Below are positions 1-64,000 of a DNA stretch of 64,000 bases, one piece after another. Each line of letters opens with the position of its first letter. Positions within the stretch are counted from its first letter, which is position 1. The notes under the pieces were generated by a model. The model was given only the letters and a program-made list of their open reading frames with translations. It searched no databases and had not been told where the DNA came from. The DNA is from Bacteroidota bacterium (GTDB lineage Bacteria > Bacteroidota > Bacteroidia > B-17B0 > Aurantibacillaceae): contig JAQZBQ010000001.1 in the NCBI GenBank assembly GCA_029237825.1, forward strand, positions 248,001-312,000, read 5' to 3'. The translations under genes and the position numbers were made by a program.

Positions 1-1
1 A

Positions 2-1216
2 GAAATCTTCCCTTTCATTACCGAAGAAAATATCTTATACTTTGCCTCCAACGGACATGAGGGTTTAGGCGGTTTGGATATTTACGAAACAAAAATTAAA
101 GATGATAAAGCCGGAAGGGTTTATAATATGGGTAAACCAGTTAATAGCGAACATGATGATTTTGCCTATAATTTAAATGCTGATGGTAAAAAAGGATTCT
201 TAAGCTCCAACCGCAAAACAGGAGGTATGAATGATGACATTTACCATGTAGACGTGCTGAGAAAAGTAACCCGTGGAAAAACAGTAAATTTTATTGTGAA
301 AGATAAAGAGACAGGAGAGCCTATGCCCGCTGTAAAAATTAAATTGAACGCTGACTCTTTTTTAACAGATGATAAAGGTTCCGTTCAAACTGTCCTTGAA
401 GAGGACATCAATTACAGGCTTATTACATCAAAGGAAAAATATTTTGAATTAACCGACTCCCTTTCTACCAAGTCATCGCCTAAAGAGGAGGAATTTACTA
501 AAAACATTGACCTTGAAAAAGATCCCAACCTCACTTTGCTGGCTGGAATTTATGATGCTAAATCGGGTACAGGAATTGAAGGCGTAAGAATTAAGATAAA
601 AGACCTTGTTACAAGTAATGATTTTGAATTAATTAAAACAGAAAAAAACGGCGAATACCGCATGCCTATAAAAGGAAAAAAGATTGGTGATAAATTGCTC
701 TATTTTGTTACTATTGAGAAAGAGGGTTTTGTTACTAAAACACTCAACTTTACATACGATATAAAGAAAGAAGGGGAAATTCAAATGAACGAACTTCTTG
801 CTCTAACAATTGGAAAAGTAGAAGTTGGTATGGATCTCGCCAAAATGATAGATATCAAACCTATTTATTTTGACCTTGGAAAATCTATTATCCGTAAAGA
901 TGCGGCAACAGAGTTGGACAAGGTTGTTGCAGTAATGAAAGAGTACCCAGCTATGATTATTGAATTAGGAGCACACACCGATTGCAGGGGTGCAGCTGCA
1001 GCTAACCTTAAATTATCGGGAGCAAGAGCCAAGGCCTCGGCTGCATACATTGTAAAAAACGGAATTGAAAAAACACGTATTTCCGGAAAAGGATACGGAG
1101 AAAGTAAATTACTTAATTCGTGCGCCTGCGAAGGAAAAGTAAAGCCAACCTGTTCAGAAGAAGAACATGCAAAAAACAGGAGAACAGAGTTCATTATTGT
1201 TAAGCTGAAAAATTAA
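2..1216 (+). CDS. OmpA-family protein with PD40-like repeats, 3' part
   Basis: The reading frame is open from base 2, so the gene starts before the window and only the last 404 codons are present. The N-terminal part has a WD40-like PD40 repeat (FASNGHEGLGGLDIYET) and a second similar unit (GFLSSNRKTGGMNDDIYHV). Two carboxypeptidase-regulatory-like beta-sandwich segments follow, then a C-terminal OmpA peptidoglycan-binding domain of about 115 residues (PIYFDLGKSIIRKDA, LGAHTDCRG, NRRTEFII). In Bacteroidota such proteins anchor outer-membrane machinery, often with PorP/SprF partners, to peptidoglycan; that role here is inferred from the family. A Cys-containing insert (NSCACEGKVKPTC) sits in the OmpA domain. 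The family call is firm; the exact partner is unknown. Confidence 0.85.
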   Translation, partial: EIFPFITEENILYFASNGHEGLGGLDIYETKIKDDKAGRVYNMGKPVNSEHDDFAYNLNADGKKGFLSSNRKTGGMNDDIYHVDVLRKVTRGKTVNFIVKDKETGEPMPAVKIKLNADSFLTDDKGSVQTVLEEDINYRLITSKEKYFELTDSLSTKSSPKEEEFTKNIDLEKDPNLTLLAGIYDAKSGTGIEGVRIKIKDLVTSNDFELIKTEKNGEYRMPIKGKKIGDKLLYFVTIEKEGFVTKTLNFTYDIKKEGEIQMNELLALTIGKVEVGMDLAKMIDIKPIYFDLGKSIIRKDAATELDKVVAVMKEYPAMIIELGAHTDCRGAAAANLKLSGARAKASAAYIVKNGIEKTRISGKGYGESKLLNSCACEGKVKPTCSEEEHAKNRRTEFIIVKLKN

Positions 1217-1234
1217 GTCAGCCCGATAACACTT

Positions 1235-3372
1235 ATGAAATTTACAATCTTTCCTGTCGTCTTCCTGTTAATTTTTTGTGCGTCCAGTTTTGCGACGGAT
1301 ATAACTATTAACGGATCGAAGTTCACAATTAATGACAAAGCGAAAAACAGTATTCAATTGGATAATAACTGGCGCTTCCGTATTGGCGACAATACCGAGT
1401 GGGCGGAACCTGGTTTTGATTATTCTAGATGGGATACTGCTTTTTTACCCCTCTCAATTGAAAGTTTATTACCTTTTCAATATAAAGGTATTGTATGGTT
1501 GCGATCCACATTTAATGTTTCACAGAAAGAAGTCTCCCGTTCATTATCTTTAATGGTCGAGCAATTTGGCGCTTCGGAAATATATATCGATGGTAAACTC
1601 TTTCGAAAATTTGGAGTTGTCGGCCGATCAGCCACATCAGAAGAACATTATAATCCACTGCTTATCCCAGAATCATTTATCATGGATAGCCTTGGAAAGC
1701 ACACCATTGCGGTACGATACTCAAATCACAAGATTTCAGGCCGGAATAAATTAGCGGCTCAACTTAATGCCTTTGATCTGCATATTGGGCTCACAAACGA
1801 CGCGCTATTTGTATATCAATTTAAAAAAGTTAAAGAAAGCATTTTAACATCCATTGGTATTGGGGGCTTTCTTTCGTTATGCGTAATGAATTTCATTTTA
1901 TTCCTCTTCTATAAACGTGAAAAAGGAAATTTATTTTATAGTCTATTCAGTGGTGCTGTAGCCATAACGTTTATTCTTCAATCTATAAAGTATAAAAGTG
2001 GATCAGCGGCTACCGTAGTGTTAATGAATCAACTCAACGTGTGCTTCGTTCTTTTGTCGAACTTTTTCCTTGTTGCTCTTGTCTATTCATTCATTTATGA
2101 AAAAAACCGAAACGCCTCTGGCTAATTTTAGCTATCACTATTCTTGGCTTGATACTGTTGCCTATTTCATACGATATTGCTGAGACACTTAGTTTCTTGC
2201 AATCTATATTGCGTGATCGAAATTATAGTAATTGTACTTAAAGCGTATTTTAAGCAGTATGATCCTACCCGGAAAAAACAAAAACGACTGTGGATCACTT
2301 TAGCTGGCCTTGGTGTATTGGCCTGCCTGGGATTGCTCATCCATCCGATGATTTCAATTGTGATATTCATTATATTCTTATTACTTATTGTAGTACCAGT
2401 TGCAGGTCTTGTTTTTATTGTTCCGGTATACATGACGATCCGCCATGCGCGGAGTTTTGCAATCACGAACCAAAGCCTTGAAGAACAACTTATACAGGTT
2501 AGAGAGTTATCTGCAAAAGCGATTGAACAGGAGCAGGAAAAAAAGAAAATTCTTGAAACGCAAAACGAACGTCTTGAACAGATGGTAACAGAGCGCACCG
2601 CTGAACTGGCCCAAAAAAATTTAGAAATAAAAGACAGTATAAATTATGCGCAACGTATTCAAAACGCTATATTAACTACTAGATCAGAAATTAATGCAAC
2701 CTTAAAGGAGTGCTTTATATTATTTAAACCAAAAGATGTAGTAAGTGGTGACTTTTACTTTTTTGCAAAAAAAGAAAACACTGCAATTATTGCAGCTGCA
2801 GATTGTACCGGACATGGAGTGCCTGGCGCATTGATGAGCATGATCGCAACAGAAAAACTGATTGCGGCCACGATGGATAGCACTCACCCATCTGTCATTC
2901 TCAATACGTTGAATAAGGGAATAAAAACCTCACTCAAACAATCTGATCAGGAAGGATCAACACGCGATGGAATGGACATTGCTTTAACGGCTATTAACCT
3001 CGAAACAAAACGCATAAGTTACGCAGGCGCCAATCGTCCCGTCTGGATCATCCGCAATGGAAGTAAAGAAGTGGAAGAAATTAAAGCCACTAAAAAAGCT
3101 ATCGGCGGATTCACGGCGGAAGACCAGCAATTCGAAGCCCATGAATTAGATTTAAAACGGGAGATACGTATTACTTATTTACAGATGGGTATGCCGATCA
3201 GTTCGGGGCAAACGGAAAAAAATTGATGTCAAAAAAATTCAAGGAAATCCTTATTGACATTCAATATTTAACAATGTCAGAGCAAGAAAAATATCTAGAT
3301 GATTTTATAGAAAGCTGGAAAAAGGGCGTTGAACAAATTGATGACATCCTGATAATTGGTGTAAGGCTATAA
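1235..3372 (+). pseudogene. SpoIIE-family (PP2C) phosphatase with 7TM sensor, three frameshifts
   Basis: The gene begins 18 bases after the OmpA stop. The parts read: signal peptide, galactose-binding-like sensor domain (residues about 30-180), a multi-helix membrane region, a coiled coil, and a SpoIIE/PP2C domain (GDFYFF, ADCTGHGVPGALMS, DGMDIAL). Three frame changes interrupt it. The first is at the A7 run 2100-2106, where one base is missing; the next frame continues with hydrophobic sequence KPKRLWLILAITILGL. The second is near 2200-2206, one extra base, which restores the first frame (IEIIVIVLKAYFK). The third is near 3157, after HELDLK, one base missing; the correct C-terminus (FTDGYADQFG ... 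IDDILIIGV) continues in another frame to a stop at 3370-3372. Rejoined, the protein would be about 712 residues. Either a decaying gene or a locus of assembly errors. As written, no intact phosphatase is made, because the metal-binding FTDG and DD motifs are lost. Confidence 0.75.
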
Positions 3373-3375
3373 AAA

Positions 3376-3405
3376 AACCCGACAAGCCTTGTAGCAAGTC
3401 GGGTT
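3376..3405 (-). terminator. Rho-independent terminator of pdhB
   Basis: AACCCGAC and GTCGGGTT form an 8-bp stem around a 14-base loop. The A-run at 3371-3377 becomes a U-run when read on the minus strand, 20 bases past the pdhB stop. It may also end plus-strand transcripts from the phosphatase locus. Confidence 0.75.
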
Positions 3406-3425
3406 AATTCAACTATCTAATCACT

Positions 3426-4409
3426 TTAAGCTTTCTGGTACATCACCTCTTTAACCGCTTTTACTGTTCTTTCAACATTAGGTAATGAAGCTTCAATCAA
3501 TGTTGGTGCATAAGGCAATGGCACATCAGCAGACGTAATACGACGAATTGGAGCATCCAAATAATCAAATGCATCCTTCTGCACCCTGAAAGCAATTTCA
3601 GAAGATATACTTGCCAACGGCCAGGCTTCCTCCACAACAACCAAACGGTTCGTTTTTTTTACAGAATTTATAACGGTGTCGTAATCAATAGGACGTACCG
3701 TTCTCAAATCAATAACCTCAACACTGATTCCTTCTTTTTCCAATTCTGCAGCAGCTGCCATCGCTACTTTCATAATCTTTCCAAAAGACACAATTGTAAC
3801 GTCTTTTCCTTCCCGCTTAATATCAGCTACGCCAATCGGAATTAAATATTCTTCGTCAGGGATTTCACATTTATCACCATACATCTGTTCACTTTCCATG
3901 AAGATTACGGGATCATTATCACGAATGGCTGATTTCAATAAGCCTTTTGCATCGTATCCGTTTGATGGTACAATTACTTTTAAACCCGGACAATTCGCAT
4001 ACCAATTTTCAAAAGCCTGGGAATGCTGAGAACTTAACATTCCCGCACTCGCTGTTGGCCCCCGAAAAACAATCGGACAGCTGTACTGACCTCCACTCAT
4101 GCTCAGGAATTTTGCTGCGGCATTAATCACCTGGTCAATGGCTACCAAGGAAAAGTTAAAAGTCATAAACTCAATAATTGGACGCAGGCCGTTTACAGCA
4201 GCTCCTACACCTATCCCGGCAAAACCAAGCTCTGCAATCGGAGTGTCAATAATGCGCTTCGGTCCAAATTCGGCCAGCATTCCTTTACTTACCTTATAAG
4301 CCCCGTTATATTCTGCCACTTCCTCACCCATTAAAAAAATCGTTTCATCACGACGCATTTCTTCATTCATGGCTTCGCGAAGGGCTTCTCTGAATTCTAT
4401 TGTTTTCAT
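3426..4409 (-). CDS. pdhB: Pyruvate dehydrogenase E1 component, beta subunit
   Basis: 327 residues, the normal length for the E1 beta subunit of the pyruvate dehydrogenase complex, which with E1 alpha decarboxylates pyruvate on thiamine diphosphate and passes acetyl to lipoyl E2. Seen: N-terminal MKTIEFREALREAMNEEM, GEEVAEYNGAYKVSKG, the pyrimidine-binding domain, and the transketolase C-terminal domain ending near PYAPTLIEASLPN. The start at 4409 is chosen over an in-frame codon at 4451 because homology begins at MKTIEF and a -7-like box TACATTTG lies at 4434-4427, just upstream. The alpha subunit gene is not adjacent, which is common in Bacteroidota; it must lie elsewhere. A branched-chain type E1 would be the alternative, but the sequence favours PdhB. 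Confidence 0.9.
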   Translation of the reverse strand: MKTIEFREALREAMNEEMRRDETIFLMGEEVAEYNGAYKVSKGMLAEFGPKRIIDTPIAELGFAGIGVGAAVNGLRPIIEFMTFNFSLVAIDQVINAAAKFLSMSGGQYSCPIVFRGPTASAGMLSSQHSQAFENWYANCPGLKVIVPSNGYDAKGLLKSAIRDNDPVIFMESEQMYGDKCEIPDEEYLIPIGVADIKREGKDVTIVSFGKIMKVAMAAAAELEKEGISVEVIDLRTVRPIDYDTVINSVKKTNRLVVVEEAWPLASISSEIAFRVQKDAFDYLDAPIRRITSADVPLPYAPTLIEASLPNVERTVKAVKEVMYQKA

Positions 4410-4590
4410 ATAAATATTGCAAAAGTCAAATGTAATCAAAAACCCCTGCAATTAAAAGTGCTGAAAAAAAACTAAACAATTAAAAATTCACTTAAACAGG
4501 TCCATGATTGTAATCATGCGATCCTCTAAAATACTCTATTACAGATTTTTATGAATTGCGGAAACTATGTGCTTTTTTGCATGGCAATTT

Positions 4591-4621
4591 CTTGATTTAC
4601 ACTCATATTTTTCTAAATTTG
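4591..4621 (+). promoter_or_regulatory. Bacteroidota-type promoter for etfBA
   Basis: CTTG at 4591-4594 is followed by a 19-base spacer and TAAATTTG at 4614-4621, matching the -33/-7 consensus TTTG-N19-TAnnTTTG of the primary sigma factor. The expected start lies near 4626, giving a leader of about 20 bases before the etfB ATG. Confidence 0.65.
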
Positions 4622-4645
4622 CTCACCTTTTAAAAACCATAAATC

Positions 4646-5389
4646 ATGAAGATATTAGTCCCGATTAGTAACGTACCCGACACGACTACTAAAATAGCTT
4701 TTACCAATGGCGATACTGAATTCAATAACGCCGGAGTGCAGTTTATTATAAACCCATACGATGAATGGTATGCGCTGGTGCGTGCCCTTGAATTAAAAGA
4801 AGCCGGTAAAGCCGAAAAAGTTACTCTGATCCATGTGGGCTTGGCGGATGCTGACGCAACCATCCGAAAAGGATTTGCCCTGGGCGCAGATGATGGCGTA
4901 CGTGTAGATGCTGAAGGTCCGGATGCATTTTTTGTGGCAGAACAAATAGCAAAATATGCCAAAGAAAATGGTTATGATTTAATAATGACCGGCAAGGAAA
5001 CCATTAATTACAACGGGTCATCAGTGGGTGCTATGGTGGCAGGCTTTATGGATTTACCATTAGTTTCCCTTGCAACTAAATTTGATTTGGAAGGAAACAA
5101 AGCTACTGTGGAACATGATGTTGACGGTGGAACACAGGTTGTAGAATGCCAACTTCCATTAGTAGTAACATGTGCAAAAGGAATGGCTGAACAACGCATT
5201 CCTAACATGAAAGGTATCATGAGTGCACGTACCAAACCGTTAACTGTCGTTCCGGCCGTGGGTACAGATAAATTAACTCACATTAAATCGTACACATTGT
5301 CGGCGGGAAGAACCACCTGCAAAATGATTGACGAAAATAACATGGACGAACTGGTTCAGCTTTTACATACAGAAGCAAAAGTCATTTAA
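4646..5389 (+). CDS. etfB: Electron transfer flavoprotein, beta subunit
   Basis: 247 residues, full length. EtfB pairs with EtfA to carry electrons from acyl-CoA and other flavin dehydrogenases to the quinone pool in the cytoplasm. Seen: start MKILVPISNVPDTTTKI, the conserved NPYDEWYALVRALELKE, the nucleotide-binding segment GADDGVRVD, LIMTGKETINYNGSSVG, and the ETF signature region PNMKGIMSARTKPL. The gene is first in an operon with etfA 63 bases downstream and has its own promoter at 4591-4621. Strong assignment. Confidence 0.93.
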   Translation: MKILVPISNVPDTTTKIAFTNGDTEFNNAGVQFIINPYDEWYALVRALELKEAGKAEKVTLIHVGLADADATIRKGFALGADDGVRVDAEGPDAFFVAEQIAKYAKENGYDLIMTGKETINYNGSSVGAMVAGFMDLPLVSLATKFDLEGNKATVEHDVDGGTQVVECQLPLVVTCAKGMAEQRIPNMKGIMSARTKPLTVVPAVGTDKLTHIKSYTLSAGRTTCKMIDENNMDELVQLLHTEAKVI

Positions 5390-5452
5390 GAATTTCAACT
5401 AACATTTAAGGCGCTCATTTTCAATCAGTCGAGATAACTAAAAATTAAAATT

Positions 5453-6436
5453 ATGTCAGTTCTAGTATATACAGAAATAAACAAAGGGAAAGTAAAAAAA
5501 GCTTCCCTTGAAGCGGTGAATTATGCTGCAAAAATTGGAGAGTTAACAGGATCTACTGTTACAGCTTTAGCAATAAACGCTGATGCTTCCCACCTTGAAG
5601 AAATTGGAAAGGCAGGTGCAAAAAAAATAGTCTCTGTAAAAAATGATGCCTTATCTTCATTAGATAGCATGATGATTTCTGCGGCTGTTGAACAGGCTGC
5701 CAAAGCAGAAGGAGCAAAAATTATCATTTTTTCTTTTGACATTGTTGGGAAAGCAGTTGCACCAAGACTCTCGGCTCGCTTAAAAGCAGGTTTAGTGGCG
5801 GGGGCTGTAGATTATCCAACAGTAAATGGCAATAGCCTGGAAGTAAAGAAAAATGTATTCTCCGGAAAAGCGACTGCAATTTATTCAATCAACAGCGACG
5901 TTAAAATCATTTCATTATTACCAAATTCTTTCCCTGTGAAGCTTGGTGAAAATTCTGCTACCGTTACAGATTTCACTGTTGACCTTGGTTCAGTAAATTC
6001 AAGAATTGTAATAAAAGAGAAGAAATCAAATGATGTGGGCGGCATGGTTCCATTGCCTGAAGCAGAAGTAGTTGTCTCTGCCGGGCGAGGAATGAAGGGT
6101 CCTGAAAATTGGGCAATGGTTGAAGAATTAGCTAAAGAATTAAAAGCGACAACAGCATGTTCCCGTCCTGTAGCTGATATGCACTGGCGGCCTCATCATG
6201 AGCATGTTGGTCAAACCGGAGTTGCAATTCGTCCTAATTTATACATTGCCATAGGAATCTCTGGAGCCATACAACATCTGGCTGGCGTAAATGGCAGCAA
6301 AACTATTGTAGTAATTAACAGCGACAAAGAAGCGCCGTTCTTTAAATCTGCAGATTACGGTATTGTAGGAGACGCGTTTACAATAGTTCCTAAGTTAGTG
6401 GAAGCGGTTAAAAAATTTAAAGCGAATCAAAACTAA
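5453..6436 (+). CDS. etfA: Electron transfer flavoprotein, alpha subunit
   Basis: 327 residues, typical for EtfA. The N-terminal alpha/beta domain (MSVLVYTEINKGKVKKASLEAVNYA) is followed by the C-terminal FAD-binding domain: SAGRGMKGPENWAMVEELA, CSRPVADMHWRPHHEHVGQTG, PNLYIAIGISGAIQHLAG and NSDKEAPFFKSADYGIVGD. These hold the FAD that receives electrons from dehydrogenases. It follows etfB by 63 bases in the same direction, so the two are surely co-transcribed and make the heterodimer. Nothing is missing. The next gene (BFN) begins 34 bases after the stop, so it may be part of the same transcript up to the terminator at 7086. Confidence 0.93.
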   Translation: MSVLVYTEINKGKVKKASLEAVNYAAKIGELTGSTVTALAINADASHLEEIGKAGAKKIVSVKNDALSSLDSMMISAAVEQAAKAEGAKIIIFSFDIVGKAVAPRLSARLKAGLVAGAVDYPTVNGNSLEVKKNVFSGKATAIYSINSDVKIISLLPNSFPVKLGENSATVTDFTVDLGSVNSRIVIKEKKSNDVGGMVPLPEAEVVVSAGRGMKGPENWAMVEELAKELKATTACSRPVADMHWRPHHEHVGQTGVAIRPNLYIAIGISGAIQHLAGVNGSKTIVVINSDKEAPFFKSADYGIVGDAFTIVPKLVEAVKKFKANQN

Positions 6437-6470
6437 ATTATACTTTTTTAGTATATTAGATACACTTAAA

Positions 6471-7082
6471 ATGGGAATGAAAAAAGTAAGGTTAGAAATT
6501 GTTGGATTATCATATAGCCAGACACAAAGCGGCGCCTATGCTCTCGTTTTGGGCGAAAGTACCGGCAGCAGGCGGTTGCCAATTATTATAGGGGGATTTG
6601 AAGCGCAGGCAATTGCTATTGAACTCGAAAAAATGACTCCTACCCGTCCTTTAACGCATGATTTGTTCAAAGCTTTCTCTGAAACATTTTCCATTGAGGT
6701 AACTGAAATTTTAATTTACAACTTGGTAGAAGGCATTTTTTATGCCAAGCTGGTATGCTCCGATGGAACCCGCGAAGTTGAGATTGACGCGCGTACAAGT
6801 GATGCAATTGCCCTGGCCGTTCGCTTCAACTGTCCTATTTACACATACGAGTTTATTTTAAAATCTGCCGGCATTGTGTTAGACGACGAAACTCTACCGG
6901 GGAGTGAAAGCACTACCTCTTCTCACGTTGAGGAAATTTCTTCTACTCCTACCGCAGAGGGTGAATACCAATCTAAATCTACGGAAGAACTCAAAAATTT
7001 ATTACAGACTGCCCTGGACGAAGAACAATACGAACTCGCTTCAAAAATACGGGATGAAATAAATAACCGAAAACAATCTTAA
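6471..7082 (+). CDS. Bifunctional nuclease (DUF151) family protein with UVR domain
   Basis: 203 residues. Residues 1-135 match the BFN/DUF151 fold (VRLEIVGLSYSQTQSGAYAL, RRLPIIIGGFEAQAIAIELE, PTRPLTHDLFKAF, DARTSDAIALAVRF). A Ser/Thr-rich linker follows. Residues 165-200 form a UvrB/UvrC-type helical hairpin (ELKNLLQTALDEEQYELASKIRDEINNRK), normally a protein-interaction module in excision repair and clp-associated proteins. Plant BFN homologues have nuclease activity; the bacterial role is not well defined, so I give only the family. ATG at 6471 or 6477 could each start it; 6471 is listed. It is read after etfA and ends at a clear terminator. Confidence 0.85.
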   Translation: MGMKKVRLEIVGLSYSQTQSGAYALVLGESTGSRRLPIIIGGFEAQAIAIELEKMTPTRPLTHDLFKAFSETFSIEVTEILIYNLVEGIFYAKLVCSDGTREVEIDARTSDAIALAVRFNCPIYTYEFILKSAGIVLDDETLPGSESTTSSHVEEISSTPTAEGEYQSKSTEELKNLLQTALDEEQYELASKIRDEINNRKQS

Positions 7083-7085
7083 ATT

Positions 7086-7114
7086 AAAAGGCTATCCACA
7101 CGGTAGCCTTTTTT
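7086..7114 (+). terminator. Rho-independent terminator after the BFN gene
   Basis: AAAAGGCTA (7086-7094) and TAGCCTTTT (7104-7112) make a 9-bp stem with a 9-base loop, running into a T-run ending at 7114, four bases past the BFN stop. It closes the etfB-etfA-BFN transcript. Confidence 0.85.
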
Positions 7115-7152
7115 CATGGGAAATAATCCAAACTAAGTAAACAATTGGATTT

Positions 7153-8088
7153 TCAATTGTTGAACTTCTTACGGTTTTTCTTCTCGAAAAACAATGAAGC
7201 AACGGTACTGGAAATTAAAATCACCACAATAATCAGCAGTACAACTAATATTGGTAGTTTATAAAAATCAGCAACCAGCATTTTAAGTCCCGTAAAAATT
7301 AAAATAAACGCAAGTCCTTTTGAAAGGTATCTGAACTTATCTATCATCCGCGCTAAGGCGAAATAAAGTGACCTTAATCCAAGAATCGCAAATACATTTG
7401 ACGTATATACAATAAACTCATCATGGGTGATAGCGAGGATAGCCGGGATACTGTCAACCGCAAAAATCAGATCGGTAACTTCTACAATAACTAAAACCAA
7501 AAATAAAGGTGTTGCGTAACGTTTTCCGTTCTGCTTTACAAAAAAACGTCCCGGCTTCACGTCTTCTTTTACCGGCGGCATAAAACGCCTGAAAAACTTG
7601 ATTACGGAATTGTTTTCAGGATCAATCATTTTATCTTTTTGTTTGAACATTTTAACTCCAGTGTAAATAAGAATAGCACCGAAAATGTATATAGTCCAAT
7701 GAAATTTTTCGAGGATCGCTACTCCTGCAAAAATAAAAATGGCCCTCATCACCAATGCTCCCAGTATACCCCAAAATAAAATTTTATGCTGGTGAATCGG
7801 TGGCGTTTTAAAATACGTGAAGATTAAAACAAAAACGAAAATATTATCTACACTCAGCGACTTTTCAATTACATATCCCGTTAGGAACTCAAGGGCCTTT
7901 TCCTCTCCCTGCCAATAATATACCAAAACGTTGAAGCCCATAGCCAGGGTGATCCATATCCCAGTCCATATCATGGCTTCTTTTATGGAAATAACGTGCG
8001 CACGCCGGTTAAATACTCCCAAATCCAGCGCCAACATTAAAACAACAAAGGCATTGAAACTTATCCAAAAAATCAGTTCGGTGTGCAT
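7153..8088 (-). CDS. TerC/Alx-family integral membrane protein
   Basis: 311 residues with about nine hydrophobic helices. The TerC family is marked by EKSLSVDNIFVFVLIFTYF and the related second half LVIVEVTDLIFAVDSIPAI, where acidic residues in membrane helices (VDN, VEVTDLIFAVDS) are conserved. Family members are linked to manganese or calcium homeostasis, cobalt transport across the inner membrane, and tellurium resistance; in E. coli the closest type (Alx) exports manganese. Metal specificity cannot be read from sequence. The charged loop KMFKQKDKMIDPENNSV is typical of the Alx subgroup. It is a single gene, with no ter operon around it and no obvious manganese riboswitch in the 121-base upstream gap. 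Confidence 0.88.
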   Translation of the reverse strand: MHTELIFWISFNAFVVLMLALDLGVFNRRAHVISIKEAMIWTGIWITLAMGFNVLVYYWQGEEKALEFLTGYVIEKSLSVDNIFVFVLIFTYFKTPPIHQHKILFWGILGALVMRAIFIFAGVAILEKFHWTIYIFGAILIYTGVKMFKQKDKMIDPENNSVIKFFRRFMPPVKEDVKPGRFFVKQNGKRYATPLFLVLVIVEVTDLIFAVDSIPAILAITHDEFIVYTSNVFAILGLRSLYFALARMIDKFRYLSKGLAFILIFTGLKMLVADFYKLPILVVLLIIVVILISSTVASLFFEKKNRKKFNN

Positions 8089-8209
8089 CGTTTTTCTTTA
8101 TACTTTTTTGGTCGGTTTTAAATACGTGAAGGATAATTTTATTCTATGAACTAAGTTACAGTTTAATATAAAACCGGATATTGCAAAAAAAGCAATTAAT
8201 AAGGGATCC

Positions 8210-9712
8210 CTAACCTCGCTTTAAAATTATTCGGAAAGTTGTGCCTTTATCATCGCTGTTTAAAACAAAAATTTTACCGTCATGGTAATTTTCAATGATG
8301 CGTTTGCACAACGACAAACCTAGACCCCAGCCACGTTTTTTGGTTGTGTAACCCGGTTTAAACACAGACTTTTGTTTCGACTTTGGAATACCTTTTCCAG
8401 TATCTTTCAAATCAATGGCTACACCTTCTGGAATTTCATTGATTGTAATCTTAAATTCCCCTTTGCCATCCATTGCATCCACCGCATTTTTCGAAATATT
8501 TTCGATCACCCATTCAAATAGCGGCACCGATAACTGAGCATGAATTTCACTTTCAGGAATATCGAGTACATAATTGACATTCCGGGACGTTCGTTGTTTT
8601 AAATAATCGATCGCATTTTTAACAACCAAACAAACATTTTCTTCCTGCAGTGTAGGCTGAGACCCAATTTTTGAAAACCTGTCGGTTATCATATTAAGAC
8701 GGGTGACATCCCGGTTCATTTCATTTACTACCGCTTCATCCGTGCCATTCGCCCGAAGGTAATCAATCCACGCCATCAGTGATGATAAAGGAGTTCCTAA
8801 CTGATGCGCAGTTTCCTTACTCATACCAACCCAAACCTGATCCTGCTCAGCCTTTCGCGATGTACTGAAAAGAATATAAGCAATCAATAAAAAAATACCA
8901 ATGACACCGAACTGAACATAAGGGTAATATTTTAGTTGCGTTAATAACGGAGACTGCTCATAAAAGATGTAATTTTTAAAACCTCCTCCCAGATCAACTT
9001 CAATAGGCGTATTCTGCAATTCCATTTCCTTAATTGTAGTGGATAATTTTTCATGGGTATTGATCTTTAATGAATCAATGTTACCAATTGCCAGAATATT
9101 TGTTTTTGTTGAATCAGTATAAATCACAGGCACAGCTGCGCTGTTTATTACCACGTCGGAGATAAATGAGCGGATTAAACTATCGAAAACAACCTTGATG
9201 TCAGAAAACAAACGGCTATCCTTATGGTACAGGTAATTTTTTTTTCCTTTGTAATATTCAATCACTACCGGTTCGTACATCGTTTTCATTTTGGCAAGCT
9301 CAGCCTTCAAAGCTTCCTGATTATGCTCAATCGTTGAATCAAAATTCCGGCTTGCAGTAATGTTTCCATCATTGTCGGTTAAAATAACCGGTACAGTGGT
9401 GTTATCCTGTAAAACCTTTAATACAAATTCAGAAACGCTGAAAACATCGGCACTTAATTGCTTGGTGGCCAGTGCATACAATTCTGCCTTTTTCATTTCT
9501 TCCAACTGCAGTTTCTGAAAAAGATCATTGGTGAATTTTACAAGGCCGGCTTTTTTCTGAACCGCTTCTGCCCACAGCCTTACCTTCTTCTTTTCGTCAG
9601 TTTTTATATCATTTACTAAATGATTTGTGTACCAAAGAGAGGTGAATACAATTAAAATTGCCACCAGAAGCAGTGCCAATTTCCATTGTTGTTTTCTTGA
9701 ATATAAATTCAT
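8210..9712 (-). CDS. Membrane sensor histidine kinase
   Basis: 500 residues. One membrane helix at residues 11-30 and a second at about 270-290 flank a periplasmic sensor region of about 240 residues that I do not recognise. The cytoplasmic part has a phosphoacceptor motif KETAHQLGTPLSS (an H-box of the HxLGTPLSS kind), then N-box NISKNAVDAMDG, G1 DLKDTGKGIP, F-box FKPGYTTK and G2 GWGLGLSLCKRII. The start at 9712 (MNLYSRKQQWK) is preferred to an upstream in-frame codon at 9760 because the membrane helix then sits in the usual place. No response regulator is adjacent, so it is an orphan kinase here. The signal is unknown. Confidence 0.87.
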   Translation of the reverse strand: MNLYSRKQQWKLALLLVAILIVFTSLWYTNHLVNDIKTDEKKKVRLWAEAVQKKAGLVKFTNDLFQKLQLEEMKKAELYALATKQLSADVFSVSEFVLKVLQDNTTVPVILTDNDGNITASRNFDSTIEHNQEALKAELAKMKTMYEPVVIEYYKGKKNYLYHKDSRLFSDIKVVFDSLIRSFISDVVINSAAVPVIYTDSTKTNILAIGNIDSLKINTHEKLSTTIKEMELQNTPIEVDLGGGFKNYIFYEQSPLLTQLKYYPYVQFGVIGIFLLIAYILFSTSRKAEQDQVWVGMSKETAHQLGTPLSSLMAWIDYLRANGTDEAVVNEMNRDVTRLNMITDRFSKIGSQPTLQEENVCLVVKNAIDYLKQRTSRNVNYVLDIPESEIHAQLSVPLFEWVIENISKNAVDAMDGKGEFKITINEIPEGVAIDLKDTGKGIPKSKQKSVFKPGYTTKKRGWGLGLSLCKRIIENYHDGKIFVLNSDDKGTTFRIILKRG

Positions 9713-9986
9713 GCTGTTACTAAAATAGCGAATAAATAATGCTATCGCAAGTTGAAACACCTAAAAAGGCTTCCCAATTTCAATGCGTCTTCGGACAGGT
9801 CTCTTTAGCCAATCTTTTGCTCGTTCCGCATTCAGGGATTTAGACTACTCACGAAACTATCAGGACATTAAAGCGGGTTTGTACTTTTTTACTGGTTTCG
9901 TCTCCATGTACTTGTTTTCGGTTCTTCAATCAAAAAGTACGCAAATATATTTTTTGCGTCCTTTATATTTCTTTTGCGGTTCGCTG

Positions 9987-11261
9987 TTATGCTATTATTT
10001 CAAAGCCTGTATAAGGAACCAAGACTTTCGGAATTTTAATTCCGGTTTCTGTTTGATTATTTTCTAATAAAGAAGCAACTATTCTGGGTAAGGCAAGCGC
10101 ACTTCCATTTAAACTATGGGCGAATTGTGTTTTTCCATTAGCATCCTTGAAACGGCATTTTAAACGATTAGTCTGAAAGGTTTCAAAGTTCGAAACAGAG
10201 CTCACTTCTAGCCAACGTTGTTGAGCTGCACTCCAAACTTCCAAATCATAGGTTAAAGCCGACCCAAAACTCATGTCACCACCACATAATTTTAAAGTCC
10301 GGTAAGGGAGCTCTAGTTCCTGTAAAAGGCCGCTTACAAACTCCCGCATGTCTTCAAGCGTTTCGTAGGATTTATCGGGATGCGCAATCTGGACAATTTC
10401 CACTTTATCAAATTGATGAAGTCGATTTAACCCCCTAACATCCTTACCATAACTTCCCGCTTCTCTTCTAAAACAGGGTGTGTACCCGCAGTTTTTAATC
10501 GGCAAATCACCTTCCTTTAAAATTACATCACGATACATATTGGTTATAGGAACCTCTGCGGTTGGTATTAAATATAAATCATCTACCTGGCAGTGGTACA
10601 TTTGTCCTTCCTTATCAGGAAGCTGGCCTGTTCCGTAACCACTGTCAGCATTTACTAAAATGGGCGGCTGTACTTCATTATACCCCTTTGCTGTGGCTTT
10701 ATCCAAGAAGTAATTAATCAAAGCGCGTTGCAAACGGGCTCCTTTACCTTTGTAGACGGGAAAGCCGGCACCTGTTAGTTTTACTCCCAGTTCAAAATCA
10801 ATAAGATCATATTTTGTTGTTAGTTCCCAATGCGGCTTGGCGCTAGAATGCAAAACAGGAATGGAACCATGTTCGTTAACAACTTCGTTATCCTCCGGGG
10901 TCTTTCCAACAGGCACTGTTATATGGGGCAAGTTCGGAACCGTTACCAGCCATTTATGCATTTCCTGCTCAATGCCTTTTAAAGCGTCATCATATAACTT
11001 CTCTTTTTGTTTTAACTCAGCAGTTTTAATTTTAAGTGTTTCGGCTTCCTCTTTTTTTCCAGACTTCATCAAATCCCCTATTTGCTTGGCAAGTCCATTT
11101 GCTTCGGCCTTCGTGTCATCAGCTTGCCGTTGCGCACTCTTTCGGTTATTATCCAGTTCAATAATTGAATTGATAATACTTTCAGCGTCTTTGAAATTTT
11201 TGATCGCCAGACGTTTTAATACATCGTCCTTATTGTCTCTGATATAACTTAATTGTAGCAT
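9987..11261 (-). CDS. serS: Serine--tRNA ligase
   Basis: 424 residues, the usual length. It charges tRNA-Ser with serine, and tRNA-Sec where present. Seen: the N-terminal tRNA-binding coiled coil (residues 1-105), then the class II catalytic core with motif 2 (TPCFRREAGSYGKDVRGLNR), HQFDKVEIV, and motif 3 (NGSALALPRIVASLLENNQ). The coiled-coil arm is complete. Monocistronic in this window: the next upstream feature on the same strand is the intergenic repeat at 11329-11439. Strong assignment. Confidence 0.95.
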   Translation of the reverse strand: MLQLSYIRDNKDDVLKRLAIKNFKDAESIINSIIELDNNRKSAQRQADDTKAEANGLAKQIGDLMKSGKKEEAETLKIKTAELKQKEKLYDDALKGIEQEMHKWLVTVPNLPHITVPVGKTPEDNEVVNEHGSIPVLHSSAKPHWELTTKYDLIDFELGVKLTGAGFPVYKGKGARLQRALINYFLDKATAKGYNEVQPPILVNADSGYGTGQLPDKEGQMYHCQVDDLYLIPTAEVPITNMYRDVILKEGDLPIKNCGYTPCFRREAGSYGKDVRGLNRLHQFDKVEIVQIAHPDKSYETLEDMREFVSGLLQELELPYRTLKLCGGDMSFGSALTYDLEVWSAAQQRWLEVSSVSNFETFQTNRLKCRFKDANGKTQFAHSLNGSALALPRIVASLLENNQTETGIKIPKVLVPYTGFEIIA

Positions 11262-11328
11262 GGGGTAAATTTTGAGAGGATAAATTTAATCTTTGTTAGG
11301 TATTAATGAAAATTGTTTTTTATTAATA

Positions 11329-11439
11329 GAACGCAGATAAAGCAGATTGTTTATGATTTTTATGATTTTCGTTATTTGATCAAATAATTTAGATCGTGAA
11401 ATCATTTATTATCATAACTATCAATGTCATCAGCGTTTC
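11329..11439. repeat. Imperfect 111-bp inverted repeat between serS and rpmA
   Basis: The left arm starts GAACGCAGAT and continues through TTATGATTTTTATGATTTTCG. The right arm, read in reverse complement, is GAAACGCTGATGAC... TTATGATAATAAATGATTTCACG. The arms match in blocks (ACGC-GAT, GAT, TTATGAT, ATGATTT, CG) around a perfect 16-bp palindrome TTATTTGATCAAATAA at 11372-11387. This looks like a dispersed palindromic intergenic element of a MITE or REP-pair kind. Copy number elsewhere is not visible from one window. Confidence 0.55.
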
Positions 11440-11465
11440 ATCCAAAAAACTCCAATAAACACAAA

Positions 11466-11495
11466 AAGCCCATCCGCCAGCTGGCGGATGGGCTT
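11466..11495 (-). terminator. Terminator of rplU-rpmA, a perfect 30-bp palindrome
   Basis: AAGCCCATCCGCCAG and CTGGCGGATGGGCTT are exact reverse complements with no spacer, centred on CAGCTG, so in RNA the loop takes a few central bases. The A-run at 11462-11467 gives the U-tract on the minus strand. It lies 23 bases past the rpmA stop. Confidence 0.8.
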
Positions 11496-11518
11496 CAAGT
11501 TCTGTAATAGTTTTCTTG

Positions 11519-11779
11519 TTATGCCTCTACAGGAACAACTGAAACGTACGATCTGTCGTCTTTTTGTTTTTTGAAAACAACCTTCCCGTCAACCAATGCA
11601 AATAAGGTATGGTCTTTTCCCATCCCAACATTAACGCCTGGATTGTGTTTTGTACCGCGCTGACGAACAATAATGTTGCCAGAGATACAGTTTTGACCAC
11701 CGAAAATTTTAACGCCTAAACGTTTGCTATGTGATTCGCGGCCGTTGTTTGTGGAACCCGCTCCTTTTTTATGTGCCAT
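11519..11779 (-). CDS. rpmA: 50S ribosomal protein L27
   Basis: 86 residues, complete. L27 lies near the peptidyl-transferase centre of the large ribosomal subunit. The start [20 protein letters not shown] and the block [20 protein letters not shown] are diagnostic. The N-terminus begins directly at MAHKKG, without the cleavable leader found in Firmicutes. It follows rplU by 30 bases on the same strand, the usual rplU-rpmA pair, and ends before the palindromic terminator at 11466-11495. Confidence 0.96.
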
Positions 11780-11809
11780 TTTAAATTAAATTAATGGTTA
11801 ATGTATTTA

Positions 11810-12298
11810 TTATTCTTCTGTTTTTTTAGCAGCCTTTTTAGCTGGTGCTTTTTTAGCAGCCGCTTTTTTAGCAGGTGCTTTTTTCTCAGCAACAACTTCT
11901 TCTCTTACAACAGGATTTCTTTGCCCTGGAGTCAGGTACGTACGAACTGATTTTTCTGCTTTTAATTCTTCTTTTAACGACTCACCTTTTCCAAGAATTC
12001 CTTGAATTAGGATTTGAGTTAAATGTTGACGGTGGTTATTCCATTTCTGGTACCCTTTGCGGCGTAATTTCTTAAATACGACTACTTTATCGCCTTTTAA
12101 GTGTTCAATTACTGTGGCCGCAACTTTTGCGCCATCAACAGTGGGAGCTCCAACAGAGATTTTTCCGCCGTTATCAATTAAGAAAACTTTGTCAAACTCT
12201 ACTTTTGCACCTTCGTTAGCATCCAGGCGGTGAACGTAAACTTTATTGCCTCGTTCCACTTTGAATTGTTGCCCTGCTATTTCTACAATTGCATACAT
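11810..12298 (-). CDS. rplU: 50S ribosomal protein L21 with basic C-terminal tail
   Basis: 162 residues from the ATG at 12298 (MYAIVEIAGQQFKVERGNK). The first 102 or so residues are the normal L21 domain that binds 23S rRNA (GDKVVVFKKLRRKGYQKWNNHRQHLTQILI). About 60 more follow, ending in alternating Lys-Ala-Pro blocks (KKAPAKKAAAKKAPAKKAA), a low-complexity basic extension. An in-frame start at 12376 is rejected: L21 homology begins at MYAIVEI, and the promoter at 12338-12368 lies inside the longer version. First gene of the rplU-rpmA operon. Confidence 0.95.
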   Translation of the reverse strand: MYAIVEIAGQQFKVERGNKVYVHRLDANEGAKVEFDKVFLIDNGGKISVGAPTVDGAKVAATVIEHLKGDKVVVFKKLRRKGYQKWNNHRQHLTQILIQGILGKGESLKEELKAEKSVRTYLTPGQRNPVVREEVVAEKKAPAKKAAAKKAPAKKAAKKTEE

Positions 12299-12337
12299 GT
12301 TGTTAATTTTTATTGTTAATAATTTTTTTAAGGACGG

Positions 12338-12368
12338 CAAAGATAGGAGGTTTTTTCGTTCTTCCAAA
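12338..12368 (-). promoter_or_regulatory. Promoter of rplU-rpmA
   Basis: On the minus strand TTTG (12368-12365), a 19-base spacer, and TATCTTTG (12345-12338) match both elements of the Bacteroidota consensus exactly. The leader to the rplU ATG at 12298 would be about 35 bases, room for an autoregulatory structure, though I see none clearly. Confidence 0.78.
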
Positions 12369-12440
12369 GCTTTCAAGCAACTATTTTGCGCTTGAAGTCC
12401 ATTTTAACAGCAATAATCTCATGGAGTATGTAAAACTGTT

Positions 12441-13325
12441 TCATGCCTTTTTTGGTCCATTTATCATCCAAATTCCTGCAATAATGATTAAAACCGACAG
12501 GATTTGGTACAAATTAATGATTTCGCCATCAAAAACACCCCATCCAATTGCTACAATAGGGATTAAATAGGTGCAACTTGAAGCAAATACCGTTCCCGCA
12601 ATTTTTATAAGTGTATTATACACCACAACCGACAAAGCGGAACCAAAAACTGCCAGAATACAAATATAACCCAACGAAGTAAGCGATTCAGGCTGTGACG
12701 TAGCATGTGCTATTACATCCGTAAAACCGAATAAATAAACTGCAGCAACAGGCCCAATTAAACTAAACGACCAAACGGTGGCGGTTAATGAATTTACCTC
12801 GTGTAGATACACCTTAATCGCGTTTACGCTAATGGCATAACAAAGAGTTGCTGCAACAACGAGTAAACTGTATAAAATGTTTCCCGTCTGATCGTTACTG
12901 TCGTTGAACAACACGAGGGCAACTGCCCCGAGGAAACCTATAATAACCCCCAACCATTTATTTTTAGCCACTTGATTCTTATAGATCAGAACGCCTATGA
13001 TGATTGTAAACATCGGCGTTAGAGCATTTAACATGCCGGTTAAACTACTGCTGATTTGAGTTTCAGCTTTTGTAAACAAAAAAGCAGGAATAAGATTGCC
13101 AAAAACGCCCATCAAAAGTAGTCCTTTCAAATGCTTTTTAAACGATAATTTCCGGAAATGCACAACCATAAAAGGTAACATAAAAGCGGAGGCAATTACA
13201 ATCCGAAGACCGGCAACTTCATCACTTGTAAAGGAAACTAGTCCCTGCTTCATCAAAATAAAAGAACTTCCCCACACCAGGGAAAGTACTATCAAAATGA
13301 TCCATGAAAGTGTTTTGTTATTCAT
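12441..13325 (-). CDS. EamA/DMT-superfamily transporter
   Basis: 294 residues with ten predicted membrane helices, arranged as two EamA repeats of five (about residues 7-140 and 150-290). Conserved patterns include LVWGSSFILMKQGLVSFT in helix 1 and SSLTGMLNALTPMFTIIIGV near the end of the first repeat. Such proteins move amino acids, nucleotide precursors or other metabolites across the inner membrane, usually outward; the substrate is not predictable here. It lies 8 bases after sufE on the same strand, so the two probably share a transcript. No functional link to Fe-S assembly is evident. Confidence 0.88.
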   Translation of the reverse strand: MNNKTLSWIILIVLSLVWGSSFILMKQGLVSFTSDEVAGLRIVIASAFMLPFMVVHFRKLSFKKHLKGLLLMGVFGNLIPAFLFTKAETQISSSLTGMLNALTPMFTIIIGVLIYKNQVAKNKWLGVIIGFLGAVALVLFNDSNDQTGNILYSLLVVAATLCYAISVNAIKVYLHEVNSLTATVWSFSLIGPVAAVYLFGFTDVIAHATSQPESLTSLGYICILAVFGSALSVVVYNTLIKIAGTVFASSCTYLIPIVAIGWGVFDGEIINLYQILSVLIIIAGIWMINGPKKA

Positions 13326-13333
13326 TGATGTGT

Positions 13334-13753
13334 TTAGGTTGTGCTCAGGGCCATGGCATCGAGTTTCATTTGCTGAATCATACTGACCAATCCGTTAGCT
13401 CTAGTCGGTGACAAATGTTCTGTTAACCCAATTTTATTGATAAAATCAAGGTTGGCTTTTAAAATGTCCTCCGCTTTCTGATGTGACAAAACCCGCACCA
13501 TTAGAGCAACCATACCTTTGGTAATTATAGCATCACTATCTGCGGTATAAACGATTTCAGCACCCTGTTTTTCAGAGTGAAGCCAAACCTTACTCTGGCA
13601 TCCTTTAATGAGACGGTTCTCGGTTTTAAATTCAGGATTTATCTGTGGTAGGGACTTTCCAAGTTCAATTAAATGTTCATATTTCCCCTCCCAATCATCG
13701 CCAAATAATTCAAATTCCTCAATAATTTCTTTTTCAACCTCTTCAATAGACAT
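13334..13753 (-). CDS. sufE: SufE-family cysteine desulfurase activator
   Basis: 139 residues. SufE takes persulfide sulfur from the desulfurase SufS and passes it to the SUF scaffold for Fe-S cluster assembly. The acceptor is Cys52 within IKGCQSKVWL, and the rest of the fold (GKSLPQINPEFKTENRLI, SDAIITKGMVALMVRVLS, SPTRANGLVSMI) is intact. The other suf genes are not in this window. A -7-like box TAGCTTTG lies at 13800-13793, upstream of the start, without a clear -33 partner. The downstream DMT transporter starts 8 bases after its stop. Confidence 0.92.
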   Translation of the reverse strand: MSIEEVEKEIIEEFELFGDDWEGKYEHLIELGKSLPQINPEFKTENRLIKGCQSKVWLHSEKQGAEIVYTADSDAIITKGMVALMVRVLSHQKAEDILKANLDFINKIGLTEHLSPTRANGLVSMIQQMKLDAMALSTT

Positions 13754-13984
13754 ACTTCAAAAGTACTGTTATTATCCCATAATAAACCATCACAAAGCTA
13801 AAATAAAGTACTAAGCCAGATCGATGCAGATATTTCTGTTTTTCTTTATTTTAAACACCTTTATCGCCTTAAGGTTAATAACTTTGCGCCCTATTAATTG
13901 CATAATTACCCATAAATTAGTTGCTTAGTCGCTTGTTTCTGGCGCTTTTTATCCATCAAAAAAAGTAAAAGACTTATTACGCAT

Positions 13985-14923
13985 ATGAAAATTGGATTAG
14001 ATATTATGGGGGGGGATTTTGCCCCTGCAAATTGTATAGACGGTGCCATAATGGCGCTCGATTCTTTACCTGCATCCGTTAAAATGGTTTTAGTTGGCGA
14101 CACTCAAAAAGCTAAAGCACATTTAAAAACTAAGGGTATTTCAGAAGACCGGTTTGAATTTGTGCATGCCACCGATGTAATTGAAATGGGTGAACATCCC
14201 ACGAAAGCCCTGGCGCAAAAACCCCAAAGCAGCATTTCGGTTGGATTTAAATTATTAAAGGAAAATGAACTGGATTGTTTCGCAAGTGCCGGGAATACCG
14301 GCGCCATGCTTGTTGGATCAATGTTTTCTGTAAAAGCTGTTCCGGGTGTAATCAGACCCTGCATTACCTCCATATTACCAAAATTAAACGGAGGATTTGG
14401 AATTATTTTGGATGTTGGCACAAATGCCGATTGTAAACCCGATGTGTTGTACCAGTTTGCTATTCTGGGTTCAGTGTTTGCTAAAGAAGTTTATAAAATC
14501 GAGAATCCAAAAATTGGCTTATTAAACATTGGTGAAGAACCTGAAAAAGGAAACCTTGTTGCCCAGGCAGCTCATGCCTTAATGAAAGATTCAAAAGACT
14601 TTAATTTTGTTGGCAATGTAGAAGGACAGGAAGTGTTTGAAGACAAAGCCGATGTGGTAGTTTGTGAAGGATTCACAGGAAACGTTCTCTTAAAAACAGC
14701 GGAGGCATTTTATTCGATGATTAAATCGAGGAACCGGAGCGATGAATTTTTTGACAAATTTAACTATGAATTGTATGGAGGCACACCGATTTTAGGTGTG
14801 AACTCGAATGTTATGATCGCGCACGGAAAATCAACTCCGTTGGCTTTTAAAAATATGATGGTGCTTAGCAAAGATATTGTTGAGGCAAACCTGAACGAAA
14901 AAATTAAAACTGTATTTCAATAA
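13985..14923 (+). CDS. plsX: Phosphate acyltransferase PlsX
   Basis: 312 residues, complete. PlsX turns acyl-ACP into acyl-phosphate, which PlsY uses to acylate glycerol-3-phosphate, starting phospholipid synthesis at the inner face of the membrane. Seen: MKIGLDIMGGDFAPANCIDGA, CFASAGNTGAMLVGSMF, ILDVGTNADCKP, GLLNIGEEPEKGN and VCEGFTGNVLLKTAEAF. The stop overlaps the fabH start by one base (TAATG), so the two are translationally coupled. Bacteroidota often have rpmF just upstream; it is not here. A -7-like TAACTTTG is at 13879-13886. Confidence 0.95.
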   Translation: MKIGLDIMGGDFAPANCIDGAIMALDSLPASVKMVLVGDTQKAKAHLKTKGISEDRFEFVHATDVIEMGEHPTKALAQKPQSSISVGFKLLKENELDCFASAGNTGAMLVGSMFSVKAVPGVIRPCITSILPKLNGGFGIILDVGTNADCKPDVLYQFAILGSVFAKEVYKIENPKIGLLNIGEEPEKGNLVAQAAHALMKDSKDFNFVGNVEGQEVFEDKADVVVCEGFTGNVLLKTAEAFYSMIKSRNRSDEFFDKFNYELYGGTPILGVNSNVMIAHGKSTPLAFKNMMVLSKDIVEANLNEKIKTVFQ

Positions 14924-15927
14924 TGATAAGAGCAGCAATTACAGCCGTTGGCGGTTATGTTCCCGATTTTGTAATGACCAATGACGAGTTGGCAAAGTTT
15001 GTTGACACAAATGATGAATGGATTACTTCCCGTACCGGTATTAAGGAAAGACGAATTTTAAATATACCCGGCAAGGCAACTTCAGATATGATGGTGTTTG
15101 CCGTAGAGGAATTACTGAAGAAACGAGGCATCACTGCCCTCGACATTGACTTATTAATTGTGGGTACAATAACCGGTGACTATATATTTCCCAGTACTTC
15201 CAACGTGATATGTGACAAAATAGGCGCAAAAAATGCTTGGGGTTATGACTTATCTGCGGCATGTTCGGGGTTTATTTATGCATTAGCCACCGGAACGCAA
15301 TTCATTGAAACAGGAAGATATAAAAAAGTAATAGTGATTGGCGTCGATAAAATGAGCGCCATTTTAAATTATGAAGACCGTGCAACCTGCGTAATTTTTG
15401 GTGATGGTGGAGGCGCAGTTTTGCTTGAACCGTCTGAAGATGAAACGGGCATACAGGACTTTATTTTAAAATCTGATGGCTCAGGACGGAATTATTTATA
15501 CCAGGTAGCCGGAGGATCTTTTATGCCTCCGTCGAAAGAAAGCGTAGAGAAAAAATTGCATTACGTTCATCAGGAAGGTCAAACTGTATTTAAACATGCG
15601 GTTGTGAACATGGCAGAAGTAAGTGCTGAAATCATGTCTAAAAACAACCTTACCGCCGACGATGTTACGTATTTACTGCCACACCAGGCTAATAAACGCA
15701 TCTGCGAGGCAACTGCAAACCGTATGGGATTAAGTTCTGATAAAATGCTGATGAATATTGAACGTTACGGGAACACAACAGCAGGTACCATTCCGTTATT
15801 ACTATGGGATTACGAAAAGCTTTTCAAGAAAGGCGATAACTTAATCCTTTCTGCTTTTGGTGGCGGGTTTACCTGGGGCTCCATATGGGTGAAATGGGCA
15901 TACGACGGAAGCAAGACCGGGAAATAA
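14923..15927 (+). CDS. fabH: 3-oxoacyl-ACP synthase III
   Basis: 334 residues. FabH joins acetyl-CoA (or a branched starter) to malonyl-ACP, the first condensation of type II fatty acid synthesis. The thiolase-fold catalytic triad is present: Cys114 (SAACSGF), His254 (LPHQANKR) and Asn284 (RYGNTTAG). The glycine-rich C-terminal loop LSAFGGGFTWGS is intact. It overlaps plsX by one base, a common pairing that links fatty-acid initiation with phospholipid acylation. Starter preference cannot be read reliably from the sequence. Confidence 0.95.
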   Translation: MIRAAITAVGGYVPDFVMTNDELAKFVDTNDEWITSRTGIKERRILNIPGKATSDMMVFAVEELLKKRGITALDIDLLIVGTITGDYIFPSTSNVICDKIGAKNAWGYDLSAACSGFIYALATGTQFIETGRYKKVIVIGVDKMSAILNYEDRATCVIFGDGGGAVLLEPSEDETGIQDFILKSDGSGRNYLYQVAGGSFMPPSKESVEKKLHYVHQEGQTVFKHAVVNMAEVSAEIMSKNNLTADDVTYLLPHQANKRICEATANRMGLSSDKMLMNIERYGNTTAGTIPLLLWDYEKLFKKGDNLILSAFGGGFTWGSIWVKWAYDGSKTGK

Positions 15928-16017
15928 ATTTTTTATTATCATTTCTAAACTTTTCTTATCGTCGTCACCAACCCATAGATTAAACTTCCGAATTATAAAA
16001 CCTATATATTTTAAAGC

Positions 16018-16416
16018 ATGATAAAAGACATTGTTTTTCCGGAAGTTGAAGATGTTGCGGTAGCTGTCGTACAGGAGCATCCAGGCCTGGAAGAATTTAC
16101 CGTTTACCTTATCAATTTGAAATTTGCTGATATCCATAATGTATTGGTTACATCCACGGGCTACGGAACGATTAATGAGCAGCAAAAAAAAACAAGTACT
16201 TTACGCCATTTTTTCGAAACGATTAAACAACACGATTTTATACAAATAGAGCCAATACAAAAAGAGGTGTTTGGGCTAAGTAACGAGTATTGGGTTAGTT
16301 TTTCCCTGAACGGCCAATTATTTGATAAACAATTCATATTCCTGCCGGAAACTATTGTTGAATCCAATTTTATCACCATCCCGCTGATTAATAAACCAGG
16401 CGTCCTCATCAAATAA
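16018..16416 (+). CDS. Conserved Bacteroidota protein of unknown function
   Basis: 132 residues, no signal peptide or membrane helix, so probably cytoplasmic. It starts MIKDIVFPEVEDVAVAVV and alternates predicted beta strands with short turns (EEFTVYLINLKFADIHNVLV, STGYG). Similar Bacteroidota proteins are, as I recall, sometimes annotated as related to phenylalanyl-tRNA synthetase alpha; nothing in the sequence supports aminoacylation, and I give no function. It lies 90 bases after fabH and 75 bases before the PLP enzyme, all in one direction, but without evidence of a shared role. Confidence 0.7.
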   Translation: MIKDIVFPEVEDVAVAVVQEHPGLEEFTVYLINLKFADIHNVLVTSTGYGTINEQQKKTSTLRHFFETIKQHDFIQIEPIQKEVFGLSNEYWVSFSLNGQLFDKQFIFLPETIVESNFITIPLINKPGVLIK

Positions 16417-16491
16417 AAAGGATGTAACCACAATCATTTTTTCGGCTCTGAAATTAGAGTATATTAGTCGCCAATTCTAAAACTATGACTT

Positions 16492-17790
16492 ATGAAAGGA
16501 CGATTTTACTGGTGGAATGAGTGGAAAGCCCGAAAACAAAAATACGCGCAAACAACCGAAAAACAATTAAACGCAGATAAATTCAACGCAATCTGTGCCG
16601 GTACAGGCTTGCCAAATATTCATCAAAAATCAACATTTAAATTCAAAGATGTTGCCGATGGAGCATCACGGTTCGTTGGTAATTCGCCAAGTGGTGAAAA
16701 ACCTTATGCGCGGATTTACACACGATTAGGCAATCCAAATACCGAGTATCTTGAGAAAGTTTTATTTCAATTGGAGTGTCAGCATATCATAGATAATGCT
16801 TTAAAGTCTGATGAAAAAACTCCAACAATTGCTTCCCTGGTATTTGCATCAGGCATGGCGGCAATTTCAACCGTAATAATGGGTTTCATTCAACCAGGCG
16901 ATGGTATTATTGTTGGCAATGTGTATGGTTGTACGGATTCATTAATGCGTTTCCTACAAAAACGGTTTGGAATTGATGTCTATTTTGTTGATGCAACCAA
17001 TCCTCAAAACATTAAAGATAGGCTGGATGCGCATCCTCATGTATGTGCTGTTTTGATTGAAACACCTGATAACCCAACACTACAGTTATGCGATATTGAA
17101 GCGATTTCAAAATTCACGGAAGAGAGCGAAGCCATTTTAATTGTAGATAATACCTTTTGTTCTCCTTACTTACAGCAACCGTTTCGTTTGGGAGCCGATG
17201 TGGTTATCCATTCTCTCACAAAATATGTGAGTGGCCATTCCACTTCTATTGCAGGTGCAGCACTGGGTCCGTATGAGTTTTTTAGTAAAGAAGTTTATCC
17301 AGTTTATAAAGATTTCGGTCCCACGCCATCACCTTTCGATAGCTGGTTGAATAGTTTAACGATTCAGGAAATGGGAGTTCGCATGGAACACCAATGCAAA
17401 ACAGCCTTACAGGTTGCTGAATTTTTATCAAATCACCCAAAGATTGACCGGGTATGGTATCCCGGATTACAAAATCACCCGCATTATGAAATTTGTCGCA
17501 AACAAATGAGAAACGGAGGCGGTATGATTTCATTTGAAGTGAAAGGAGGTTTTGATGCCGGGGTAAAATTGATGAATTATTTCGCCCGACCTGATACTCC
17601 GATGGAACTTGCCGTGAGCCTTGGTTCTGTAATCAGCTATATCGAACATCCGGCGAGTATGACGCATTCTGTAATCCCGGAAGAAGACCGTAACTTACGC
17701 GGGATAACCAATTCACTAGTCAGACTGTCAATCGGCGTAGAAGGATTTTCTATGCTCAGTGAAGCACTGAACGCTGGACTCGAACTTTAA
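16492..17790 (+). CDS. Cys/Met-metabolism PLP-dependent enzyme (transsulfuration family)
   Basis: 432 residues. Fold type I PLP enzyme of the cystathionine gamma-synthase/gamma-lyase/methionine gamma-lyase group. Seen: ARIYTRLGNPNTEYLEKVL, FASGMAAISTVI, IETPDNPTLQLCDI, VDNTFCSPYLQQP, and the Schiff-base Lys244 in HSLTKYVSGHST; near the C-terminus SLGSVISYIEHPASMTHS and LVRLSIGVE. It has about 45 N-terminal residues before the usual family start. The sequence does not separate synthase from lyase; a methionine gamma-lyase-like or cystathionine gamma-lyase-like role is plausible. It is followed by its own terminator and looks monocistronic. Confidence 0.85.
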   Translation: MKGRFYWWNEWKARKQKYAQTTEKQLNADKFNAICAGTGLPNIHQKSTFKFKDVADGASRFVGNSPSGEKPYARIYTRLGNPNTEYLEKVLFQLECQHIIDNALKSDEKTPTIASLVFASGMAAISTVIMGFIQPGDGIIVGNVYGCTDSLMRFLQKRFGIDVYFVDATNPQNIKDRLDAHPHVCAVLIETPDNPTLQLCDIEAISKFTEESEAILIVDNTFCSPYLQQPFRLGADVVIHSLTKYVSGHSTSIAGAALGPYEFFSKEVYPVYKDFGPTPSPFDSWLNSLTIQEMGVRMEHQCKTALQVAEFLSNHPKIDRVWYPGLQNHPHYEICRKQMRNGGGMISFEVKGGFDAGVKLMNYFARPDTPMELAVSLGSVISYIEHPASMTHSVIPEEDRNLRGITNSLVRLSIGVEGFSMLSEALNAGLEL

Positions 17791-17817
17791 ATAAAAACAT
17801 GATTGTGAATATTAGAC

Positions 17818-17846
17818 AAACGTCCTATTTTATGGGACGTTTTTTT
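17818..17846 (+). terminator. Rho-independent terminator after the PLP enzyme
   Basis: AAACGTCC (17818-17825) and GGACGTTT (17835-17842) form an 8-bp stem with a 9-base loop, followed by a T-run to 17846, 28 bases past the stop. Confidence 0.85.
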
Positions 17847-17899
17847 ATGCAGGTTAAACTTAATTTTATATATTTAGTACTCTTAACCATACTTGCTCC

Positions 17900-19993
17900 A
17901 TGGCCACTACAATATTAGAACCGACTTCCGTGAAAGAAAAAATTTCTGTTGAAACTCTTAAAACAGCTTATCAGTTAATGTGTACTGCCAAAAGCATGGC
18001 GGAACTTTACGAAGCCAATAAGGAAATTACTGCGAAATATGTTCACGCAACCTCACGTGGTCATGAAGCCATTCAATTAGCATTGGGACTACAGTTATTG
18101 CCTCAGGATTTTGTGAGTCCATATTACCGAGACGATAGTATGTTATTGGGAATTGGAATGAGTCCGTTTGAACTCATGTTGCAATTGCTTGCCAAAAGGA
18201 ATGATCCTTTTTCAGGAGGCAGAACTTATTATTCTCATCCAAGTTTACGGCGCGATAACATGCCTAAAATTCCTCATCAAAGCAGTGCCACTGGCATGCA
18301 GGCTATACCTACTACGGGTATTGCTATGGGGCTTCAATATCTTGAATTAAATAATTTACAAAAAGATTTTGGCGGGTTAAATCCTGTATCTGTTTGCTCA
18401 CTGGGTGACGCCAGTTGCACCGAAGGGGAAGTGGCCGAAGCGTTTCAAATGGCCGCCTTAAAAAAATTGCCGATTTTATACCTCGTACAGGATAACGAAT
18501 GGGATATTTCGGCTCATGCATCTGAAATCCGATCTCAGGATATTACAGATTATGCTAAAGGCTTTAAAGGTTTGGAAACACGAACAATTGATGGAACCGA
18601 CTTTATCAGCTCTTTTAATACCATTCAGGAATGCCTGGCTATAATTCGTAAGGAACGTAGACCCATGTTGGTACACGCCAAAGTTCCCTTATTGAATCAT
18701 CATACCTCAGGAGTGAGAAAAGAATGGTACCGGCATGATTTAGAGGATGCCGCTAAACGTGATCCGTTACCACGACTGAGAAACCAACTAATTATTGCTG
18801 GTGTGGATGCTTCAGAGATTAAAAAAATTGAAGAAGGCGCTGCAACATTTGTTGAATCTGAATATCAACGCGCACTTTTGGAAGAAGATCCTAAACCAGA
18901 AGATTTATTTCTACATGATTTTGCGCCCTCTCCTATTACTGAGGAGAAAGGAAACCGTGCCCCTAGTGGCAAGGAGAAAACCGTTATGGTTGACAGTGCT
19001 TTATTTGCTATACGGGAAATAATGGAAAAACATCCGGAAGCTTTGCTTTATGGACAGGACGTGGGAAAGAGGCTGGGAGGCGTTTTTAGAGAGGCGGCAA
19101 CTTTAGCTCAAACATTTGGGGATAACCGTGTATTTAACACGCCAATTCAGGAAGCATTTATTATTGGAAGTACTGTTGGGATGAGTGCGGTAGGGTTAAA
19201 ACCCATCGTGGAAGTTCAGTTTGCAGATTATATTTGGCCGGGATTAAATCAATTGTTTACTGAGGTAAGCCGGTCATGTTACTTAAGCAACGGGAAATGG
19301 CCGGTAAGTTGCGTGATTCGCGTACCTATTGGCGCTTATGGGAGCGGCGGCCCATACCATTCAAGTTCAGTAGAAAGTGTGTTGGTAAATATCAAAGGAA
19401 TTAAGATTGCCTATCCAAGTACTGGCGCTGATTTGAAAGGTTTGATGAAATCAGCTTATTACGATCCTAACCCGGTTGTGATGCTGGAACATAAAGGGCT
19501 TTATTGGAGTAAGATCAAAGGCACAGAGGATGCCAAAACCATAGAACCAGATGAAGATTACGTTATTCCATTTGGGAAAGCGAGAATTGTTCAGGAAGCA
19601 TCAGAAGAAAATATAGTTGCAGGGAAATCGTTAACTATCATTACATATGGGATGGGTGTTTACTGGGCTAAAACTGCGTCGAAGCAATTCGGGAATCAAA
19701 TTGAAATCATAGATTTAAGAACGATAGCGCCAATAGACGAAACCGCTATTTTTGAAAGCGCTTCAAAACATGGCAAATGCCTGGTATTAACCGAGGAGCC
19801 CGTTTTTAATGGATTTGCCCAAAGTATCGCGGCCCGCATATCCGAAAATTGTTTTAATAAGCTGGATGCTCCGGTAAGAGTGGTTGGTGCTGAAAATCTA
19901 CCGGCCATTCCTTTAAATTCAATTCTTGAAAAAACAATGTTGCCTAATCCCGAAAAAGTAGAAAAAGCGATAGAGAGTTTACTAAACTATTAA
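17900..19993 (+). CDS. Fused E1 alpha-beta 2-oxoacid dehydrogenase (branched-chain type)
   Basis: 697 residues made of two proteins that are usually separate. Residues about 20-340 are an E1 alpha domain with the thiamine diphosphate motif GDASCTEGEVAEAFQMAAL ... QDNEWDIS. Residues about 360-695 are an E1 beta domain (GQDVGKRLGGVFREAATLA, NTPIQEAFIIGSTVGMSAVG, GAYGSGGPYHSSSVES, and the C-terminal transketolase domain). The family decarboxylates branched-chain 2-oxoacids or related substrates in a lipoyl complex. No E2 or E3 gene is near. The fusion is known in Bacteroidota and some other bacteria, so it is not a misassembly. Substrate is inferred only; the chromosome also carries a stand-alone pdhB at 3426. 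Confidence 0.88.
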   Translation: MATTILEPTSVKEKISVETLKTAYQLMCTAKSMAELYEANKEITAKYVHATSRGHEAIQLALGLQLLPQDFVSPYYRDDSMLLGIGMSPFELMLQLLAKRNDPFSGGRTYYSHPSLRRDNMPKIPHQSSATGMQAIPTTGIAMGLQYLELNNLQKDFGGLNPVSVCSLGDASCTEGEVAEAFQMAALKKLPILYLVQDNEWDISAHASEIRSQDITDYAKGFKGLETRTIDGTDFISSFNTIQECLAIIRKERRPMLVHAKVPLLNHHTSGVRKEWYRHDLEDAAKRDPLPRLRNQLIIAGVDASEIKKIEEGAATFVESEYQRALLEEDPKPEDLFLHDFAPSPITEEKGNRAPSGKEKTVMVDSALFAIREIMEKHPEALLYGQDVGKRLGGVFREAATLAQTFGDNRVFNTPIQEAFIIGSTVGMSAVGLKPIVEVQFADYIWPGLNQLFTEVSRSCYLSNGKWPVSCVIRVPIGAYGSGGPYHSSSVESVLVNIKGIKIAYPSTGADLKGLMKSAYYDPNPVVMLEHKGLYWSKIKGTEDAKTIEPDEDYVIPFGKARIVQEASEENIVAGKSLTIITYGMGVYWAKTASKQFGNQIEIIDLRTIAPIDETAIFESASKHGKCLVLTEEPVFNGFAQSIAARISENCFNKLDAPVRVVGAENLPAIPLNSILEKTMLPNPEKVEKAIESLLNY

Positions 19994-20098
19994 CCCTGGT
20001 AAGTATTTATCCCCTCACAAATAAAACGGCTTCGCTTAAAGGTCGACTAAATTAAACTAGCACCTAAACTAATGTTTATTTTGTGCTTGGGTCTAAAA

Positions 20099-20512
20099 CT
20101 ATTTAACTTTAACCCAAAAAGTTGTTCTCCCCAACATTGAAACTCCGATATAACCACGCACATTTAAATTTCCTTTATCGTCGCGTGTAATTTTACAACT
20201 GTAAGTCTTACCATTCTTCGGGTCATAAATTGTACCATTGTGCCACAGGTCTTTTCCGTCAAATTCAAAATCCTTCAATATTTCTTTTCCGGCAAGTTTA
20301 TCTCCCTGCTGGTTCTTATCAGGATTATTGGCGTCAAGTTTGCCCGGAGTTTTTGTCCATGTTAACACCCCAAAATACTTATTCCCTTTTTTTGTAATGT
20401 CTACCATGCCCTCATTCTTATCGGTCATGTAGGTACCAATTAATGCATCGGCATTTTGAGAAAATCCCAGGAATGTAATTAAAGCGAAAAAAATTGACAG
20501 GATTATTTTCAT
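20099..20512 (-). CDS. Exported DUF2147 protein
   Basis: 137 residues. A signal peptide ends near residue 19 (MKIILSIFFALITFLGFSQN). The mature part has the DUF2147 pattern: an opening GTYMTDKNEGMVDI, then GVLTWTKTPG, GKEILKDFEFDGKDLWHNGTI, a DPKNGKTYSCKI block, and the ending NVRGYIGVSMLGRTTFWVKVK. DUF2147 is a small lipocalin-like beta-barrel domain of unknown function in periplasmic or exported proteins. It has its own promoter at 20524-20555 and stands alone. Confidence 0.85.
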   Translation of the reverse strand: MKIILSIFFALITFLGFSQNADALIGTYMTDKNEGMVDITKKGNKYFGVLTWTKTPGKLDANNPDKNQQGDKLAGKEILKDFEFDGKDLWHNGTIYDPKNGKTYSCKITRDDKGNLNVRGYIGVSMLGRTTFWVKVK

Positions 20513-20523
20513 GATTTTTAATT

Positions 20524-20555
20524 CAAATATAGTCTAATATAAATCTGAATGCAAA
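20524..20555 (-). promoter_or_regulatory. Promoter of the DUF2147 gene
   Basis: Minus strand TTTG (20555-20552), a 20-base spacer, TATATTTG (20531-20524). Both elements match the Bacteroidota consensus. The predicted leader before the ATG at 20512 is under 10 bases. Confidence 0.7.
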
Positions 20556-20572
20556 ATCAAAATATCGGTCAA

Positions 20573-21850
20573 TTACAATTTCTCAAAAGCTATTTCAAAG
20601 GCTCTAATGGTCTTTTCAATATCTTCATGCGTGTGAGCCTCGCTCATGAAGCCAACTTCATAACCAGACGGTCCAGAATAAACGCCGTTCTCAAGCAAAG
20701 CATGGTAAAGTGTTTTGAAGTGTTTCATACTGTCGGAATCAATGTCTTCTGCACACCTTATCTCTTTTTTATCAGTAAATGCCAACCAAAAAATAGATCC
20801 AACACTAAATACAGTAAAGTTGTGTTTTGTATTTCTCTTTAACCCCTGTATTAATACTTGTGTTTTAGATTCCAGATCTTTATAAAAGTTGGGTTTTAAA
20901 CATTCCGTTAATTGTGCGATGCCCGCACTCATAGCTACCGGGTTGCCACTCAGTGTTCCAGCCTGGTATACATTTCCTTCCGGTGAAATAGAGGCCATTA
21001 TTTCCTTTCTCGCCCCATAGGCGCCCACAGGGAAACCTCCTCCGATAATCTTACCATAAGTAATCAAATCAGGTTTAACATCGTAATACCCAGCGGCACC
21101 TGCAAAACCAATCCTAAAACCGCTAATAACCTCGTCAAACAGTAATAACGTTTTATTAACGGTGCAAATTTCACGAAGGAATTGCAGGTATTCTTTTGCT
21201 TGGAGTAAAAGGCCGTTATTGGCAGGAATTGGCTCAATAATTACACAGGCAATCTCATCTTTAAATTGTTCGAACGCTTTAATAACTGCTTCTTTATTAT
21301 TTAAGGAAACCACAATCGTTTCTTTCACAAAACTTTCGGGAACTCCAGCAGATGACGTTTCACCAAAAGTGACCAAACCGGATCCCGCTTTTACGAGCAA
21401 AGAATCCGAATGACCATGGTAACAGCCTTCAAATTTCAGAATTTTATTTCTTCCTGTAAAACCACGTGCCAGTCGAATCGCGCTCATCACGGCTTCCGTC
21501 CCACTGCTTACAAAACGAATTTTTTCAATATAAGGATTATTGGACAAGATCAATTCCGCCAGTTCATTTTCTAAACGCGTAGGGGCACCAAACGATGTCC
21601 CGTTTTTCATTGTTTTTTCAACCGCTTCCAGTACTGTTGGGTTAGCATGCCCCAAAATCAAAGGTCCCCAACTGGCGCAATAATCAATGTATTCATTACC
21701 ATCGGCATCCCAAACATGCGATCCTTTTCCCTTGTCTATAAAAATAGGCGTACCACCTACACTTCTGAAAGCCCTCACCGGTGAGTTTACACCTCCTGGA
21801 AAAAATGATTTTGCTTTTTCAAATAGCTGCACCGAAATTTCGTTTTTCAT
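20573..21850 (-). CDS. hemL: Glutamate-1-semialdehyde 2,1-aminomutase
   Basis: 425 residues, complete. HemL converts glutamate-1-semialdehyde to 5-aminolevulinate, the C5 route into haem. Seen: PGGVNSPVRAFRSVGGTPIF, WGPLILGHANP, SSGTEAVMSAIRLARGFTGR, YHGHSDSLLVKAGSG, LLFDEVISGFR, and the PLP Lys267 in TYGKIIGGGFPVGAYG. Starts MKNEISVQLFEKAKSFFPGG at the ATG 21850. The other C5 gene, hemA, is not in the window. Promoter at 21871-21901. Confidence 0.95.
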   Translation of the reverse strand: MKNEISVQLFEKAKSFFPGGVNSPVRAFRSVGGTPIFIDKGKGSHVWDADGNEYIDYCASWGPLILGHANPTVLEAVEKTMKNGTSFGAPTRLENELAELILSNNPYIEKIRFVSSGTEAVMSAIRLARGFTGRNKILKFEGCYHGHSDSLLVKAGSGLVTFGETSSAGVPESFVKETIVVSLNNKEAVIKAFEQFKDEIACVIIEPIPANNGLLLQAKEYLQFLREICTVNKTLLLFDEVISGFRIGFAGAAGYYDVKPDLITYGKIIGGGFPVGAYGARKEIMASISPEGNVYQAGTLSGNPVAMSAGIAQLTECLKPNFYKDLESKTQVLIQGLKRNTKHNFTVFSVGSIFWLAFTDKKEIRCAEDIDSDSMKHFKTLYHALLENGVYSGPSGYEVGFMSEAHTHEDIEKTIRAFEIAFEKL

Positions 21851-21870
21851 AATGTCTTTATAAACTGCGG

Positions 21871-21901
21871 CAAAGATAAATTTTTACGCAGTAATAACAA
21901 G
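21871..21901 (-). promoter_or_regulatory. Promoter of hemL
   Basis: Minus strand CTTG (21901-21898), a 19-base spacer, TATCTTTG (21878-21871). Same geometry as the etfB and rplU promoters. It gives a leader of about 15 bases, and lies between hemL and the terminator of the adhesin. Confidence 0.65.
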
Positions 21902-21916
21902 GAGTATATAAAACAA

Positions 21917-21942
21917 AGAAGGCTACCTTTCGGTAGCCTTCT
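21917..21942 (-). terminator. Terminator of the 2585-residue adhesin gene
   Basis: AGAAGGCTACC (21917-21927) and GGTAGCCTTCT (21932-21942) make an 11-bp stem with a 4-base loop. On the minus strand it runs into TTTGTTTTATA. It lies 20 bases past the adhesin stop. Confidence 0.85.
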
Positions 21943-21962
21943 CATTTAGCGTAATAAAAGAA

Positions 21963-24900
21963 CTATTGTTTTACAACTTTACCAACTTTAACTGTTTCAT
22001 TATTGTTGATGATTTTGAAGAAGTAAACACCGTCCTCTAATTTCAACAAACTGATAGTGTTAGCATCACTCGTCAAATTCTCTTTCAATGCTAACTTACC
22101 TAATCCATCATACACTTCAATGAAGGTAGAACCAGATAGGACAGATGAAACATTCACATTTAAAAGTCCATTTGTTGGATTCGGATAAATGTTAATGTCA
22201 GAAACTAATGCTGCCCCGCTAATGCCCATACAAATTTGAGCATCAACGAAAATTGTAGAAGTAGCATTACAAGTTCCATCATTAACTGTAACCGAATAGG
22301 TGGTTCCAACCGAAGGACTTACAGAAGTAGTCATTGTGTTAGCTCCATCAGACCAGGTGTAGGACGTGGCAGATGTTACAGCAGTTAAAACAGCGCTTTC
22401 GCCAAAGTTAGAGCACAATAACGTGTTCGACGCTGTAGCAGTAACGGTTGGTATCGTATTTACGCCAACTCCTACTGTTGCAGTATTTGAACAACCGTTA
22501 TCGGTACCGGTAACAGTGTATACAGAAGCGGATGAAGGAGTAACTACTTCAGTTGATGTATTTCCACCTGATGACCATGAGTAAGTAGTGGCACCGCCTG
22601 CGGTTAATGTAGCGGCTGACCCTGCACAAACACTCATACTTGAAGCACTTACGGTAACGGTTGGAAGTGGAGTTACGCTAACTGTAACCACGCCACTGTT
22701 TGAGCAGGAAGTAGCTGTGTTGGTAATAACTACAGAGTAATCCGTTGTAGAAGCAGGTGTTGCAGTAGTCGTAGAAGTATTAGATGTAAAACCCGTTGGT
22801 GTTGAAGTCCATGAATAGTCATATACACCCGTTGATAAACCATTAATCATAACATTATCAATTGCCCATCCATAACCATATGAACTGTTATAGTTAAATC
22901 GAACATACAATGTAGATTGATTAACATAGGAGTCAAGATTAAAAGATGCTAATGAGAATGTAGTAGGAGTTCCAATGTCAAGAGCCGTTGTTTTATAATT
23001 CTTTATAGAAGTCCAGGATGTACCATTCGTTGAAACCTCTACATGTGTAGAAACGTCACTTGAATAATAATTATAATAATGATAGAAACTTAAATTCAAT
23101 GAACTCATACCCATGGTATTTATAGCTGGCGACTGCAAAATAGTTGCGGTTGTGCCTCCACTGCCCTGTGCATCACTATCTGTCAGATAGAATTGAGAAG
23201 CATCATTACTTGTAATGTTTGTTCCAACATTTGACGAATAAGGACTGTTTCTTAATGTCCAAGCAGAGGCGGATGCCGTGCCACCAGTTGAATTATTAAT
23301 TTTAGTCCAACTATTAGTCGTTCCATTAAAACCTTCATTCAATAATACCACTGGTAGAGGATTTGCACCCGCTGTCAACGTAACTGTATTCCCAGCACAA
23401 ATCAGGGTAGGAGTTGCGCTAACCGTGATACTGGTTGGCGCGTTTTTAATGGAAATTGTTGTCGAAGCAACCGTTGAACAACCTGTAATAGAATTGGTCG
23501 CGCTAGCATTAATTGTTATCACACCCGGAGTTGTACTCTTCACATACACCGGATTAGAATTTGATCCCGCATAAGCTATTGTACCTGCCGCATCAGAGTA
23601 TAGGTTTGTCGTTGGATTCCAGATATACGTATCATAATCAGATACATTAGAAGTTACGCTGAATGTTCCAACCTCAGAACCAGCACAAATCGCCGCAGGA
23701 TTGTTTAATGTAAACACAGGAGGTGTAGTTACAGTTTGCGTAACCGACACTCTTGGACTTAAACAAACACCGTTAGTTGATTCTACATACCAAGTAGTTG
23801 TGGAATTTATAGATGTAGTATAAGTCGCACTTGAACCTGATTGTATCATTACAGTAGAAGTTGGAGAAGCATACCAGTTGTATGAAGTTCCTCCGGATAC
23901 GGAAGCGGTTGGCATACCAATACCACATTGTGTTCCGTCAGTTACAACTGGAGTAGATGGAATAGGATTAATAACTACACTTGTTGTAGCAGTATTGGAA
24001 CAGCCAGTTACTGTACTAGTAGCTGTTACCGTATAAACTTCTGTAATCGCTGCTGTCGTTGTATTTGTGGCTGTTGTGGTTACCATGTTTCCGGATAATG
24101 AACCTGGGTTCCATGTCCAGTTGTAATCAGACGATTGATCGAATTGAACATTAATCGTATAATCTTCCGCTTCACCTGAAGCAAAAGACGAACAAGCATC
24201 TCCTGAACCATTAGTATTTCCGCTTGATCTTGATCTTAAACGCATTTTAGTTAAACCTAAACTAGCAGATACAGGAACAGATACTGTAACAACTCCTGTT
24301 GTTCCAGTGGTGGATGGCTGAAGCCATTCGCTAGCACTAAATACGCCATCTCTGTTCCAGTCGAACCAAACTGAAGTAATAGCGGTAGAGTTAGTAGTAA
24401 GGTTTAATGAATATGTTTGACCAGGTGTTACATTCGTAGTTATCGTATTAGGCACATTCACATAAAACCCCGTTTCACAGGCGGATACGCGAGATAAGGT
24501 ATTGAAAGACACCATTGTAATGCACGCGGAACCGCTACTGGATGGTGTGCAATAACCTGTTGGAATGGTTTGTGGACCACCAATAACACTGTTCGCATTT
24601 AAAGTAAATGTTGAACCACTGCAAACTGCAGTAGGTGTCGCAGATGCATTTGCAATGCTTGGAACATCACCTACAGCAACTGTAACAGTTGAAATTGATG
24701 TACAAGGTCCATCTGTAGCAGTTAAACTATATGTATATATTCCAGCTGTTGTCGGTACAAAATTAACGGAAGTACCAAACATAGTTGTTGGCATACCGCT
24801 TCCTGGTGCAGGACTAGCATTCCACGAATAATTGTAAGCATTATTTGTACCCGATTGAACAGCTGTTAAAGTAACAGCTGGGGCAGAAGTTCCTAAACAT

Positions 24901-27900
24901 ACACTTGTAGCGGAAGAGGTAGCAGTAACTGGGTCGGGAATTGTAACACTTGCCGTAACAGAAGCGCGAGGACCATCACATACGCCGTTTGAAATAGCAA
25001 CATAGAATGTAGTTGTATTACTTATAGACGACGTATAAGTCTGAGACGTTCCTGACTGTAACAACGAACCGCCAGTTGATGCGGTGTACCAATTATATAC
25101 ACTTCCTCCGCTGACTGATGCAGAAGGAACGGCAAAGCCACATTGAGATGAATTTGCAGTTGTTGGCATCGCTGGCGTTGTTAACACATTAACTGTTATT
25201 GGTAGCCTTGAACTACTTGAACACACACCTGATTTTGACTCAGCAAAGAATGTATAAGTACCTGCCGTGTTAGTATTTGGTAAAAGAGTGGTTCCAACAG
25301 TTTCCAACGGCGTAACTGTAGATTGTAAAACACCCGCAGTTGGAGCATCCCACCAGTTTATTTGATGAGGCATTGCATACGTAAATACTAAACTTACGTT
25401 TCCAAAACTTGCAGCACCTGTCCAGCCATTTGTAAGCGTTAATGTTAAAACTCCGCCGGAAGAAGAAATATTCGGTGTATTTAAATTATAAGGCCCCGCA
25501 TTTGAAACAACAGCATTTACTGTTGATATCGTTGTGGCAGACATAGTAATCGCACCAGATAACGCTGCTTTAATATCATTAGGGTAAGTGGCCGAAGTAG
25601 TTGTTACGCCATTAAACACAAGCTTTGTAGATGAAATCACCGCGCCTGCAGGAACAGTAATTGTATTTGTTAACACAACACTTCCGCTTCCTGGCAAACT
25701 CACTGATGATCCTAACACTACTGATTGACTGGATACACTTTGTGCCGATGCCGTAATTGTAGCAGAACTAGCACCCTCGCAAACAGACACACTACTAATT
25801 GCTGTTGTTGGGGTTGGAGGCACATTGGTTTCAATTGTTACTGGAACACCACTTGTATTAGACCAACATGAGGTAGATGCATCATAAGCAGCTACATAGT
25901 ATGTTCCGGAAACTGTTACAGTGAACGGCGAAGAACCGCTAGATACAGTACTTGTTCCGGTAGAATTTGTGCCCTGCCAGTAGTAAGACACATTAACATC
26001 TGTTGAAGTTGGAACGCTCAACGTCGTGCTTATACAAGCAGGACTGGCACCAACAGAAGGTGTTGGAGGTAACGGTGCTACAGGGATATTTGAAACAACT
26101 ATAGAACTTGAATTTGTTGACCAAAGGTTGTTTGTTGAATTGTATGCTCTTACAAAATAAGTACCATTAACATTTACGGTATAATTGCCAGAAACAGGAA
26201 CTAATGTGCTTGTGCCGTTTGATACAGTTTGCCAATACCAGGCATCACCTGGGTCAGGAGTTCCTGTAACCATTAATTCAGTTCCGCTTGCACATGTTGG
26301 CGAAACGGTACTCTGTGTTGGAGCTGGAGGTGTTGCCGGTAAAGGAACAATGTTTACAATGTAGTCCTCTGTTTCACCGTAAGTTGTTGAGTTACATGCT
26401 CCTCCTACTGTATAAGCAGCATCTGATCCACCTCTCACGCGTAACCGCGTTAACCCAGATGTTGCACCGGCGGGCACGCTAAAAGAGTAATTTACAGTCG
26501 CACTTGCTCCTGCCGAAACAGACGATAATGCGATGTTTTCAGACGTTTCGTATACGCCATTTTGGTTGAAATCGATCCAAGCAGCGCTATGCTGAGTTCC
26601 ATCTGTTCCAAAAGTAATTGACAAGGTATTAGAAGTTGAGCCTTTTATTAAATTCAAAGGTGAATTATTGTATGAAACAAAGTAAGCAGGTGCTGTATAA
26701 GTCGAGGCTTGTGTTAAATTCTGACCTGCAGTGTTTGTCACAGAAATATTCGTGATAATATCACCTATTCCTCCGGTAGTAGGGTTAGTTACACAATAAC
26801 AATTTAATAAAGTATTCATATTAACTTGAATTGGAGTAGATATTGCTGTGGTCGCACTAGAAGTACATGTAACAATTGCCTGATAATATGTTGCCGTAGT
26901 TTGCGATACTACTGCATTTGCTAAAGTAGCAGATGGAATACTTGTCCAGGTCGTATTATCCGGTGAAGATTGCCATTGGTAACTTACACCAGAAGTCGAA
27001 TTACCCGACAATGTAAGTGTGAAATTAGACCCTGAACATACTGAAGAAGAACTTGCTGCAATGGTTCCAGCAATTACAGGAGTAACTGAAAAAGCTACCG
27101 CTGTAGTTGTAGCAGTCTGGGAACTGTTTGTACATGTTACAACAGCCTGATAGTATGTTGTAGATGATAGGCTTGGCGTTGTATAGGCTGTTGTAGTTGC
27201 AGAAGGAATACTCGAAAAAGTAACATTATCTGTCGAAGACTGCCATTGCACAGCTATCCCTAAATCTGAAGTTTGACCTGAGAGACTCAGAACTGTAGAT
27301 CCTGAACAAGTTGAGCTTGAATTTGATAAAGATATTGTTCCAGCAATTGGCGTTCCTGAACAAGCAGGAACTGGTGTTCCGTTAAAGGCATCTGCTCCAA
27401 TATCTGTTGGCGTTAAACCAGTACGCGACTGGCTGTCAAAATCATCTGTCACTGAAGCAATAAGGGTTCCGAATCCTTCAGCAAACGAAGGAATTGATGG
27501 ATTTATATGCAAATCAGGAACCGTAGCTGTAGGTGCAATGAAAGCAGGATCTGCACTATAAGAGGAATTGTCCTGACCGGTGGCTGTTGACCACGCGGAA
27601 AGAACCAGGCGATCAATACCATTATACAAACCTACCACTCCACCTGTTCCAGGCGCAAATAAAATATTACGATTTGATGTTAAGCCAGTAGGATTTACCG
27701 TTGTTCCACCAACTCTGATTGCATAATTTTTTCCGGTTGAACCATTATTGGAACGCGCGTTATAAAAAATATTGTTTTGATAAGATCTCGTATTTGTTGT
27801 AATCGAGCTTTGGAACGCAAAGGTGTTTGCTGAGCCCGTTGTAGGGGCACCACCTATATAAACGCTATTATGCCAAATATTATTTGTTCCTGCAGTTGTT

Positions 27901-29720
27901 TCATTTATTCCGTTAATCTGCATTCCAAGAGTAGAAGAAGACCCAGATACGCCCAAACGAATCATGTTATTTTTGTAGGTTGCTGTACCGCCTAAGATGT
28001 TAATTCCATTAATAACGGAAGCAACATTTGCCGCATTTAAACCATAAACCAGGTTTTTTTCAATTACATTCGATCCTGTTGAGGAACTAAATATAATTCC
28101 GCTTACATTAGAAGCTCCAGATAAACTGTTGCTAAGGTTATAGATTGTATTTGCTGTTACAGTATGATTTGCAGAGGTTGCGCTAATAACAATACCAGCA
28201 ACTGAAGCGGTAGATCCAGTTCCGGTTCCACCTGCGGCACTCATATTTCTAATAATATTGTTTGAAAATGTTCCAGATGGGTTACTATTTAAAATCCCAT
28301 TAACAATTGAACCTGAAGCCGTTGACGTATTGTCGATCGAATTTGTAACAGAACCTCCAATGACATTATTATTACATGCCCAGGTTACGCCTGAACCTGT
28401 ATTTGTTCTTAGACCGTAAAAGTTAGTAGCACCTGTGCTTGAATTTGATAATGTAAATCCGCCGATTTCATTATTGTTAGTTGTGAAGTTGCTACTGCCC
28501 CAATTTAAAATTCCAATAACATCAGCCGCAGAAGAAGAACTGGAAGAAAACATGATATTGCCTGATGATGAAAGACCTCCTATCGTGTTAGTATTACAGG
28601 CTAAAAGGCCAGCTGCAACATAGATGCCACGGAAACTTGCTGAACTACTCGTGCCGCTTAAGGTTCCTGTCATTACAATTTTATCAATTAAATTTCCTGA
28701 AGCATTTGATAAGGTAGTTGTACCTACGTTAAAGTGAATTGGTATGAAAACGGAGCTTGATGAAACGCCAGTGAAAGAATAAACCCCTGTTTGAGCAGAG
28801 GATGCATATCCAATAATGTTACCAGTCACTTGAAAATTATTTCCTGAAGTATTTGTAATCCAAATCGCAGAATGTTGTGTACCTGTTGTTTGAGTTTTAG
28901 GTCCGGTTTGATAAAAACGATTATTTGTAATATTAATATCAGTATTACCACCGGCAATATAAACGCCTGCACTTGATACGCCAGCACCAAAATAATCAAA
29001 TATGTAGTTATTCAAAATGGTGTTGCCGCTATTATTAATAGCCGTTGTGGATGTTGAACCATTCATATAAATTCCTTTTGTTGGAAAATTCGATCCTGCT
29101 GGCCCAATGTTGCAATAAGATATGACGTTATTATCATTTCCATTAGCTGTATTAGCATCCGTGCTAAAAAATATATTTCCACCATTTGTTCCGACCGCAG
29201 CACTAAAAGATCCAAACACAAAACAATTTGTTATTGTATTTGATGTAGCGCCGCCAATAAAACGAATGGTAGAAGTTCCACTTGTGCCAGATGCTGTTGT
29301 ATTTGAAATCGTTAAACTATTTCCACCTGAGTACAAGCCATCGATTAAGACGTTATCAGCCCCATTTAAATCAATTAGCGGCAAACCAGGAGCAATAGCG
29401 CCTGAAATGGTTCGTGCACCTCCGCCACTGGGAACAATAGTGATTTTTGAATAACTTGAACCTCCAACTCCACTTGCGAATAAAACCGCTGTGGCAGTCT
29501 CGGTTGTGCTGGCTGAAATATCTATTGAAATTATCCCCGAATGTGTTCCTGCGTTAATTGCTTCAAAAGATTCTTTCAGTGTTGTGTATGAGGCCGAAGC
29601 AGTTCCTCCAGAAGCAGTCACATCCACTTGAGCTCTCATTAATGTGGGCAAAAACATGCAAAAAATAGAAACAACTATAAGCCATTTGCTATTTTTCAAT
29701 TTAGTAAATCTAATATCCAT
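21963..29720 (-). CDS. Giant T9SS-secreted adhesin: beta-helix, Ig-like, GEVED and MAM-like domains
   Basis: 2585 residues from the ATG at 29720; an upstream in-frame codon at 29747 would bury the signal peptide. Layout: signal peptide ending near MRAQ; right-handed parallel beta-helix, residues about 50-785, rich in N/T/S (INITNNRFY, ITNTSGNNFQVTGN); two Ig-like units with WQSSTDN and WQSSPDN (about 790-960); GEVED domain 1 (about 970-1125, WIDFNQNGVYE, GETEDYIVNI); several PKD/Ig-like units; GEVED domain 2 (about 1720-1860, WFDWNRDGVF, GEAEDYTINV); a MAM-like or choice-of-anchor-J domain (about 2125-2295, LSFYHYYNYYSSDV, GWAIDNVMI); more PKD-like units; and a T9SS type A sorting tail from about 2507 (INIYPNPTNGLLNV). 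It is exported by Sec, crosses the outer membrane by T9SS, and is held at or shed from the surface; an adhesion role is inferred. The composition is strongly Ser/Thr-rich. Confidence 0.88.
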   Translation of the reverse strand: MDIRFTKLKNSKWLIVVSIFCMFLPTLMRAQVDVTASGGTASASYTTLKESFEAINAGTHSGIISIDISASTTETATAVLFASGVGGSSYSKITIVPSGGGARTISGAIAPGLPLIDLNGADNVLIDGLYSGGNSLTISNTTASGTSGTSTIRFIGGATSNTITNCFVFGSFSAAVGTNGGNIFFSTDANTANGNDNNVISYCNIGPAGSNFPTKGIYMNGSTSTTAINNSGNTILNNYIFDYFGAGVSSAGVYIAGGNTDINITNNRFYQTGPKTQTTGTQHSAIWITNTSGNNFQVTGNIIGYASSAQTGVYSFTGVSSSSVFIPIHFNVGTTTLSNASGNLIDKIVMTGTLSGTSSSASFRGIYVAAGLLACNTNTIGGLSSSGNIMFSSSSSSAADVIGILNWGSSNFTTNNNEIGGFTLSNSSTGATNFYGLRTNTGSGVTWACNNNVIGGSVTNSIDNTSTASGSIVNGILNSNPSGTFSNNIIRNMSAAGGTGTGSTASVAGIVISATSANHTVTANTIYNLSNSLSGASNVSGIIFSSSTGSNVIEKNLVYGLNAANVASVINGINILGGTATYKNNMIRLGVSGSSSTLGMQINGINETTAGTNNIWHNSVYIGGAPTTGSANTFAFQSSITTNTRSYQNNIFYNARSNNGSTGKNYAIRVGGTTVNPTGLTSNRNILFAPGTGGVVGLYNGIDRLVLSAWSTATGQDNSSYSADPAFIAPTATVPDLHINPSIPSFAEGFGTLIASVTDDFDSQSRTGLTPTDIGADAFNGTPVPACSGTPIAGTISLSNSSSTCSGSTVLSLSGQTSDLGIAVQWQSSTDNVTFSSIPSATTTAYTTPSLSSTTYYQAVVTCTNSSQTATTTAVAFSVTPVIAGTIAASSSSVCSGSNFTLTLSGNSTSGVSYQWQSSPDNTTWTSIPSATLANAVVSQTTATYYQAIVTCTSSATTAISTPIQVNMNTLLNCYCVTNPTTGGIGDIITNISVTNTAGQNLTQASTYTAPAYFVSYNNSPLNLIKGSTSNTLSITFGTDGTQHSAAWIDFNQNGVYETSENIALSSVSAGASATVNYSFSVPAGATSGLTRLRVRGGSDAAYTVGGACNSTTYGETEDYIVNIVPLPATPPAPTQSTVSPTCASGTELMVTGTPDPGDAWYWQTVSNGTSTLVPVSGNYTVNVNGTYFVRAYNSTNNLWSTNSSSIVVSNIPVAPLPPTPSVGASPACISTTLSVPTSTDVNVSYYWQGTNSTGTSTVSSGSSPFTVTVSGTYYVAAYDASTSCWSNTSGVPVTIETNVPPTPTTAISSVSVCEGASSATITASAQSVSSQSVVLGSSVSLPGSGSVVLTNTITVPAGAVISSTKLVFNGVTTTSATYPNDIKAALSGAITMSATTISTVNAVVSNAGPYNLNTPNISSSGGVLTLTLTNGWTGAASFGNVSLVFTYAMPHQINWWDAPTAGVLQSTVTPLETVGTTLLPNTNTAGTYTFFAESKSGVCSSSSRLPITVNVLTTPAMPTTANSSQCGFAVPSASVSGGSVYNWYTASTGGSLLQSGTSQTYTSSISNTTTFYVAISNGVCDGPRASVTASVTIPDPVTATSSATSVCLGTSAPAVTLTAVQSGTNNAYNYSWNASPAPGSGMPTTMFGTSVNFVPTTAGIYTYSLTATDGPCTSISTVTVAVGDVPSIANASATPTAVCSGSTFTLNANSVIGGPQTIPTGYCTPSSSGSACITMVSFNTLSRVSACETGFYVNVPNTITTNVTPGQTYSLNLTTNSTAITSVWFDWNRDGVFSASEWLQPSTTGTTGVVTVSVPVSASLGLTKMRLRSRSSGNTNGSGDACSSFASGEAEDYTINVQFDQSSDYNWTWNPGSLSGNMVTTTATNTTTAAITEVYTVTATSTVTGCSNTATTSVVINPIPSTPVVTDGTQCGIGMPTASVSGGTSYNWYASPTSTVMIQSGSSATYTTSINSTTTWYVESTNGVCLSPRVSVTQTVTTPPVFTLNNPAAICAGSEVGTFSVTSNVSDYDTYIWNPTTNLYSDAAGTIAYAGSNSNPVYVKSTTPGVITINASATNSITGCSTVASTTISIKNAPTSITVSATPTLICAGNTVTLTAGANPLPVVLLNEGFNGTTNSWTKINNSTGGTASASAWTLRNSPYSSNVGTNITSNDASQFYLTDSDAQGSGGTTATILQSPAINTMGMSSLNLSFYHYYNYYSSDVSTHVEVSTNGTSWTSIKNYKTTALDIGTPTTFSLASFNLDSYVNQSTLYVRFNYNSSYGYGWAIDNVMINGLSTGVYDYSWTSTPTGFTSNTSTTTATPASTTDYSVVITNTATSCSNSGVVTVSVTPLPTVTVSASSMSVCAGSAATLTAGGATTYSWSSGGNTSTEVVTPSSASVYTVTGTDNGCSNTATVGVGVNTIPTVTATASNTLLCSNFGESAVLTAVTSATSYTWSDGANTMTTSVSPSVGTTYSVTVNDGTCNATSTIFVDAQICMGISGAALVSDINIYPNPTNGLLNVNVSSVLSGSTFIEVYDGLGKLALKENLTSDANTISLLKLEDGVYFFKIINNNETVKVGKVVKQ

Positions 29721-29868
29721 TATTTTGAGTTTTAATTTATCCGCCAAATGTAGACATTAATGCAAAACCAACCTTACACATTTGTAATAAAAGTGACGGA
29801 TTTTAATAACATATCAGGTGATAAAATGAAACGGATTTTTTGCTAAAACTATTTAGTACTTTTATTTC

Positions 29869-30225
29869 ATGGATCTAGAAATAATTCGCAACTATTGTTT
29901 ATCGAAAAAAGCTGTAAAAGAATGCATGCCCTTTGGCAACGATACCCTTGTATTTAAAGTGATGGGTAAAATGTTCCTGTTAACCGGAATAGATTCAAGC
30001 CCACTCGAAATAAATGTGAAATGTGAGCCTGAAAAAGCCATTGAACTGCGAGAAAATTTTTCATGCGTAAAGCCAGGTTATCACATGAACAAGCAGCACT
30101 GGAATACGGTTACCTGCGATCATTCAGTAACGGATCAACAGCTAAAAGAATGGATCGACGACAGTTATAACCTGGTGGTTGCCAGCCTTCCCAAGAAGAT
30201 ACAGACACAATTAAAGTTGCTCTAA
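29869..30225 (+). CDS. MmcQ/YjbR-family protein
   Basis: 118 residues, complete. Starts MDLEIIRNYCLSKKAVKECM; conserved features are the PFGNDTLVFKVMGKMFLL block, NVKCEPEKAIELREN, the GYHMNKQHWNTV motif and the final DDSYNLVVASLPKK. The fold is a CyaY-like double-wing and the family is often called DNA-binding, from structure rather than a known target. It ends 2 bases before the convergent spoIID stop, so there is no room for a separate terminator. Confidence 0.9.
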   Translation: MDLEIIRNYCLSKKAVKECMPFGNDTLVFKVMGKMFLLTGIDSSPLEINVKCEPEKAIELRENFSCVKPGYHMNKQHWNTVTCDHSVTDQQLKEWIDDSYNLVVASLPKKIQTQLKLL

Positions 30226-30226
30226 C

Positions 30227-31462
30227 CTATTCGTCTTTAAAGAAATTAAGTTTGTGCAAATCAATTAACTGGGTTTTCTGGTAATAAAAGTTGATCACTT
30301 CCGGATGCTTGTATCCCAGCTTAGCCATCCGCATAGCACCTTCCTGACACATACCTACTCCATGACCAAAACCCCGTCCCTTAAAAACCAGAGTATCGCC
30401 CTGAGGAAAAATGCTGAAAAAAGTGGATTTCAATTGTAAATCTGTCCTCACATTTTTTAATGGCACCCGAACATTGTTAGCTTCGAGGTGCGACCGGCGG
30501 GTATCCTGTTTAAATGTTAACGCCAGCCACCGGGCATTTGAATCCTGAACCGGATAATTATGTTTTAATTTTAAATAAGTAAGCCAGTCATCCTTAGACA
30601 TTTTACGTTCCCAGCGTGCGTTTGGCATTTTCGTACTAAAAGTGTCATTCACACTTCTTAAATACGTAAGCTTACTTCCCCACACGTCCTCAGAATTAGC
30701 GGTTTGGCCTCCACTGTTACTATGAAAGGCAGCGTCGATTAAGTTTAAATTGTCATCCACAACAACTTTCCCTTTGGTATCCGTTACAGCCTTCATTATG
30801 TCAAGCTCCGTTGTTTTTCCAAAATATGCCTGGCAATGCGTATGATCACATAAATTAAAATTTTCCAGTGCATGTTTTTGCAGGTGTGACAATGCAAAAG
30901 TACGAGCTAAAATGGCCTGAACTTTATAAAACTCCTGGTATGAACGCCTTCCTGATTCGGCCTGTACCACACCAGCTATGTAATTATCAAGAGAAATTTC
31001 GTTGATACATTTAAGTTCACCACCTTCAGAATAAACGATCAAATTTTCATCGTAAAAACGTGGTTTACGATCGGGAGCTATTAATTTCAATCTGAAAGAG
31101 CGGATAAAATCATTGCTATAAATCTTAACCTTTTTGAATTTTCCAAGAACTGTTTCAAAAGTTTTAATTTCAACCGAATCACCAACACTGGTAAATTTTA
31201 CGAGTGGGTAATGTGAGGTATTCAATACTTCTGCTCCATTGGCCCAAACACTGTAAATTCCAGACTCAGGACTAAAGGTGAAAGATTGTATTTTAACCTG
31301 TGAGAAAATCCGGATATTCACAATTTCATCTGCATTATACTTCCGAACGCGTGCATTTTTCAGTTCATAAGTAACAGCGGAGTCATTAACAGGGTCGTTA
31401 AATTGCCAGGAAGCAAATAACCCGATACTTAAAACGAATATGACTATTTTACTTACTTGCAT
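30227..31462 (-). CDS. SpoIID/LytB domain protein, exported
   Basis: 411 residues, with a signal peptide or anchor at the N-terminus (MQVSKIVIFVLSIGLFASW). The SpoIID domain covers about residues 130-390: SLDNYIAGVVQAESG, YYKV-type helix FYKVQAILARTFALSHL, CDHTHCQAYFG, AAFHSNSGGQTANSEDVWG, and GRGFGHGVGMCQEGAMRMA. SpoIID is a lytic transglycosylase cutting peptidoglycan, studied in Bacillus sporulation; this organism has no sign of sporulation, and such proteins are known in many Gram-negatives and likely remodel the wall. Its start overlaps the end of lpxB by 14 bases, so it is co-transcribed and coupled. Confidence 0.88.
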   Translation of the reverse strand: MQVSKIVIFVLSIGLFASWQFNDPVNDSAVTYELKNARVRKYNADEIVNIRIFSQVKIQSFTFSPESGIYSVWANGAEVLNTSHYPLVKFTSVGDSVEIKTFETVLGKFKKVKIYSNDFIRSFRLKLIAPDRKPRFYDENLIVYSEGGELKCINEISLDNYIAGVVQAESGRRSYQEFYKVQAILARTFALSHLQKHALENFNLCDHTHCQAYFGKTTELDIMKAVTDTKGKVVVDDNLNLIDAAFHSNSGGQTANSEDVWGSKLTYLRSVNDTFSTKMPNARWERKMSKDDWLTYLKLKHNYPVQDSNARWLALTFKQDTRRSHLEANNVRVPLKNVRTDLQLKSTFFSIFPQGDTLVFKGRGFGHGVGMCQEGAMRMAKLGYKHPEVINFYYQKTQLIDLHKLNFFKDE

Positions 31463-32579
31463 GGATATGTTTAAACATGAGTTCGGCCACTTTTTTTGAT
31501 GCTCCGCTATTTCCCAACATGTTGATCAGGGCATCATAATCCTCCATAATTTTTTCTCTTACCGGACCCGATACAATTTTTTTAAGTTCTTCTTTTAAAT
31601 TATTGGCTGTTAATTCGTTTTGAATTAATTCTTTTACCACTGGTTTATTTAAAATCAGATTAGGGAGGGCAATAAACTTAACCCTGTTGCCAACAACCAT
31701 TCTCGCAATTGCATAGGAAACCGTACCACCTTTATAACATACAACCTGCGGCAACCTGAATAACGCGCTTTCTAAGGTTGACGTGCCTGATTTAATTATT
31801 CCGGCCTGCGCATTTTTCATTAACGCATACGTTTGGTTAAAAACAACCTTAACGTTTTTATCGATTGCGCTTTGATATGCTTCCTCAGGTAAATTGGTCG
31901 TTCCGGCAATAACGAACTGATACTGCTTAAAGTCATCTACTACATTGAGCATAATTTCGAACATCCGTTCAATCTCCTGCCGCCTACTGCCGGGCAATAC
32001 CGCAATAATTGGCCGTTGGTCCAATTGATTACTCTTTCGAAAGCTATCGGAATCTGGCAAGCTGCTTTTTTCCTGGGCGATCGCATCTAGTAAAGGGTGC
32101 CCCACATAATCTGCTTTATAACCATGTTTGTCATACACTGCGACTTCAAAAGGTAAAATCACAAACATCTTTTCAACGCTGCGTTTGATAATTTCGACGC
32201 GATTTTCTTTCCAGGCCCAGATTGTGGGAGAAATGTAATAAAACACGCGAATTCCCTGTTTTTTAGCCCAGTCGGCAATCCGAAGGTTAAAGCCCGGATA
32301 ATCCACAAGTATTAAAACATCAGGTTTAAACTCGAGAATATCTTTTTTGCAAAATGAAATATTTCTTAGAATGGTCCGTAAGTTTTTTGCCACTTCTACA
32401 AAGCCCATAAACGCGAGTTCACGGATATGCTTCTGTGGTTTTCTCATCGTTACTTTTTCCATAAGATCACCACCCCAGAAACGAAAATCTATTTCAGGGT
32501 CAAGCGCAAGTAACTCCTTCATCATATTTGAAGCGTGCAAATCACCGGATGGTTCGCCAGCTATAACATAGTACTTCAT
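31449..32579 (-). CDS. lpxB: Lipid-A-disaccharide synthase
   Basis: 376 residues. LpxB joins UDP-2,3-diacylglucosamine and lipid X to form the lipid A disaccharide at the inner membrane. Seen: MKYYVIAGEPSGDLHASNMM, FRFWGGDLM, DVLILVDYPGFNLRIADWAK, YYISPTIWAWKENRVEIIK, FVGHPLLD-type YVGHPLLDAI, LPGSRRQEIERMF and IKSGTSTLESAL. It begins directly after the short membrane protein stop and overlaps the downstream spoIID start by 14 bases. Confidence 0.95.
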   Translation of the reverse strand: MKYYVIAGEPSGDLHASNMMKELLALDPEIDFRFWGGDLMEKVTMRKPQKHIRELAFMGFVEVAKNLRTILRNISFCKKDILEFKPDVLILVDYPGFNLRIADWAKKQGIRVFYYISPTIWAWKENRVEIIKRSVEKMFVILPFEVAVYDKHGYKADYVGHPLLDAIAQEKSSLPDSDSFRKSNQLDQRPIIAVLPGSRRQEIERMFEIMLNVVDDFKQYQFVIAGTTNLPEEAYQSAIDKNVKVVFNQTYALMKNAQAGIIKSGTSTLESALFRLPQVVCYKGGTVSYAIARMVVGNRVKFIALPNLILNKPVVKELIQNELTANNLKEELKKIVSGPVREKIMEDYDALINMLGNSGASKKVAELMFKHIHASK

Positions 32580-32873
32580 TTAAAGAAGGGAAATGTAAAG
32601 GACCAATCCAACATAAAGAAAGGCAGCAAAGATGAGGCCACGGGAAAAATCAAATATTTTTTTATTCAGAGAAAAATAAAATACAAGCAAGCTAGCCCCA
32701 ACACATAAAATGGCGACTTCCTGAAGCATATCCCCTAATAACAGATACCGAATAAACGCATTAGGGAATGCCAAATGACTGTTAAAGAACAGCCAGTAAC
32801 AAAAAAAACAGAACGCCGGAAACAGCAATCCGAATAAAAATCCAATCCATTTTTTATCAAGCTTATCTAACAT
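32580..32873 (-). CDS. Small membrane protein between surE and lpxB
   Basis: 97 residues with three hydrophobic helices (about 8-30, 48-66, 75-95) and no signal peptide, so an inner-membrane protein. Basic residues at the N-terminus suggest that end is cytoplasmic. It starts 1 base after surE and stops on the base before lpxB, so it is tightly placed in the operon. I recognise no family; a similar small membrane gene in this spot in other Bacteroidota is plausible but not established here. Confidence 0.8.
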   Translation of the reverse strand: MLDKLDKKWIGFLFGLLFPAFCFFCYWLFFNSHLAFPNAFIRYLLLGDMLQEVAILCVGASLLVFYFSLNKKIFDFSRGLIFAAFLYVGLVLYISLL

Positions 32874-32874
32874 G

Positions 32875-33645
32875 CTACAATGTATTTCTTAAATGATTAA
32901 TATAGTTATGGGCGGTAAGGTCATGCATAACCGGAACAACAGAAACGAAACCGTTGGCAAGCGCCCACTCATCGGTATCTTGGGCTTCGGGTTCAAAATT
33001 CACAAACTTGCCCGTAAGCCAATAGTACGATCGTCCATAGGGGTCTTTACGTTCTTCAAAATCCTCCACCCAATTTGCTTTCGCCTGGCGACACACCTTT
33101 AATCCGTTGATTTCGTCTGACTTCAGTTTAGGGAAATTGACATTCAGGCAAACTCCCTGGGGCAATTTATCTTTTAATGAAGATTGCACAATCTTTTCAA
33201 TAAATGGTGTGGTAGCGCTAAAATCTGCATTGATATCATAGTCACTTAAGATAAAACCAATAGAGGGCGCACCTTCCAATGAACCTTCAATTGCAGCGCT
33301 CATTGTACCGGAATAAATTACATTGATGGAACTGTTGCTTCCATGATTAATCCCGGAAAGAACAAGATCAGGTTTGCGGGGCAAAAGTTTGTTTACGGCC
33401 ATCTTTACACAATCAACCGGAGTTCCGGTGCAACTAAATTCTTCAATCACACCAGGATGGAATTTCGTTTTATGAATGCGTAAGGTGGAATTAATGGTAA
33501 TAGCATGACCCATTCCTGATTGAGGCTTGTCCGGTGCAATGATGTATACATCCCCAAGCTTAACAGCAATTTCTGCCAAATGAATGATTCCGGGCGCGCT
33601 CACGCCATCGTCGTTCGTTACTAATATTAAAGGCCTTTGTTCCAT
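32875..33645 (-). CDS. surE: 5'/3'-nucleotidase SurE
   Basis: 256 residues. SurE is a metal-dependent phosphatase on nucleoside monophosphates, also known for stationary-phase survival. Seen: ILVTNDDGVSAPGI with the metal-binding Asp-Asp pair, APDKPQSGMGHAIT, and LSGINHGSNSSINVIYSGT; the metal-binding Ser and Asn are in these motifs. It is the first gene of the operon surE-membrane protein-lpxB-spoIID. I see no clear -7/-33 promoter in the 132 bases up to ridA, though the ridA promoter lies there on the other strand. Confidence 0.94.
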   Translation of the reverse strand: MEQRPLILVTNDDGVSAPGIIHLAEIAVKLGDVYIIAPDKPQSGMGHAITINSTLRIHKTKFHPGVIEEFSCTGTPVDCVKMAVNKLLPRKPDLVLSGINHGSNSSINVIYSGTMSAAIEGSLEGAPSIGFILSDYDINADFSATTPFIEKIVQSSLKDKLPQGVCLNVNFPKLKSDEINGLKVCRQAKANWVEDFEERKDPYGRSYYWLTGKFVNFEPEAQDTDEWALANGFVSVVPVMHDLTAHNYINHLRNTL

Positions 33646-33724
33646 CTGAGTAAATCTATTGATATAATGCCGAGTTTTACTTCGGGAATCTTTTTTTTAC
33701 TAAAATTCCGTTGTTGAATTCTAC

Positions 33725-33758
33725 TTTGAAGCTTTACATCGATTTTTTGCTATTTTTG
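33725..33758 (+). promoter_or_regulatory. Probable promoter of ridA
   Basis: TTTG (33725-33728) and TATTTTTG (33751-33758). The -7 box is a perfect match; the 22-base spacer is longer than the 19-20 seen in other promoters here, so the -33 element is less sure. Confidence 0.5.
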
Positions 33759-33777
33759 TTCATCTAACCAATCACTT

Positions 33778-34158
33778 ATGAAAAAGATAATCAAAACAAC
33801 TAACGCTCCCGCTCCAATTGGACCGTATAACCAGGCTGTTCAGGTTGGCGATTGCGTTTACGTATCCGGAACAATTGCGATGGATTTGGAGTCGAAGCAA
33901 CTGATTAAAACTAATATAAAGGAAGAAACCAAAATTGTGATGGAGTATTTAGGCGCTGTATTAAAAGAAGCTGGCATGACCTATGATAACATCGTAAAAA
34001 CAACCATTTTTTTATCAGACATGAATAATTTTGTTCATGTAAATGAAGTATATAGCAGTTACTTTACAGGCGATTATCCAGCCAGGGCTACCATTCAGGC
34101 CGATAGGCTTCCTAAAGATGCAAACGTAGAAATCAGTGTTGAAGCGAAAGTGTTTTAA
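33778..34158 (+). CDS. ridA: RidA-family 2-iminobutanoate/2-iminopropanoate deaminase
   Basis: 126 residues, complete. RidA hydrolyses reactive enamines/imines left by PLP enzymes such as threonine dehydratase, protecting the cell. Seen: NAPAPIGPYNQAVQVGD, VYVSGTIAMDLESKQLI, and YPARATIQADRLPKDANVEI; the Arg that binds the substrate carboxylate is in PARATIQ. Monocistronic, with its own promoter and a terminator at 34184-34212. The PLP enzyme at 16492 and other deaminating enzymes would be natural sources of its substrate; that is inference. Confidence 0.93.
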   Translation: MKKIIKTTNAPAPIGPYNQAVQVGDCVYVSGTIAMDLESKQLIKTNIKEETKIVMEYLGAVLKEAGMTYDNIVKTTIFLSDMNNFVHVNEVYSSYFTGDYPARATIQADRLPKDANVEISVEAKVF

Positions 34159-34183
34159 ATCTACAACTTATAACATTTAAAGG

Positions 34184-34212
34184 AGCCCCACCTTACCGTT
34201 GGGCTTTTTTTT
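34184..34212 (+). terminator. Terminator after ridA
   Basis: AGCCC (34184-34188) and GGGCT (34201-34205), with one mismatched and one more paired base inside, make a short stem followed by eight T at 34205-34212, 26 bases past the stop. Confidence 0.75.
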
Positions 34213-34307
34213 GGCATTATTCAAGGACTTATAAAAAATTGAGGGTGCAAAAATGTTAATTCATGGAAGAAAAACATAGATTTAACGAAAAAATAAAAGT
34301 AAAAAAA

Positions 34308-34338
34308 TTTGTTTCTCTAGAAAATTGTTTTATTTTTA
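34308..34338 (+). promoter_or_regulatory. Promoter of the RRM-protein gene
   Basis: TTTG at 34308-34311, a 19-base spacer, then TATTTTTA at 34331-34338. The last base departs from the TAnnTTTG consensus. The leader is about 20 very AT-rich bases, open to ribosome entry without a Shine-Dalgarno. Confidence 0.62.
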
Positions 34339-34364
34339 CTTAAAATTAAAATTAATATTTTGTT

Positions 34365-34619
34365 ATGAACATTTTTGTAAGCAACATCAGCTTTAAAGTT
34401 AGAGAACAAGCACTCAGTGAACTTTTTTCTCAGTATGGCGAGGTAACCTCGGTAAGAATTATAAAAGACAAAGAAACAAAGCGCAGCCGCGGGTTTGGGT
34501 TTGTTGAAATGGCGAATGATAGCGACGGACAAAAAGCGATTGATGCGCTCAATGGTTCAGAACATTATGAACGTGCGATTGTTGTGTCTCAGGCAAAAGG
34601 TAAACCAGAAACAGCATAA
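34365..34619 (+). CDS. Single-RRM RNA-binding protein
   Basis: 84 residues consisting of one RNA recognition motif. RNP2 is IFVSNI (residues 3-8) and RNP1 is RGFGFVEM (about residues 42-49), with the aromatic positions intact. Bacteroidota and cyanobacteria use such small RRM proteins as cold- or stress-induced RNA chaperones; in Bacteroides they are implicated in global post-transcriptional control. Which RNAs it binds is unknown. It has its own promoter and a strong terminator, so it is expressed alone. Confidence 0.93.
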   Translation: MNIFVSNISFKVREQALSELFSQYGEVTSVRIIKDKETKRSRGFGFVEMANDSDGQKAIDALNGSEHYERAIVVSQAKGKPETA

Positions 34620-34635
34620 TTTAAATAGAACATTT

Positions 34636-34666
34636 AAGTCCTTGCTAAACCGGCAAGGACTTTTTT
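34636..34666 (+). terminator. Terminator after the RRM gene
   Basis: AAGTCCTTGC (34636-34645) and GCAAGGACTT (34653-34662) make a 10-bp stem with a 7-base loop, then a T-run to 34666. It lies between convergent genes, 17 bases past the RRM stop. Confidence 0.88.
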
Positions 34667-34679
34667 GGCTATTTACTTT

Positions 34680-35135
34680 TTAATTTCGAATGGTTAATGT
34701 ATTGATACCGTCGAAAACGGCATTGTACAATCTCAAATTTTGAGTGGCTGGTCCGCTCATTACTGCACCGTTAAATATTTGCCATTTTGAGCCACTGATC
34801 GTATCTTTCAAGGTAAAATTATCTGATTGAACTTTTACGCGCGCTTTTGGATCATCCGGCAGATAGGTTGATGTACGTTCCAGTGCTACAAAATCGCCCG
34901 GATTATTTGTTGTTGTTTTTCTGTAAATAATGAGGCCGTTAATTCCCGCGTTATCATAATACACCCAACCTCCGGCTGTTTGGAGTTTAAAATACAACGG
35001 ATCGTTTGGATATATGGTAACATTTACCGTTTGGTAAGCAATGTTATCTTCAACACGCTGATTTTTCTTTTTACAAAAACTAAAAAAGAATAAAAAAAAC
35101 GGGAGACTTAAAATGCAAATTTTCCTAAACATCAC
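34680..35135 (-). CDS. Exported Rieske-like protein lacking iron-sulfur ligands
   Basis: 151 residues. Hydrophobic start then Cys (LPFFLFFFSFCKKKNQ), consistent with a lipoprotein signal, so probably anchored in a periplasm-facing membrane. The second half resembles a Rieske fold: VALERTSTYLPDDPKA where a Rieske has the first Cys-X-His, and SGSKWQIFNGAVMSGPATQNLRLY where it has the second Cys-X-X-His loop and the following GxVxxGPAxxxLxxY strand. All ligand Cys and His are replaced, so it cannot hold a [2Fe-2S] cluster. The Rieske relation is my reading of motifs; a general exported protein is the fallback. A -7-like box TATATTTG lies upstream at 35176-35169. Confidence 0.65.
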   Translation of the reverse strand: MMFRKICILSLPFFLFFFSFCKKKNQRVEDNIAYQTVNVTIYPNDPLYFKLQTAGGWVYYDNAGINGLIIYRKTTTNNPGDFVALERTSTYLPDDPKARVKVQSDNFTLKDTISGSKWQIFNGAVMSGPATQNLRLYNAVFDGINTLTIRN

Positions 35136-35186
35136 TTTCTTTTGAGGTAAACTGGTACATTTGTCTTACAAATATACGAATTCCCG

Positions 35187-36818
35187 ATGGACTTTGACCA
35201 ACCTACGCCTCCAAAAAAAAACAACGTTTTTCTTCCAATTATTTTATCTTTTGTTTTGGTTTTAGGGATATGGCTTGGTTATTTTTTAAATAAAAAAATT
35301 ACCACTGGTTCAGGAAACCAGGACAGGTATCATGCTGGCACTAATGATAAAATTAACAGTTTGCTCAACTACATAGAATACCAATACGTTGATACCATCA
35401 ACAAAAAAAATTTAGTTGAAAAAACAGTAACGGCTATGTTACAAAGCCTTGATCCTCACTCCAGCTATATTGCCGCAAGCGAATTTGAGGCAGTAAATGA
35501 ACCGTTAGAAGGTAATTTTGATGGTATTGGTATTGAATTTAATATAATTAAAGATACCATTCGGGTAATTGCTCCCATTACCGGAGGACCATCTGAAAAA
35601 ATTGGAATCAGGGCCGGGGACCGCCTGGTGAAGGTTGAAGACAAGAATGTGGCCGGTGTAAAAATTACAAATAAAGAAGTATTTGAAAAACTCCGGGGAA
35701 AAAGCGGCACTTTGGTTAAAGTAGCTGTAGCGAGAAGTGGTGTATCAAAATTACTGGAGTTTAATATCACACGTGGCGCTATTCCTTTATACAGTGTAGA
35801 TGCGTCATATATGCTTGAGCCAACCATCGGCTATATCAAGATTAGTAAATTTGCTGCTACAACTTACCAGGAATACCTTAAGGCCTTTAACGCCTTAAGC
35901 AAGAAAGGTATGACAAAACTGATTTTGGATTTGCGCGGAAACCCGGGCGGATATTTGAACGCGGCTGTGGATATCTCTGATGAATTTTTATCTGCCGGTC
36001 AGCAAATTGTATATACACAAGGAAAAGCAAACCCGAAAAAAGTTTATAAAGCGACTCAACATGGAAGTTTTGAAAATAATCCTTTGGTAATTCTGATTGA
36101 TGAAGGTTCGGCGAGCGCAAGTGAAATTGTTGCCGGCGCGGTGCAGGATAATGATCGTGGCACAATCATTGGCAGAAGAAGTTTTGGTAAAGGATTGGTT
36201 CAGGACCAGCTACAACTACCGGACGGGTCAGCTATCCGATTAACCATTGCCAGGTATTACACACCAACAGGGAGGTGCATACAAAAACCGTATTCGGATG
36301 ATAAAGATGAATATTACAACGAAGAATACGACCGTTACGAGCACGGAGAATTACTGAATGAAGACAGTATTAAATTAGATAAAACCAAACAATATAAAAC
36401 TCCGGAAGGAAAAACCGTATACGGCGGCGGCGGCATTATGCCTGATGTATTTGTGCCACTTGATACCACACGAAGCAATCCATTCTTAAACAAAGTTTTT
36501 TATACCGGAGTAATAAATACATTTGCTTTTGAATATTCAGACAACAACCGAAGTAAATTAAAAGCCTATGGAACCTCAGCAAATTTTATCAATGAATTCC
36601 AGATTACGCTTTCCATCCTTGAAGAATTCTACAGGTACTGTGCAAGTCAAAAATTAAATCTTGATAATCCCGCTTTAAGAGAGAAAACAAATGAGGCTTT
36701 AAAACCATATCTCAAAGCATTTATTGGGAGGGGAGTTTTTGATAAAGACGCCTATTATCCTATTATTAACAAACAAGACAAATCTATTTTAAAAGCCATA
36801 GATGTTTTATCTAAATAA
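35187..36818 (+). CDS. S41-family C-terminal processing protease
   Basis: 543 residues. An N-terminal membrane helix (residues about 12-30) leads into the periplasm, followed by a PDZ domain (IRAGDRLVKVEDKNVAG) and the S41 peptidase domain. The catalytic Ser-Lys dyad is in EGSASASEIVAGAVQDN and SFGKGLVQDQLQL. Similar CtpA/Prc-type proteases trim or degrade periplasmic proteins from the C-terminus. The C-terminal helical part is long, common in Bacteroidota members. A -7-like box TACATTTG sits at 35156-35163, about 20 bases before the ATG. Two small genes of unknown function follow in the same direction. Confidence 0.9.
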   Translation: MDFDQPTPPKKNNVFLPIILSFVLVLGIWLGYFLNKKITTGSGNQDRYHAGTNDKINSLLNYIEYQYVDTINKKNLVEKTVTAMLQSLDPHSSYIAASEFEAVNEPLEGNFDGIGIEFNIIKDTIRVIAPITGGPSEKIGIRAGDRLVKVEDKNVAGVKITNKEVFEKLRGKSGTLVKVAVARSGVSKLLEFNITRGAIPLYSVDASYMLEPTIGYIKISKFAATTYQEYLKAFNALSKKGMTKLILDLRGNPGGYLNAAVDISDEFLSAGQQIVYTQGKANPKKVYKATQHGSFENNPLVILIDEGSASASEIVAGAVQDNDRGTIIGRRSFGKGLVQDQLQLPDGSAIRLTIARYYTPTGRCIQKPYSDDKDEYYNEEYDRYEHGELLNEDSIKLDKTKQYKTPEGKTVYGGGGIMPDVFVPLDTTRSNPFLNKVFYTGVINTFAFEYSDNNRSKLKAYGTSANFINEFQITLSILEEFYRYCASQKLNLDNPALREKTNEALKPYLKAFIGRGVFDKDAYYPIINKQDKSILKAIDVLSK

Positions 36819-36849
36819 ATTGTAATTTTGATAGAACAATCCTCAATTT

Positions 36850-37728
36850 ATGAATTTAAAGTATTTGGCTATCTCAGCTGTAGTTTCAGTACTGTTTACC
36901 GCTTCATGTAAAGAAATCGAAGACGATCAGAAGAATCAGGAATCTTTCGAAGTAACAGATTCATCTGCCGCTCCAACGGTGATGCCGGAAGAACATGATG
37001 TAAGTTATAATTTACCTTCAGCCTTACAAATCGCTTACGTTTTTAAAAAATCCGGGGCAAGTTTTATTCCTTCACTTTTAAATAGTAAAAGCAAGGCTCA
37101 GGAGTATAATACCAACAACTACAAACGGGCAGTAAATTTTGGCATATATAGTGCCGATTTAGCGTATTGCCTTTTCAGTAAAAAGTACGAAGAGTCGAAA
37201 GAGTATTTGAAAGCCTGTAAGGAAACCGGTTCCTTTCTGGGATTAAACCAGGCCTTTGAAAGCGATAACATTGCGCAGCGCTTTGATAAAAACATTTCGA
37301 ATGAAGATTCCGTAGTGAAAATCGTATCCAACGTTCAGTTAAAAACCGATTTGATGTTGGAACAGAATCAGCAAAAGCACATTACGGTAATTGCTTTCGC
37401 AGGTGCATGGGTTGAAAGTTTACATATTGCCCTGGCCGTGAATGCGAAAGAAAAGAACAAAAAGATTTTAGGAAGTGTTATGGAACAACTCGCATTGTGT
37501 CCGGTAATCATTAAGGCCCTGAAAAATCATAATGATTCTGAACCTGAAATTGGAAATCTCATTGCCTCCATTGAAGAAATTAATGTTCGATTTAACTCGA
37601 TTGAAGCTGTCCAAAAATCAATCGAAAGCGACGAAGAAATTGATTTTAATACGCTCACTGTCGCTGATTCAGAACTGAATGTGATTACGGACCTCGTGAA
37701 AAATTTAAGGGCAGAAATGATAAAGTAA
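36850..37728 (+). CDS. Lipoprotein of unknown function
   Basis: 292 residues. The N-terminus MNLKYLAISAVVSVLFTASC ends in a lipobox Cys at position 20, so it is a lipoprotein. The rest is soluble and mostly helical, with acidic clusters near the N-terminus (CKEIEDDQKNQESFEVTDSS) and no membrane segment. I recognise no family. A -7-like TAATTTTG is at 36823-36830. The next gene starts 7 bases after its stop, so they are probably co-transcribed with or after the S41 protease. Confidence 0.75.
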   Translation: MNLKYLAISAVVSVLFTASCKEIEDDQKNQESFEVTDSSAAPTVMPEEHDVSYNLPSALQIAYVFKKSGASFIPSLLNSKSKAQEYNTNNYKRAVNFGIYSADLAYCLFSKKYEESKEYLKACKETGSFLGLNQAFESDNIAQRFDKNISNEDSVVKIVSNVQLKTDLMLEQNQQKHITVIAFAGAWVESLHIALAVNAKEKNKKILGSVMEQLALCPVIIKALKNHNDSEPEIGNLIASIEEINVRFNSIEAVQKSIESDEEIDFNTLTVADSELNVITDLVKNLRAEMIK

Positions 37729-37735
37729 AATAACA

Positions 37736-38191
37736 ATGAAAAAATATACCAAAGCGTTTTTATCAATCGTATTATTACCATTTTTAATGGCTTTCCAGGG
37801 AGGTGATGTTCTTTGCAATTCAAAAGAATTGAAAGAGAAAGCCAGACAGGCACTAGAACCTTACAAATATGATAGCGCAGAACTTACCCGTATCACGTAC
37901 AAGAAAAAGGAATCTATGAAAGAAGTCGAGGTTCCACTCTTTATTGGCGAAAAATACAGGATCGTTTTTGAATTGGAAGCTTTACCAAAGCAAATTGAAG
38001 TTCAGATTTATAATAAAGATAAGGACTCAAAAAACAGAAAACTTCTTTTTTCTTCAAAAGAAATGGGTGATAAAAAGGAATTCTTTTTCGAAGTTTCAAA
38101 AACACGTCATGTTTATGTAGATTATATCGTTCCGCCCATGGAAGAAGGATCCTACAATGGTTGCGCCGTGTTTATGGTTGGATATAAATAG
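37736..38191 (+). CDS. Small exported protein of unknown function
   Basis: 151 residues with a signal peptide (MKKYTKAFLSIVLLPFLMAFQGGD). The mature part has alternating strands and many Lys and Glu residues, ending DYIVPPMEEGSYNGCAVFMVGYK. Two cysteines (CNSKEL near residue 27 and GCAVF near the end) could form a disulfide. It resembles small periplasmic beta-sandwich proteins, but I assign no function. It starts 7 bases after the lipoprotein gene and ends 4 bases before the convergent rhodanese gene. Confidence 0.75.
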   Translation: MKKYTKAFLSIVLLPFLMAFQGGDVLCNSKELKEKARQALEPYKYDSAELTRITYKKKESMKEVEVPLFIGEKYRIVFELEALPKQIEVQIYNKDKDSKNRKLLFSSKEMGDKKEFFFEVSKTRHVYVDYIVPPMEEGSYNGCAVFMVGYK

Positions 38192-38195
38192 GAGA

Positions 38196-38582
38196 CTATT
38201 CTTTTTTCTCAACTTCAAAACCTTTTTTCTTCCAGTCATCAAAACCTTTTTCAAGATTGATCACATGTTCGAATCCCTGCTTCTGCATCAGTTCAGCGCA
38301 ATCTCCACTTCTCCCACCCCCTGCGCAATAAATCAGGTAAGTTTTCTTTTTATCTAAATTAGATATAACTGATTCCGCATCTTTTTTCAGGAAATCAATA
38401 TGTGCTGCGCCTTTAATATATCCTTTGGTTTTCAGTTCATCATCAGTTCGCAGGTCAATTAGGTAGGCCTTTTTTTCATCAATAAGTTTTTTAAAAGTTA
38501 CCGCGTCTACGTTCTCAATTTTTGTTTGGGCAAAACCCAGTGCTGCTATAAATAGCAAGGCAATCGTAATCAATTGTTTCAT
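38196..38582 (-). CDS. Exported single-domain rhodanese-like protein
   Basis: 128 residues, signal peptide (MKQLITIALLFIAALGFAQ), then one rhodanese fold. The active-site Cys is in IYCAGGGRSGDCAELM, a loop consistent with sulfurtransferases. Such proteins in the periplasm transfer sulfane sulfur or detoxify persulfides, but substrate is unknown. The preceding STAS-like gene overlaps its start by 4 bases, so they are translated from one transcript. Confidence 0.85.
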   Translation of the reverse strand: MKQLITIALLFIAALGFAQTKIENVDAVTFKKLIDEKKAYLIDLRTDDELKTKGYIKGAAHIDFLKKDAESVISNLDKKKTYLIYCAGGGRSGDCAELMQKQGFEHVINLEKGFDDWKKKGFEVEKKE

Positions 38583-39004
38583 TTTGATTTATCTTTAAAA
38601 GTTAATAACCAATGAATCGCTTTTTGTTTGTCCTCAAACATACGCATTTTCATTTTTTGCTGATTCGAAAAATTTATAATGAAGTTAATCAGGATGCGAT
38701 GCGCTAATGATTTAACAATAACGGCGGTTGCAGCTGTCATTTCATAAGAATCCAATTGCGTTGAAAATTCCCTTGCTTCTTTAGAAATTGACGTGTATGT
38801 TCCTGATTCCACTAATACAAGGTGTTTATTTATTCCATCATATTTGGATTTAAAAAACGCATGCTGTTTCATAGAATCTTTTAACTCAATTTGAATGTTG
38901 TCCTTTAGTTTGATGTAAATAATTCCGTTGTCCCAAAATTGAATGGTAGAAATGCCATCCGCATGGGACTCCAAAACTCTGTGTATCGTTACATCAACAG
39001 TCAA
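38579..39004 (-). CDS. STAS/SpoIIAA-like protein (DUF7793-like)
   Basis: 141 residues, no signal or membrane segment. The pattern is that of a Bacteroidota STAS-like family: an early beta strand, LVLVESGTYTSISKEAREFS, then TAATAVIVKSLAHRILINFIINF and MFEDKQKAIHWL. These proteins resemble SpoIIAA anti-anti-sigma folds, but lack the usual partner kinase here. The DUF7793 label is from memory and should be verified. It overlaps the rhodanese gene by 4 bases and starts 2 bases after the methyltransferase stop, suggesting one transcript with both. Confidence 0.68.
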   Translation of the reverse strand: MTVDVTIHRVLESHADGISTIQFWDNGIIYIKLKDNIQIELKDSMKQHAFFKSKYDGINKHLVLVESGTYTSISKEAREFSTQLDSYEMTAATAVIVKSLAHRILINFIINFSNQQKMKMRMFEDKQKAIHWLLTFKDKSK

Positions 39005-39006
39005 AC

Positions 39007-40215
39007 TTAATTGCGCTTAATCAATGCCATGTAAAATCCGTCGAACCCCTCGCTTGGCATAATATGTTTCTCTTTCACAAATTGAAAGTCATCATTAGCG
39101 TTGAGGAAGGCATCAACTTGCCTGCGATTCTCTCCTGGTAATATACTGCAGGTTGAATAAACAAGTTCACCGCCTTTCTTAACCATCTTTGAATACTCAG
39201 ACAATATTTTCTGCTGAAGTGCCTTAGTTCGTTCAATAAATTCAGGGTTTAACTTCCATTTCGCATCGGGGTTGCGTTTAATAACGCCTAAGCCACTGCA
39301 CGGAACATCAAGCAACAAACGATCCGCCGTGCCTTCCAAACGTTTTATGGTTTTACTTCCCTCTATCAACCTGGGTTCTATATTGCTTGCAGTAGCTCTG
39401 CGCGCGCGCTTTTTTAATTCATCCAGTTTCCACTGTGTAACATCCATTGAAATAATACGACCTTTGTTTTGCATTAACGCCGCAAGATGTAACGACTTTC
39501 CCCCACCACCAGCACAGGCGTCGATGACCCGCATACCAGGTGCAACATTCAAAAATTCAGAAATGGCCTGGGAACCCGCGTCCTGTAATTCAAATAATCC
39601 AAGTTTGAATAATGGGTTTTGAAATAAGTTTTGTCTTTGCAAAACAATTAACGCGTCCGGATAATCATCCTGTGTTTCTACTTCAATTTCCTGTTCTTCT
39701 AAATGCTTCATAAGGATTTCCTTTCTGGTTTTAAGAGTGTTTACTCTCAATACCACCTCAGCCTGTTTATTCAACGCTTTGGCTTCCATTTCCCAGGCAT
39801 CCTTTCCGAGTTCCTTTTCGCCTAATTCCCACAACCAATCCGGGTAAGATTGCAGAATGCGCTGATCGTTTAAGGCTTTATAAGCACTAAGAATTTCTTT
39901 TTCGTTTAAATTTTTAAAATCTCGTTCATCAGGCATCGGCATTTTTCGGATGATAAAATAGACCCCCAATATTTCCCAAAATCCAGTGTTTGTTCTTGCC
40001 AGATATCCTAATAACCTATAATTTCGAACTATCTCATAAGTAGTTTCTGCAATGAAACGCCGGTCGCGGCTACCAAATTTTGGATTTTCCTTTAACGTCT
40101 TTTCAATAACCTTATCGGCGTACTTGTTATCGTTAAATATAGTTTGCAAAGCGTTAACCACAGCTTGCAGTAAAACACGATGAGGTTTGGATTGCTTTTT
40201 TTGCTTCTTAAACAT
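39007..40215 (-). CDS. RsmB/NOP-family RNA methyltransferase
   Basis: 402 residues. An N-terminal NusB-like region is followed by a SAM-dependent m5C methyltransferase domain. Seen: the SAM-binding IDACAGGGGKSLHLAAL, ISMDVTQWKLDEL, then the catalytic pair of cysteines in LLDVPCSGLGVIKRNPDAKW and YSTCSILPGENRRQVDAFL. It methylates cytosine in rRNA, probably 16S C967 as RsmB does, but target specificity is inferred. A -7-like box TAAATTTG at 40227-40220 lies only 4 bases above the ATG, so the transcript may have almost no leader. Confidence 0.9.
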   Translation of the reverse strand: MFKKQKKQSKPHRVLLQAVVNALQTIFNDNKYADKVIEKTLKENPKFGSRDRRFIAETTYEIVRNYRLLGYLARTNTGFWEILGVYFIIRKMPMPDERDFKNLNEKEILSAYKALNDQRILQSYPDWLWELGEKELGKDAWEMEAKALNKQAEVVLRVNTLKTRKEILMKHLEEQEIEVETQDDYPDALIVLQRQNLFQNPLFKLGLFELQDAGSQAISEFLNVAPGMRVIDACAGGGGKSLHLAALMQNKGRIISMDVTQWKLDELKKRARRATASNIEPRLIEGSKTIKRLEGTADRLLLDVPCSGLGVIKRNPDAKWKLNPEFIERTKALQQKILSEYSKMVKKGGELVYSTCSILPGENRRQVDAFLNANDDFQFVKEKHIMPSEGFDGFYMALIKRN

Positions 40216-40276
40216 AACGCAAATTTAAGGTTTTTGAACCGCATCATGGCCTTAATTTTTGCTATATTTACATGAC

Positions 40277-41572
40277 ATGAAAACGCTATTTATGAAACAT
40301 TTTCTCTTGTTTTTGATCCTTGCAACTTCTGTATCCGTTGCTCAAACCCCGCGCATTTTATTAAAGAATGGCTTTGCACATATGGGAAACGGACAGGTTA
40401 TAGAAAACAGTATGATTGCCATACGGGACGGAAAAATTGAAATGGTAGCCGACGCACGACTGGTAAGAATAGACATATCGCAATATGACACTACCATTGA
40501 TTTGACCGGGAAGCATATTTATCCCGGATTAATTGCACCAAACTGTATTTTAGGATTGCAGGAGGCCGAAGCTGTGAGACAGACAAGTGATTATGCCGAA
40601 GTTGGAGAATATAATCCACACATCAGAAGTTTAATTGCCTATAATGCTGAAAGTAAAATTCTTGAAACCGTTAAGGCGAACGGAGTATTATATACACAAT
40701 CAACTCCTCGGTATGGTGTGATAAGCGGGTCTTCTTCTATTATGGCAACTGATGGATGGAACTGGGAAGATGCTGTATTAAAAAAAGACGATGGAATTCA
40801 CCTGAATTTTCCAAACTCAATTCAAAAACATGGTTGGTGGGCAGAACAGCAACCAAGCGAAAAAAATTCAAAATACACAGAGCAATTAAACGACCTTACC
40901 ACCTTTTTTGAAAATGCACAGGGATATTACCTTGCAAAAAATGTTATTGAAAAAAATCTGCGCTTCGAAGCCATGAAGGGGATTTTTAACGGAACAAAAA
41001 CGCTTTTCATTCACACGGATTACGTGAAAGATATCATCAGTGCTGTAAACTTCGGTAAACACTTTAAAATTCAGAAAATGGTGTTGGTTGGCGGTAAAGA
41101 CAGTTATAAAATTACCAAATTGCTCCGCGATAATAAAATCCCGGTGATGCTAAACCGTTTACATGATCTTCCCGATTTACCGGAAGCCGAAACCGATTTG
41201 ATTTATAAATTACCATATCTTTTACAAAAAGATTCAGTCCTTTTTTGTTTGCAAAATCAGGGCGATATGGAAGCAATGAATGCTAGAAACATTGCCTTTT
41301 TGGCCGGGACAGCTGCTGCCTACGGTTTAACAAAAGAACAAGCCTTACAAAGCATCACGCTCAACAGTGCAAAAATACTTGGCGTAGATCATTTGATTGG
41401 GAGTCTCGAAAATGGAAAAATTGCATCACTCGTAGTTTCAGAAGGTGATATTTTGGATATGAAAACGAATAAGATTATTCTTGCCTTTATTGAAGGTAAA
41501 AACATTTCATTAAACAATTTCCAAAACGATCTCCATAAAAAATATTCGGATAAACTCGGCATAAAACAATAG
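40277..41572 (+). CDS. Amidohydrolase-like exported protein lacking the HxH motif
   Basis: 431 residues from the ATG at 40277; the TTG at 40259 is not convincing. A signal peptide follows (MKHFLLFLILATSVSVAQ within the first 25). The shape is that of amidohydrolases: N-terminal beta part with IAIRDGKIEMVADARLV and DLTGKHIYPGLIAPNCIL, and C-terminal TLNSAKILGVDHLIGSLENGKIASLVV. In active members the segment after PGLI reads D-H-H; here it is PGLIAPNC, and no HxH is visible, so the usual metal site is missing. Exported amidohydrolase-like proteins of this kind occur in Bacteroidota. Function unknown; catalytic activity doubtful. Confidence 0.8.
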   Translation: MKTLFMKHFLLFLILATSVSVAQTPRILLKNGFAHMGNGQVIENSMIAIRDGKIEMVADARLVRIDISQYDTTIDLTGKHIYPGLIAPNCILGLQEAEAVRQTSDYAEVGEYNPHIRSLIAYNAESKILETVKANGVLYTQSTPRYGVISGSSSIMATDGWNWEDAVLKKDDGIHLNFPNSIQKHGWWAEQQPSEKNSKYTEQLNDLTTFFENAQGYYLAKNVIEKNLRFEAMKGIFNGTKTLFIHTDYVKDIISAVNFGKHFKIQKMVLVGGKDSYKITKLLRDNKIPVMLNRLHDLPDLPEAETDLIYKLPYLLQKDSVLFCLQNQGDMEAMNARNIAFLAGTAAAYGLTKEQALQSITLNSAKILGVDHLIGSLENGKIASLVVSEGDILDMKTNKIILAFIEGKNISLNNFQNDLHKKYSDKLGIKQ

Positions 41573-41642
41573 TAATCAACTTGAACTTTCGCCTGAAGAA
41601 ATGATTATGAAATTGGAAATGATTTAAAACCAAGCTACACCA

Positions 41643-43271
41643 ATGAATTTTTATATCAAATCCAATTTGATTGACCTTGTTGCCAAAGAAATTTTTCCTG
41701 CTGAAGTAAAAATAGACAACGGGATTATCACCTCCATCGAAAGAATTCAGGAAACTCCAACCACTTATATTTTACCTGGCTTTATCGATGCCCATGTTCA
41801 TATTGAAAGCAGTATGCTGGTGCCTACTGAATTTGCCAGACTTGCAGTATGTCATGGTACTGTAGGCACAATCTCCGACCCTCACGAAATTGCTAATGTA
41901 TTGGGAATAGCGGGTGTTGAATACATGATAAACAACGCGAAGCAGGTACCCTTTCATTTCTTTTTTGGCGCGCCATCCTGTGTTCCTGCAACAGGCTTCG
42001 AAACAGCAGGTGCAGTAATCGATTCCAATGACATAGAACGGTTACTGTCGATGGATGAGATTGTTTACCTCGCAGAAATGATGAATTTTCCGGGCGTAAT
42101 TTTTAATGATCAGGAGGTTTTAAAAAAAATAGCTTCCGCAAAAAAATTTAATAAACCTATTGACGGACATGCACCGGGATTAATGGGCGAGGATATGAGA
42201 ACCTATTTTAACGCAGGCATCTCAACCGATCATGAATGTTTTATGTATGACGAAGCACTTGACAAATTGAGGCATGGTATAAAAATTATGATCAGAGAAG
42301 GAAGTGCTGCAAAAAATTTTGAAACCCTTATTCCTTTACTCGACCATTTTCCTGATCAGATAATGTTTTGTTGCGACGATAAGCATCCTGATAACCTCGT
42401 GGAAGGACACATTAATTTTCACGTTAAGCGGGCACTGGAAAAAGGACATGATCTGTTTCATGTGCTTCGTGCATCATCCTTGAACGTCATAAAACATTAT
42501 AATTTACCTGTGGGTTTACTCCAGGTAGGAGATTGCGCCGATTTTATTGAAATTGATTCACTTCAAAACCTTAAAATCTTAAAAACTTACATCCGTGGGC
42601 AGCTCGTTTCAGAAAACAGTAACTCGCTATTACCAATATTAAAAGCGCCAATTTTGAATAACTTTTCCTGCAGCCTGAAGCAGGCATCCGATTTTAAAAT
42701 AGGGGTTGAAGGTAAAACTATTCGCGTAATCGAAGTTCTGGAAGGTCAATTGATTACGAATGAACTTTTTATGGAAGCGTGTAACATAGATGGGTATGCA
42801 GAGTCAAATATCCAAAATGATGTTCTGAAAATTGCGGTAGTTAACCGTTACAGGGACGAAAAAATTACCGTAGGCTTTATAAAAAATGTTGGCTTGCATA
42901 AAGGCGCAATCGCAAGTTGTGTAGCCCACGACTGTCACAACATTGTTGTTGTAGGCGTGAACGACGATGATATGTGCGCTGCTGTAAATTTGATCATTCA
43001 GGAAAAAGGTGGTATTGCCCTGGCAAATGGAAAAGAACATTTAAACCTACCTTTGCCTATCGCCGGAATTATGACCAATCAACCCGCAGAGGAAGTAGCG
43101 GAAACTTACATACAGTTAGACCGGCGAGCCAAAGAATTGGGAAGTAAGTTAAAAGCTCCTTTTATGAGTTTATCGTTTATGGCTCTTCTTGTTATTCCAC
43201 AGCTAAAATTAAGTGACAAGGGATTGTTCAACGGCAAGACATTCGAATTTAGTGATGTGTTCGTGAATTAA
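41643..43271 (+). CDS. ade: Adenine deaminase
   Basis: 542 residues. Ade deaminates adenine to hypoxanthine. Seen: GFIDAHVHIESSMLVPTEFA with the metal-binding HxH, SDPHEIANVLGI, PIDGHAPGLMG, GISTDHECFMYDEALDKLR, IMFCCDDKHPDNL, and the C-terminal domain with IAGIMTNQPAEEV. It is complete, unlike the amidohydrolase upstream, and overlaps the alpha/beta hydrolase gene by one base, so the two are coupled. Confidence 0.93.
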   Translation: MNFYIKSNLIDLVAKEIFPAEVKIDNGIITSIERIQETPTTYILPGFIDAHVHIESSMLVPTEFARLAVCHGTVGTISDPHEIANVLGIAGVEYMINNAKQVPFHFFFGAPSCVPATGFETAGAVIDSNDIERLLSMDEIVYLAEMMNFPGVIFNDQEVLKKIASAKKFNKPIDGHAPGLMGEDMRTYFNAGISTDHECFMYDEALDKLRHGIKIMIREGSAAKNFETLIPLLDHFPDQIMFCCDDKHPDNLVEGHINFHVKRALEKGHDLFHVLRASSLNVIKHYNLPVGLLQVGDCADFIEIDSLQNLKILKTYIRGQLVSENSNSLLPILKAPILNNFSCSLKQASDFKIGVEGKTIRVIEVLEGQLITNELFMEACNIDGYAESNIQNDVLKIAVVNRYRDEKITVGFIKNVGLHKGAIASCVAHDCHNIVVVGVNDDDMCAAVNLIIQEKGGIALANGKEHLNLPLPIAGIMTNQPAEEVAETYIQLDRRAKELGSKLKAPFMSLSFMALLVIPQLKLSDKGLFNGKTFEFSDVFVN

Positions 43272-44140
43272 TGAAGATCAAATCCATATCCACTATAATA
43301 GTGTCGCTTTTCGTAATTCTAGGATTGGCCTCATGGATTAGCTTGGGCGAAGAGGACGGCTATTTTGTATATCTGCGCGGAAAAAAACAATACGTCGTGA
43401 TACAAGGTCAAGGCGAACCAACCATCGTTTTTATCTCGGGTAAAGGACGGACTCACAAAGATTTCAGAAAAGTGTATTCCAAATTAAAAAAAACCAACAC
43501 CATCTTTGCATACGACAGAGCAGGACTTGGTAATTCAGAATTGATACGGAATAACAGGACGGTTGATACCATGGCATATGAACTGCACGAGTTGTTAGTT
43601 AAGGAAAAATTAAAACCTCCCTTTGTTTTAGTTGGTCAATCCATGGGTGGTTACATCATGCGATGCTTTGCAAACCTATACCCTGAAAAGGTTTCAGGGA
43701 TGGTATTTGTGGAACCGGCACATGAATATGAATTTAAACATGGCATAGAGATCAGAAGCGATTCTGATAAAGTGGTTTTCAGGGATGAATTTAAAAGCTA
43801 TTTGAAAGCAGAAGGCAGAACCAAAGGACAACAGGCCGAATCGAAACATAATTTTGACTTTGATAGTACGGGCTTTTCTTCCAATCAACGGATTGTAAAA
43901 GAAATTCCACTGCCCTCCACTATTCCTGTTACTGTTTTAATAGCGAGAAAAGTGGATGCGGAAAACGACTACATTGATAAAGAAATGGAATTTCGTTTGA
44001 CCTATTTCGAGAAATGGAAGAGTCTGAATCCCCAGACAAAAATAATTTCAACCTTTAAGAGTGGCCATTTTATTGAACTGGACCAGCCAAGCCTGGTGAT
44101 CCAAGAAATTGAAGAGCTTATACGCAAAAATAAAAACTGA
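43271..44140 (+). CDS. Alpha/beta hydrolase
   Basis: 289 residues. An N-terminal hydrophobic segment (about residues 7-25) acts as signal or anchor. The fold is typical: IVFISGKGRTHKDF oxyanion region, YDRAGLGNSE, the nucleophile elbow LVGQSMGGYIMR with catalytic Ser, FVEPAHEYEF, and the His in FKSGHFIELDQP. It is linked to ade by a one-base overlap (TAATG). Substrate unknown; the family includes esterases and lipases. Nothing suggests it acts in adenine metabolism. Confidence 0.87.
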   Translation: MKIKSISTIIVSLFVILGLASWISLGEEDGYFVYLRGKKQYVVIQGQGEPTIVFISGKGRTHKDFRKVYSKLKKTNTIFAYDRAGLGNSELIRNNRTVDTMAYELHELLVKEKLKPPFVLVGQSMGGYIMRCFANLYPEKVSGMVFVEPAHEYEFKHGIEIRSDSDKVVFRDEFKSYLKAEGRTKGQQAESKHNFDFDSTGFSSNQRIVKEIPLPSTIPVTVLIARKVDAENDYIDKEMEFRLTYFEKWKSLNPQTKIISTFKSGHFIELDQPSLVIQEIEELIRKNKN

Positions 44141-44207
44141 ACCGTTCGGATACAGTAAATGTTTCCGTTATGAATTCTAAAAAATAAAAATCTTAAAATC
44201 AGCTAGT

Positions 44208-44789
44208 TCAGTTACTTACATTTGAATCATTGTAACAATCACGGCACAACGGTTCATAGCTTTCTGTTTCACCAAGTAAAACAAGGCTTGTGTCATTTGT
44301 AGTGCGATGTGAAATATGAGCAAGGCTGCCGCATTTCATACAAATGGCGTGAACTTTTGTAACGTACTCGGCCACTGCAAGCAATCCAGGCATTGGACCG
44401 AAAGGCTTGCCTTTAAAATCCATATCCAAACCTGCTACAATCACTCTCACTCCACTATTAGCTAACTGATTGCAAACGTTTATCAATTCCATATCAAAAA
44501 ACTGAGCTTCATCAATTCCCACAACATCTACATCATTTGCAAGCAATAAAATGTTCGAACTTGAAGGAACGGGAGTACTATGAATTTCATTTCCCTGATG
44601 GGAAACAACTTTTATTTCATGATAACGGTTATCAATCTGCGGTTTAAATATTTCAACTTTTTGTCGCGCAAACTGGGCGCGCTTCAATCGTCTGATGAGT
44701 TCCTCTGTTTTTCCAGAAAACATTGACCCACAAACCACTTCAATCCATCCTTTCCGGGTTACACTATGTTTAATGTTTTCTAAAAACAT
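44208..44789 (-). CDS. tdk: Thymidine kinase
   Basis: 193 residues from the ATG at 44789 ([18 protein letters not shown]); the upstream in-frame codon at 44873 adds a tail with no family similarity. Tdk phosphorylates thymidine in pyrimidine salvage. Seen: P-loop [19 protein letters not shown], the Walker B-like [29 protein letters not shown], and a zinc-binding cluster in [14 protein letters not shown] and CRDCY. A type II thymidine kinase. It is divergent from the hypothetical gene starting at 44875. Confidence 0.95.
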
Positions 44790-44874
44790 GTTTATTAGAT
44801 ATTGATAACAAAATCTAAAAATAAACGATGTATCTTTAAATTGAAGTATTTTTAATTCTTTAATTATCCACATT

Positions 44875-45474
44875 ATGCAAACGGAGATCTTACAAAAACA
44901 GCTTCAATCCTCATTACAGGAATTAAAAACGGCGATTGAAAAATTTGAAAAGCATCCCTCTCCCAGTACTCAATATGCCGAGCAACTGCATACCGCATTA
45001 CACGTTTCCAATAAACTCGTTTCCGCATACCTTGTATTAAAAGAGCATAAGGATATTTCTCCGGATTTAAACCTTCACATAAAATTGATGAATGTACCCA
45101 CGCCAGAGGAAAAAAACGCGATTGTTGAACCTATAAAAGAACAAATAGCTGTAAGTGAATCGGCACCGGTTAATCAGGAAAAAATCACTGATAAATTAGA
45201 TTATGACAAAGTTGCAACACAGGCTTCGGAAATTAAAGTTGAAAAAGAATTTCCAAAAATAGCTGTTAATATCAATGATAAATTCAGATTCATCAATGAG
45301 CTATTTGCATCCAATGCCACTGAATATAACATTGCAATTGAACAAATCAATTCTACTCAGTCACTGGATGAATTGAACACCTACTTAAAAGGCCTGGCCT
45401 CCATCTATTCCTGGAAAGAGGATGAAGAAGTAGTAAAAACATTAACCTCACTGGCTAAAAAACGGTTCATTTAA
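44875..45474 (+). CDS. Conserved protein of unknown function
   Basis: 199 residues, cytoplasmic by composition. Residues 1-75 look helical ([32 protein letters not shown]), 80-130 are a Pro/Glu/Ala/Lys-rich linker, and the C-terminal segment [21 protein letters not shown] ... [19 protein letters not shown] is compact and helical. It looks like a Bacteroidota family in which the C-terminal block is best conserved; I assign no function. Divergent from tdk across 85 bases. A TATCTTTA box at 44831-44838 is a possible -7 element. Confidence 0.72.
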
Positions 45475-45521
45475 CATCCGCAAATGGATTTCCTGATTCG
45501 CAGATATTCCCTACCAAGATT

Positions 45522-46670
45522 ATGAAAAATTTAGTACTCGTTCCAATTTTCATTTTACACCTTCATTTATTTTCACAGGATACAGCTTATGCCCGCCAGG
45601 TAATTCGGAAACTCGCTTCAAAAGAATTTTCCGGAAGAGGTTACGTTAACGATGGGGTGAATAAGGCAGCATCTTTTCTTACCACCGAAATGAAACAGAT
45701 TGGGCTAGCTAAGTTCGGAAAATCATATTCGCAATTTTATAATATGAGAGTAAATACATTTCCGGGATCGATGGCTGTTTCATTAAACGGAAAATCTTTA
45801 ACGCCAGGAAAACATTTTCTGGTTCACCCATCAGCTAAGTCGGTGAAGGCAAATTTTAACCTTACCAAAAAGGACAGCGTAACCTATATTGCCTATGATA
45901 CTGCTCATGCTGCTGCACTACAAGTAAAACTGAAAAAAAAACTCACCTATACCGTGGAGTCTGATCTTTCAAACGCTACATTAATTGAACTCCTGAAAGA
46001 TTCCATGCCGGCAGAATTAAAATCCCTTGACGTAAGGTTTGAAAATAAACTCATACGGGATTTTAAATGTCAAAACCTTTGTGGATATATCAAGGGGCAA
46101 CAGGTACCAGATAGCTTTTTAGTTTTCACGGCACATTATGATCATTTAGGAATGATGGGTAAGGAAACTTATTTTCCCGGTGCAAACGATAATGCCAGCG
46201 GCGTGAGTGTGCTACTTAACCTCGCAAAATATTATAAAATGCATCCGCCAAAATATTCGGTGGCGTTTATATTTTTTAGTGGTGAAGAAGCCGGCTTACT
46301 TGGCTCAAAATATTTCTCAAATAATCCATTGTTTCCATTGTCAAAAATTAAATTTCTTACAAACCTTGATTTACTTGGAACCGGGGACGATGGCATTATG
46401 GTAGTAAACGGATCAGTGTTTAGAGATCAGTTTGAGAAATTGAACCAGGTCAACTCAGAAAAAAAATACGTCTCACAAATTAAGCAACGTGGAAAAGCCG
46501 CTAACAGCGATCATTATTGGTTTACCGAACTTGATATTCCCTGCTTTTTTATTTACACCATGGGCGGCGTGAGTTATTACCATGACATTTACGATGTGGA
46601 AAAAACACTTCCGCTGACTAAATACACGGAGGTTTGTCAGCTCCTGATTGAGTTCAATGCGAAGTTATAA
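45522..46670 (+). CDS. M28-family zinc peptidase, exported
   Basis: 382 residues with a signal peptide (MKNLVLVPIFILHLHLFSQ). The M28 catalytic domain follows the N-terminal PA-like part: TAHYDHLGMMG with the first zinc His, GANDNASGVSVLLNL with the bridging Asp, FFSGEEAGLLGSKYF with the Glu base, NLDLLG, and YHDIYDVEKTL with the last His. Members are aminopeptidases or glutaminyl cyclases; the fold alone does not separate them. It lies 47 bases after the unknown gene and may be co-transcribed. Confidence 0.88.
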   Translation: MKNLVLVPIFILHLHLFSQDTAYARQVIRKLASKEFSGRGYVNDGVNKAASFLTTEMKQIGLAKFGKSYSQFYNMRVNTFPGSMAVSLNGKSLTPGKHFLVHPSAKSVKANFNLTKKDSVTYIAYDTAHAAALQVKLKKKLTYTVESDLSNATLIELLKDSMPAELKSLDVRFENKLIRDFKCQNLCGYIKGQQVPDSFLVFTAHYDHLGMMGKETYFPGANDNASGVSVLLNLAKYYKMHPPKYSVAFIFFSGEEAGLLGSKYFSNNPLFPLSKIKFLTNLDLLGTGDDGIMVVNGSVFRDQFEKLNQVNSEKKYVSQIKQRGKAANSDHYWFTELDIPCFFIYTMGGVSYYHDIYDVEKTLPLTKYTEVCQLLIEFNAKL

Positions 46671-46677
46671 TGATTGT

Positions 46678-46701
46678 CACATTGAGCGAAGTCGAAGTGT
46701 G
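46678..46701. repeat. Short REP-like palindrome after the M28 gene
   Basis: CACATTGAGCGAAGTCGAAGTGTG begins and ends with complementary CACA/TGTG and includes the block GAGCGAAGTCGAAG that resembles short dispersed elements common in Bacteroidota intergenic DNA. It lies 8 bases past the stop and may also act as a weak hairpin. Only one copy is in this window. Confidence 0.35.
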
Positions 46702-46723
46702 TTAGTTCAGAAGTTGAGAATAA

Positions 46724-47741
46724 TTATTTCAGTTTTTTGAAAGGGTAATATGTAATGCCAGTCATTATCCAGGGTAATTTGAACTCGTATGCTAAGTTAT
46801 ATGAAATGTAAACGCCCAAATTTTGTTTTTTTAAGTTGAATTCATATGAAATTCTGGGACACAATGAAATTGTAGAGGTTATTCCTGAACGTTCTGCACT
46901 TACCTTTTCATTTGAATGGAATTCTTTTTCTATTTTATATATATAAGGTGTTGGACCACCTGAATGATAATTCTTTGTAGAGGTACCGCTATATCTCACG
47001 TCTGACTGAGCAATAATATTAATTGAAACAAGAGGTTCTACATGTAATGTTTTGAATACTTTAAATCGCAACCCTGTCACTGCATTGATAAAATCAACAT
47101 TAGATACACAATGGTAATCTTGAGAATAAGTTGTGTAAACCGCTATATCCATCAGAGCCGAACGATGCAGAGCTAGATTTATATTCCCCACTTGAACGTA
47201 AATAGTTTACGCCAATGACATGCTTAATATAAAGGCTTTTGCCGAACAAAAAATTAAACCCTAAATTATAATTGACAACATATTTGTTACTTGAGGCCGA
47301 GAATTCTTCTGGAGAAGTACGCGATGGTTGTGGCTTCCTTATTGTATAATTAGATTCTAAACTATTTATTACTGCTCCTAATTGAAAATTAAATTTAATG
47401 TAATCTCCAACCCGTGTTTCTCTGTGTATTTTGTAAGTCATTGTATCGCCTTGCCGCCCGTGAGATTTGATAGCCACTAAATCAACTGTCGTTTCAGTTG
47501 ATACTGTATTAAATACTTCTCTTATTCCATTTTGGTATACGACATAAGCAATATCATTTTTATTAATGATAATAATAGGACCTTCTTGATAGTTAAATAG
47601 TTTGTACTTTATTTCAGTTTGACTAGCTTCAAGCAATTTAATTTCTAATCTTGAACTATCTTTTTTTACAAGAAAATCCTGTGATAATCCAACCACGCGA
47701 ATTGTAAAAAAAATAATCGAGTATAGGTTGTAGAGATACAT
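46724..47741 (-). pseudogene. Outer-membrane beta-barrel protein broken by a frameshift
   Basis: The first part (47741 to about 47140) has a signal peptide (MYLYNLYSIIFFTIRVVGLSQ), then the usual Bacteroidota N-terminal block (LEASQTEIKYKLFNYQEGP, AYVVYQNGIREVF), and the start of a beta-barrel (NYNLGFNFLFGKSLYIKHVIG). It runs into FGSDGYSG, then a stop at 47100. The barrel continues in another frame from about 47140 (VYTTYSQDYHCVSNVDFINA ... GITYYPFKKL), ending at 46724. Both frames carry protein-like sequence only on their own side, and there is one extra base in or near GATGGATATAGCGG (47152-47139). Together they form one protein of about 338 residues. A decayed gene or a sequencing error. 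The function is unknown beyond outer-membrane location. Confidence 0.7.
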
Positions 47742-47765
47742 CTACCTCTAAGATAGAAAACAATT

Positions 47766-48518
47766 TTAAAACAGATGATGGTATTGCTCCAGTGTCATTA
47801 ACGTATCAGATCCGCCATAACCCTTATCACGTGCCAGCTTTATCAACTGTGGCAAAGAACTAGCTTCCTCTTTCTTCTGAGTTTCAAAATCAAAAAGTAA
47901 AAAATGTTTTATTAGTTTATCCGTTCTGGTTGAGCTCACCTCCTGTTCAATTAATAAATAATTTCTATCAAATGCAATTTTCACAATGTTGCTGATGTCC
48001 AGATAAATTTCTCCGTTGTCATTTTCATCAAAACGCTTAACATTTACTTCGTTATAAAGTTCACCGGGTGAGTTGGCATATAAGGTATGTATGGAAAAAG
48101 GATACCGAAGAGGGAATCTTCGGTAATCTTTAAAACCTGCGTAAGAGTAAAACTCTTCTGGCTCATTATTTAAAATGTTAGCGGCCAAATAACTTTTCAG
48201 AACTTTTATCTGTGGGCTCGAAGGGCTAATTTCATGCTTGCCTGCTGATGAATGGTAGAGGCCTCCGTTTAAACTATCGGAATACGCTTCGAAACGATCG
48301 CCGGCATTTACAGCATAATCCTGAACCGCGTGAGCAACTTTTCGAACAACTATAAAAATGCACAGAATAAGTCCTACCAGTGAACTGAGGAACAGGATCA
48401 GCCATAAAAATTTTGAAGGCTTATTATTGGCCAGCGCAATTACTCCAAAAATAAGAGCCAAGACAGTGAGTATCAAACACACTATTCCTAAACCAATTAT
48501 TAAAGCAGTATTCAGCAT
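47766..48518 (-). CDS. Membrane protein of unknown function
   Basis: 250 residues. Two membrane helices near the N-terminus (about 4-30 and 37-60), then a soluble domain of about 190 residues, rich in charged and aromatic residues (YAGFKDYRRFPLRYPFSI, YANSPGELYNEVNVKRF), ending in MTLEQYHHLF. No known family. The soluble part faces one side only. It sits 3 bases after the acyl-CoA carboxylase stop, in the same direction, so it is probably in the same transcript. Confidence 0.75.
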   Translation of the reverse strand: MLNTALIIGLGIVCLILTVLALIFGVIALANNKPSKFLWLILFLSSLVGLILCIFIVVRKVAHAVQDYAVNAGDRFEAYSDSLNGGLYHSSAGKHEISPSSPQIKVLKSYLAANILNNEPEEFYSYAGFKDYRRFPLRYPFSIHTLYANSPGELYNEVNVKRFDENDNGEIYLDISNIVKIAFDRNYLLIEQEVSSTRTDKLIKHFLLFDFETQKKEEASSLPQLIKLARDKGYGGSDTLMTLEQYHHLF

Positions 48519-48521
48519 GAA

Positions 48522-50066
48522 TTATAACGGGATGTTTCCGTGCTTTTTCTTTGGCAATTTATCAGCTTTATTCTCGAGCATTTTAAAAGCACGTATTAAT
48601 TTCTCGCGCGTTTGTTCCGGTTTGATTACTTCATCAATAAACCCTCTTTCGGCAGCACGATATGGATTTGCAAACATAGTTTGGTATTCAGTTTCCTTCT
48701 CCTTCCACTTTTCCTCTTTATTAGCTGCTGCTGAAATCTCACCTTTAAAAATAATTTCGGCGGCACCTTTTGCACCCATTACAGCGATCTCTGCACTTGG
48801 CCAGGCATAGTTCATGTCGGCACCAATATGTTTACTGTTCATTACATCATACGCTCCACCGTAGGCTTTACGGGTAATCACTGTAATTCTTGGAACCGTT
48901 GCTTCACTGAATGCATATAGTAATTTTGCTCCGTTGGTAATGATTGCATTCCATTCCTGATCGGTTCCGGGTAAAAATCCTGGAACATCCTCAAATACCA
49001 ACAATGGAATATTGAAGCAATCGCAGAACCTTACAAAACGGGCAGCTTTGGTAGATGAATGGATATCCAAAACTCCCGCTAGAACAGCAGGCTGATTAGC
49101 GACAATACCTATTGAACGACCAGCCAACCGCGCGAAACCAACTACGATGTTTTCGGCAAAATTTTTATGAATCTCAAGGAAGCTGTTATCGTCTATTACT
49201 TTTTCAATTACTTCACGTATATCATACGGCTGATTCGCATTTTCCGGAATGATGGAATTTAATTCCGGTCGGGATTCAGACCCCGTGAATTCATATGGGA
49301 CGCTTGGTGCGTCTTCCTCGCAGTTCTGCGGAACATAACTCAAAATTTGTTTGATATTGGTAATGGCTTCAATTTCGTTAGCACAAGCAAAATGGGTTAC
49401 ACCACTCTTTGTAGCGTGAGTCATTGCCCCACCAAGCTCCTCCGAGGTTACTTCTTCATGAGTTACAGTCTTCACTACGTTAGGTCCTGTAACAAACATA
49501 TAACTTGTGTTTTCAACCATCAAAATAAAATCCGTCATTGCAGGACTGTAAACAGCACCCCCTGCGCACGGGCCCATTATGCCTGATAATTGCGGAATAA
49601 CACCACTTGCCCTCACGTTACGGTAAAAGATATCAGCGTATCCGCCTAACGAAACAACACCTTCCTGAATCCTTGCACCACCGCTATCATTTAATCCGAT
49701 GAAAGGCGCGCCATTTTTCATAGCCAGGTCCATTACTTTACAAATTTTTTCAGCATGGGTTTCCGATAAAGAACCACCGAATACCGTAAAATCCTGAGAG
49801 AACACATAGACTAAACGCCCATTGATTGTGCCATAGCCGGTAACCACTCCATCGCCCAAATATTGTTCTTTCTCCAATCCAAAATCTTTACTTCTATGGG
49901 TTACCATCATCCCAATCTCTTCAAAACTTCCTTCATCCAATAAAAAATGCAGACGTTCGCGCGCTGTTAACTTGCCTTTTTTGTGCTGGGATTCGATACG
50001 CTTCTGGCCGCCTCCTAATAATGCTTCTGCCTGTTTTTGTTCGAGTAATGTGATTTTTGAGTTCAT
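48522..50066 (-). CDS. Acyl-CoA carboxylase beta subunit (propionyl-CoA type)
   Basis: 514 residues, the carboxyltransferase of a biotin-dependent acyl-CoA carboxylase. Two crotonase-fold halves are intact: [59 protein letters not shown], the first oxyanion loop [13 protein letters not shown], and the second [18 protein letters not shown]. It moves carboxyl from carboxybiotin to propionyl-CoA or a related acyl-CoA, giving methylmalonyl-CoA. No biotin carboxylase or BCCP gene is here. A similar fold also makes decarboxylase subunits (MmdA), so the reaction is inferred. Confidence 0.88.
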
Positions 50067-50181
50067 GATAATATCTGAGTTTTGTTATAACAAAGTCGGG
50101 GAAACGAATGTATTAAAGCGGGCTAAAGATACATATTTGTGTACGTTTTTTAATTCCACTTTTTAAATCGATCCTGTAAAA

Positions 50182-51429
50182 TTATTTTTTAGGGTTTCCT
50201 TTAAATGGCTTTTTGCGATTCCCTTGTTTGGATTTATTTCCCGCCGGATGTCGCGGCTTGTCGAACTTTTTTCGTGCCGCATCCGGGTTGTATTCAGGCC
50301 CGGCACCAAATTCTTCAGGTATAGGAATTTTTGGAACATCAATTCCCATCAATGCTTCAATTTGTGCAAATCGGGGTTGATCTTTTTCATTTATAAATGT
50401 GATGGCAACGCCAGCTCTCTCCGCTCGGGCGGTTCGTCCGATACGGTGAATGTAATCTTCCGGATCAGGGGGTGCATCAAAATTCACTACCAGGCTAATT
50501 CCTATCACATCTATTCCGCGAGATAAAATATCCGTTCCAATTAGTATTCTGACCTTCTTGGATTTAAAATCCCGCATGATAGCTTCCCGCTCCATTTGAT
50601 CGAGGTCAGAAGAAAATCCTTTCACGGAATATTTCAGGTTGGTAAACGTTTGAGCGAGTTCTTTCACTTTTTCTTTTGTTGAAGAGAAAATGATGACGGA
50701 TGAAAAATCTTCGTTCTTTAAAATTTCCTTTAACAGCTTTTCCTTCTGATTATCATACACAACATAAGCTTGCTGAACAATACCAGCTGCAGGTTTAGAG
50801 ATAGCAATGTTAATGGATTCATGATTATTCAGGAGTTGCGCGGCCAATATCCGTATTTTAGGAGCCATTGTAGCAGAAAACATAATGGTTTGCCGTTTGG
50901 TTGGAACATAATTCAATATGGTTTTAATGTCATCTGCAAAGCCCATGTCAAGCATGCGATCGGCTTCATCCAAAATTAGATGTTCAATCGTGTCAAACTT
51001 TACATCACCTGATTGAAGCAAGGCAATTAAACGCCCTGGAGTGGCAATTACAATGTCAACACCTTCTCTAAGAGCACTTGCCTGCCTGCCCCATGCGATT
51101 CCGTCGTTGCCACCGTAAATCCCAATTGAACTCACTCCACAAAAATAGGCCATGCCTTCAATCTGCTGGTCGATTTGCAATACCAGTTCCCGTGTTGGTG
51201 CAATAATTAAAGTGTTGATACCACCCTTTTTTGTTTTAATGATTTTATCGAGTATGGGTAATACAAAGGCAGCCGTTTTTCCGGTACCGGTTTGTGCGCA
51301 GGCAATTAAATCTTTGCCGGCCTGAATAACTGGAATTGCTTGTTGCTGGATGGGCGTTGGAAGTTTGTAGCCCATGGATTCCAACCCGTCTATCAGGGAT
51401 TGATCGAAATTAAAGTCGTTGAAAGTCAA
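50182..51429 (-). CDS. DEAD-box ATP-dependent RNA helicase (RhlE-type)
   Basis: 415 residues. All core motifs are present: F-upstream and Q motif (FNFDQSLIDGLESMGYKLPTP), I (AQTGTGKTAAF), Ia (APTRELVLQI), II (DEAD in LILDEADRMLDMGF), III (SAT in IMFSATMAP), then IV-VI (IIFSSTKEKVKEL, LIGTDILSRGIDVIG, HRIGRTARAERAG). A basic C-terminal tail (KKFDKPRHPAGNKSKQGNRK) follows, typical of RhlE/CsdA-like proteins that remodel RNA in ribosome assembly or cold. Which one is not resolved by sequence alone. Confidence 0.92.
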   Translation of the reverse strand: MTFNDFNFDQSLIDGLESMGYKLPTPIQQQAIPVIQAGKDLIACAQTGTGKTAAFVLPILDKIIKTKKGGINTLIIAPTRELVLQIDQQIEGMAYFCGVSSIGIYGGNDGIAWGRQASALREGVDIVIATPGRLIALLQSGDVKFDTIEHLILDEADRMLDMGFADDIKTILNYVPTKRQTIMFSATMAPKIRILAAQLLNNHESINIAISKPAAGIVQQAYVVYDNQKEKLLKEILKNEDFSSVIIFSSTKEKVKELAQTFTNLKYSVKGFSSDLDQMEREAIMRDFKSKKVRILIGTDILSRGIDVIGISLVVNFDAPPDPEDYIHRIGRTARAERAGVAITFINEKDQPRFAQIEALMGIDVPKIPIPEEFGAGPEYNPDAARKKFDKPRHPAGNKSKQGNRKKPFKGNPKK

Positions 51430-51532
51430 TGGTATTATTTTTTGATATTTAGATTATGGTTAACTAGGTATAAAACTATGTGATTCATTAAATATAATTT
51501 AATAACAAAATCAGGCGTAATTTACTAAATTT

Positions 51533-52261
51533 ATGATTGAACAACTCATAAAAATGCATTGGTTAAGCTCCCCTCTTATTAATACCGTACATGGTTTTTC
51601 AACACGGCATGGCGGTGTTTCGCCTGAGCCTTTTAACAGTTTAAATTTAGGGGGAAGTGAAGACCTGCCCGGTAATATAGAAGAAAACAGGAAGCGCGCG
51701 CTCGGAGAATTTCAGATTGGAATGCATCAGGTTTCCTATCTCAATCAAATACACAGTGCGACTGTATGTCAGGCTAAAATAGGAAAACAAACAGGGGATG
51801 CGTTAGTGTCAAACGAAAAGAATATCGCTATTGCTGTGGGTGCCGCCGACTGCTATCCGATTCTTTTTTATGACGGAACATGCCATGTCATTGGAGCGGC
51901 ACATTGTGGGTGGCGTGGAACCGTGAACCGCATTGTTAGAAACACGATCGGTGAAATGGTTCGTTTGGGATCAAAAGTAAATAACATTAAAGTTGCTATC
52001 GGGCAGGGAATCAGTGTAGAAAAATACGAGGTAGGTGGGGAAGTTATTGATCAATTTCGTGAACATAATTTCCCGCAAACCTGCTGGCAGAATCGAAATC
52101 TGGATTTATTAGAGGCAAATAAGTTTGTTGCTGAAGAAAGCGGTATTCTAAAGGAAAACATCTGGTGTATGAACCGTTGTACGACTGAATCTGATTTTTT
52201 TTCTTATCGGCGGGATCAGGGGAAAACAGGAAGAATGTGGGGTGTGATCATGTTAAAATAA
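51533..52261 (+). CDS. pgeF: Peptidoglycan editing factor PgeF (laccase-domain)
   Basis: 242 residues. A polyphenol oxidase/laccase-domain family protein, now recognised as a cytoplasmic editing enzyme for muropeptides that carry L-Ser instead of L-Ala, and also a purine nucleoside phosphorylase/deaminase. Seen: STRHGGVSPEPFNSLNLGG, LNQIHSATV, AVGAADCYPILFYDG, AAHCGWRGTVNRIV with the Cys and His of the metal site, and FFSYRRDQGKTGRMW at the end. A CxxC membrane protein follows 88 bases later in the same direction. Confidence 0.9.
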   Translation: MIEQLIKMHWLSSPLINTVHGFSTRHGGVSPEPFNSLNLGGSEDLPGNIEENRKRALGEFQIGMHQVSYLNQIHSATVCQAKIGKQTGDALVSNEKNIAIAVGAADCYPILFYDGTCHVIGAAHCGWRGTVNRIVRNTIGEMVRLGSKVNNIKVAIGQGISVEKYEVGGEVIDQFREHNFPQTCWQNRNLDLLEANKFVAEESGILKENIWCMNRCTTESDFFSYRRDQGKTGRMWGVIMLK

Positions 52262-52349
52262 TCCGTAAATTTGAACCTGGAAACATTTTAAACTCCCAAC
52301 ATAAATTCCGGAAGTGATAATGTTTGGTGTTCACTGGTTCAGAACCTTC

Positions 52350-52610
52350 ATGCAAAAATACGTTTTTATACTCGCTATCCTTATACTCTTGCTTATTTTA
52401 CCTGAGTTTGCGGATGCCCAGTGCGCCATGTGCAAAGCTTCAGTTGAAAGCAGTCAGGGCCAAAAAAATTCTGTGGCGGGCGGTCTTAACCAGGGCATTC
52501 TTTATTTGATGGCAGTACCTTACGTGTTATTGGCCTTTATTTTCAGAAAACAACTTGTTACCTTGTGGAAAGTAATTCGTAAAAAGCCGGTTTCCGAAGA
52601 AGAACTATAA
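52350..52610 (+). CDS. Small exported membrane protein with a CxxC motif
   Basis: 86 residues from the ATG at 52350; the in-frame ATG at 52314 would place the signal peptide too far in. The signal peptide is MQKYVFILAILILLLILPEF, followed by AQCAMCKASVESSQG with a CxxC motif, then a membrane helix (about residues 48-65) and a short basic-acidic tail. CxxC after a signal peptide suggests a redox-active or metal-binding site on the outer face, but I know no defined function. It is 3 bases from the convergent bshC stop. Confidence 0.7.
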   Translation: MQKYVFILAILILLLILPEFADAQCAMCKASVESSQGQKNSVAGGLNQGILYLMAVPYVLLAFIFRKQLVTLWKVIRKKPVSEEEL

Positions 52611-52613
52611 TTC

Positions 52614-54215
52614 TTAGTTTTCTTTTAATACAAGGTATTCCTGCGTTTCCAGATTGTATGTGAGTTGTTCTTTCAAGTCAGCGATAAAGTCTTTTCCATG
52701 TTTCAGGTAGTACGTACTAAAGTTTTCATAGCGTTCCTGCGGGATGTTATTTGGAAATAATTTTTCTTTCAGCGACCAAATCTGGTTTACATCGGTTTCT
52801 GACTTTTGCTTCAATGCTTTTTGAATTTTTAGTTCAAGTGTGATGATTCCCTTGATAGCCTTTTGCTTCTCTGCTTCAGCTGAACCCACCAGTGTTTTAT
52901 CAATTGTTTTAACTGATTCTGCAATATCAGAATACAAGTCGCCAATTCGCTGCTTAAAATTATCCAGGTTCAAATCATTGTGTTCATCTTTAATAAACTG
53001 TTTAACCAGTTCCTCGCCCTCACGGAAGATGTCAGAGGTATTTAAATTCAACTTCTGTAAGCGGCTCTGTGATGCCTTATCCAGAACAAGTGCAAAATTC
53101 CTTGGCATTAAAATCGGCATCGGAACCTTCATCTCATCAAACATCGTTTTATACTCGAGCCAATAAGCAAGTTCACCCGGACCGCCAACATATGCTATGT
53201 TAGGCAATATTTTCTGTTGGTACACGGGCCTTAACACAACATTAGGACTTAATTTTTGTGGCTCGTTTTCGATAAGCGAAGTGAGTTCTTCAACTGAAAA
53301 TTCTATGTCGGTATTCACAACACGGTAACCCTCAGCAGATTTTTCGATGCGTTCGCGTATTCCGTTTTCTTTGTAAAACACATTAATTTCACGAGGGGTT
53401 ACCTGGATCGGGTACTGTTTTTTCATCTGTTCGATCGTACTGGTAACCATGTTATAAGGAATGTGCTCAAACACATCTTTCTTAAACTCATCCCTGAATA
53501 AAAATTTCAATTCTTTATCATTCGCGTCCAGCGTTACCAAACCATACTCGCCAAACAATTCATTCACCAGGAATCGGGTAGCATCCGTTAGATTTGCGTG
53601 ATGGAGGTAAGCTTTTTCAAAAAGTGAAATAAGTGCATTCGCATTTTCACTACTGCCTAATACTTTCCTAAAATCTTCGAGAAAACTATCCAAACTTTCA
53701 GTCTGCATTTCCCCAACTGCACCCTTCTGATCAGTTTGCCATTCAAGCTTCTTTCCAAATACATGAATATGGTTAATCTCTTCAAAATCATGATCTTCAC
53801 TTGCCATCCAATAAACTGGTACAAAGTTGTTTTCAGGGAATTTAAACTTAAGGGTTTCGCATAGATTAATTGTGCTGACGATTTTATAAATAAAATAAAG
53901 TGGACCGGTAAAAAGACACAGTTGATGACCCGTAGTTACTGTATATGTATTGGTGTCTTTTAAAAGAGAAATATTGTATAAGGAAAGTTTCGATGTGTTG
54001 CTGACCATCGCTGATTGCTTTTCTAAACAGTTGACTAGAGCCTCACGATTGATAAGGTCAAAAGGCGTTTGTTTGAGAAACCGTTCAAAATCTTTACCCG
54101 AAATATGCATTTCGTAAAAATCCCGGGCATTAGCGCATGCATTTAAATAGTCTAGAAACAACGGTGAAAACAGCGCTGTTTCATTAAACGAGAAGCCTTG
54201 CCTAGTAAATAACAT
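52614..54215 (-). CDS. bshC: Bacillithiol biosynthesis cysteine ligase BshC
   Basis: 533 residues from the ATG at 54215. BshC adds cysteine to glucosaminyl-malate, the last step of bacillithiol, a low-molecular-weight thiol used for redox and metal balance. Seen: VTTGHQLCLFTGPLYFIYKI, VYWMASEDHDFEEINHIHVF, RPVYQQKILPNIAYVGGPGE, PILMPRNFALVLDK and a long C-terminal coiled coil. The longer start at 54245 (a GTG) is rejected because the strong promoter at 54218-54248 overlaps it. No other bsh gene is in the window. Confidence 0.94.
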   Translation of the reverse strand: MLFTRQGFSFNETALFSPLFLDYLNACANARDFYEMHISGKDFERFLKQTPFDLINREALVNCLEKQSAMVSNTSKLSLYNISLLKDTNTYTVTTGHQLCLFTGPLYFIYKIVSTINLCETLKFKFPENNFVPVYWMASEDHDFEEINHIHVFGKKLEWQTDQKGAVGEMQTESLDSFLEDFRKVLGSSENANALISLFEKAYLHHANLTDATRFLVNELFGEYGLVTLDANDKELKFLFRDEFKKDVFEHIPYNMVTSTIEQMKKQYPIQVTPREINVFYKENGIRERIEKSAEGYRVVNTDIEFSVEELTSLIENEPQKLSPNVVLRPVYQQKILPNIAYVGGPGELAYWLEYKTMFDEMKVPMPILMPRNFALVLDKASQSRLQKLNLNTSDIFREGEELVKQFIKDEHNDLNLDNFKQRIGDLYSDIAESVKTIDKTLVGSAEAEKQKAIKGIITLELKIQKALKQKSETDVNQIWSLKEKLFPNNIPQERYENFSTYYLKHGKDFIADLKEQLTYNLETQEYLVLKEN

Positions 54216-54217
54216 AT

Positions 54218-54248
54218 GCAAATGTATCTTTTTTTTTGAGGGCACAAA
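54218..54248 (-). promoter_or_regulatory. Promoter of bshC, with near-leaderless start
   Basis: Minus strand TTTG (54248-54245), 19-base spacer, TACATTTG (54225-54218), a full match. The -7 box ends 2 bases before the bshC ATG at 54215, so the transcript probably begins at or within a base or two of the ATG. Confidence 0.75.
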
Positions 54249-54463
54249 CGGGGTGTTTTACGCACGGATCGGGGAAAAGCGCCATTCCGGATACATTAAA
54301 CCTTATCCTTATCAACGCGCTATTAACATGAAAAAAGCTATTTATCAATAACTTACAGTTCAAAATTACAAGGTTTGGTTAATTACTCCGGATTTTGTTA
54401 ATAACCCAAATTCATTGACCTGCTAAGCCTTCGTATTTTTAGGTGTTAAACAAGTACTATTTA

Positions 54464-55708
54464 ATGAGTTTGCAGGTAAATGTAAAAGATTTGTTATCAA
54501 ATCTATACCACAATCGTGGTGTGGTGGAATTGCTATTTGGACAGCGCGACCAGATTACTGTGAACGAATTATTGGGTCGCGATGATATTTCGGAAGAACA
54601 ATACCGCAAACTGGTTTCATTGGATATTCTTTATGAGTATGAAAATGTAGTGAGTCTAAACGATGCCGTAGTGGCTATGTTCGAAGATTTCATGGAAATC
54701 GGGGAAGTTACTCCGGGCTTTATCAATGACTACATCAATGAATTAAAACGCTATATAAAATTCTACCAGGAAGCACGCGAAATGCGCTTTCTTCGGAGTA
54801 TCAAAAAATACCTGAAACGTATTAATTCTACGCTCACACGGGAAATCATAAAACTTCAGAAGAATGTTGATGATACCTACAAAAACGAAAGTAACTACCG
54901 GATAAAATTACAAAAGCTGGAGGACTATCGTGAAAAACGTGATACAATTATCGAGTTTATAAAGCAAACAAATGCTATTGTTGATGAAACAAGAGTTTTG
55001 TTTAATATCACTAACGATACTGAACTATTCGGAATTGTTGCATCCCTAAAGATAAGTCTGATCGAAAACCTGGATTTTTTGATCGAAATTCAAACCGACA
55101 TCACCGACTTTATCAATAAAATTCAATTCCAGCTTGATGTTTATAAAAAAGCACAGCGCTTGAAGGAGGTAAAAGATCATGGAACCTTGCACTTTAAAAC
55201 GAACTTCCGGGAAATTGTTTCCCATATTAACACCTTAAAGCACAACGGGCATAAAACTCCTAAAACCAAAATTCCCATCGATTTTCTATACAGCGATGAA
55301 GGGCATGTTTTGTGCAAGCGAATTGCTGAGAAATATAAAATCACACGCTTAATGGTGCGCGGCCTTGCTGATAAAATGGCAGGCAATTTTAAAGACAAAG
55401 GATTAGAACAGCAAATTAAACTCGATACAGAGAAACTTGTTGAACGTTTTTTGACTCAAACCAAACAAAATTTATTTGAGTATTTAATGGACTATAAATT
55501 TCCAAAAGCTATTGGTTCAGTAGGCTTTGAAGAACGCCTTTCTTTATTTGTGGAAATTGCAATGGAATACCAGAACCAACTGGATTTTAAGTACCGTTTA
55601 CAATATCACGATTATATTGATAATACCACGAATACCAAGAAACGTTTGGGTTATACACTTATTCTGCCTTTAAAAGAAAAAGCTAAAAAAGAAAAAGTAA
55701 CGAAATAA
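54464..55708 (+). CDS. MksF/JetA-like kleisin subunit of a condensin
   Basis: 414 residues from the ATG at 54464 (MSLQVNVKDLLSNLYHNRG); an in-frame GTG at 54443 is less likely. Residues about 1-80 look like a winged-helix domain (NRGVVELLFGQ, LLGRDDISEEQYRKLVSLDIL). The middle (about 85-300) is long alpha-helices and coiled coil (KFYQEAREMRFLRSIKKYL, KLQKNVDDTYKNE). The C-terminal part is again compact. This order, and the neighbours MksE and a MukB-like ATPase, fit the kleisin of an MksBEF/Wadjet-type condensin, which bridges the ATPase heads. Similarity to named kleisins was judged by architecture and context, not by alignment. A possible -7 box TATTTTTA is at 54434-54441. Confidence 0.7.
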   Translation: MSLQVNVKDLLSNLYHNRGVVELLFGQRDQITVNELLGRDDISEEQYRKLVSLDILYEYENVVSLNDAVVAMFEDFMEIGEVTPGFINDYINELKRYIKFYQEAREMRFLRSIKKYLKRINSTLTREIIKLQKNVDDTYKNESNYRIKLQKLEDYREKRDTIIEFIKQTNAIVDETRVLFNITNDTELFGIVASLKISLIENLDFLIEIQTDITDFINKIQFQLDVYKKAQRLKEVKDHGTLHFKTNFREIVSHINTLKHNGHKTPKTKIPIDFLYSDEGHVLCKRIAEKYKITRLMVRGLADKMAGNFKDKGLEQQIKLDTEKLVERFLTQTKQNLFEYLMDYKFPKAIGSVGFEERLSLFVEIAMEYQNQLDFKYRLQYHDYIDNTTNTKKRLGYTLILPLKEKAKKEKVTK

Positions 55709-55752
55709 ATATACATTATTCACTGCTGTTGCAGTGACTCACGAGAAAGACC

Positions 55753-56358
55753 ATGGAAGAAAATAGTTTTAATTTACCGAAGCAAACACACGATATTTTT
55801 GCCGTTATGGCAAGAGGCGCCTTTATTTCCAGTAATGGCAGCAGAGACGGAATGAACCGCCTTTATGACATCATTAATAACCCGGAAAATTTTGATCGTT
55901 TGCAGGCATATTTTAATGTGATTCGCTATAACATTGAGCGGGGAAACAATTTTTTTTATTTTTCGAAGTTGAGTGAACCAAATTCTGAACTGGAAAAAAA
56001 ACTTGAACGTTTTGAACGTTATATTGACATCATTGATTTGTTTGCCAGTATGGATAATAAGATCGGGATTGGAAGCCGTTTCCGTCCAAGTGAAATAGCC
56101 GAAGAATGTAATGCAAATGTACGCTTAAAGCAAAAACTTCAAAAAATTCCTTTGTATCGCTCAGAAACACTCCATAATAAAGTACGCGAAATTTGTGATC
56201 TGATGAGCCGCGATTCATTTCTCGAACTGGAAGATGAAAAATCGGAATCATATAAAGTGTTAGACTCTTACAACTACCTCTTGGATGTAATAAACTCGGT
56301 TGCTATTTATGAAGATAGCGGGGCGGGAGATGATACCCAGGGAATTATTTATAATTAA
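55753..56358 (+). CDS. MksE/JetB-like condensin subunit
   Basis: 201 residues, no signal. Tandem small winged-helix-like units: IFAVMARGAFISSNGSRD at the N-terminus, the hallmark-like YNIERGNNFFYFSKLSE, then IGSRFRPSEIAEECN, and a final helical segment. The size and order match MksE/MukE, which bind the kleisin and DNA and regulate loading. It starts 44 bases after the kleisin gene. The ATPase gene is not next but follows after a different gene (56369-57364). Family call rests on context and short motifs. Confidence 0.7.
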   Translation: MEENSFNLPKQTHDIFAVMARGAFISSNGSRDGMNRLYDIINNPENFDRLQAYFNVIRYNIERGNNFFYFSKLSEPNSELEKKLERFERYIDIIDLFASMDNKIGIGSRFRPSEIAEECNANVRLKQKLQKIPLYRSETLHNKVREICDLMSRDSFLELEDEKSESYKVLDSYNYLLDVINSVAIYEDSGAGDDTQGIIYN

Positions 56359-56368
56359 TACATTGAAG

Positions 56369-57364
56369 ATGAAACATTACGTATTAGGCTTATTAATTGC
56401 AATCAACGTCAATTGTATTGCCCAAGCAAAATATTCAAGCATGCCGGATGATTTCGTTTCCTTTCACGAAAGCATTTCTGCTGCAGAGCGTATGTTTAAA
56501 AATGATTCCGTCTTACAGGCTTACGCCAAATTTGATAATGCTTTTGCAAACTATAAAGGACAAATAAATCCTGGCCACTATTATCGGGCAGCCCTTTGCG
56601 CTATTAAAATTCGGGAAGAATATAAAGCCTTACATTTCCTTGAAAAGGCTATTATAAACGGATATGAAGTTGACAGCGCTAAGAAAAATGAAATCACCTT
56701 TTATAATCAGAATACAAAAAAAGAATACCTGGATAATGTTTCCAAATGGGAACAGGAAAGGGACGCTGCTAAAAATCTGACTTGGCAGGAAGACCTCATT
56801 AAAAACGCATCGACCAAAAACAAATCTGCTGAAGCAAAATATAAAGAAGCGGTAACGTACTGTATAAATTGCATGAAATCAAAAACCTGCAGTAAAACAG
56901 CCCCGGAATATGTATCACGTTACCGTACCATTAAAGAACGAATGAAATCGGATTCAATCGCTGCAGTTGCCCTGCTTGCTGGCATTCAACAAAATGGTTT
57001 CCCTTCTTCAAAAAAAGTTGGTAAAAAAGCCAATGAAGTTGCCCGCAACATTTTACTTTCATACGATGCAGATAAAAAAAATGAACGCCTCGATAATGTA
57101 TTGATGAAGGCCCTGCAGGATGGTCATATCTCGCCTGCATTTTATGCGAGCCTGATAGATCGGAGAAACGTATTGAATGGCTTGAGCCCTGAATTTTATG
57201 AACCAGTTACAGGTTATGAAAAAACGATTGGAAAAGAACTAACCGTTGTTAATAAAAAGCGCAGTTCCATTGGCTTATATCCAATCCGTTTACAGAGCTC
57301 CGCTGCTCCTAAAACAAAAGATGCGGCGATGAATAAAAAGACGACACAGTTATACGACTATTAA
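56369..57364 (+). CDS. Exported TPR-like protein with DUF6624-like C-terminus
   Basis: 331 residues from the ATG at 56369 (MKHYVLGLLIAINVNCIAQ), a signal peptide, so the protein is predicted outside the cytoplasm. Residues about 30-115 are helical repeats of a TPR kind (YYRAALCAIKIREEYKALHF, LEKAIINGYEVDS). The C-terminal region (VLMKALQDGHISPAFYASLI, DRRNVLNG, VVNKKRSSIGLYP) recalls DUF6624, a domain common in Bacteroidota. It begins 10 bases after mksE and lies within the condensin operon, 100 bases before the SMC gene, all on one strand. Its role with a cytoplasmic condensin is not explained. Function unknown. Confidence 0.7.
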   Translation: MKHYVLGLLIAINVNCIAQAKYSSMPDDFVSFHESISAAERMFKNDSVLQAYAKFDNAFANYKGQINPGHYYRAALCAIKIREEYKALHFLEKAIINGYEVDSAKKNEITFYNQNTKKEYLDNVSKWEQERDAAKNLTWQEDLIKNASTKNKSAEAKYKEAVTYCINCMKSKTCSKTAPEYVSRYRTIKERMKSDSIAAVALLAGIQQNGFPSSKKVGKKANEVARNILLSYDADKKNERLDNVLMKALQDGHISPAFYASLIDRRNVLNGLSPEFYEPVTGYEKTIGKELTVVNKKRSSIGLYPIRLQSSAAPKTKDAAMNKKTTQLYDY

Positions 57365-57424
57365 TAAGGGAAATTATACTTTACCATCAAAAAAAAGAAT
57401 AAAACACATAAACAGAATCTGCGA

Positions 57425-57442
57425 TCCTGATAGCTATCGGGA
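57425..57442. repeat. Palindrome in the gap before the SMC gene
   Basis: TCCTGATAGCTATCGGGA is symmetric apart from one T/G position, centred on ATAGCTAT. It sits in the 100-base gap between the DUF6624-like gene and the SMC gene. It resembles short dispersed palindromes; no second copy is in this window. Confidence 0.4.
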
Positions 57443-57464
57443 CTAGGGGAATAAAAAAATAGAA

Positions 57465-60400
57465 ATGGAAAATAATTGCAGAATATTAAATAGAATTGTT
57501 CAGATAAATATTGCGAACGTAAAATATACGGATCTTGAACTTAGTGGAAATACATGTTTTGTTGGGACCAATAACTTTGGTAAAACGTCGTTACAACGGG
57601 CAATTTTATTTTTTTACAGTGCTAATACACGTGGGTTAGGGATTTCAGCTTCTCAAAAACCATTTGAAGAACATTATTTTAAATTTGAAAACTCCTACCT
57701 CATTTACGAAATTCAAACTGAGAACAAACCGTTTTTTGTCATTGTTTACCGTCATAATAAACTCGTTTTCCGATTTGTTGACGCAGAATACAATCCGGAT
57801 TTCTTTTTCAACGAAAACGATGAAGCCATAAAGATTAAGGAAGTTATTTCTGGATTAGATAAGCGTGGCATCTATGTTTCTCAACAAATTGATACGTTTG
57901 AACGCTATAGAAATATATTGTACGGAACCGAAACCGACAAACAACTTTCTAAATTCCACATCCTTAAAGGGAATGAGAAATACCAGAATATCCCGAAATC
58001 GATCACCAATGTATTTTTAAGTTCAAAAAGCAGTATCGATAGCCGCTTCATTAAAGACTTCATAGCCAACTCGCTAACCTCTGAAAGCAGTAGTATTAAG
58101 CTCGAACAAGTAGAGCGACAGTTGCGCCAATTCAATGAAAAATATTCCGATATTGAAACTTACCTCAAGAAAGAATCCCAGCAATTAATTGAGCTGATTG
58201 ACAAGAAGTATGACCAGGTACACATGTTAAAAGGCGCGCAAATGGAAATGGCTGATAAATTGGGGAGCAGCTTACGTTATGCCGAAACTCAGAACGAAGC
58301 GGTAATTAAAGCGTCTCATGAAAAACAGGAAGAAATTGACCGTTTAACAGAAGCCAACGAAGAGCAAAAGACATACCTGGAAGAAAAGCAAAAGGACATA
58401 CGTGAAGAAATTGGTTATTATGACCGGACGATTCGTGAAGCAAATAAGAAACTGAAAGAATACAAGGAAAAAAATATTGACCAAGCTGTTGAAAAAAACG
58501 CAGAACGCGAAAAACTGCAGGTAGATTATAACATTGCGCGCCGCGAATACGAATCATTAACTTCAAACGTGCAAAGTATTGAGATGAAGTATTCTTCGTT
58601 GATTGAGCAGTTACGTAATGATAAAACAGCCTACATAAATAAAATTAATTCCCGTACTAGTGAAATCTTCAACCACTATAACGAATTACAATTGCTGCAG
58701 AAGAATGAATTCAATAAAAAAGACGCAGAATTCAAACAAAAAAGAGAAGAAGCTTTAACGGAATTAAATGCTGAAGTAACTGCCAAACAGATTGAGTTCA
58801 ACGAATTAAAGGCTGAAGAAAAGGTTATTCGCAATACCCGTTTTTATGAGGCTGAGATAAAAGCACAAGAAACCGAGCTTGCCGATCTTCGTGCTATAAA
58901 TTATAAAAACAAATCAGAACTGGCAATCAAGACTAATTTAGTTCAAAGCAACCAGAAAGAATGGGAGGCTTTAGAATCAAAGTTAAAAACGTCACTTTCG
59001 AACCAGATCCAGAAAACCAATAACGAAATTATCCGTGTAAAGACGGAAATTAAAACCATTGAGGAAAAATTAAATGTTCAGCACGATGCGTTATATGGTT
59101 ATCTGGAAAAGAACGTAAAGGACTGGCATACCACAATTGGGAAAGTAGTAAATGAAGATTTATTATTCCGTACCGATTTAAATCCAACGCTTACGGATGA
59201 AAAAGGATTATCATTATATGGCATTAATTTAAAACTCGACGATGTTCAGGTTGTTTCAAAAACCATTGAGGAATATCAGTTTGAAAAAAATGAGCGCTTA
59301 GCTATGATTCGTGATCTGGAGGAATCCATGAATCAGTTTCAGGCGGCGAACAATGAAGAAAAAATGCTGGCCGCAGATAAATACGGAAAGCAATTAGGGG
59401 AACTTAAAGAAGACCTTAAAGTATTAACGTATTCTTTGGAACTGGCGGATAAGCGTGAGAAAAAACTCATTCTTGAACTGGAGGATTGGAAGCAACGTGC
59501 CAGCACAGAAATTGAACAGTCTTTGTCGGGAAATCGTCAGAAATTAAACATTATTGAAGAAGAGTTGGCTATTTTAAATAAAAAGAAAAATAACCTTTTG
59601 AATGACTTCAATACACAGTTTGATAAATTAAAAGCATTTAACGACGAACGTTTAGCAGATTTAAAATCAAGACAGGAAACTGAAATTTCTGAACTTGAAG
59701 TAGAAAAGAAAAATCAGGTAAAGGAATACGAAGAAAAAGAAGCACAGTTAAGCAATGAAAAGGAAACCAATTTCAAGGCGAAAGGTGTAGACAGTAAGGA
59801 GATTAAAAAGATTGATGCCCGTATTAAAGAATTACAGGAAGCTTTGAAGGAAATCGATCAGTATTCGCAAATAGTAAGTGATTATTTGAAAGATAAACGA
59901 GAAATCTTTGATAAACTTCCTGACCTGATTCAGAAAAAAGAGGAATACGTAAAATCTGCCAATGATTTAACTGCAGAGATCGAAGAGATCGCAAGAAAGT
60001 TTAACATCAAACGCATGGAACTTAATAAACAAAAGCGTGCGTTTGAAGAAGAACTCATCGAGTTTAATAATGGTATAAATTATTTCACCAAAAACTTCCG
60101 TGAAACACCCGTTTTTAATAAATATGCGGATATCATTGACAGAGCTGAGCCGAAGAAGACGAATTACAGTGTAATGGATCTGTGTACTCAGCTCCTGAAA
60201 AATGATTCTCATTTTAATGAAGAGTATACGGCGTTTCAACGCTATGTAAATGAGTTTGCCGGTAAATTCAGGTTAGAAAACCATTTTAACTTCGTAATCA
60301 GGAATGATGCGACCCAGGGAGAATATGAACGCTTTGCGCAAAACCTGCGCTCATTTATTAATGAAGCCAAAATTGAACTCTCCATTGCTGAAACTGCGAC

Positions 60401-61151
60401 ACAAATCGGATTGGTAACAGACAGTATTGCCACAAAAGTGAGAGAATTAAGCGGACAAAAAGACAAGATTCAGCATATCATCACATTGATTGCAGAAGAT
60501 TTTAAGAAAGCCGAGTTCGAAGAATCTAAATTGATTGAATTCATTAAAATCCGTTTAGAAGATTCTGATAATAAAGTTTACAAATTGCTGAAGCGCATAC
60601 AGGAGTTCCGCGAAGAGAATGGATTGGTATACAATGAAGGATTATTTAACACCGATTTTGCAACGCACAAGAACAGGGAAATCAGTAACCGCGCTGTTAA
60701 ATTGCTGGATCAATTGAGAACTGCTATTAAAGAACAGGAACAGGAAGAGATTCGTTTACAGGACTTATTTGAGTTGAAATTTAATATTAAAGAAGGCTTA
60801 AATGAAACCGGCTGGACTCATAAAATTGACAGTATCGGAAGTACCGGAACGGATATCCTTGTAAAGGCAATTATTTACATTACATTGTTGCATGTATTTA
60901 TTAAGGAGTCATCGCATCGCGGAAGTACTGAGTTTAAAGTGCATTGCATCATTGATGAAGTAGGTCAGATTTCGGCACACTACCTTCGTGAATTATTGCG
61001 TTTTGCCAAAAACCGGAATATTATGATGATCAATGGTTTGCCAAACAAATCGGGATTAGAGGCCCACTATAAGTACACGTACCAGTTCAGAAGGGAAGAA
61101 AACAATAACGTAAGAATTTTCCCAAGTATTGTAACTGAAATTGAAGCGTAA
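57465..61151 (+). CDS. MksB/JetC-like SMC ATPase of a condensin
   Basis: 1228 residues with SMC layout: an N-terminal head, two long coiled coils (about 230-540 and 610-940) around a globular middle segment (about 545-605, WHTTIGKVVNEDLLFRTDLN ... SLYGINL) that would be the hinge, and a C-terminal head. Walker A is GTNNFGKT at 34-41; Walker B is CIIDEVGQ with the acidic pair near 1164-1165; the signature segment is GSTGTD near 1125-1130, as in MukB-like rather than classic SMC proteins. It would compact or extrude DNA in an ATP-driven complex with the kleisin at 54464 and the MksE-like subunit. The Wadjet relatives use the same trio plus a JetD nuclease, which is absent here. Function in immunity versus chromosome organisation cannot be told from sequence. 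Confidence 0.8.
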   Translation: MENNCRILNRIVQINIANVKYTDLELSGNTCFVGTNNFGKTSLQRAILFFYSANTRGLGISASQKPFEEHYFKFENSYLIYEIQTENKPFFVIVYRHNKLVFRFVDAEYNPDFFFNENDEAIKIKEVISGLDKRGIYVSQQIDTFERYRNILYGTETDKQLSKFHILKGNEKYQNIPKSITNVFLSSKSSIDSRFIKDFIANSLTSESSSIKLEQVERQLRQFNEKYSDIETYLKKESQQLIELIDKKYDQVHMLKGAQMEMADKLGSSLRYAETQNEAVIKASHEKQEEIDRLTEANEEQKTYLEEKQKDIREEIGYYDRTIREANKKLKEYKEKNIDQAVEKNAEREKLQVDYNIARREYESLTSNVQSIEMKYSSLIEQLRNDKTAYINKINSRTSEIFNHYNELQLLQKNEFNKKDAEFKQKREEALTELNAEVTAKQIEFNELKAEEKVIRNTRFYEAEIKAQETELADLRAINYKNKSELAIKTNLVQSNQKEWEALESKLKTSLSNQIQKTNNEIIRVKTEIKTIEEKLNVQHDALYGYLEKNVKDWHTTIGKVVNEDLLFRTDLNPTLTDEKGLSLYGINLKLDDVQVVSKTIEEYQFEKNERLAMIRDLEESMNQFQAANNEEKMLAADKYGKQLGELKEDLKVLTYSLELADKREKKLILELEDWKQRASTEIEQSLSGNRQKLNIIEEELAILNKKKNNLLNDFNTQFDKLKAFNDERLADLKSRQETEISELEVEKKNQVKEYEEKEAQLSNEKETNFKAKGVDSKEIKKIDARIKELQEALKEIDQYSQIVSDYLKDKREIFDKLPDLIQKKEEYVKSANDLTAEIEEIARKFNIKRMELNKQKRAFEEELIEFNNGINYFTKNFRETPVFNKYADIIDRAEPKKTNYSVMDLCTQLLKNDSHFNEEYTAFQRYVNEFAGKFRLENHFNFVIRNDATQGEYERFAQNLRSFINEAKIELSIAETATQIGLVTDSIATKVRELSGQKDKIQHIITLIAEDFKKAEFEESKLIEFIKIRLEDSDNKVYKLLKRIQEFREENGLVYNEGLFNTDFATHKNREISNRAVKLLDQLRTAIKEQEQEEIRLQDLFELKFNIKEGLNETGWTHKIDSIGSTGTDILVKAIIYITLLHVFIKESSHRGSTEFKVHCIIDEVGQISAHYLRELLRFAKNRNIMMINGLPNKSGLEAHYKYTYQFRREENNNVRIFPSIVTEIEA

Positions 61152-61173
61152 AAATTATTAAGGAAATTATTAA

Positions 61174-61224
61174 GGACATTCTTACAGTGTTTAACAAAAA
61201 AACAAACACAAAGAATGTTCTTTT
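61174..61224 (+). terminator. Terminator after the condensin operon
   Basis: GGACATTCTT (61174-61183) pairs with AAGAATGTTC (61211-61220), with an inner stem GTGTTT/AAACAC at 61187-61209, followed by four T. It lies 22 bases past the SMC stop and just before the convergent psd gene. Confidence 0.6.
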
Positions 61225-61884
61225 CTAGAATTCAGCTACAACGCTGATTGATCCGGTAACCATATCACCAATCTTTACTTTAATTTTCGAATCCAACGGC
61301 AGATATAAGTCTACTCTCGATCCAAACTTGATGAAGCCCATTTCACCACATTGTGTTGCCTGATCACCTTGCTTACTATACATCACAATACGGCGAGCAA
61401 GTGCGCCTGCAACCTGTCTGAATAAAATCGATTTTCCATTCTCAGGGTGTTTCACAACCACTGTTGTCCTTTCGTTTTCTGTGCTGGCCTTTGGCAGTGA
61501 TGCAACCAGAAACTTTCCGGGATGGTATTTAGCGTAGGTTACTTCTCCTCCAATAGGATACCGGTTTACGTGAACGTTAATCGGGGACATAAAAATCGAA
61601 ATCTGAATACGTTTATCCTTAAAATATTCTGTTTCTTCTACTTCTTCTATCACAACAACTTTACCATCTGCAGGCGCTATAATTGAATTATCGTGCAAAG
61701 TGTGTGTGCGTGTAGGATGGCGAAAAAACTGAACAACAACTATAAGTAGAAAGCCGGATAATAAATATGCAAACCAATGCGCGATAGCAAACTCAGGAAA
61801 AATAAATTTAGCTATACTGATAATAATGGCACTGAAGAGGAGTGTAATTAATAAAGTAGCGTAACCTTCTTTGTGAAATTTCAT
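61225..61884 (-). CDS. psd: Phosphatidylserine decarboxylase-family protein
   Basis: 219 residues, the short type. Two N-terminal membrane helices (residues about 9-28 and 34-53), then PADGKVVVIEEV, SIFMSPINVHVNRYPIGGEV and the self-cleavage site Gly188-Ser189 in IKFGSRVDLYLP, where cleavage makes the pyruvoyl group. It makes phosphatidylethanolamine from phosphatidylserine in the inner membrane. The phosphatidylserine synthase gene is not in the window. Promoter at 61903-61931. Confidence 0.93.
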   Translation of the reverse strand: MKFHKEGYATLLITLLFSAIIISIAKFIFPEFAIAHWFAYLLSGFLLIVVVQFFRHPTRTHTLHDNSIIAPADGKVVVIEEVEETEYFKDKRIQISIFMSPINVHVNRYPIGGEVTYAKYHPGKFLVASLPKASTENERTTVVVKHPENGKSILFRQVAGALARRIVMYSKQGDQATQCGEMGFIKFGSRVDLYLPLDSKIKVKIGDMVTGSISVVAEF

Positions 61885-61902
61885 AGTGTGTAATTATTCG
61901 GT

Positions 61903-61931
61903 CAAAAATAAGAGTTTATTCAGAAAACAAT
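61903..61931 (-). promoter_or_regulatory. Probable promoter of psd
   Basis: Minus strand ATTG (61931-61928), a 17-base spacer, TATTTTTG (61910-61903). The -7 box fits; the -33 element and spacing are imperfect. Confidence 0.45.
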
Positions 61932-62005
61932 AAAATATGCAGGGAAAGATTCAAATTATCTTGTCATATAATATGAATTGATAAAGTTGCAATAGCTTCG
62001 CTTGA

Positions 62006-62923
62006 TCAATTTTCATCATCTTTCCAGTGTTTCGACTGTTGCTTTGAAAAGCGTAGTCCTAGCATCAATTCATGTGTACCCGTTGAATACTTTCTTAAGT
62101 TGGTTGTTGTGAAATCATAAGAATATCCAATCATTAAATAATTCTTATACATAAACCCCAAAAGTGCAGTATAGGCGTCATTATGGCGGTATCCGCCGCC
62201 AAGCCACACCTGTTCCTGATAAATGATCCTGGCACCGACATCCAATTTTACAGGCGCAGGGTTAGCATACTTTACCATAAATGAAGGCTCAACTTTAAAA
62301 TCATCCCCCACACTAATTTTATATGCACCATTCACTAAAAAATGTGTTACCAATGTACCTTTGTGATCACCATCTTTATATAAGCGGATTGGACTCTGAT
62401 ACAACTGCGGCGCACTTACTCCCAGATACCATTTCTCATTATGCACATAAATACCTGCTCCAAGGTCGGGTACAATTTTAGTCTGATACTGTGTGAGTAA
62501 ATTCTCATCACCCGAATCGTGTAAATGCAATTTGTGACCATCAATTCCCCATTGCTGAATTCCGGCACTCAAGCCTAATGCCAGTTTCGTTTTTTCAGCG
62601 AGTTTAATATGGTATGCATACGCGAGACTGATGCCCACCCTTCTGGTTGGCCCTACGATGTCTGTATAAATGTGTGTTCCAAGTCCCATATTTCTATTTT
62701 TTAACGGGCTATGAAGTGTAAGCATGTATGTTCTGGGAGCATCAGTGAGTCCAACCCATTGATAACGGTTGTTGGACCGCACATCGGCATAATTATCCTT
62801 ACCTGCCACCGCCGGATTGATAGCCATCTCATTTAACATATACTGCGTGTACTGAGGTAGCTGTTGCGCATGGAGATTTTCCATCACCCAAATAAAAACA
62901 CATATTTTAAAAATTGTCTTCAT
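62006..62923 (-). CDS. PorP/SprF-family T9SS outer-membrane protein
   Basis: 305 residues with a signal peptide (MKTIFKICVFIWVMENLHAQ). Shows the PorP/SprF pattern: QLPQYTQYMLNEMAINPAVAGKDNY, RNMGLGTHIYTDIVGPTRRVG, and a barrel with YLGVSAPQLYQSPIRLY, ending AHELMLGLRF-type GTHELMLGLRF. Members sit in the outer membrane and serve a specific T9SS cargo, usually the protein next to it. It follows the SprB-repeat gene by one base, so that protein is the likely partner. The long name SprF is not assigned, as it would need alignment. Confidence 0.92.
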   Translation of the reverse strand: MKTIFKICVFIWVMENLHAQQLPQYTQYMLNEMAINPAVAGKDNYADVRSNNRYQWVGLTDAPRTYMLTLHSPLKNRNMGLGTHIYTDIVGPTRRVGISLAYAYHIKLAEKTKLALGLSAGIQQWGIDGHKLHLHDSGDENLLTQYQTKIVPDLGAGIYVHNEKWYLGVSAPQLYQSPIRLYKDGDHKGTLVTHFLVNGAYKISVGDDFKVEPSFMVKYANPAPVKLDVGARIIYQEQVWLGGGYRHNDAYTALLGFMYKNYLMIGYSYDFTTTNLRKYSTGTHELMLGLRFSKQQSKHWKDDEN

Positions 62924-62924
62924 C

Positions 62925-64000
62925 TTATCTGAAAATGGTTAATGGACTGGTGAAAGCTTCCGGGTGCGAAGGATGATTCAAATTAATGATATAATAGTAT
63001 GTTCCTACTGGTAAATCCTTCCCTTTATATTGTCCGTTAAATGGAACAGAATATCCTTTTGAGTAAAACAGCTGTTCTCCCCAACGGTTGTAAACTTCAA
63101 CTTCACAGTCTGGAAATTGAGTGATGAAATCAATTTGCCAAACATCATTTTTCCCATCCCCATTTGGAGAGAACCCGTTCGGGATAATAATTTCAGGGTA
63201 AATGTAAACAGTTACAGTATCTGAATTAGTACAACCATTTGCATCCACCACAGTGACAGTATAAATAGTAGTTAAAGTAGCTGAAGATGTTGGATTAGAA
63301 TTCAATGCATTATCCAGGGAGGTTGACGGGCTCCAGCTATACACACTACCACTTGGCCCAGTTGGGCTACCACCGATAACCGCTGTAGATAAAGTTGGAA
63401 TCGATACGAAAGGACCGGCGTCAACGGATGGGAGCGGAAATAAACTTACGATAACACTATCTCTGTCAGAACAGCCCCCATCAGTAGCTATTAAAACATA
63501 AGTTGTTGTTCCTGCTGAGGAAGGAATAGTAGCAATTGCGGTATTTGATACAACCGTTGATAGCGGAAGCTCAATCCATTGATACGTTAAACCCCCAACC
63601 GAAGCAGATCCGTCAAGTGTAACGGGTCCATTTAGACAAAACATTGTATCTCTGCCAGCATCGGCGGTCACACTTATCAATGCATTTACCTGAATAACCG
63701 AATCTTTCTGGCAGCCACTATTATCGGTAATGGTAACAGAATAGTTCCCACTTAGAATAGCATTCAAATCTTCGGCGGATGAATTATTAGGAGTCCAACT
63801 GTAGGTATATGATGGATTGCCACCGGTTACAGTTATATTAATTGAACCATCCGCAACGGCACTGCAACTGGCATCAGTTACTGTTGCCGTTAAAACAATT
63901 TGCGCCGGATTAGTAAGTGAATAACTTTGGGAACTTGAACATCCGTTTACGTCGGTTACTGTTAATGAGTAACCACCAGCACATAATCCAGTTGCTGTTA
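62925..64000 (-). CDS. SprB-repeat protein with T9SS type B sorting domain, 3' part
   Basis: Open to the window edge, so the N-terminus is outside; 357 codons are seen. The repeats GGYSLTVTDVNGCSSS and SGNYSVTITDNSGCQKD are SprB-like units, followed by PKD/Ig-like units (VTLDGSASVGGLTYQW, VDAGPFVSIP, YSWSPSTSLDNALNS). The end has the gliding-motility-associated C-terminal domain: IIPNGFSPNGDGKNDVWQID, EVEVYNRWGEQLFY and LPVGTYYYIINL, the type B sorting tail used with PorP/SprF partners. It is probably a surface adhesin, large like SprB. Immediately upstream of the PorP/SprF gene, in one transcript. Confidence 0.92.
   Translation of the reverse strand, partial: TATGLCAGGYSLTVTDVNGCSSSQSYSLTNPAQIVLTATVTDASCSAVADGSINITVTGGNPSYTYSWTPNNSSAEDLNAILSGNYSVTITDNSGCQKDSVIQVNALISVTADAGRDTMFCLNGPVTLDGSASVGGLTYQWIELPLSTVVSNTAIATIPSSAGTTTYVLIATDGGCSDRDSVIVSLFPLPSVDAGPFVSIPTLSTAVIGGSPTGPSGSVYSWSPSTSLDNALNSNPTSSATLTTIYTVTVVDANGCTNSDTVTVYIYPEIIIPNGFSPNGDGKNDVWQIDFITQFPDCEVEVYNRWGEQLFYSKGYSVPFNGQYKGKDLPVGTYYYIINLNHPSHPEAFTSPLTIFR

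What the first reader, a model, noticed from the sequence alone, without database searches (positions are those of the whole stretch)
54464..61151. MksBEF/Wadjet-like condensin operon without a nuclease
Seen: in order, a kleisin-like gene, an MksE-like gene and a 1228-residue SMC with Walker A GTNNFGKT, Walker B CIIDEVGQ and a MukB-like GSTGTD signature. Known: MksBEF and Wadjet (JetABC) share this trio, and Wadjet adds the nuclease JetD. Inference: the flanks (bshC, psd) contain no JetD, so this is either a housekeeping condensin of a type not well described in Bacteroidota or an anti-plasmid system whose effector lies elsewhere.
Basis: partly seen in the sequence, partly recalled or inferred. 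Interest (0 to 1): 0.66.

Follow-up and report, generated by a model that had tools for sequence, protein, structure and literature searches.

The report
Nuclease-free Mks condensin in Bacteroidota
These genes encode a ring-shaped DNA-folding machine, related to a bacterial anti-plasmid weapon but without its cutting part, that looks like the main chromosome organiser of a bacterial family lacking the usual one.

Summary
Window 54464-61151 encodes an MksF-like kleisin (414 aa), an MksE-type KITE protein (PF21980, 2e-30) and a 1228-aa MukB-like SMC (PF12128, 1e-63) with intact ATPase motifs. No JetD or JetD-like gene was found beside the trio or in the genome; the genome-wide search is not fully sensitive.

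Best reading: the chromosomal condensin of this Bacteroidota family. MksB is in 14 of 14 sampled family members, MksE in 52 of 61 (44 of 46 good genomes). Smc (at its cut-off), ScpA and ScpB are in 0 of 25. The trio is 84-100% identical where bshC is 51-64%. Nuclease-bearing relatives exist as patchy extra operons, three of them inside this family.

In 296 genomes of the class, ScpB and this or a second, shorter MksB type co-occur once: 1 of 74, against 59 of 222 without ScpB. That exception carries the JetD-like gene. But 163 of 222 ScpB-less genomes have neither, so the class-wide question stays open. Function is inferred, not tested.

The parts
54464..55708 (+). mksF-like kleisin, 414 aa
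   Evidence: No Pfam/NCBIfam/PADLOC family above cut-off. Predicted fold (mean pLDDT 77, pTM 0.41): N-terminal winged-helix pattern, long helices, C-terminal domain. The five best Foldseek matches are chains of MukF, MukEF or MukBEF entries, best 9gm7_C E 3.4e-4, the only one at E <= 0.001 (that these chains are MukF is inferred from chain lengths and titles). Homologous to the kleisin of nuclease-bearing relatives.
55753..56358 (+). mksE, KITE subunit, 201 aa
   Evidence: PF21980 MksE, E 2.1e-30, 106.7 bits against cut-off 27. The model also matches E. coli and KITE genes of Wadjet operons, so it shows the subunit type, not the function.
56369..57364 (+). 331-aa ORF, apparently secreted (own reading), inserted between mksE and mksB; judged a passenger, not a subunit
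   Evidence: Weak TPR end-of-group match (NF047558, E 0.006, below cut-off) and weak PADLOC match PDC-M07A (E 0.0039); found in 15 of 73 loci and not between mksE and mksB in L036 and L041, whose MksB is 93-96% identical.
57465..61151 (+). mksB, MukB-like SMC ATPase, 1228 aa
   Evidence: PF12128 (DUF3584) E 1.2e-63 over residues 23-1195; ATPase motifs conserved. PADLOC also gives AriA 5.7e-8 and LmuB 1.2e-6.
57564..57590 (+). Walker A (GTNNFGKTS, residues 34-42)
   Evidence: Read from the translation; all positions but F38 invariant in 25 aligned sequences.
60831..60854 (+). ABC signature (SIGSTGTD, residues 1123-1130)
   Evidence: Read from the translation; invariant in 25 aligned sequences.
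60942..60968 (+). Walker B with catalytic glutamate (HCIIDEVGQ, residues 1160-1168)
   Evidence: Read from the translation; invariant in 25 aligned sequences.

Best explanation
The operon encodes a nuclease-free MksBEF complex that serves as the resident chromosomal condensin of this Bacteroidota family. Two MksB subunits form an ATP-driven V-shaped arm pair. MksF bridges the two ATPase heads. MksE dimers bind MksF and DNA. By analogy with MukBEF and Wadjet, the ring loads onto DNA and extrudes loops through ATP cycles, compacting and individualising the replicated chromosome. With no JetD-type nuclease attached, stalling on a small circle would not lead to cutting. Shown here: the three subunit identities (the kleisin by fold and position only), intact ATPase motifs, near-universality and strong conservation in the family, no detectable Smc-ScpAB, no detectable nuclease partner. 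Inferred: DNA entrapment, loop extrusion and the role in segregation.
For: Subunits: MksE and DUF3584 matches; MukF-like fold of the kleisin. Spread: MksB in 14 of 14 family members of a 296-genome class sample; MksE in 52 of 61 family genomes, 44 of 46 good ones, 50 of them at over 300 bits. Sole candidate: one MksE and one MksB match in the own genome; ScpB 0 of 25, ScpA 0 of 25 and Smc over its cut-off 0 of 25 family genomes, while all three occur together in the same 3 of the 41 genomes searched. Constraint: dN 0.02-0.12 for the trio in ten chosen loci, against 0.29-0.44 for bshC in the nine that hold it. No partner nuclease: JetD-like profiles of both types find 0 among the ORFs of 84 family-type loci (1513 ORFs); the commonest neighbour is a glycosyltransferase gene in 21 of 42 loci. 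Not a cassette: mksB and mksE are about 93 kb apart on one contig of G536, and other DNA sits between subunits in several loci. Class-wide, ScpB and either MksB type co-occur in 1 of 74 ScpB genomes against 59 of 222 without ScpB (Fisher p 1.7e-7, not corrected for kinship).
Against: No function was tested. Of 222 ScpB-less class genomes 163 have neither MksB type, so lack of Smc-ScpAB does not by itself require MksBEF, and an unknown condensin could also exist in this family. Nine of 61 family genomes gave no MksE; seven are under 90% complete, but G009 and G572 are 95% and 92% complete. Of the long-type JetD-like proteins scanned, only L146 reaches the cut-off of PF09983, just, and the PF23947 genome search missed the gene in G593, although the protein itself scores over the cut-off (L159); so a nuclease elsewhere in the own genome is not strictly excluded. 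The defence library matches MksB to AriA (5.7e-8) and LmuB (1.2e-6) better than to JetC (0.062), as expected of shared ATPase and coil features but not excluded as a defence link. The MksE model was poor (pLDDT 41).
Confidence: 0.77

Rival explanations
1. Anti-plasmid (Wadjet-type) or other defence system whose nuclease is encoded elsewhere or is an unrecognised protein.
For: Its long-type relatives outside the family's own clade are mostly four-gene operons with a JetD-like gene (8 of 9 operons in genome loci), some behind a WYL-type regulator. The genome searches for the nuclease are not fully sensitive. PADLOC gives AriA and LmuB matches to MksB.
Against: Near-universal and slow-evolving, unlike the patchy nuclease-bearing operons, two of which are nearly identical across families (L118 of f69, L159 of f1). 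No JetD-like gene in 84 family-type loci. One MksE and one MksB match in the own genome.
Confidence: 0.1
2. Auxiliary chromosome organiser (as MksBEF beside SMC in Pseudomonas aeruginosa), with the main condensin an unidentified protein shared with the 163 class genomes that have neither known type.
For: Most ScpB-less genomes of the class have no recognised condensin, and a Hi-C study saw a weak arm-alignment signal in a Bacteroides without any detectable condensin (PMC10197239, passages).
Against: Family-wide retention and very strong constraint are more than I would expect of an auxiliary system. No Smc and no short-type MksB was found in the family (one search gave two weak hits, G017 1.9e-6 and G021 2.3e-6, and one cross-hit in G424), though something very divergent would be missed.
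Confidence: 0.13

Closest known systems
MksBEF (MukBEF-like SMC; Pseudomonas aeruginosa MksBEF is the nuclease-free reference)
   Same: SMC, kleisin and KITE encoded together in the order F-E-B; MksE Pfam family; no nuclease.
   Different: A review describes MksBEF as often found with MukBEF, SMC-ScpAB or other MksBEF (PMC4255302, passages); here no Smc-ScpAB is detectable and the complex is near-universal in a family. [quoted passage not shown]
Wadjet / JetABCD / MksBEFG
   Same: Three homologous subunits; most long-type relatives carry a JetD-like gene (DUF7281 / JetD_C similarity).
   Different: No JetD-like gene found; not patchy; PADLOC Jet models give only weak hits (0.017 for JetB, 0.062 for JetC).
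MukBEF of Enterobacteria
   Same: MukF-like kleisin fold, MukB-like SMC, role in place of Smc-ScpAB in a lineage (inferred here).
   Different: No sequence-level match to solved MukB, MukF or MukE chains; a separate lineage.
Smc-ScpAB
   Same: Presumed role.
   Different: No ScpA, ScpB or Smc over cut-off in 25 family genomes.
Lamassu (LmuB) and PARIS (AriA)
   Same: Weak ATPase or coil similarity of MksB (LmuB 1.2e-6, AriA 5.7e-8).
   Different: Those systems are not built on a kleisin and an MksE-type KITE (recalled); the full-length match of MksB is to DUF3584.

Membership tests
MksBEF | MksE-type KITE subunit | tested here: met
   PF21980 E 2.1e-30; the model also matches E. coli and Wadjet KITE genes
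MksBEF | MukB-like SMC with complete ATPase | tested here: met
   PF12128 E 1.2e-63; Walker A, signature and Walker B conserved
MksBEF | MukF-like kleisin | tested here: met
   By fold only: best Foldseek match is a MukBEF-entry chain of MukF length, E 3.4e-4; in VIA-align MukF-type rows (Z 12.7-13.7, large rmsd) tie with unrelated helical bundles, but several also span the N-terminal winged helix; no sequence-family match
MksBEF | Three genes encoded together, F-E-B | tested here: met
   Order F-E-B in the window, with one extra ORF between E and B; 53 of 73 loci have a readable trio in this order, many others being cut by contig ends; in G536 B and E are about 93 kb apart
MksBEF | Condensin activity in the cell or in vitro | not testable with these tools
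   Needs genetics, Hi-C or single-molecule assay
Wadjet (JetABCD / MksBEFG) | JetD nuclease encoded with or near the trio | tested here: not met
   0 hits of two JetD-like profiles in 84 family-type loci; JetD_C 0 in own genome; DUF7281 0 in own genome; sensitivity caveats stated
Wadjet (JetABCD / MksBEFG) | Patchy, transferable distribution | tested here: not met
   14 of 14 and 52 of 61 family genomes
Wadjet (JetABCD / MksBEFG) | Plasmid restriction | not testable with these tools
   Needs transformation assay
Smc-ScpAB | SMC_prok_B, ScpA and ScpB families | tested here: not met
   None listed for the four proteins up to E 10; 0 of 25 family genomes over the cut-offs
RecN or other repair SMC-like protein | RecN/Rad50 family as best match of the SMC | tested here: not met
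   Best match is DUF3584; no RecN or Rad50 model listed up to E 10

The most novel reading that the evidence does not exclude
The class gave up Smc-ScpAB in much of its tree and filled the vacancy more than once with nuclease-free members of a Wadjet-like SMC family. The long type (this window) serves in one family; a shorter type of about 880-910 aa serves in families f4, f9, f11, f69, f74, f85 and f95. The same gene family thus moves between plasmid defence (with a JetD-like nuclease) and chromosome condensation (without it). This would give a replicated natural experiment for the proposal that MukBEF descends from a defence complex.
Probability: 0.4. Interest if true: 0.82.

Novelty: new variant of a known kind. 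Interest (0 to 1): 0.62.

Why it matters
A 2023 Hi-C study found no known condensin in its two Bacteroidetes and concluded that Bacteroides rely on unidentified SMC complexes (PMC10197239, passages read). This work proposes nuclease-free MksBEF complexes as the likely condensins of several families of the same phylum. It does not solve the question for Bacteroides: the control genome Bacteroides ihuae gave no MksE, ScpA or ScpB match, and its Smc status is not shown by the answer. It also gives nuclease-plus and nuclease-minus sister operons for testing how an SMC motor changes between defence and housekeeping.

Tried and rejected
Rejected: an anti-plasmid system as first choice (spread, constraint, no nuclease found). 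Rejected: that the long type is a class-wide condensin; it was found in 8 of the 282 sampled class genomes outside the family (a ninth hit, G467, is a cross-match to the short type). Rejected: that the 331-aa ORF is a fourth subunit (not between mksE and mksB in close relatives).

Led nowhere: solved-structure searches with MksB alone and with the MksB, MksE and MksF profiles found no SMC-complex chain (the one MksE hit, 7.5e-9, is to a chain named like a designed protein, over about 40 residues). The MksE structure model was poor (pLDDT 41) and was not searched. Terminator scan: no + strand site between the genes, and totals do not exceed shuffles. The direction of nuclease change could not be fixed: 5 changes on a tree of 32 SMCs, at least 4 forced by starred branches, with the base of the long type unresolved and long branches flagged. 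Family denominators for the short type are unknown because most genomes without a match are not listed. The MksE Pfam model in 296 phylum genomes gave 43 matches, 33 of them in one other family (f33), where the one locus read has a full JetD (L137); it does not separate condensins from Wadjet. Rows dropped before the count: the sub-cut-off ScpB hit of G392; eight long-type cross-hits of the short profile; the G467 cross-hit of the long profile.

Literature searches for a Bacteroidota MksBEF condensin. I saw none in the listings; the library lacks most subscription papers, including the original MksBEF paper, so earlier description there cannot be excluded.

Full report
WHAT IS THERE. The window holds four co-directional genes at 54464-61151: a 414-aa, a 201-aa, a 331-aa and a 1228-aa protein. 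The 201-aa protein is MksE-type (PF21980, E 2.1e-30). The 1228-aa protein is a MukB-like SMC (PF12128/DUF3584, E 1.2e-63 over nearly its whole length). Its ATPase motifs are invariant in 25 aligned sequences (the window and 24 relatives) apart from the F in Walker A. PADLOC also matches it to AriA (5.7e-8) and LmuB (1.2e-6), better than to JetC (0.062). The 414-aa protein matches no Pfam, NCBIfam or PADLOC family above cut-off. Its predicted structure (mean pLDDT 77, pTM 0.41) has an N-terminal winged-helix pattern, long helices and a C-terminal domain. Foldseek's five best solved structures are chains of MukF, MukEF or MukBEF entries, the best at E 3.4e-4 and the only one at E <= 0.001. In a second aligner such chains score Z 12.7-13.7, tied with unrelated helical bundles (the top row is syntaxin, 13.8), but several also span the winged helix; Wadjet-II JetABC chains appear at Z 11.0-11.3. 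I take it as an MksF kleisin, on fold evidence plus gene position.

The 331-aa ORF looks secreted (own reading) and has a weak TPR-type match. It is present in 15 of 73 related loci and not between mksE and mksB in others as close as L036 and L041. It is most likely a passenger.

CONSERVATION AND SPREAD. At least 73 loci of the genome collection encode relatives of MksB (capped list). In ten loci that I chose, the trio is 84-100% identical in protein, while bshC is 51-64% (in the nine that hold it) and the 331-aa ORF 52-75% (in the eight that hold it). Non-synonymous distance is 0.02-0.12 for the trio and 0.29-0.44 for bshC; synonymous sites are near or at saturation, so most ratios cannot be computed. 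In an even sample of 296 class genomes, MksB of this type is in 14 of 14 members of the window's family. MksE is in 52 of 61 family genomes, and in 44 of 46 that are at least 90% complete and at most 5% contaminated; 50 genomes score over 300 bits and two more (G586, G578) have a fragment or an interrupted copy. The own genome has one MksB and one MksE match.

The three genes are not a tight cassette. In G536 mksB and mksE lie about 93 kb apart on one contig. In 53 readable trios the mksE-mksB gap ranges from 13 to 3352 bases and the mksF-mksE gap from 6 to 1368.

OTHER CONDENSINS. Among 41 relatives, ScpB, ScpA and Smc over its cut-off occur in the same 3 genomes (G025, G038, G040), none of them in the family (0 of 25). 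The Smc model touches all 41 genomes at E up to 0.001, but outside those three no match reaches the cut-off; the best is 1.4e-14 over a coiled-coil stretch in G039. So no Smc-ScpAB is detectable in the family, and apart from nuclease-bearing second operons of this same SMC family I found no other SMC-type condensin there.

NUCLEASE. JetD_C was not found in the own genome. Long-type relatives outside the family's own clade carry, directly after mksB, a gene of about 285-300 aa that I call JetD-like. Of nine such operons in genome loci (L118, L119, L121, L122, L123/L124, L125, L126, L127 in other families; L120 in family genome G424), eight have it and L119 does not. DUF7281 is over its cut-off in L118, L120, L121, L124, L126 and L127, below it in L125; in L122 the gene is cut by the contig end and found only by a local profile (3.7e-42). 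Matches to JetD_C are weaker; among long-type proteins scanned only L146 just reaches that cut-off.

DUF7281 is over its cut-off in 2 of 61 family genomes, G004 and G424, and not in the own genome. That search missed a third, in G593, whose protein scores over the cut-off when scanned directly (L159), so it is not fully sensitive. In all three genomes the gene sits in a second operon, while the housekeeping MksE is elsewhere in the same genome. In G424 the SMC of that second operon is split into two frames (L120). Profiles of both kinds of JetD-like protein find nothing in the ORFs of 84 family-type loci (1513 ORFs). The commonest neighbour there is a gene present in 21 of 42 loci, whose L009 member is a glycosyltransferase.

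A SECOND TYPE. One hit led to a different SMC of about 880-910 aa with its own kleisin and MksE (PF21980 1.8e-20 for L138). A profile of four such SMCs finds strong matches in 39 of 296 class genomes, two of them partial (G437, G530): f11 (14), f69 (12), f74 (4), f4 (3), f9 (3, weaker), f85, f95 and f15 (1 each). In 19 loci read (L128, L138, L139, L147-L158, L160, L162-L164) no JetD-like gene was found by position or by either profile. Most have the order SMC-kleisin-KITE; f9 (L153, L154) has the order kleisin-KITE-SMC, the KITE being confirmed in L154 only, and L151 showed no KITE ORF. Two operons carry a JetD-like gene between SMC and kleisin: L135 in f15 (DUF7281 0.0011) and L161 in f69 (3.2e-5), both below the cut-off, 38% identical to each other.

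EXCLUSION. Of 296 class genomes 74 have ScpB over the cut-off and 60 have either MksB type. They share one genome, G224, whose MksB operon (L135) bears the JetD-like gene: 1 of 74 against 59 of 222 (Fisher p 1.7e-7). The genomes are related, so this p overstates the evidence. Against a simple story, 163 of 222 ScpB-less genomes have neither type. In a phylum sample ScpB is in 248 of 296 genomes, 218 of them from other classes; I infer that Smc-ScpAB was lost within this class.

HISTORY. In a tree of 48 SMC heads, the family's MksB is one clade (100/99) and the other long-type proteins form another (98/99). Nearly identical nuclease-bearing SMCs in f69 (L118) and f1 (L159) point to recent transfer. 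Nuclease-free f4 groups with nuclease-bearing L161 (100/100). With records from the plasmid collection added, the presence of the JetD-like gene needs 5 changes on a 32-row tree, at least 4 of them forced by starred branches. Among these records Phocaeicola massiliensis L175 and L177 and Persicobacter L174 and L176 bear the gene by the local profile (DUF7281 matches below cut-off, none for L175); Persicobacter L178 and L181 and Parabacteroides distasonis L173 do not. The base of the long type is unresolved and long branches are flagged, so whether this family lost the nuclease or never had it is open. Bacteroidales records labelled plasmids carry gcvT or secA and may be chromosome pieces.

MECHANISM. 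From the anatomy and established knowledge of MukBEF and Wadjet (recalled, and passages of PMC10512200 and PMC10586767): MksB dimers linked by MksF, with MksE, should entrap DNA and extrude loops with ATP. Without a nuclease this can compact and segregate the chromosome but not cut small circles. PMC10586767 says that P. [quoted passage not shown] The present set fits such changes but does not fix their direction.

NOVELTY. Nuclease-free MksBEF is known, and MksBEF is described as widely distributed and often found with other condensins (PMC4255302, passages). New here, as far as eight searches show (listings only for papers not named), is a family in which it is near-universal and the only detectable condensin, and its near-exclusion with Smc-ScpAB in the class. 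PMC10197239 (passages) reports no known condensin in its two Bacteroidetes; the present work does not identify theirs, but shows what such complexes look like in related families.

Noticed in passing
class sample: 163 of 296 class genomes have neither ScpB over cut-off nor either MksB type; their condensin, if any, is unknown.
   Followed up: partly
window 56369-57364: 331-aa apparently secreted ORF inserted between mksE and mksB; found in 15 of 73 loci only.
   Followed up: partly
L118, L120, L159, L161: Nuclease-bearing operons in f69 and f1 are preceded by 299-aa regulators with similar N termini (WYL domain shown for L159); in L159 the JetD-like gene is followed by an RNase H-like exonuclease gene, and L120 has a similar one by its N terminus.
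   Followed up: partly
L118, L160, L161 (all G472): One genome carries three MksBEF operons: nuclease-free short type, nuclease-bearing short type and nuclease-bearing long type.
   Followed up: yes
L174, L176, L178, L181: Persicobacter large plasmids: nuclease-free long-type MksBEF on one (L178, L181) and nuclease-bearing on another (L174, L176) in each of two species.
   Followed up: partly
L173, L180: Records labelled plasmids of Parabacteroides distasonis and Bacteroides finegoldii TSDC17.2 carry core genes (gcvT, secA) and may be mislabelled chromosome pieces.
   Followed up: no
L137 (f33, another class): 33 of the 43 phylum genomes with an MksE match belong to f33, and the one locus read holds a full Wadjet operon with DUF3322 and JetD_C.
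   Followed up: partly
L168 (G578): MksBEF genes broken into many short frames, perhaps sequencing errors or decay.
   Followed up: no
window 21963-29747: 2594-aa secreted-looking protein with an apparent C-terminal sorting domain of type IX secretion (own reading, not searched).
   Followed up: no
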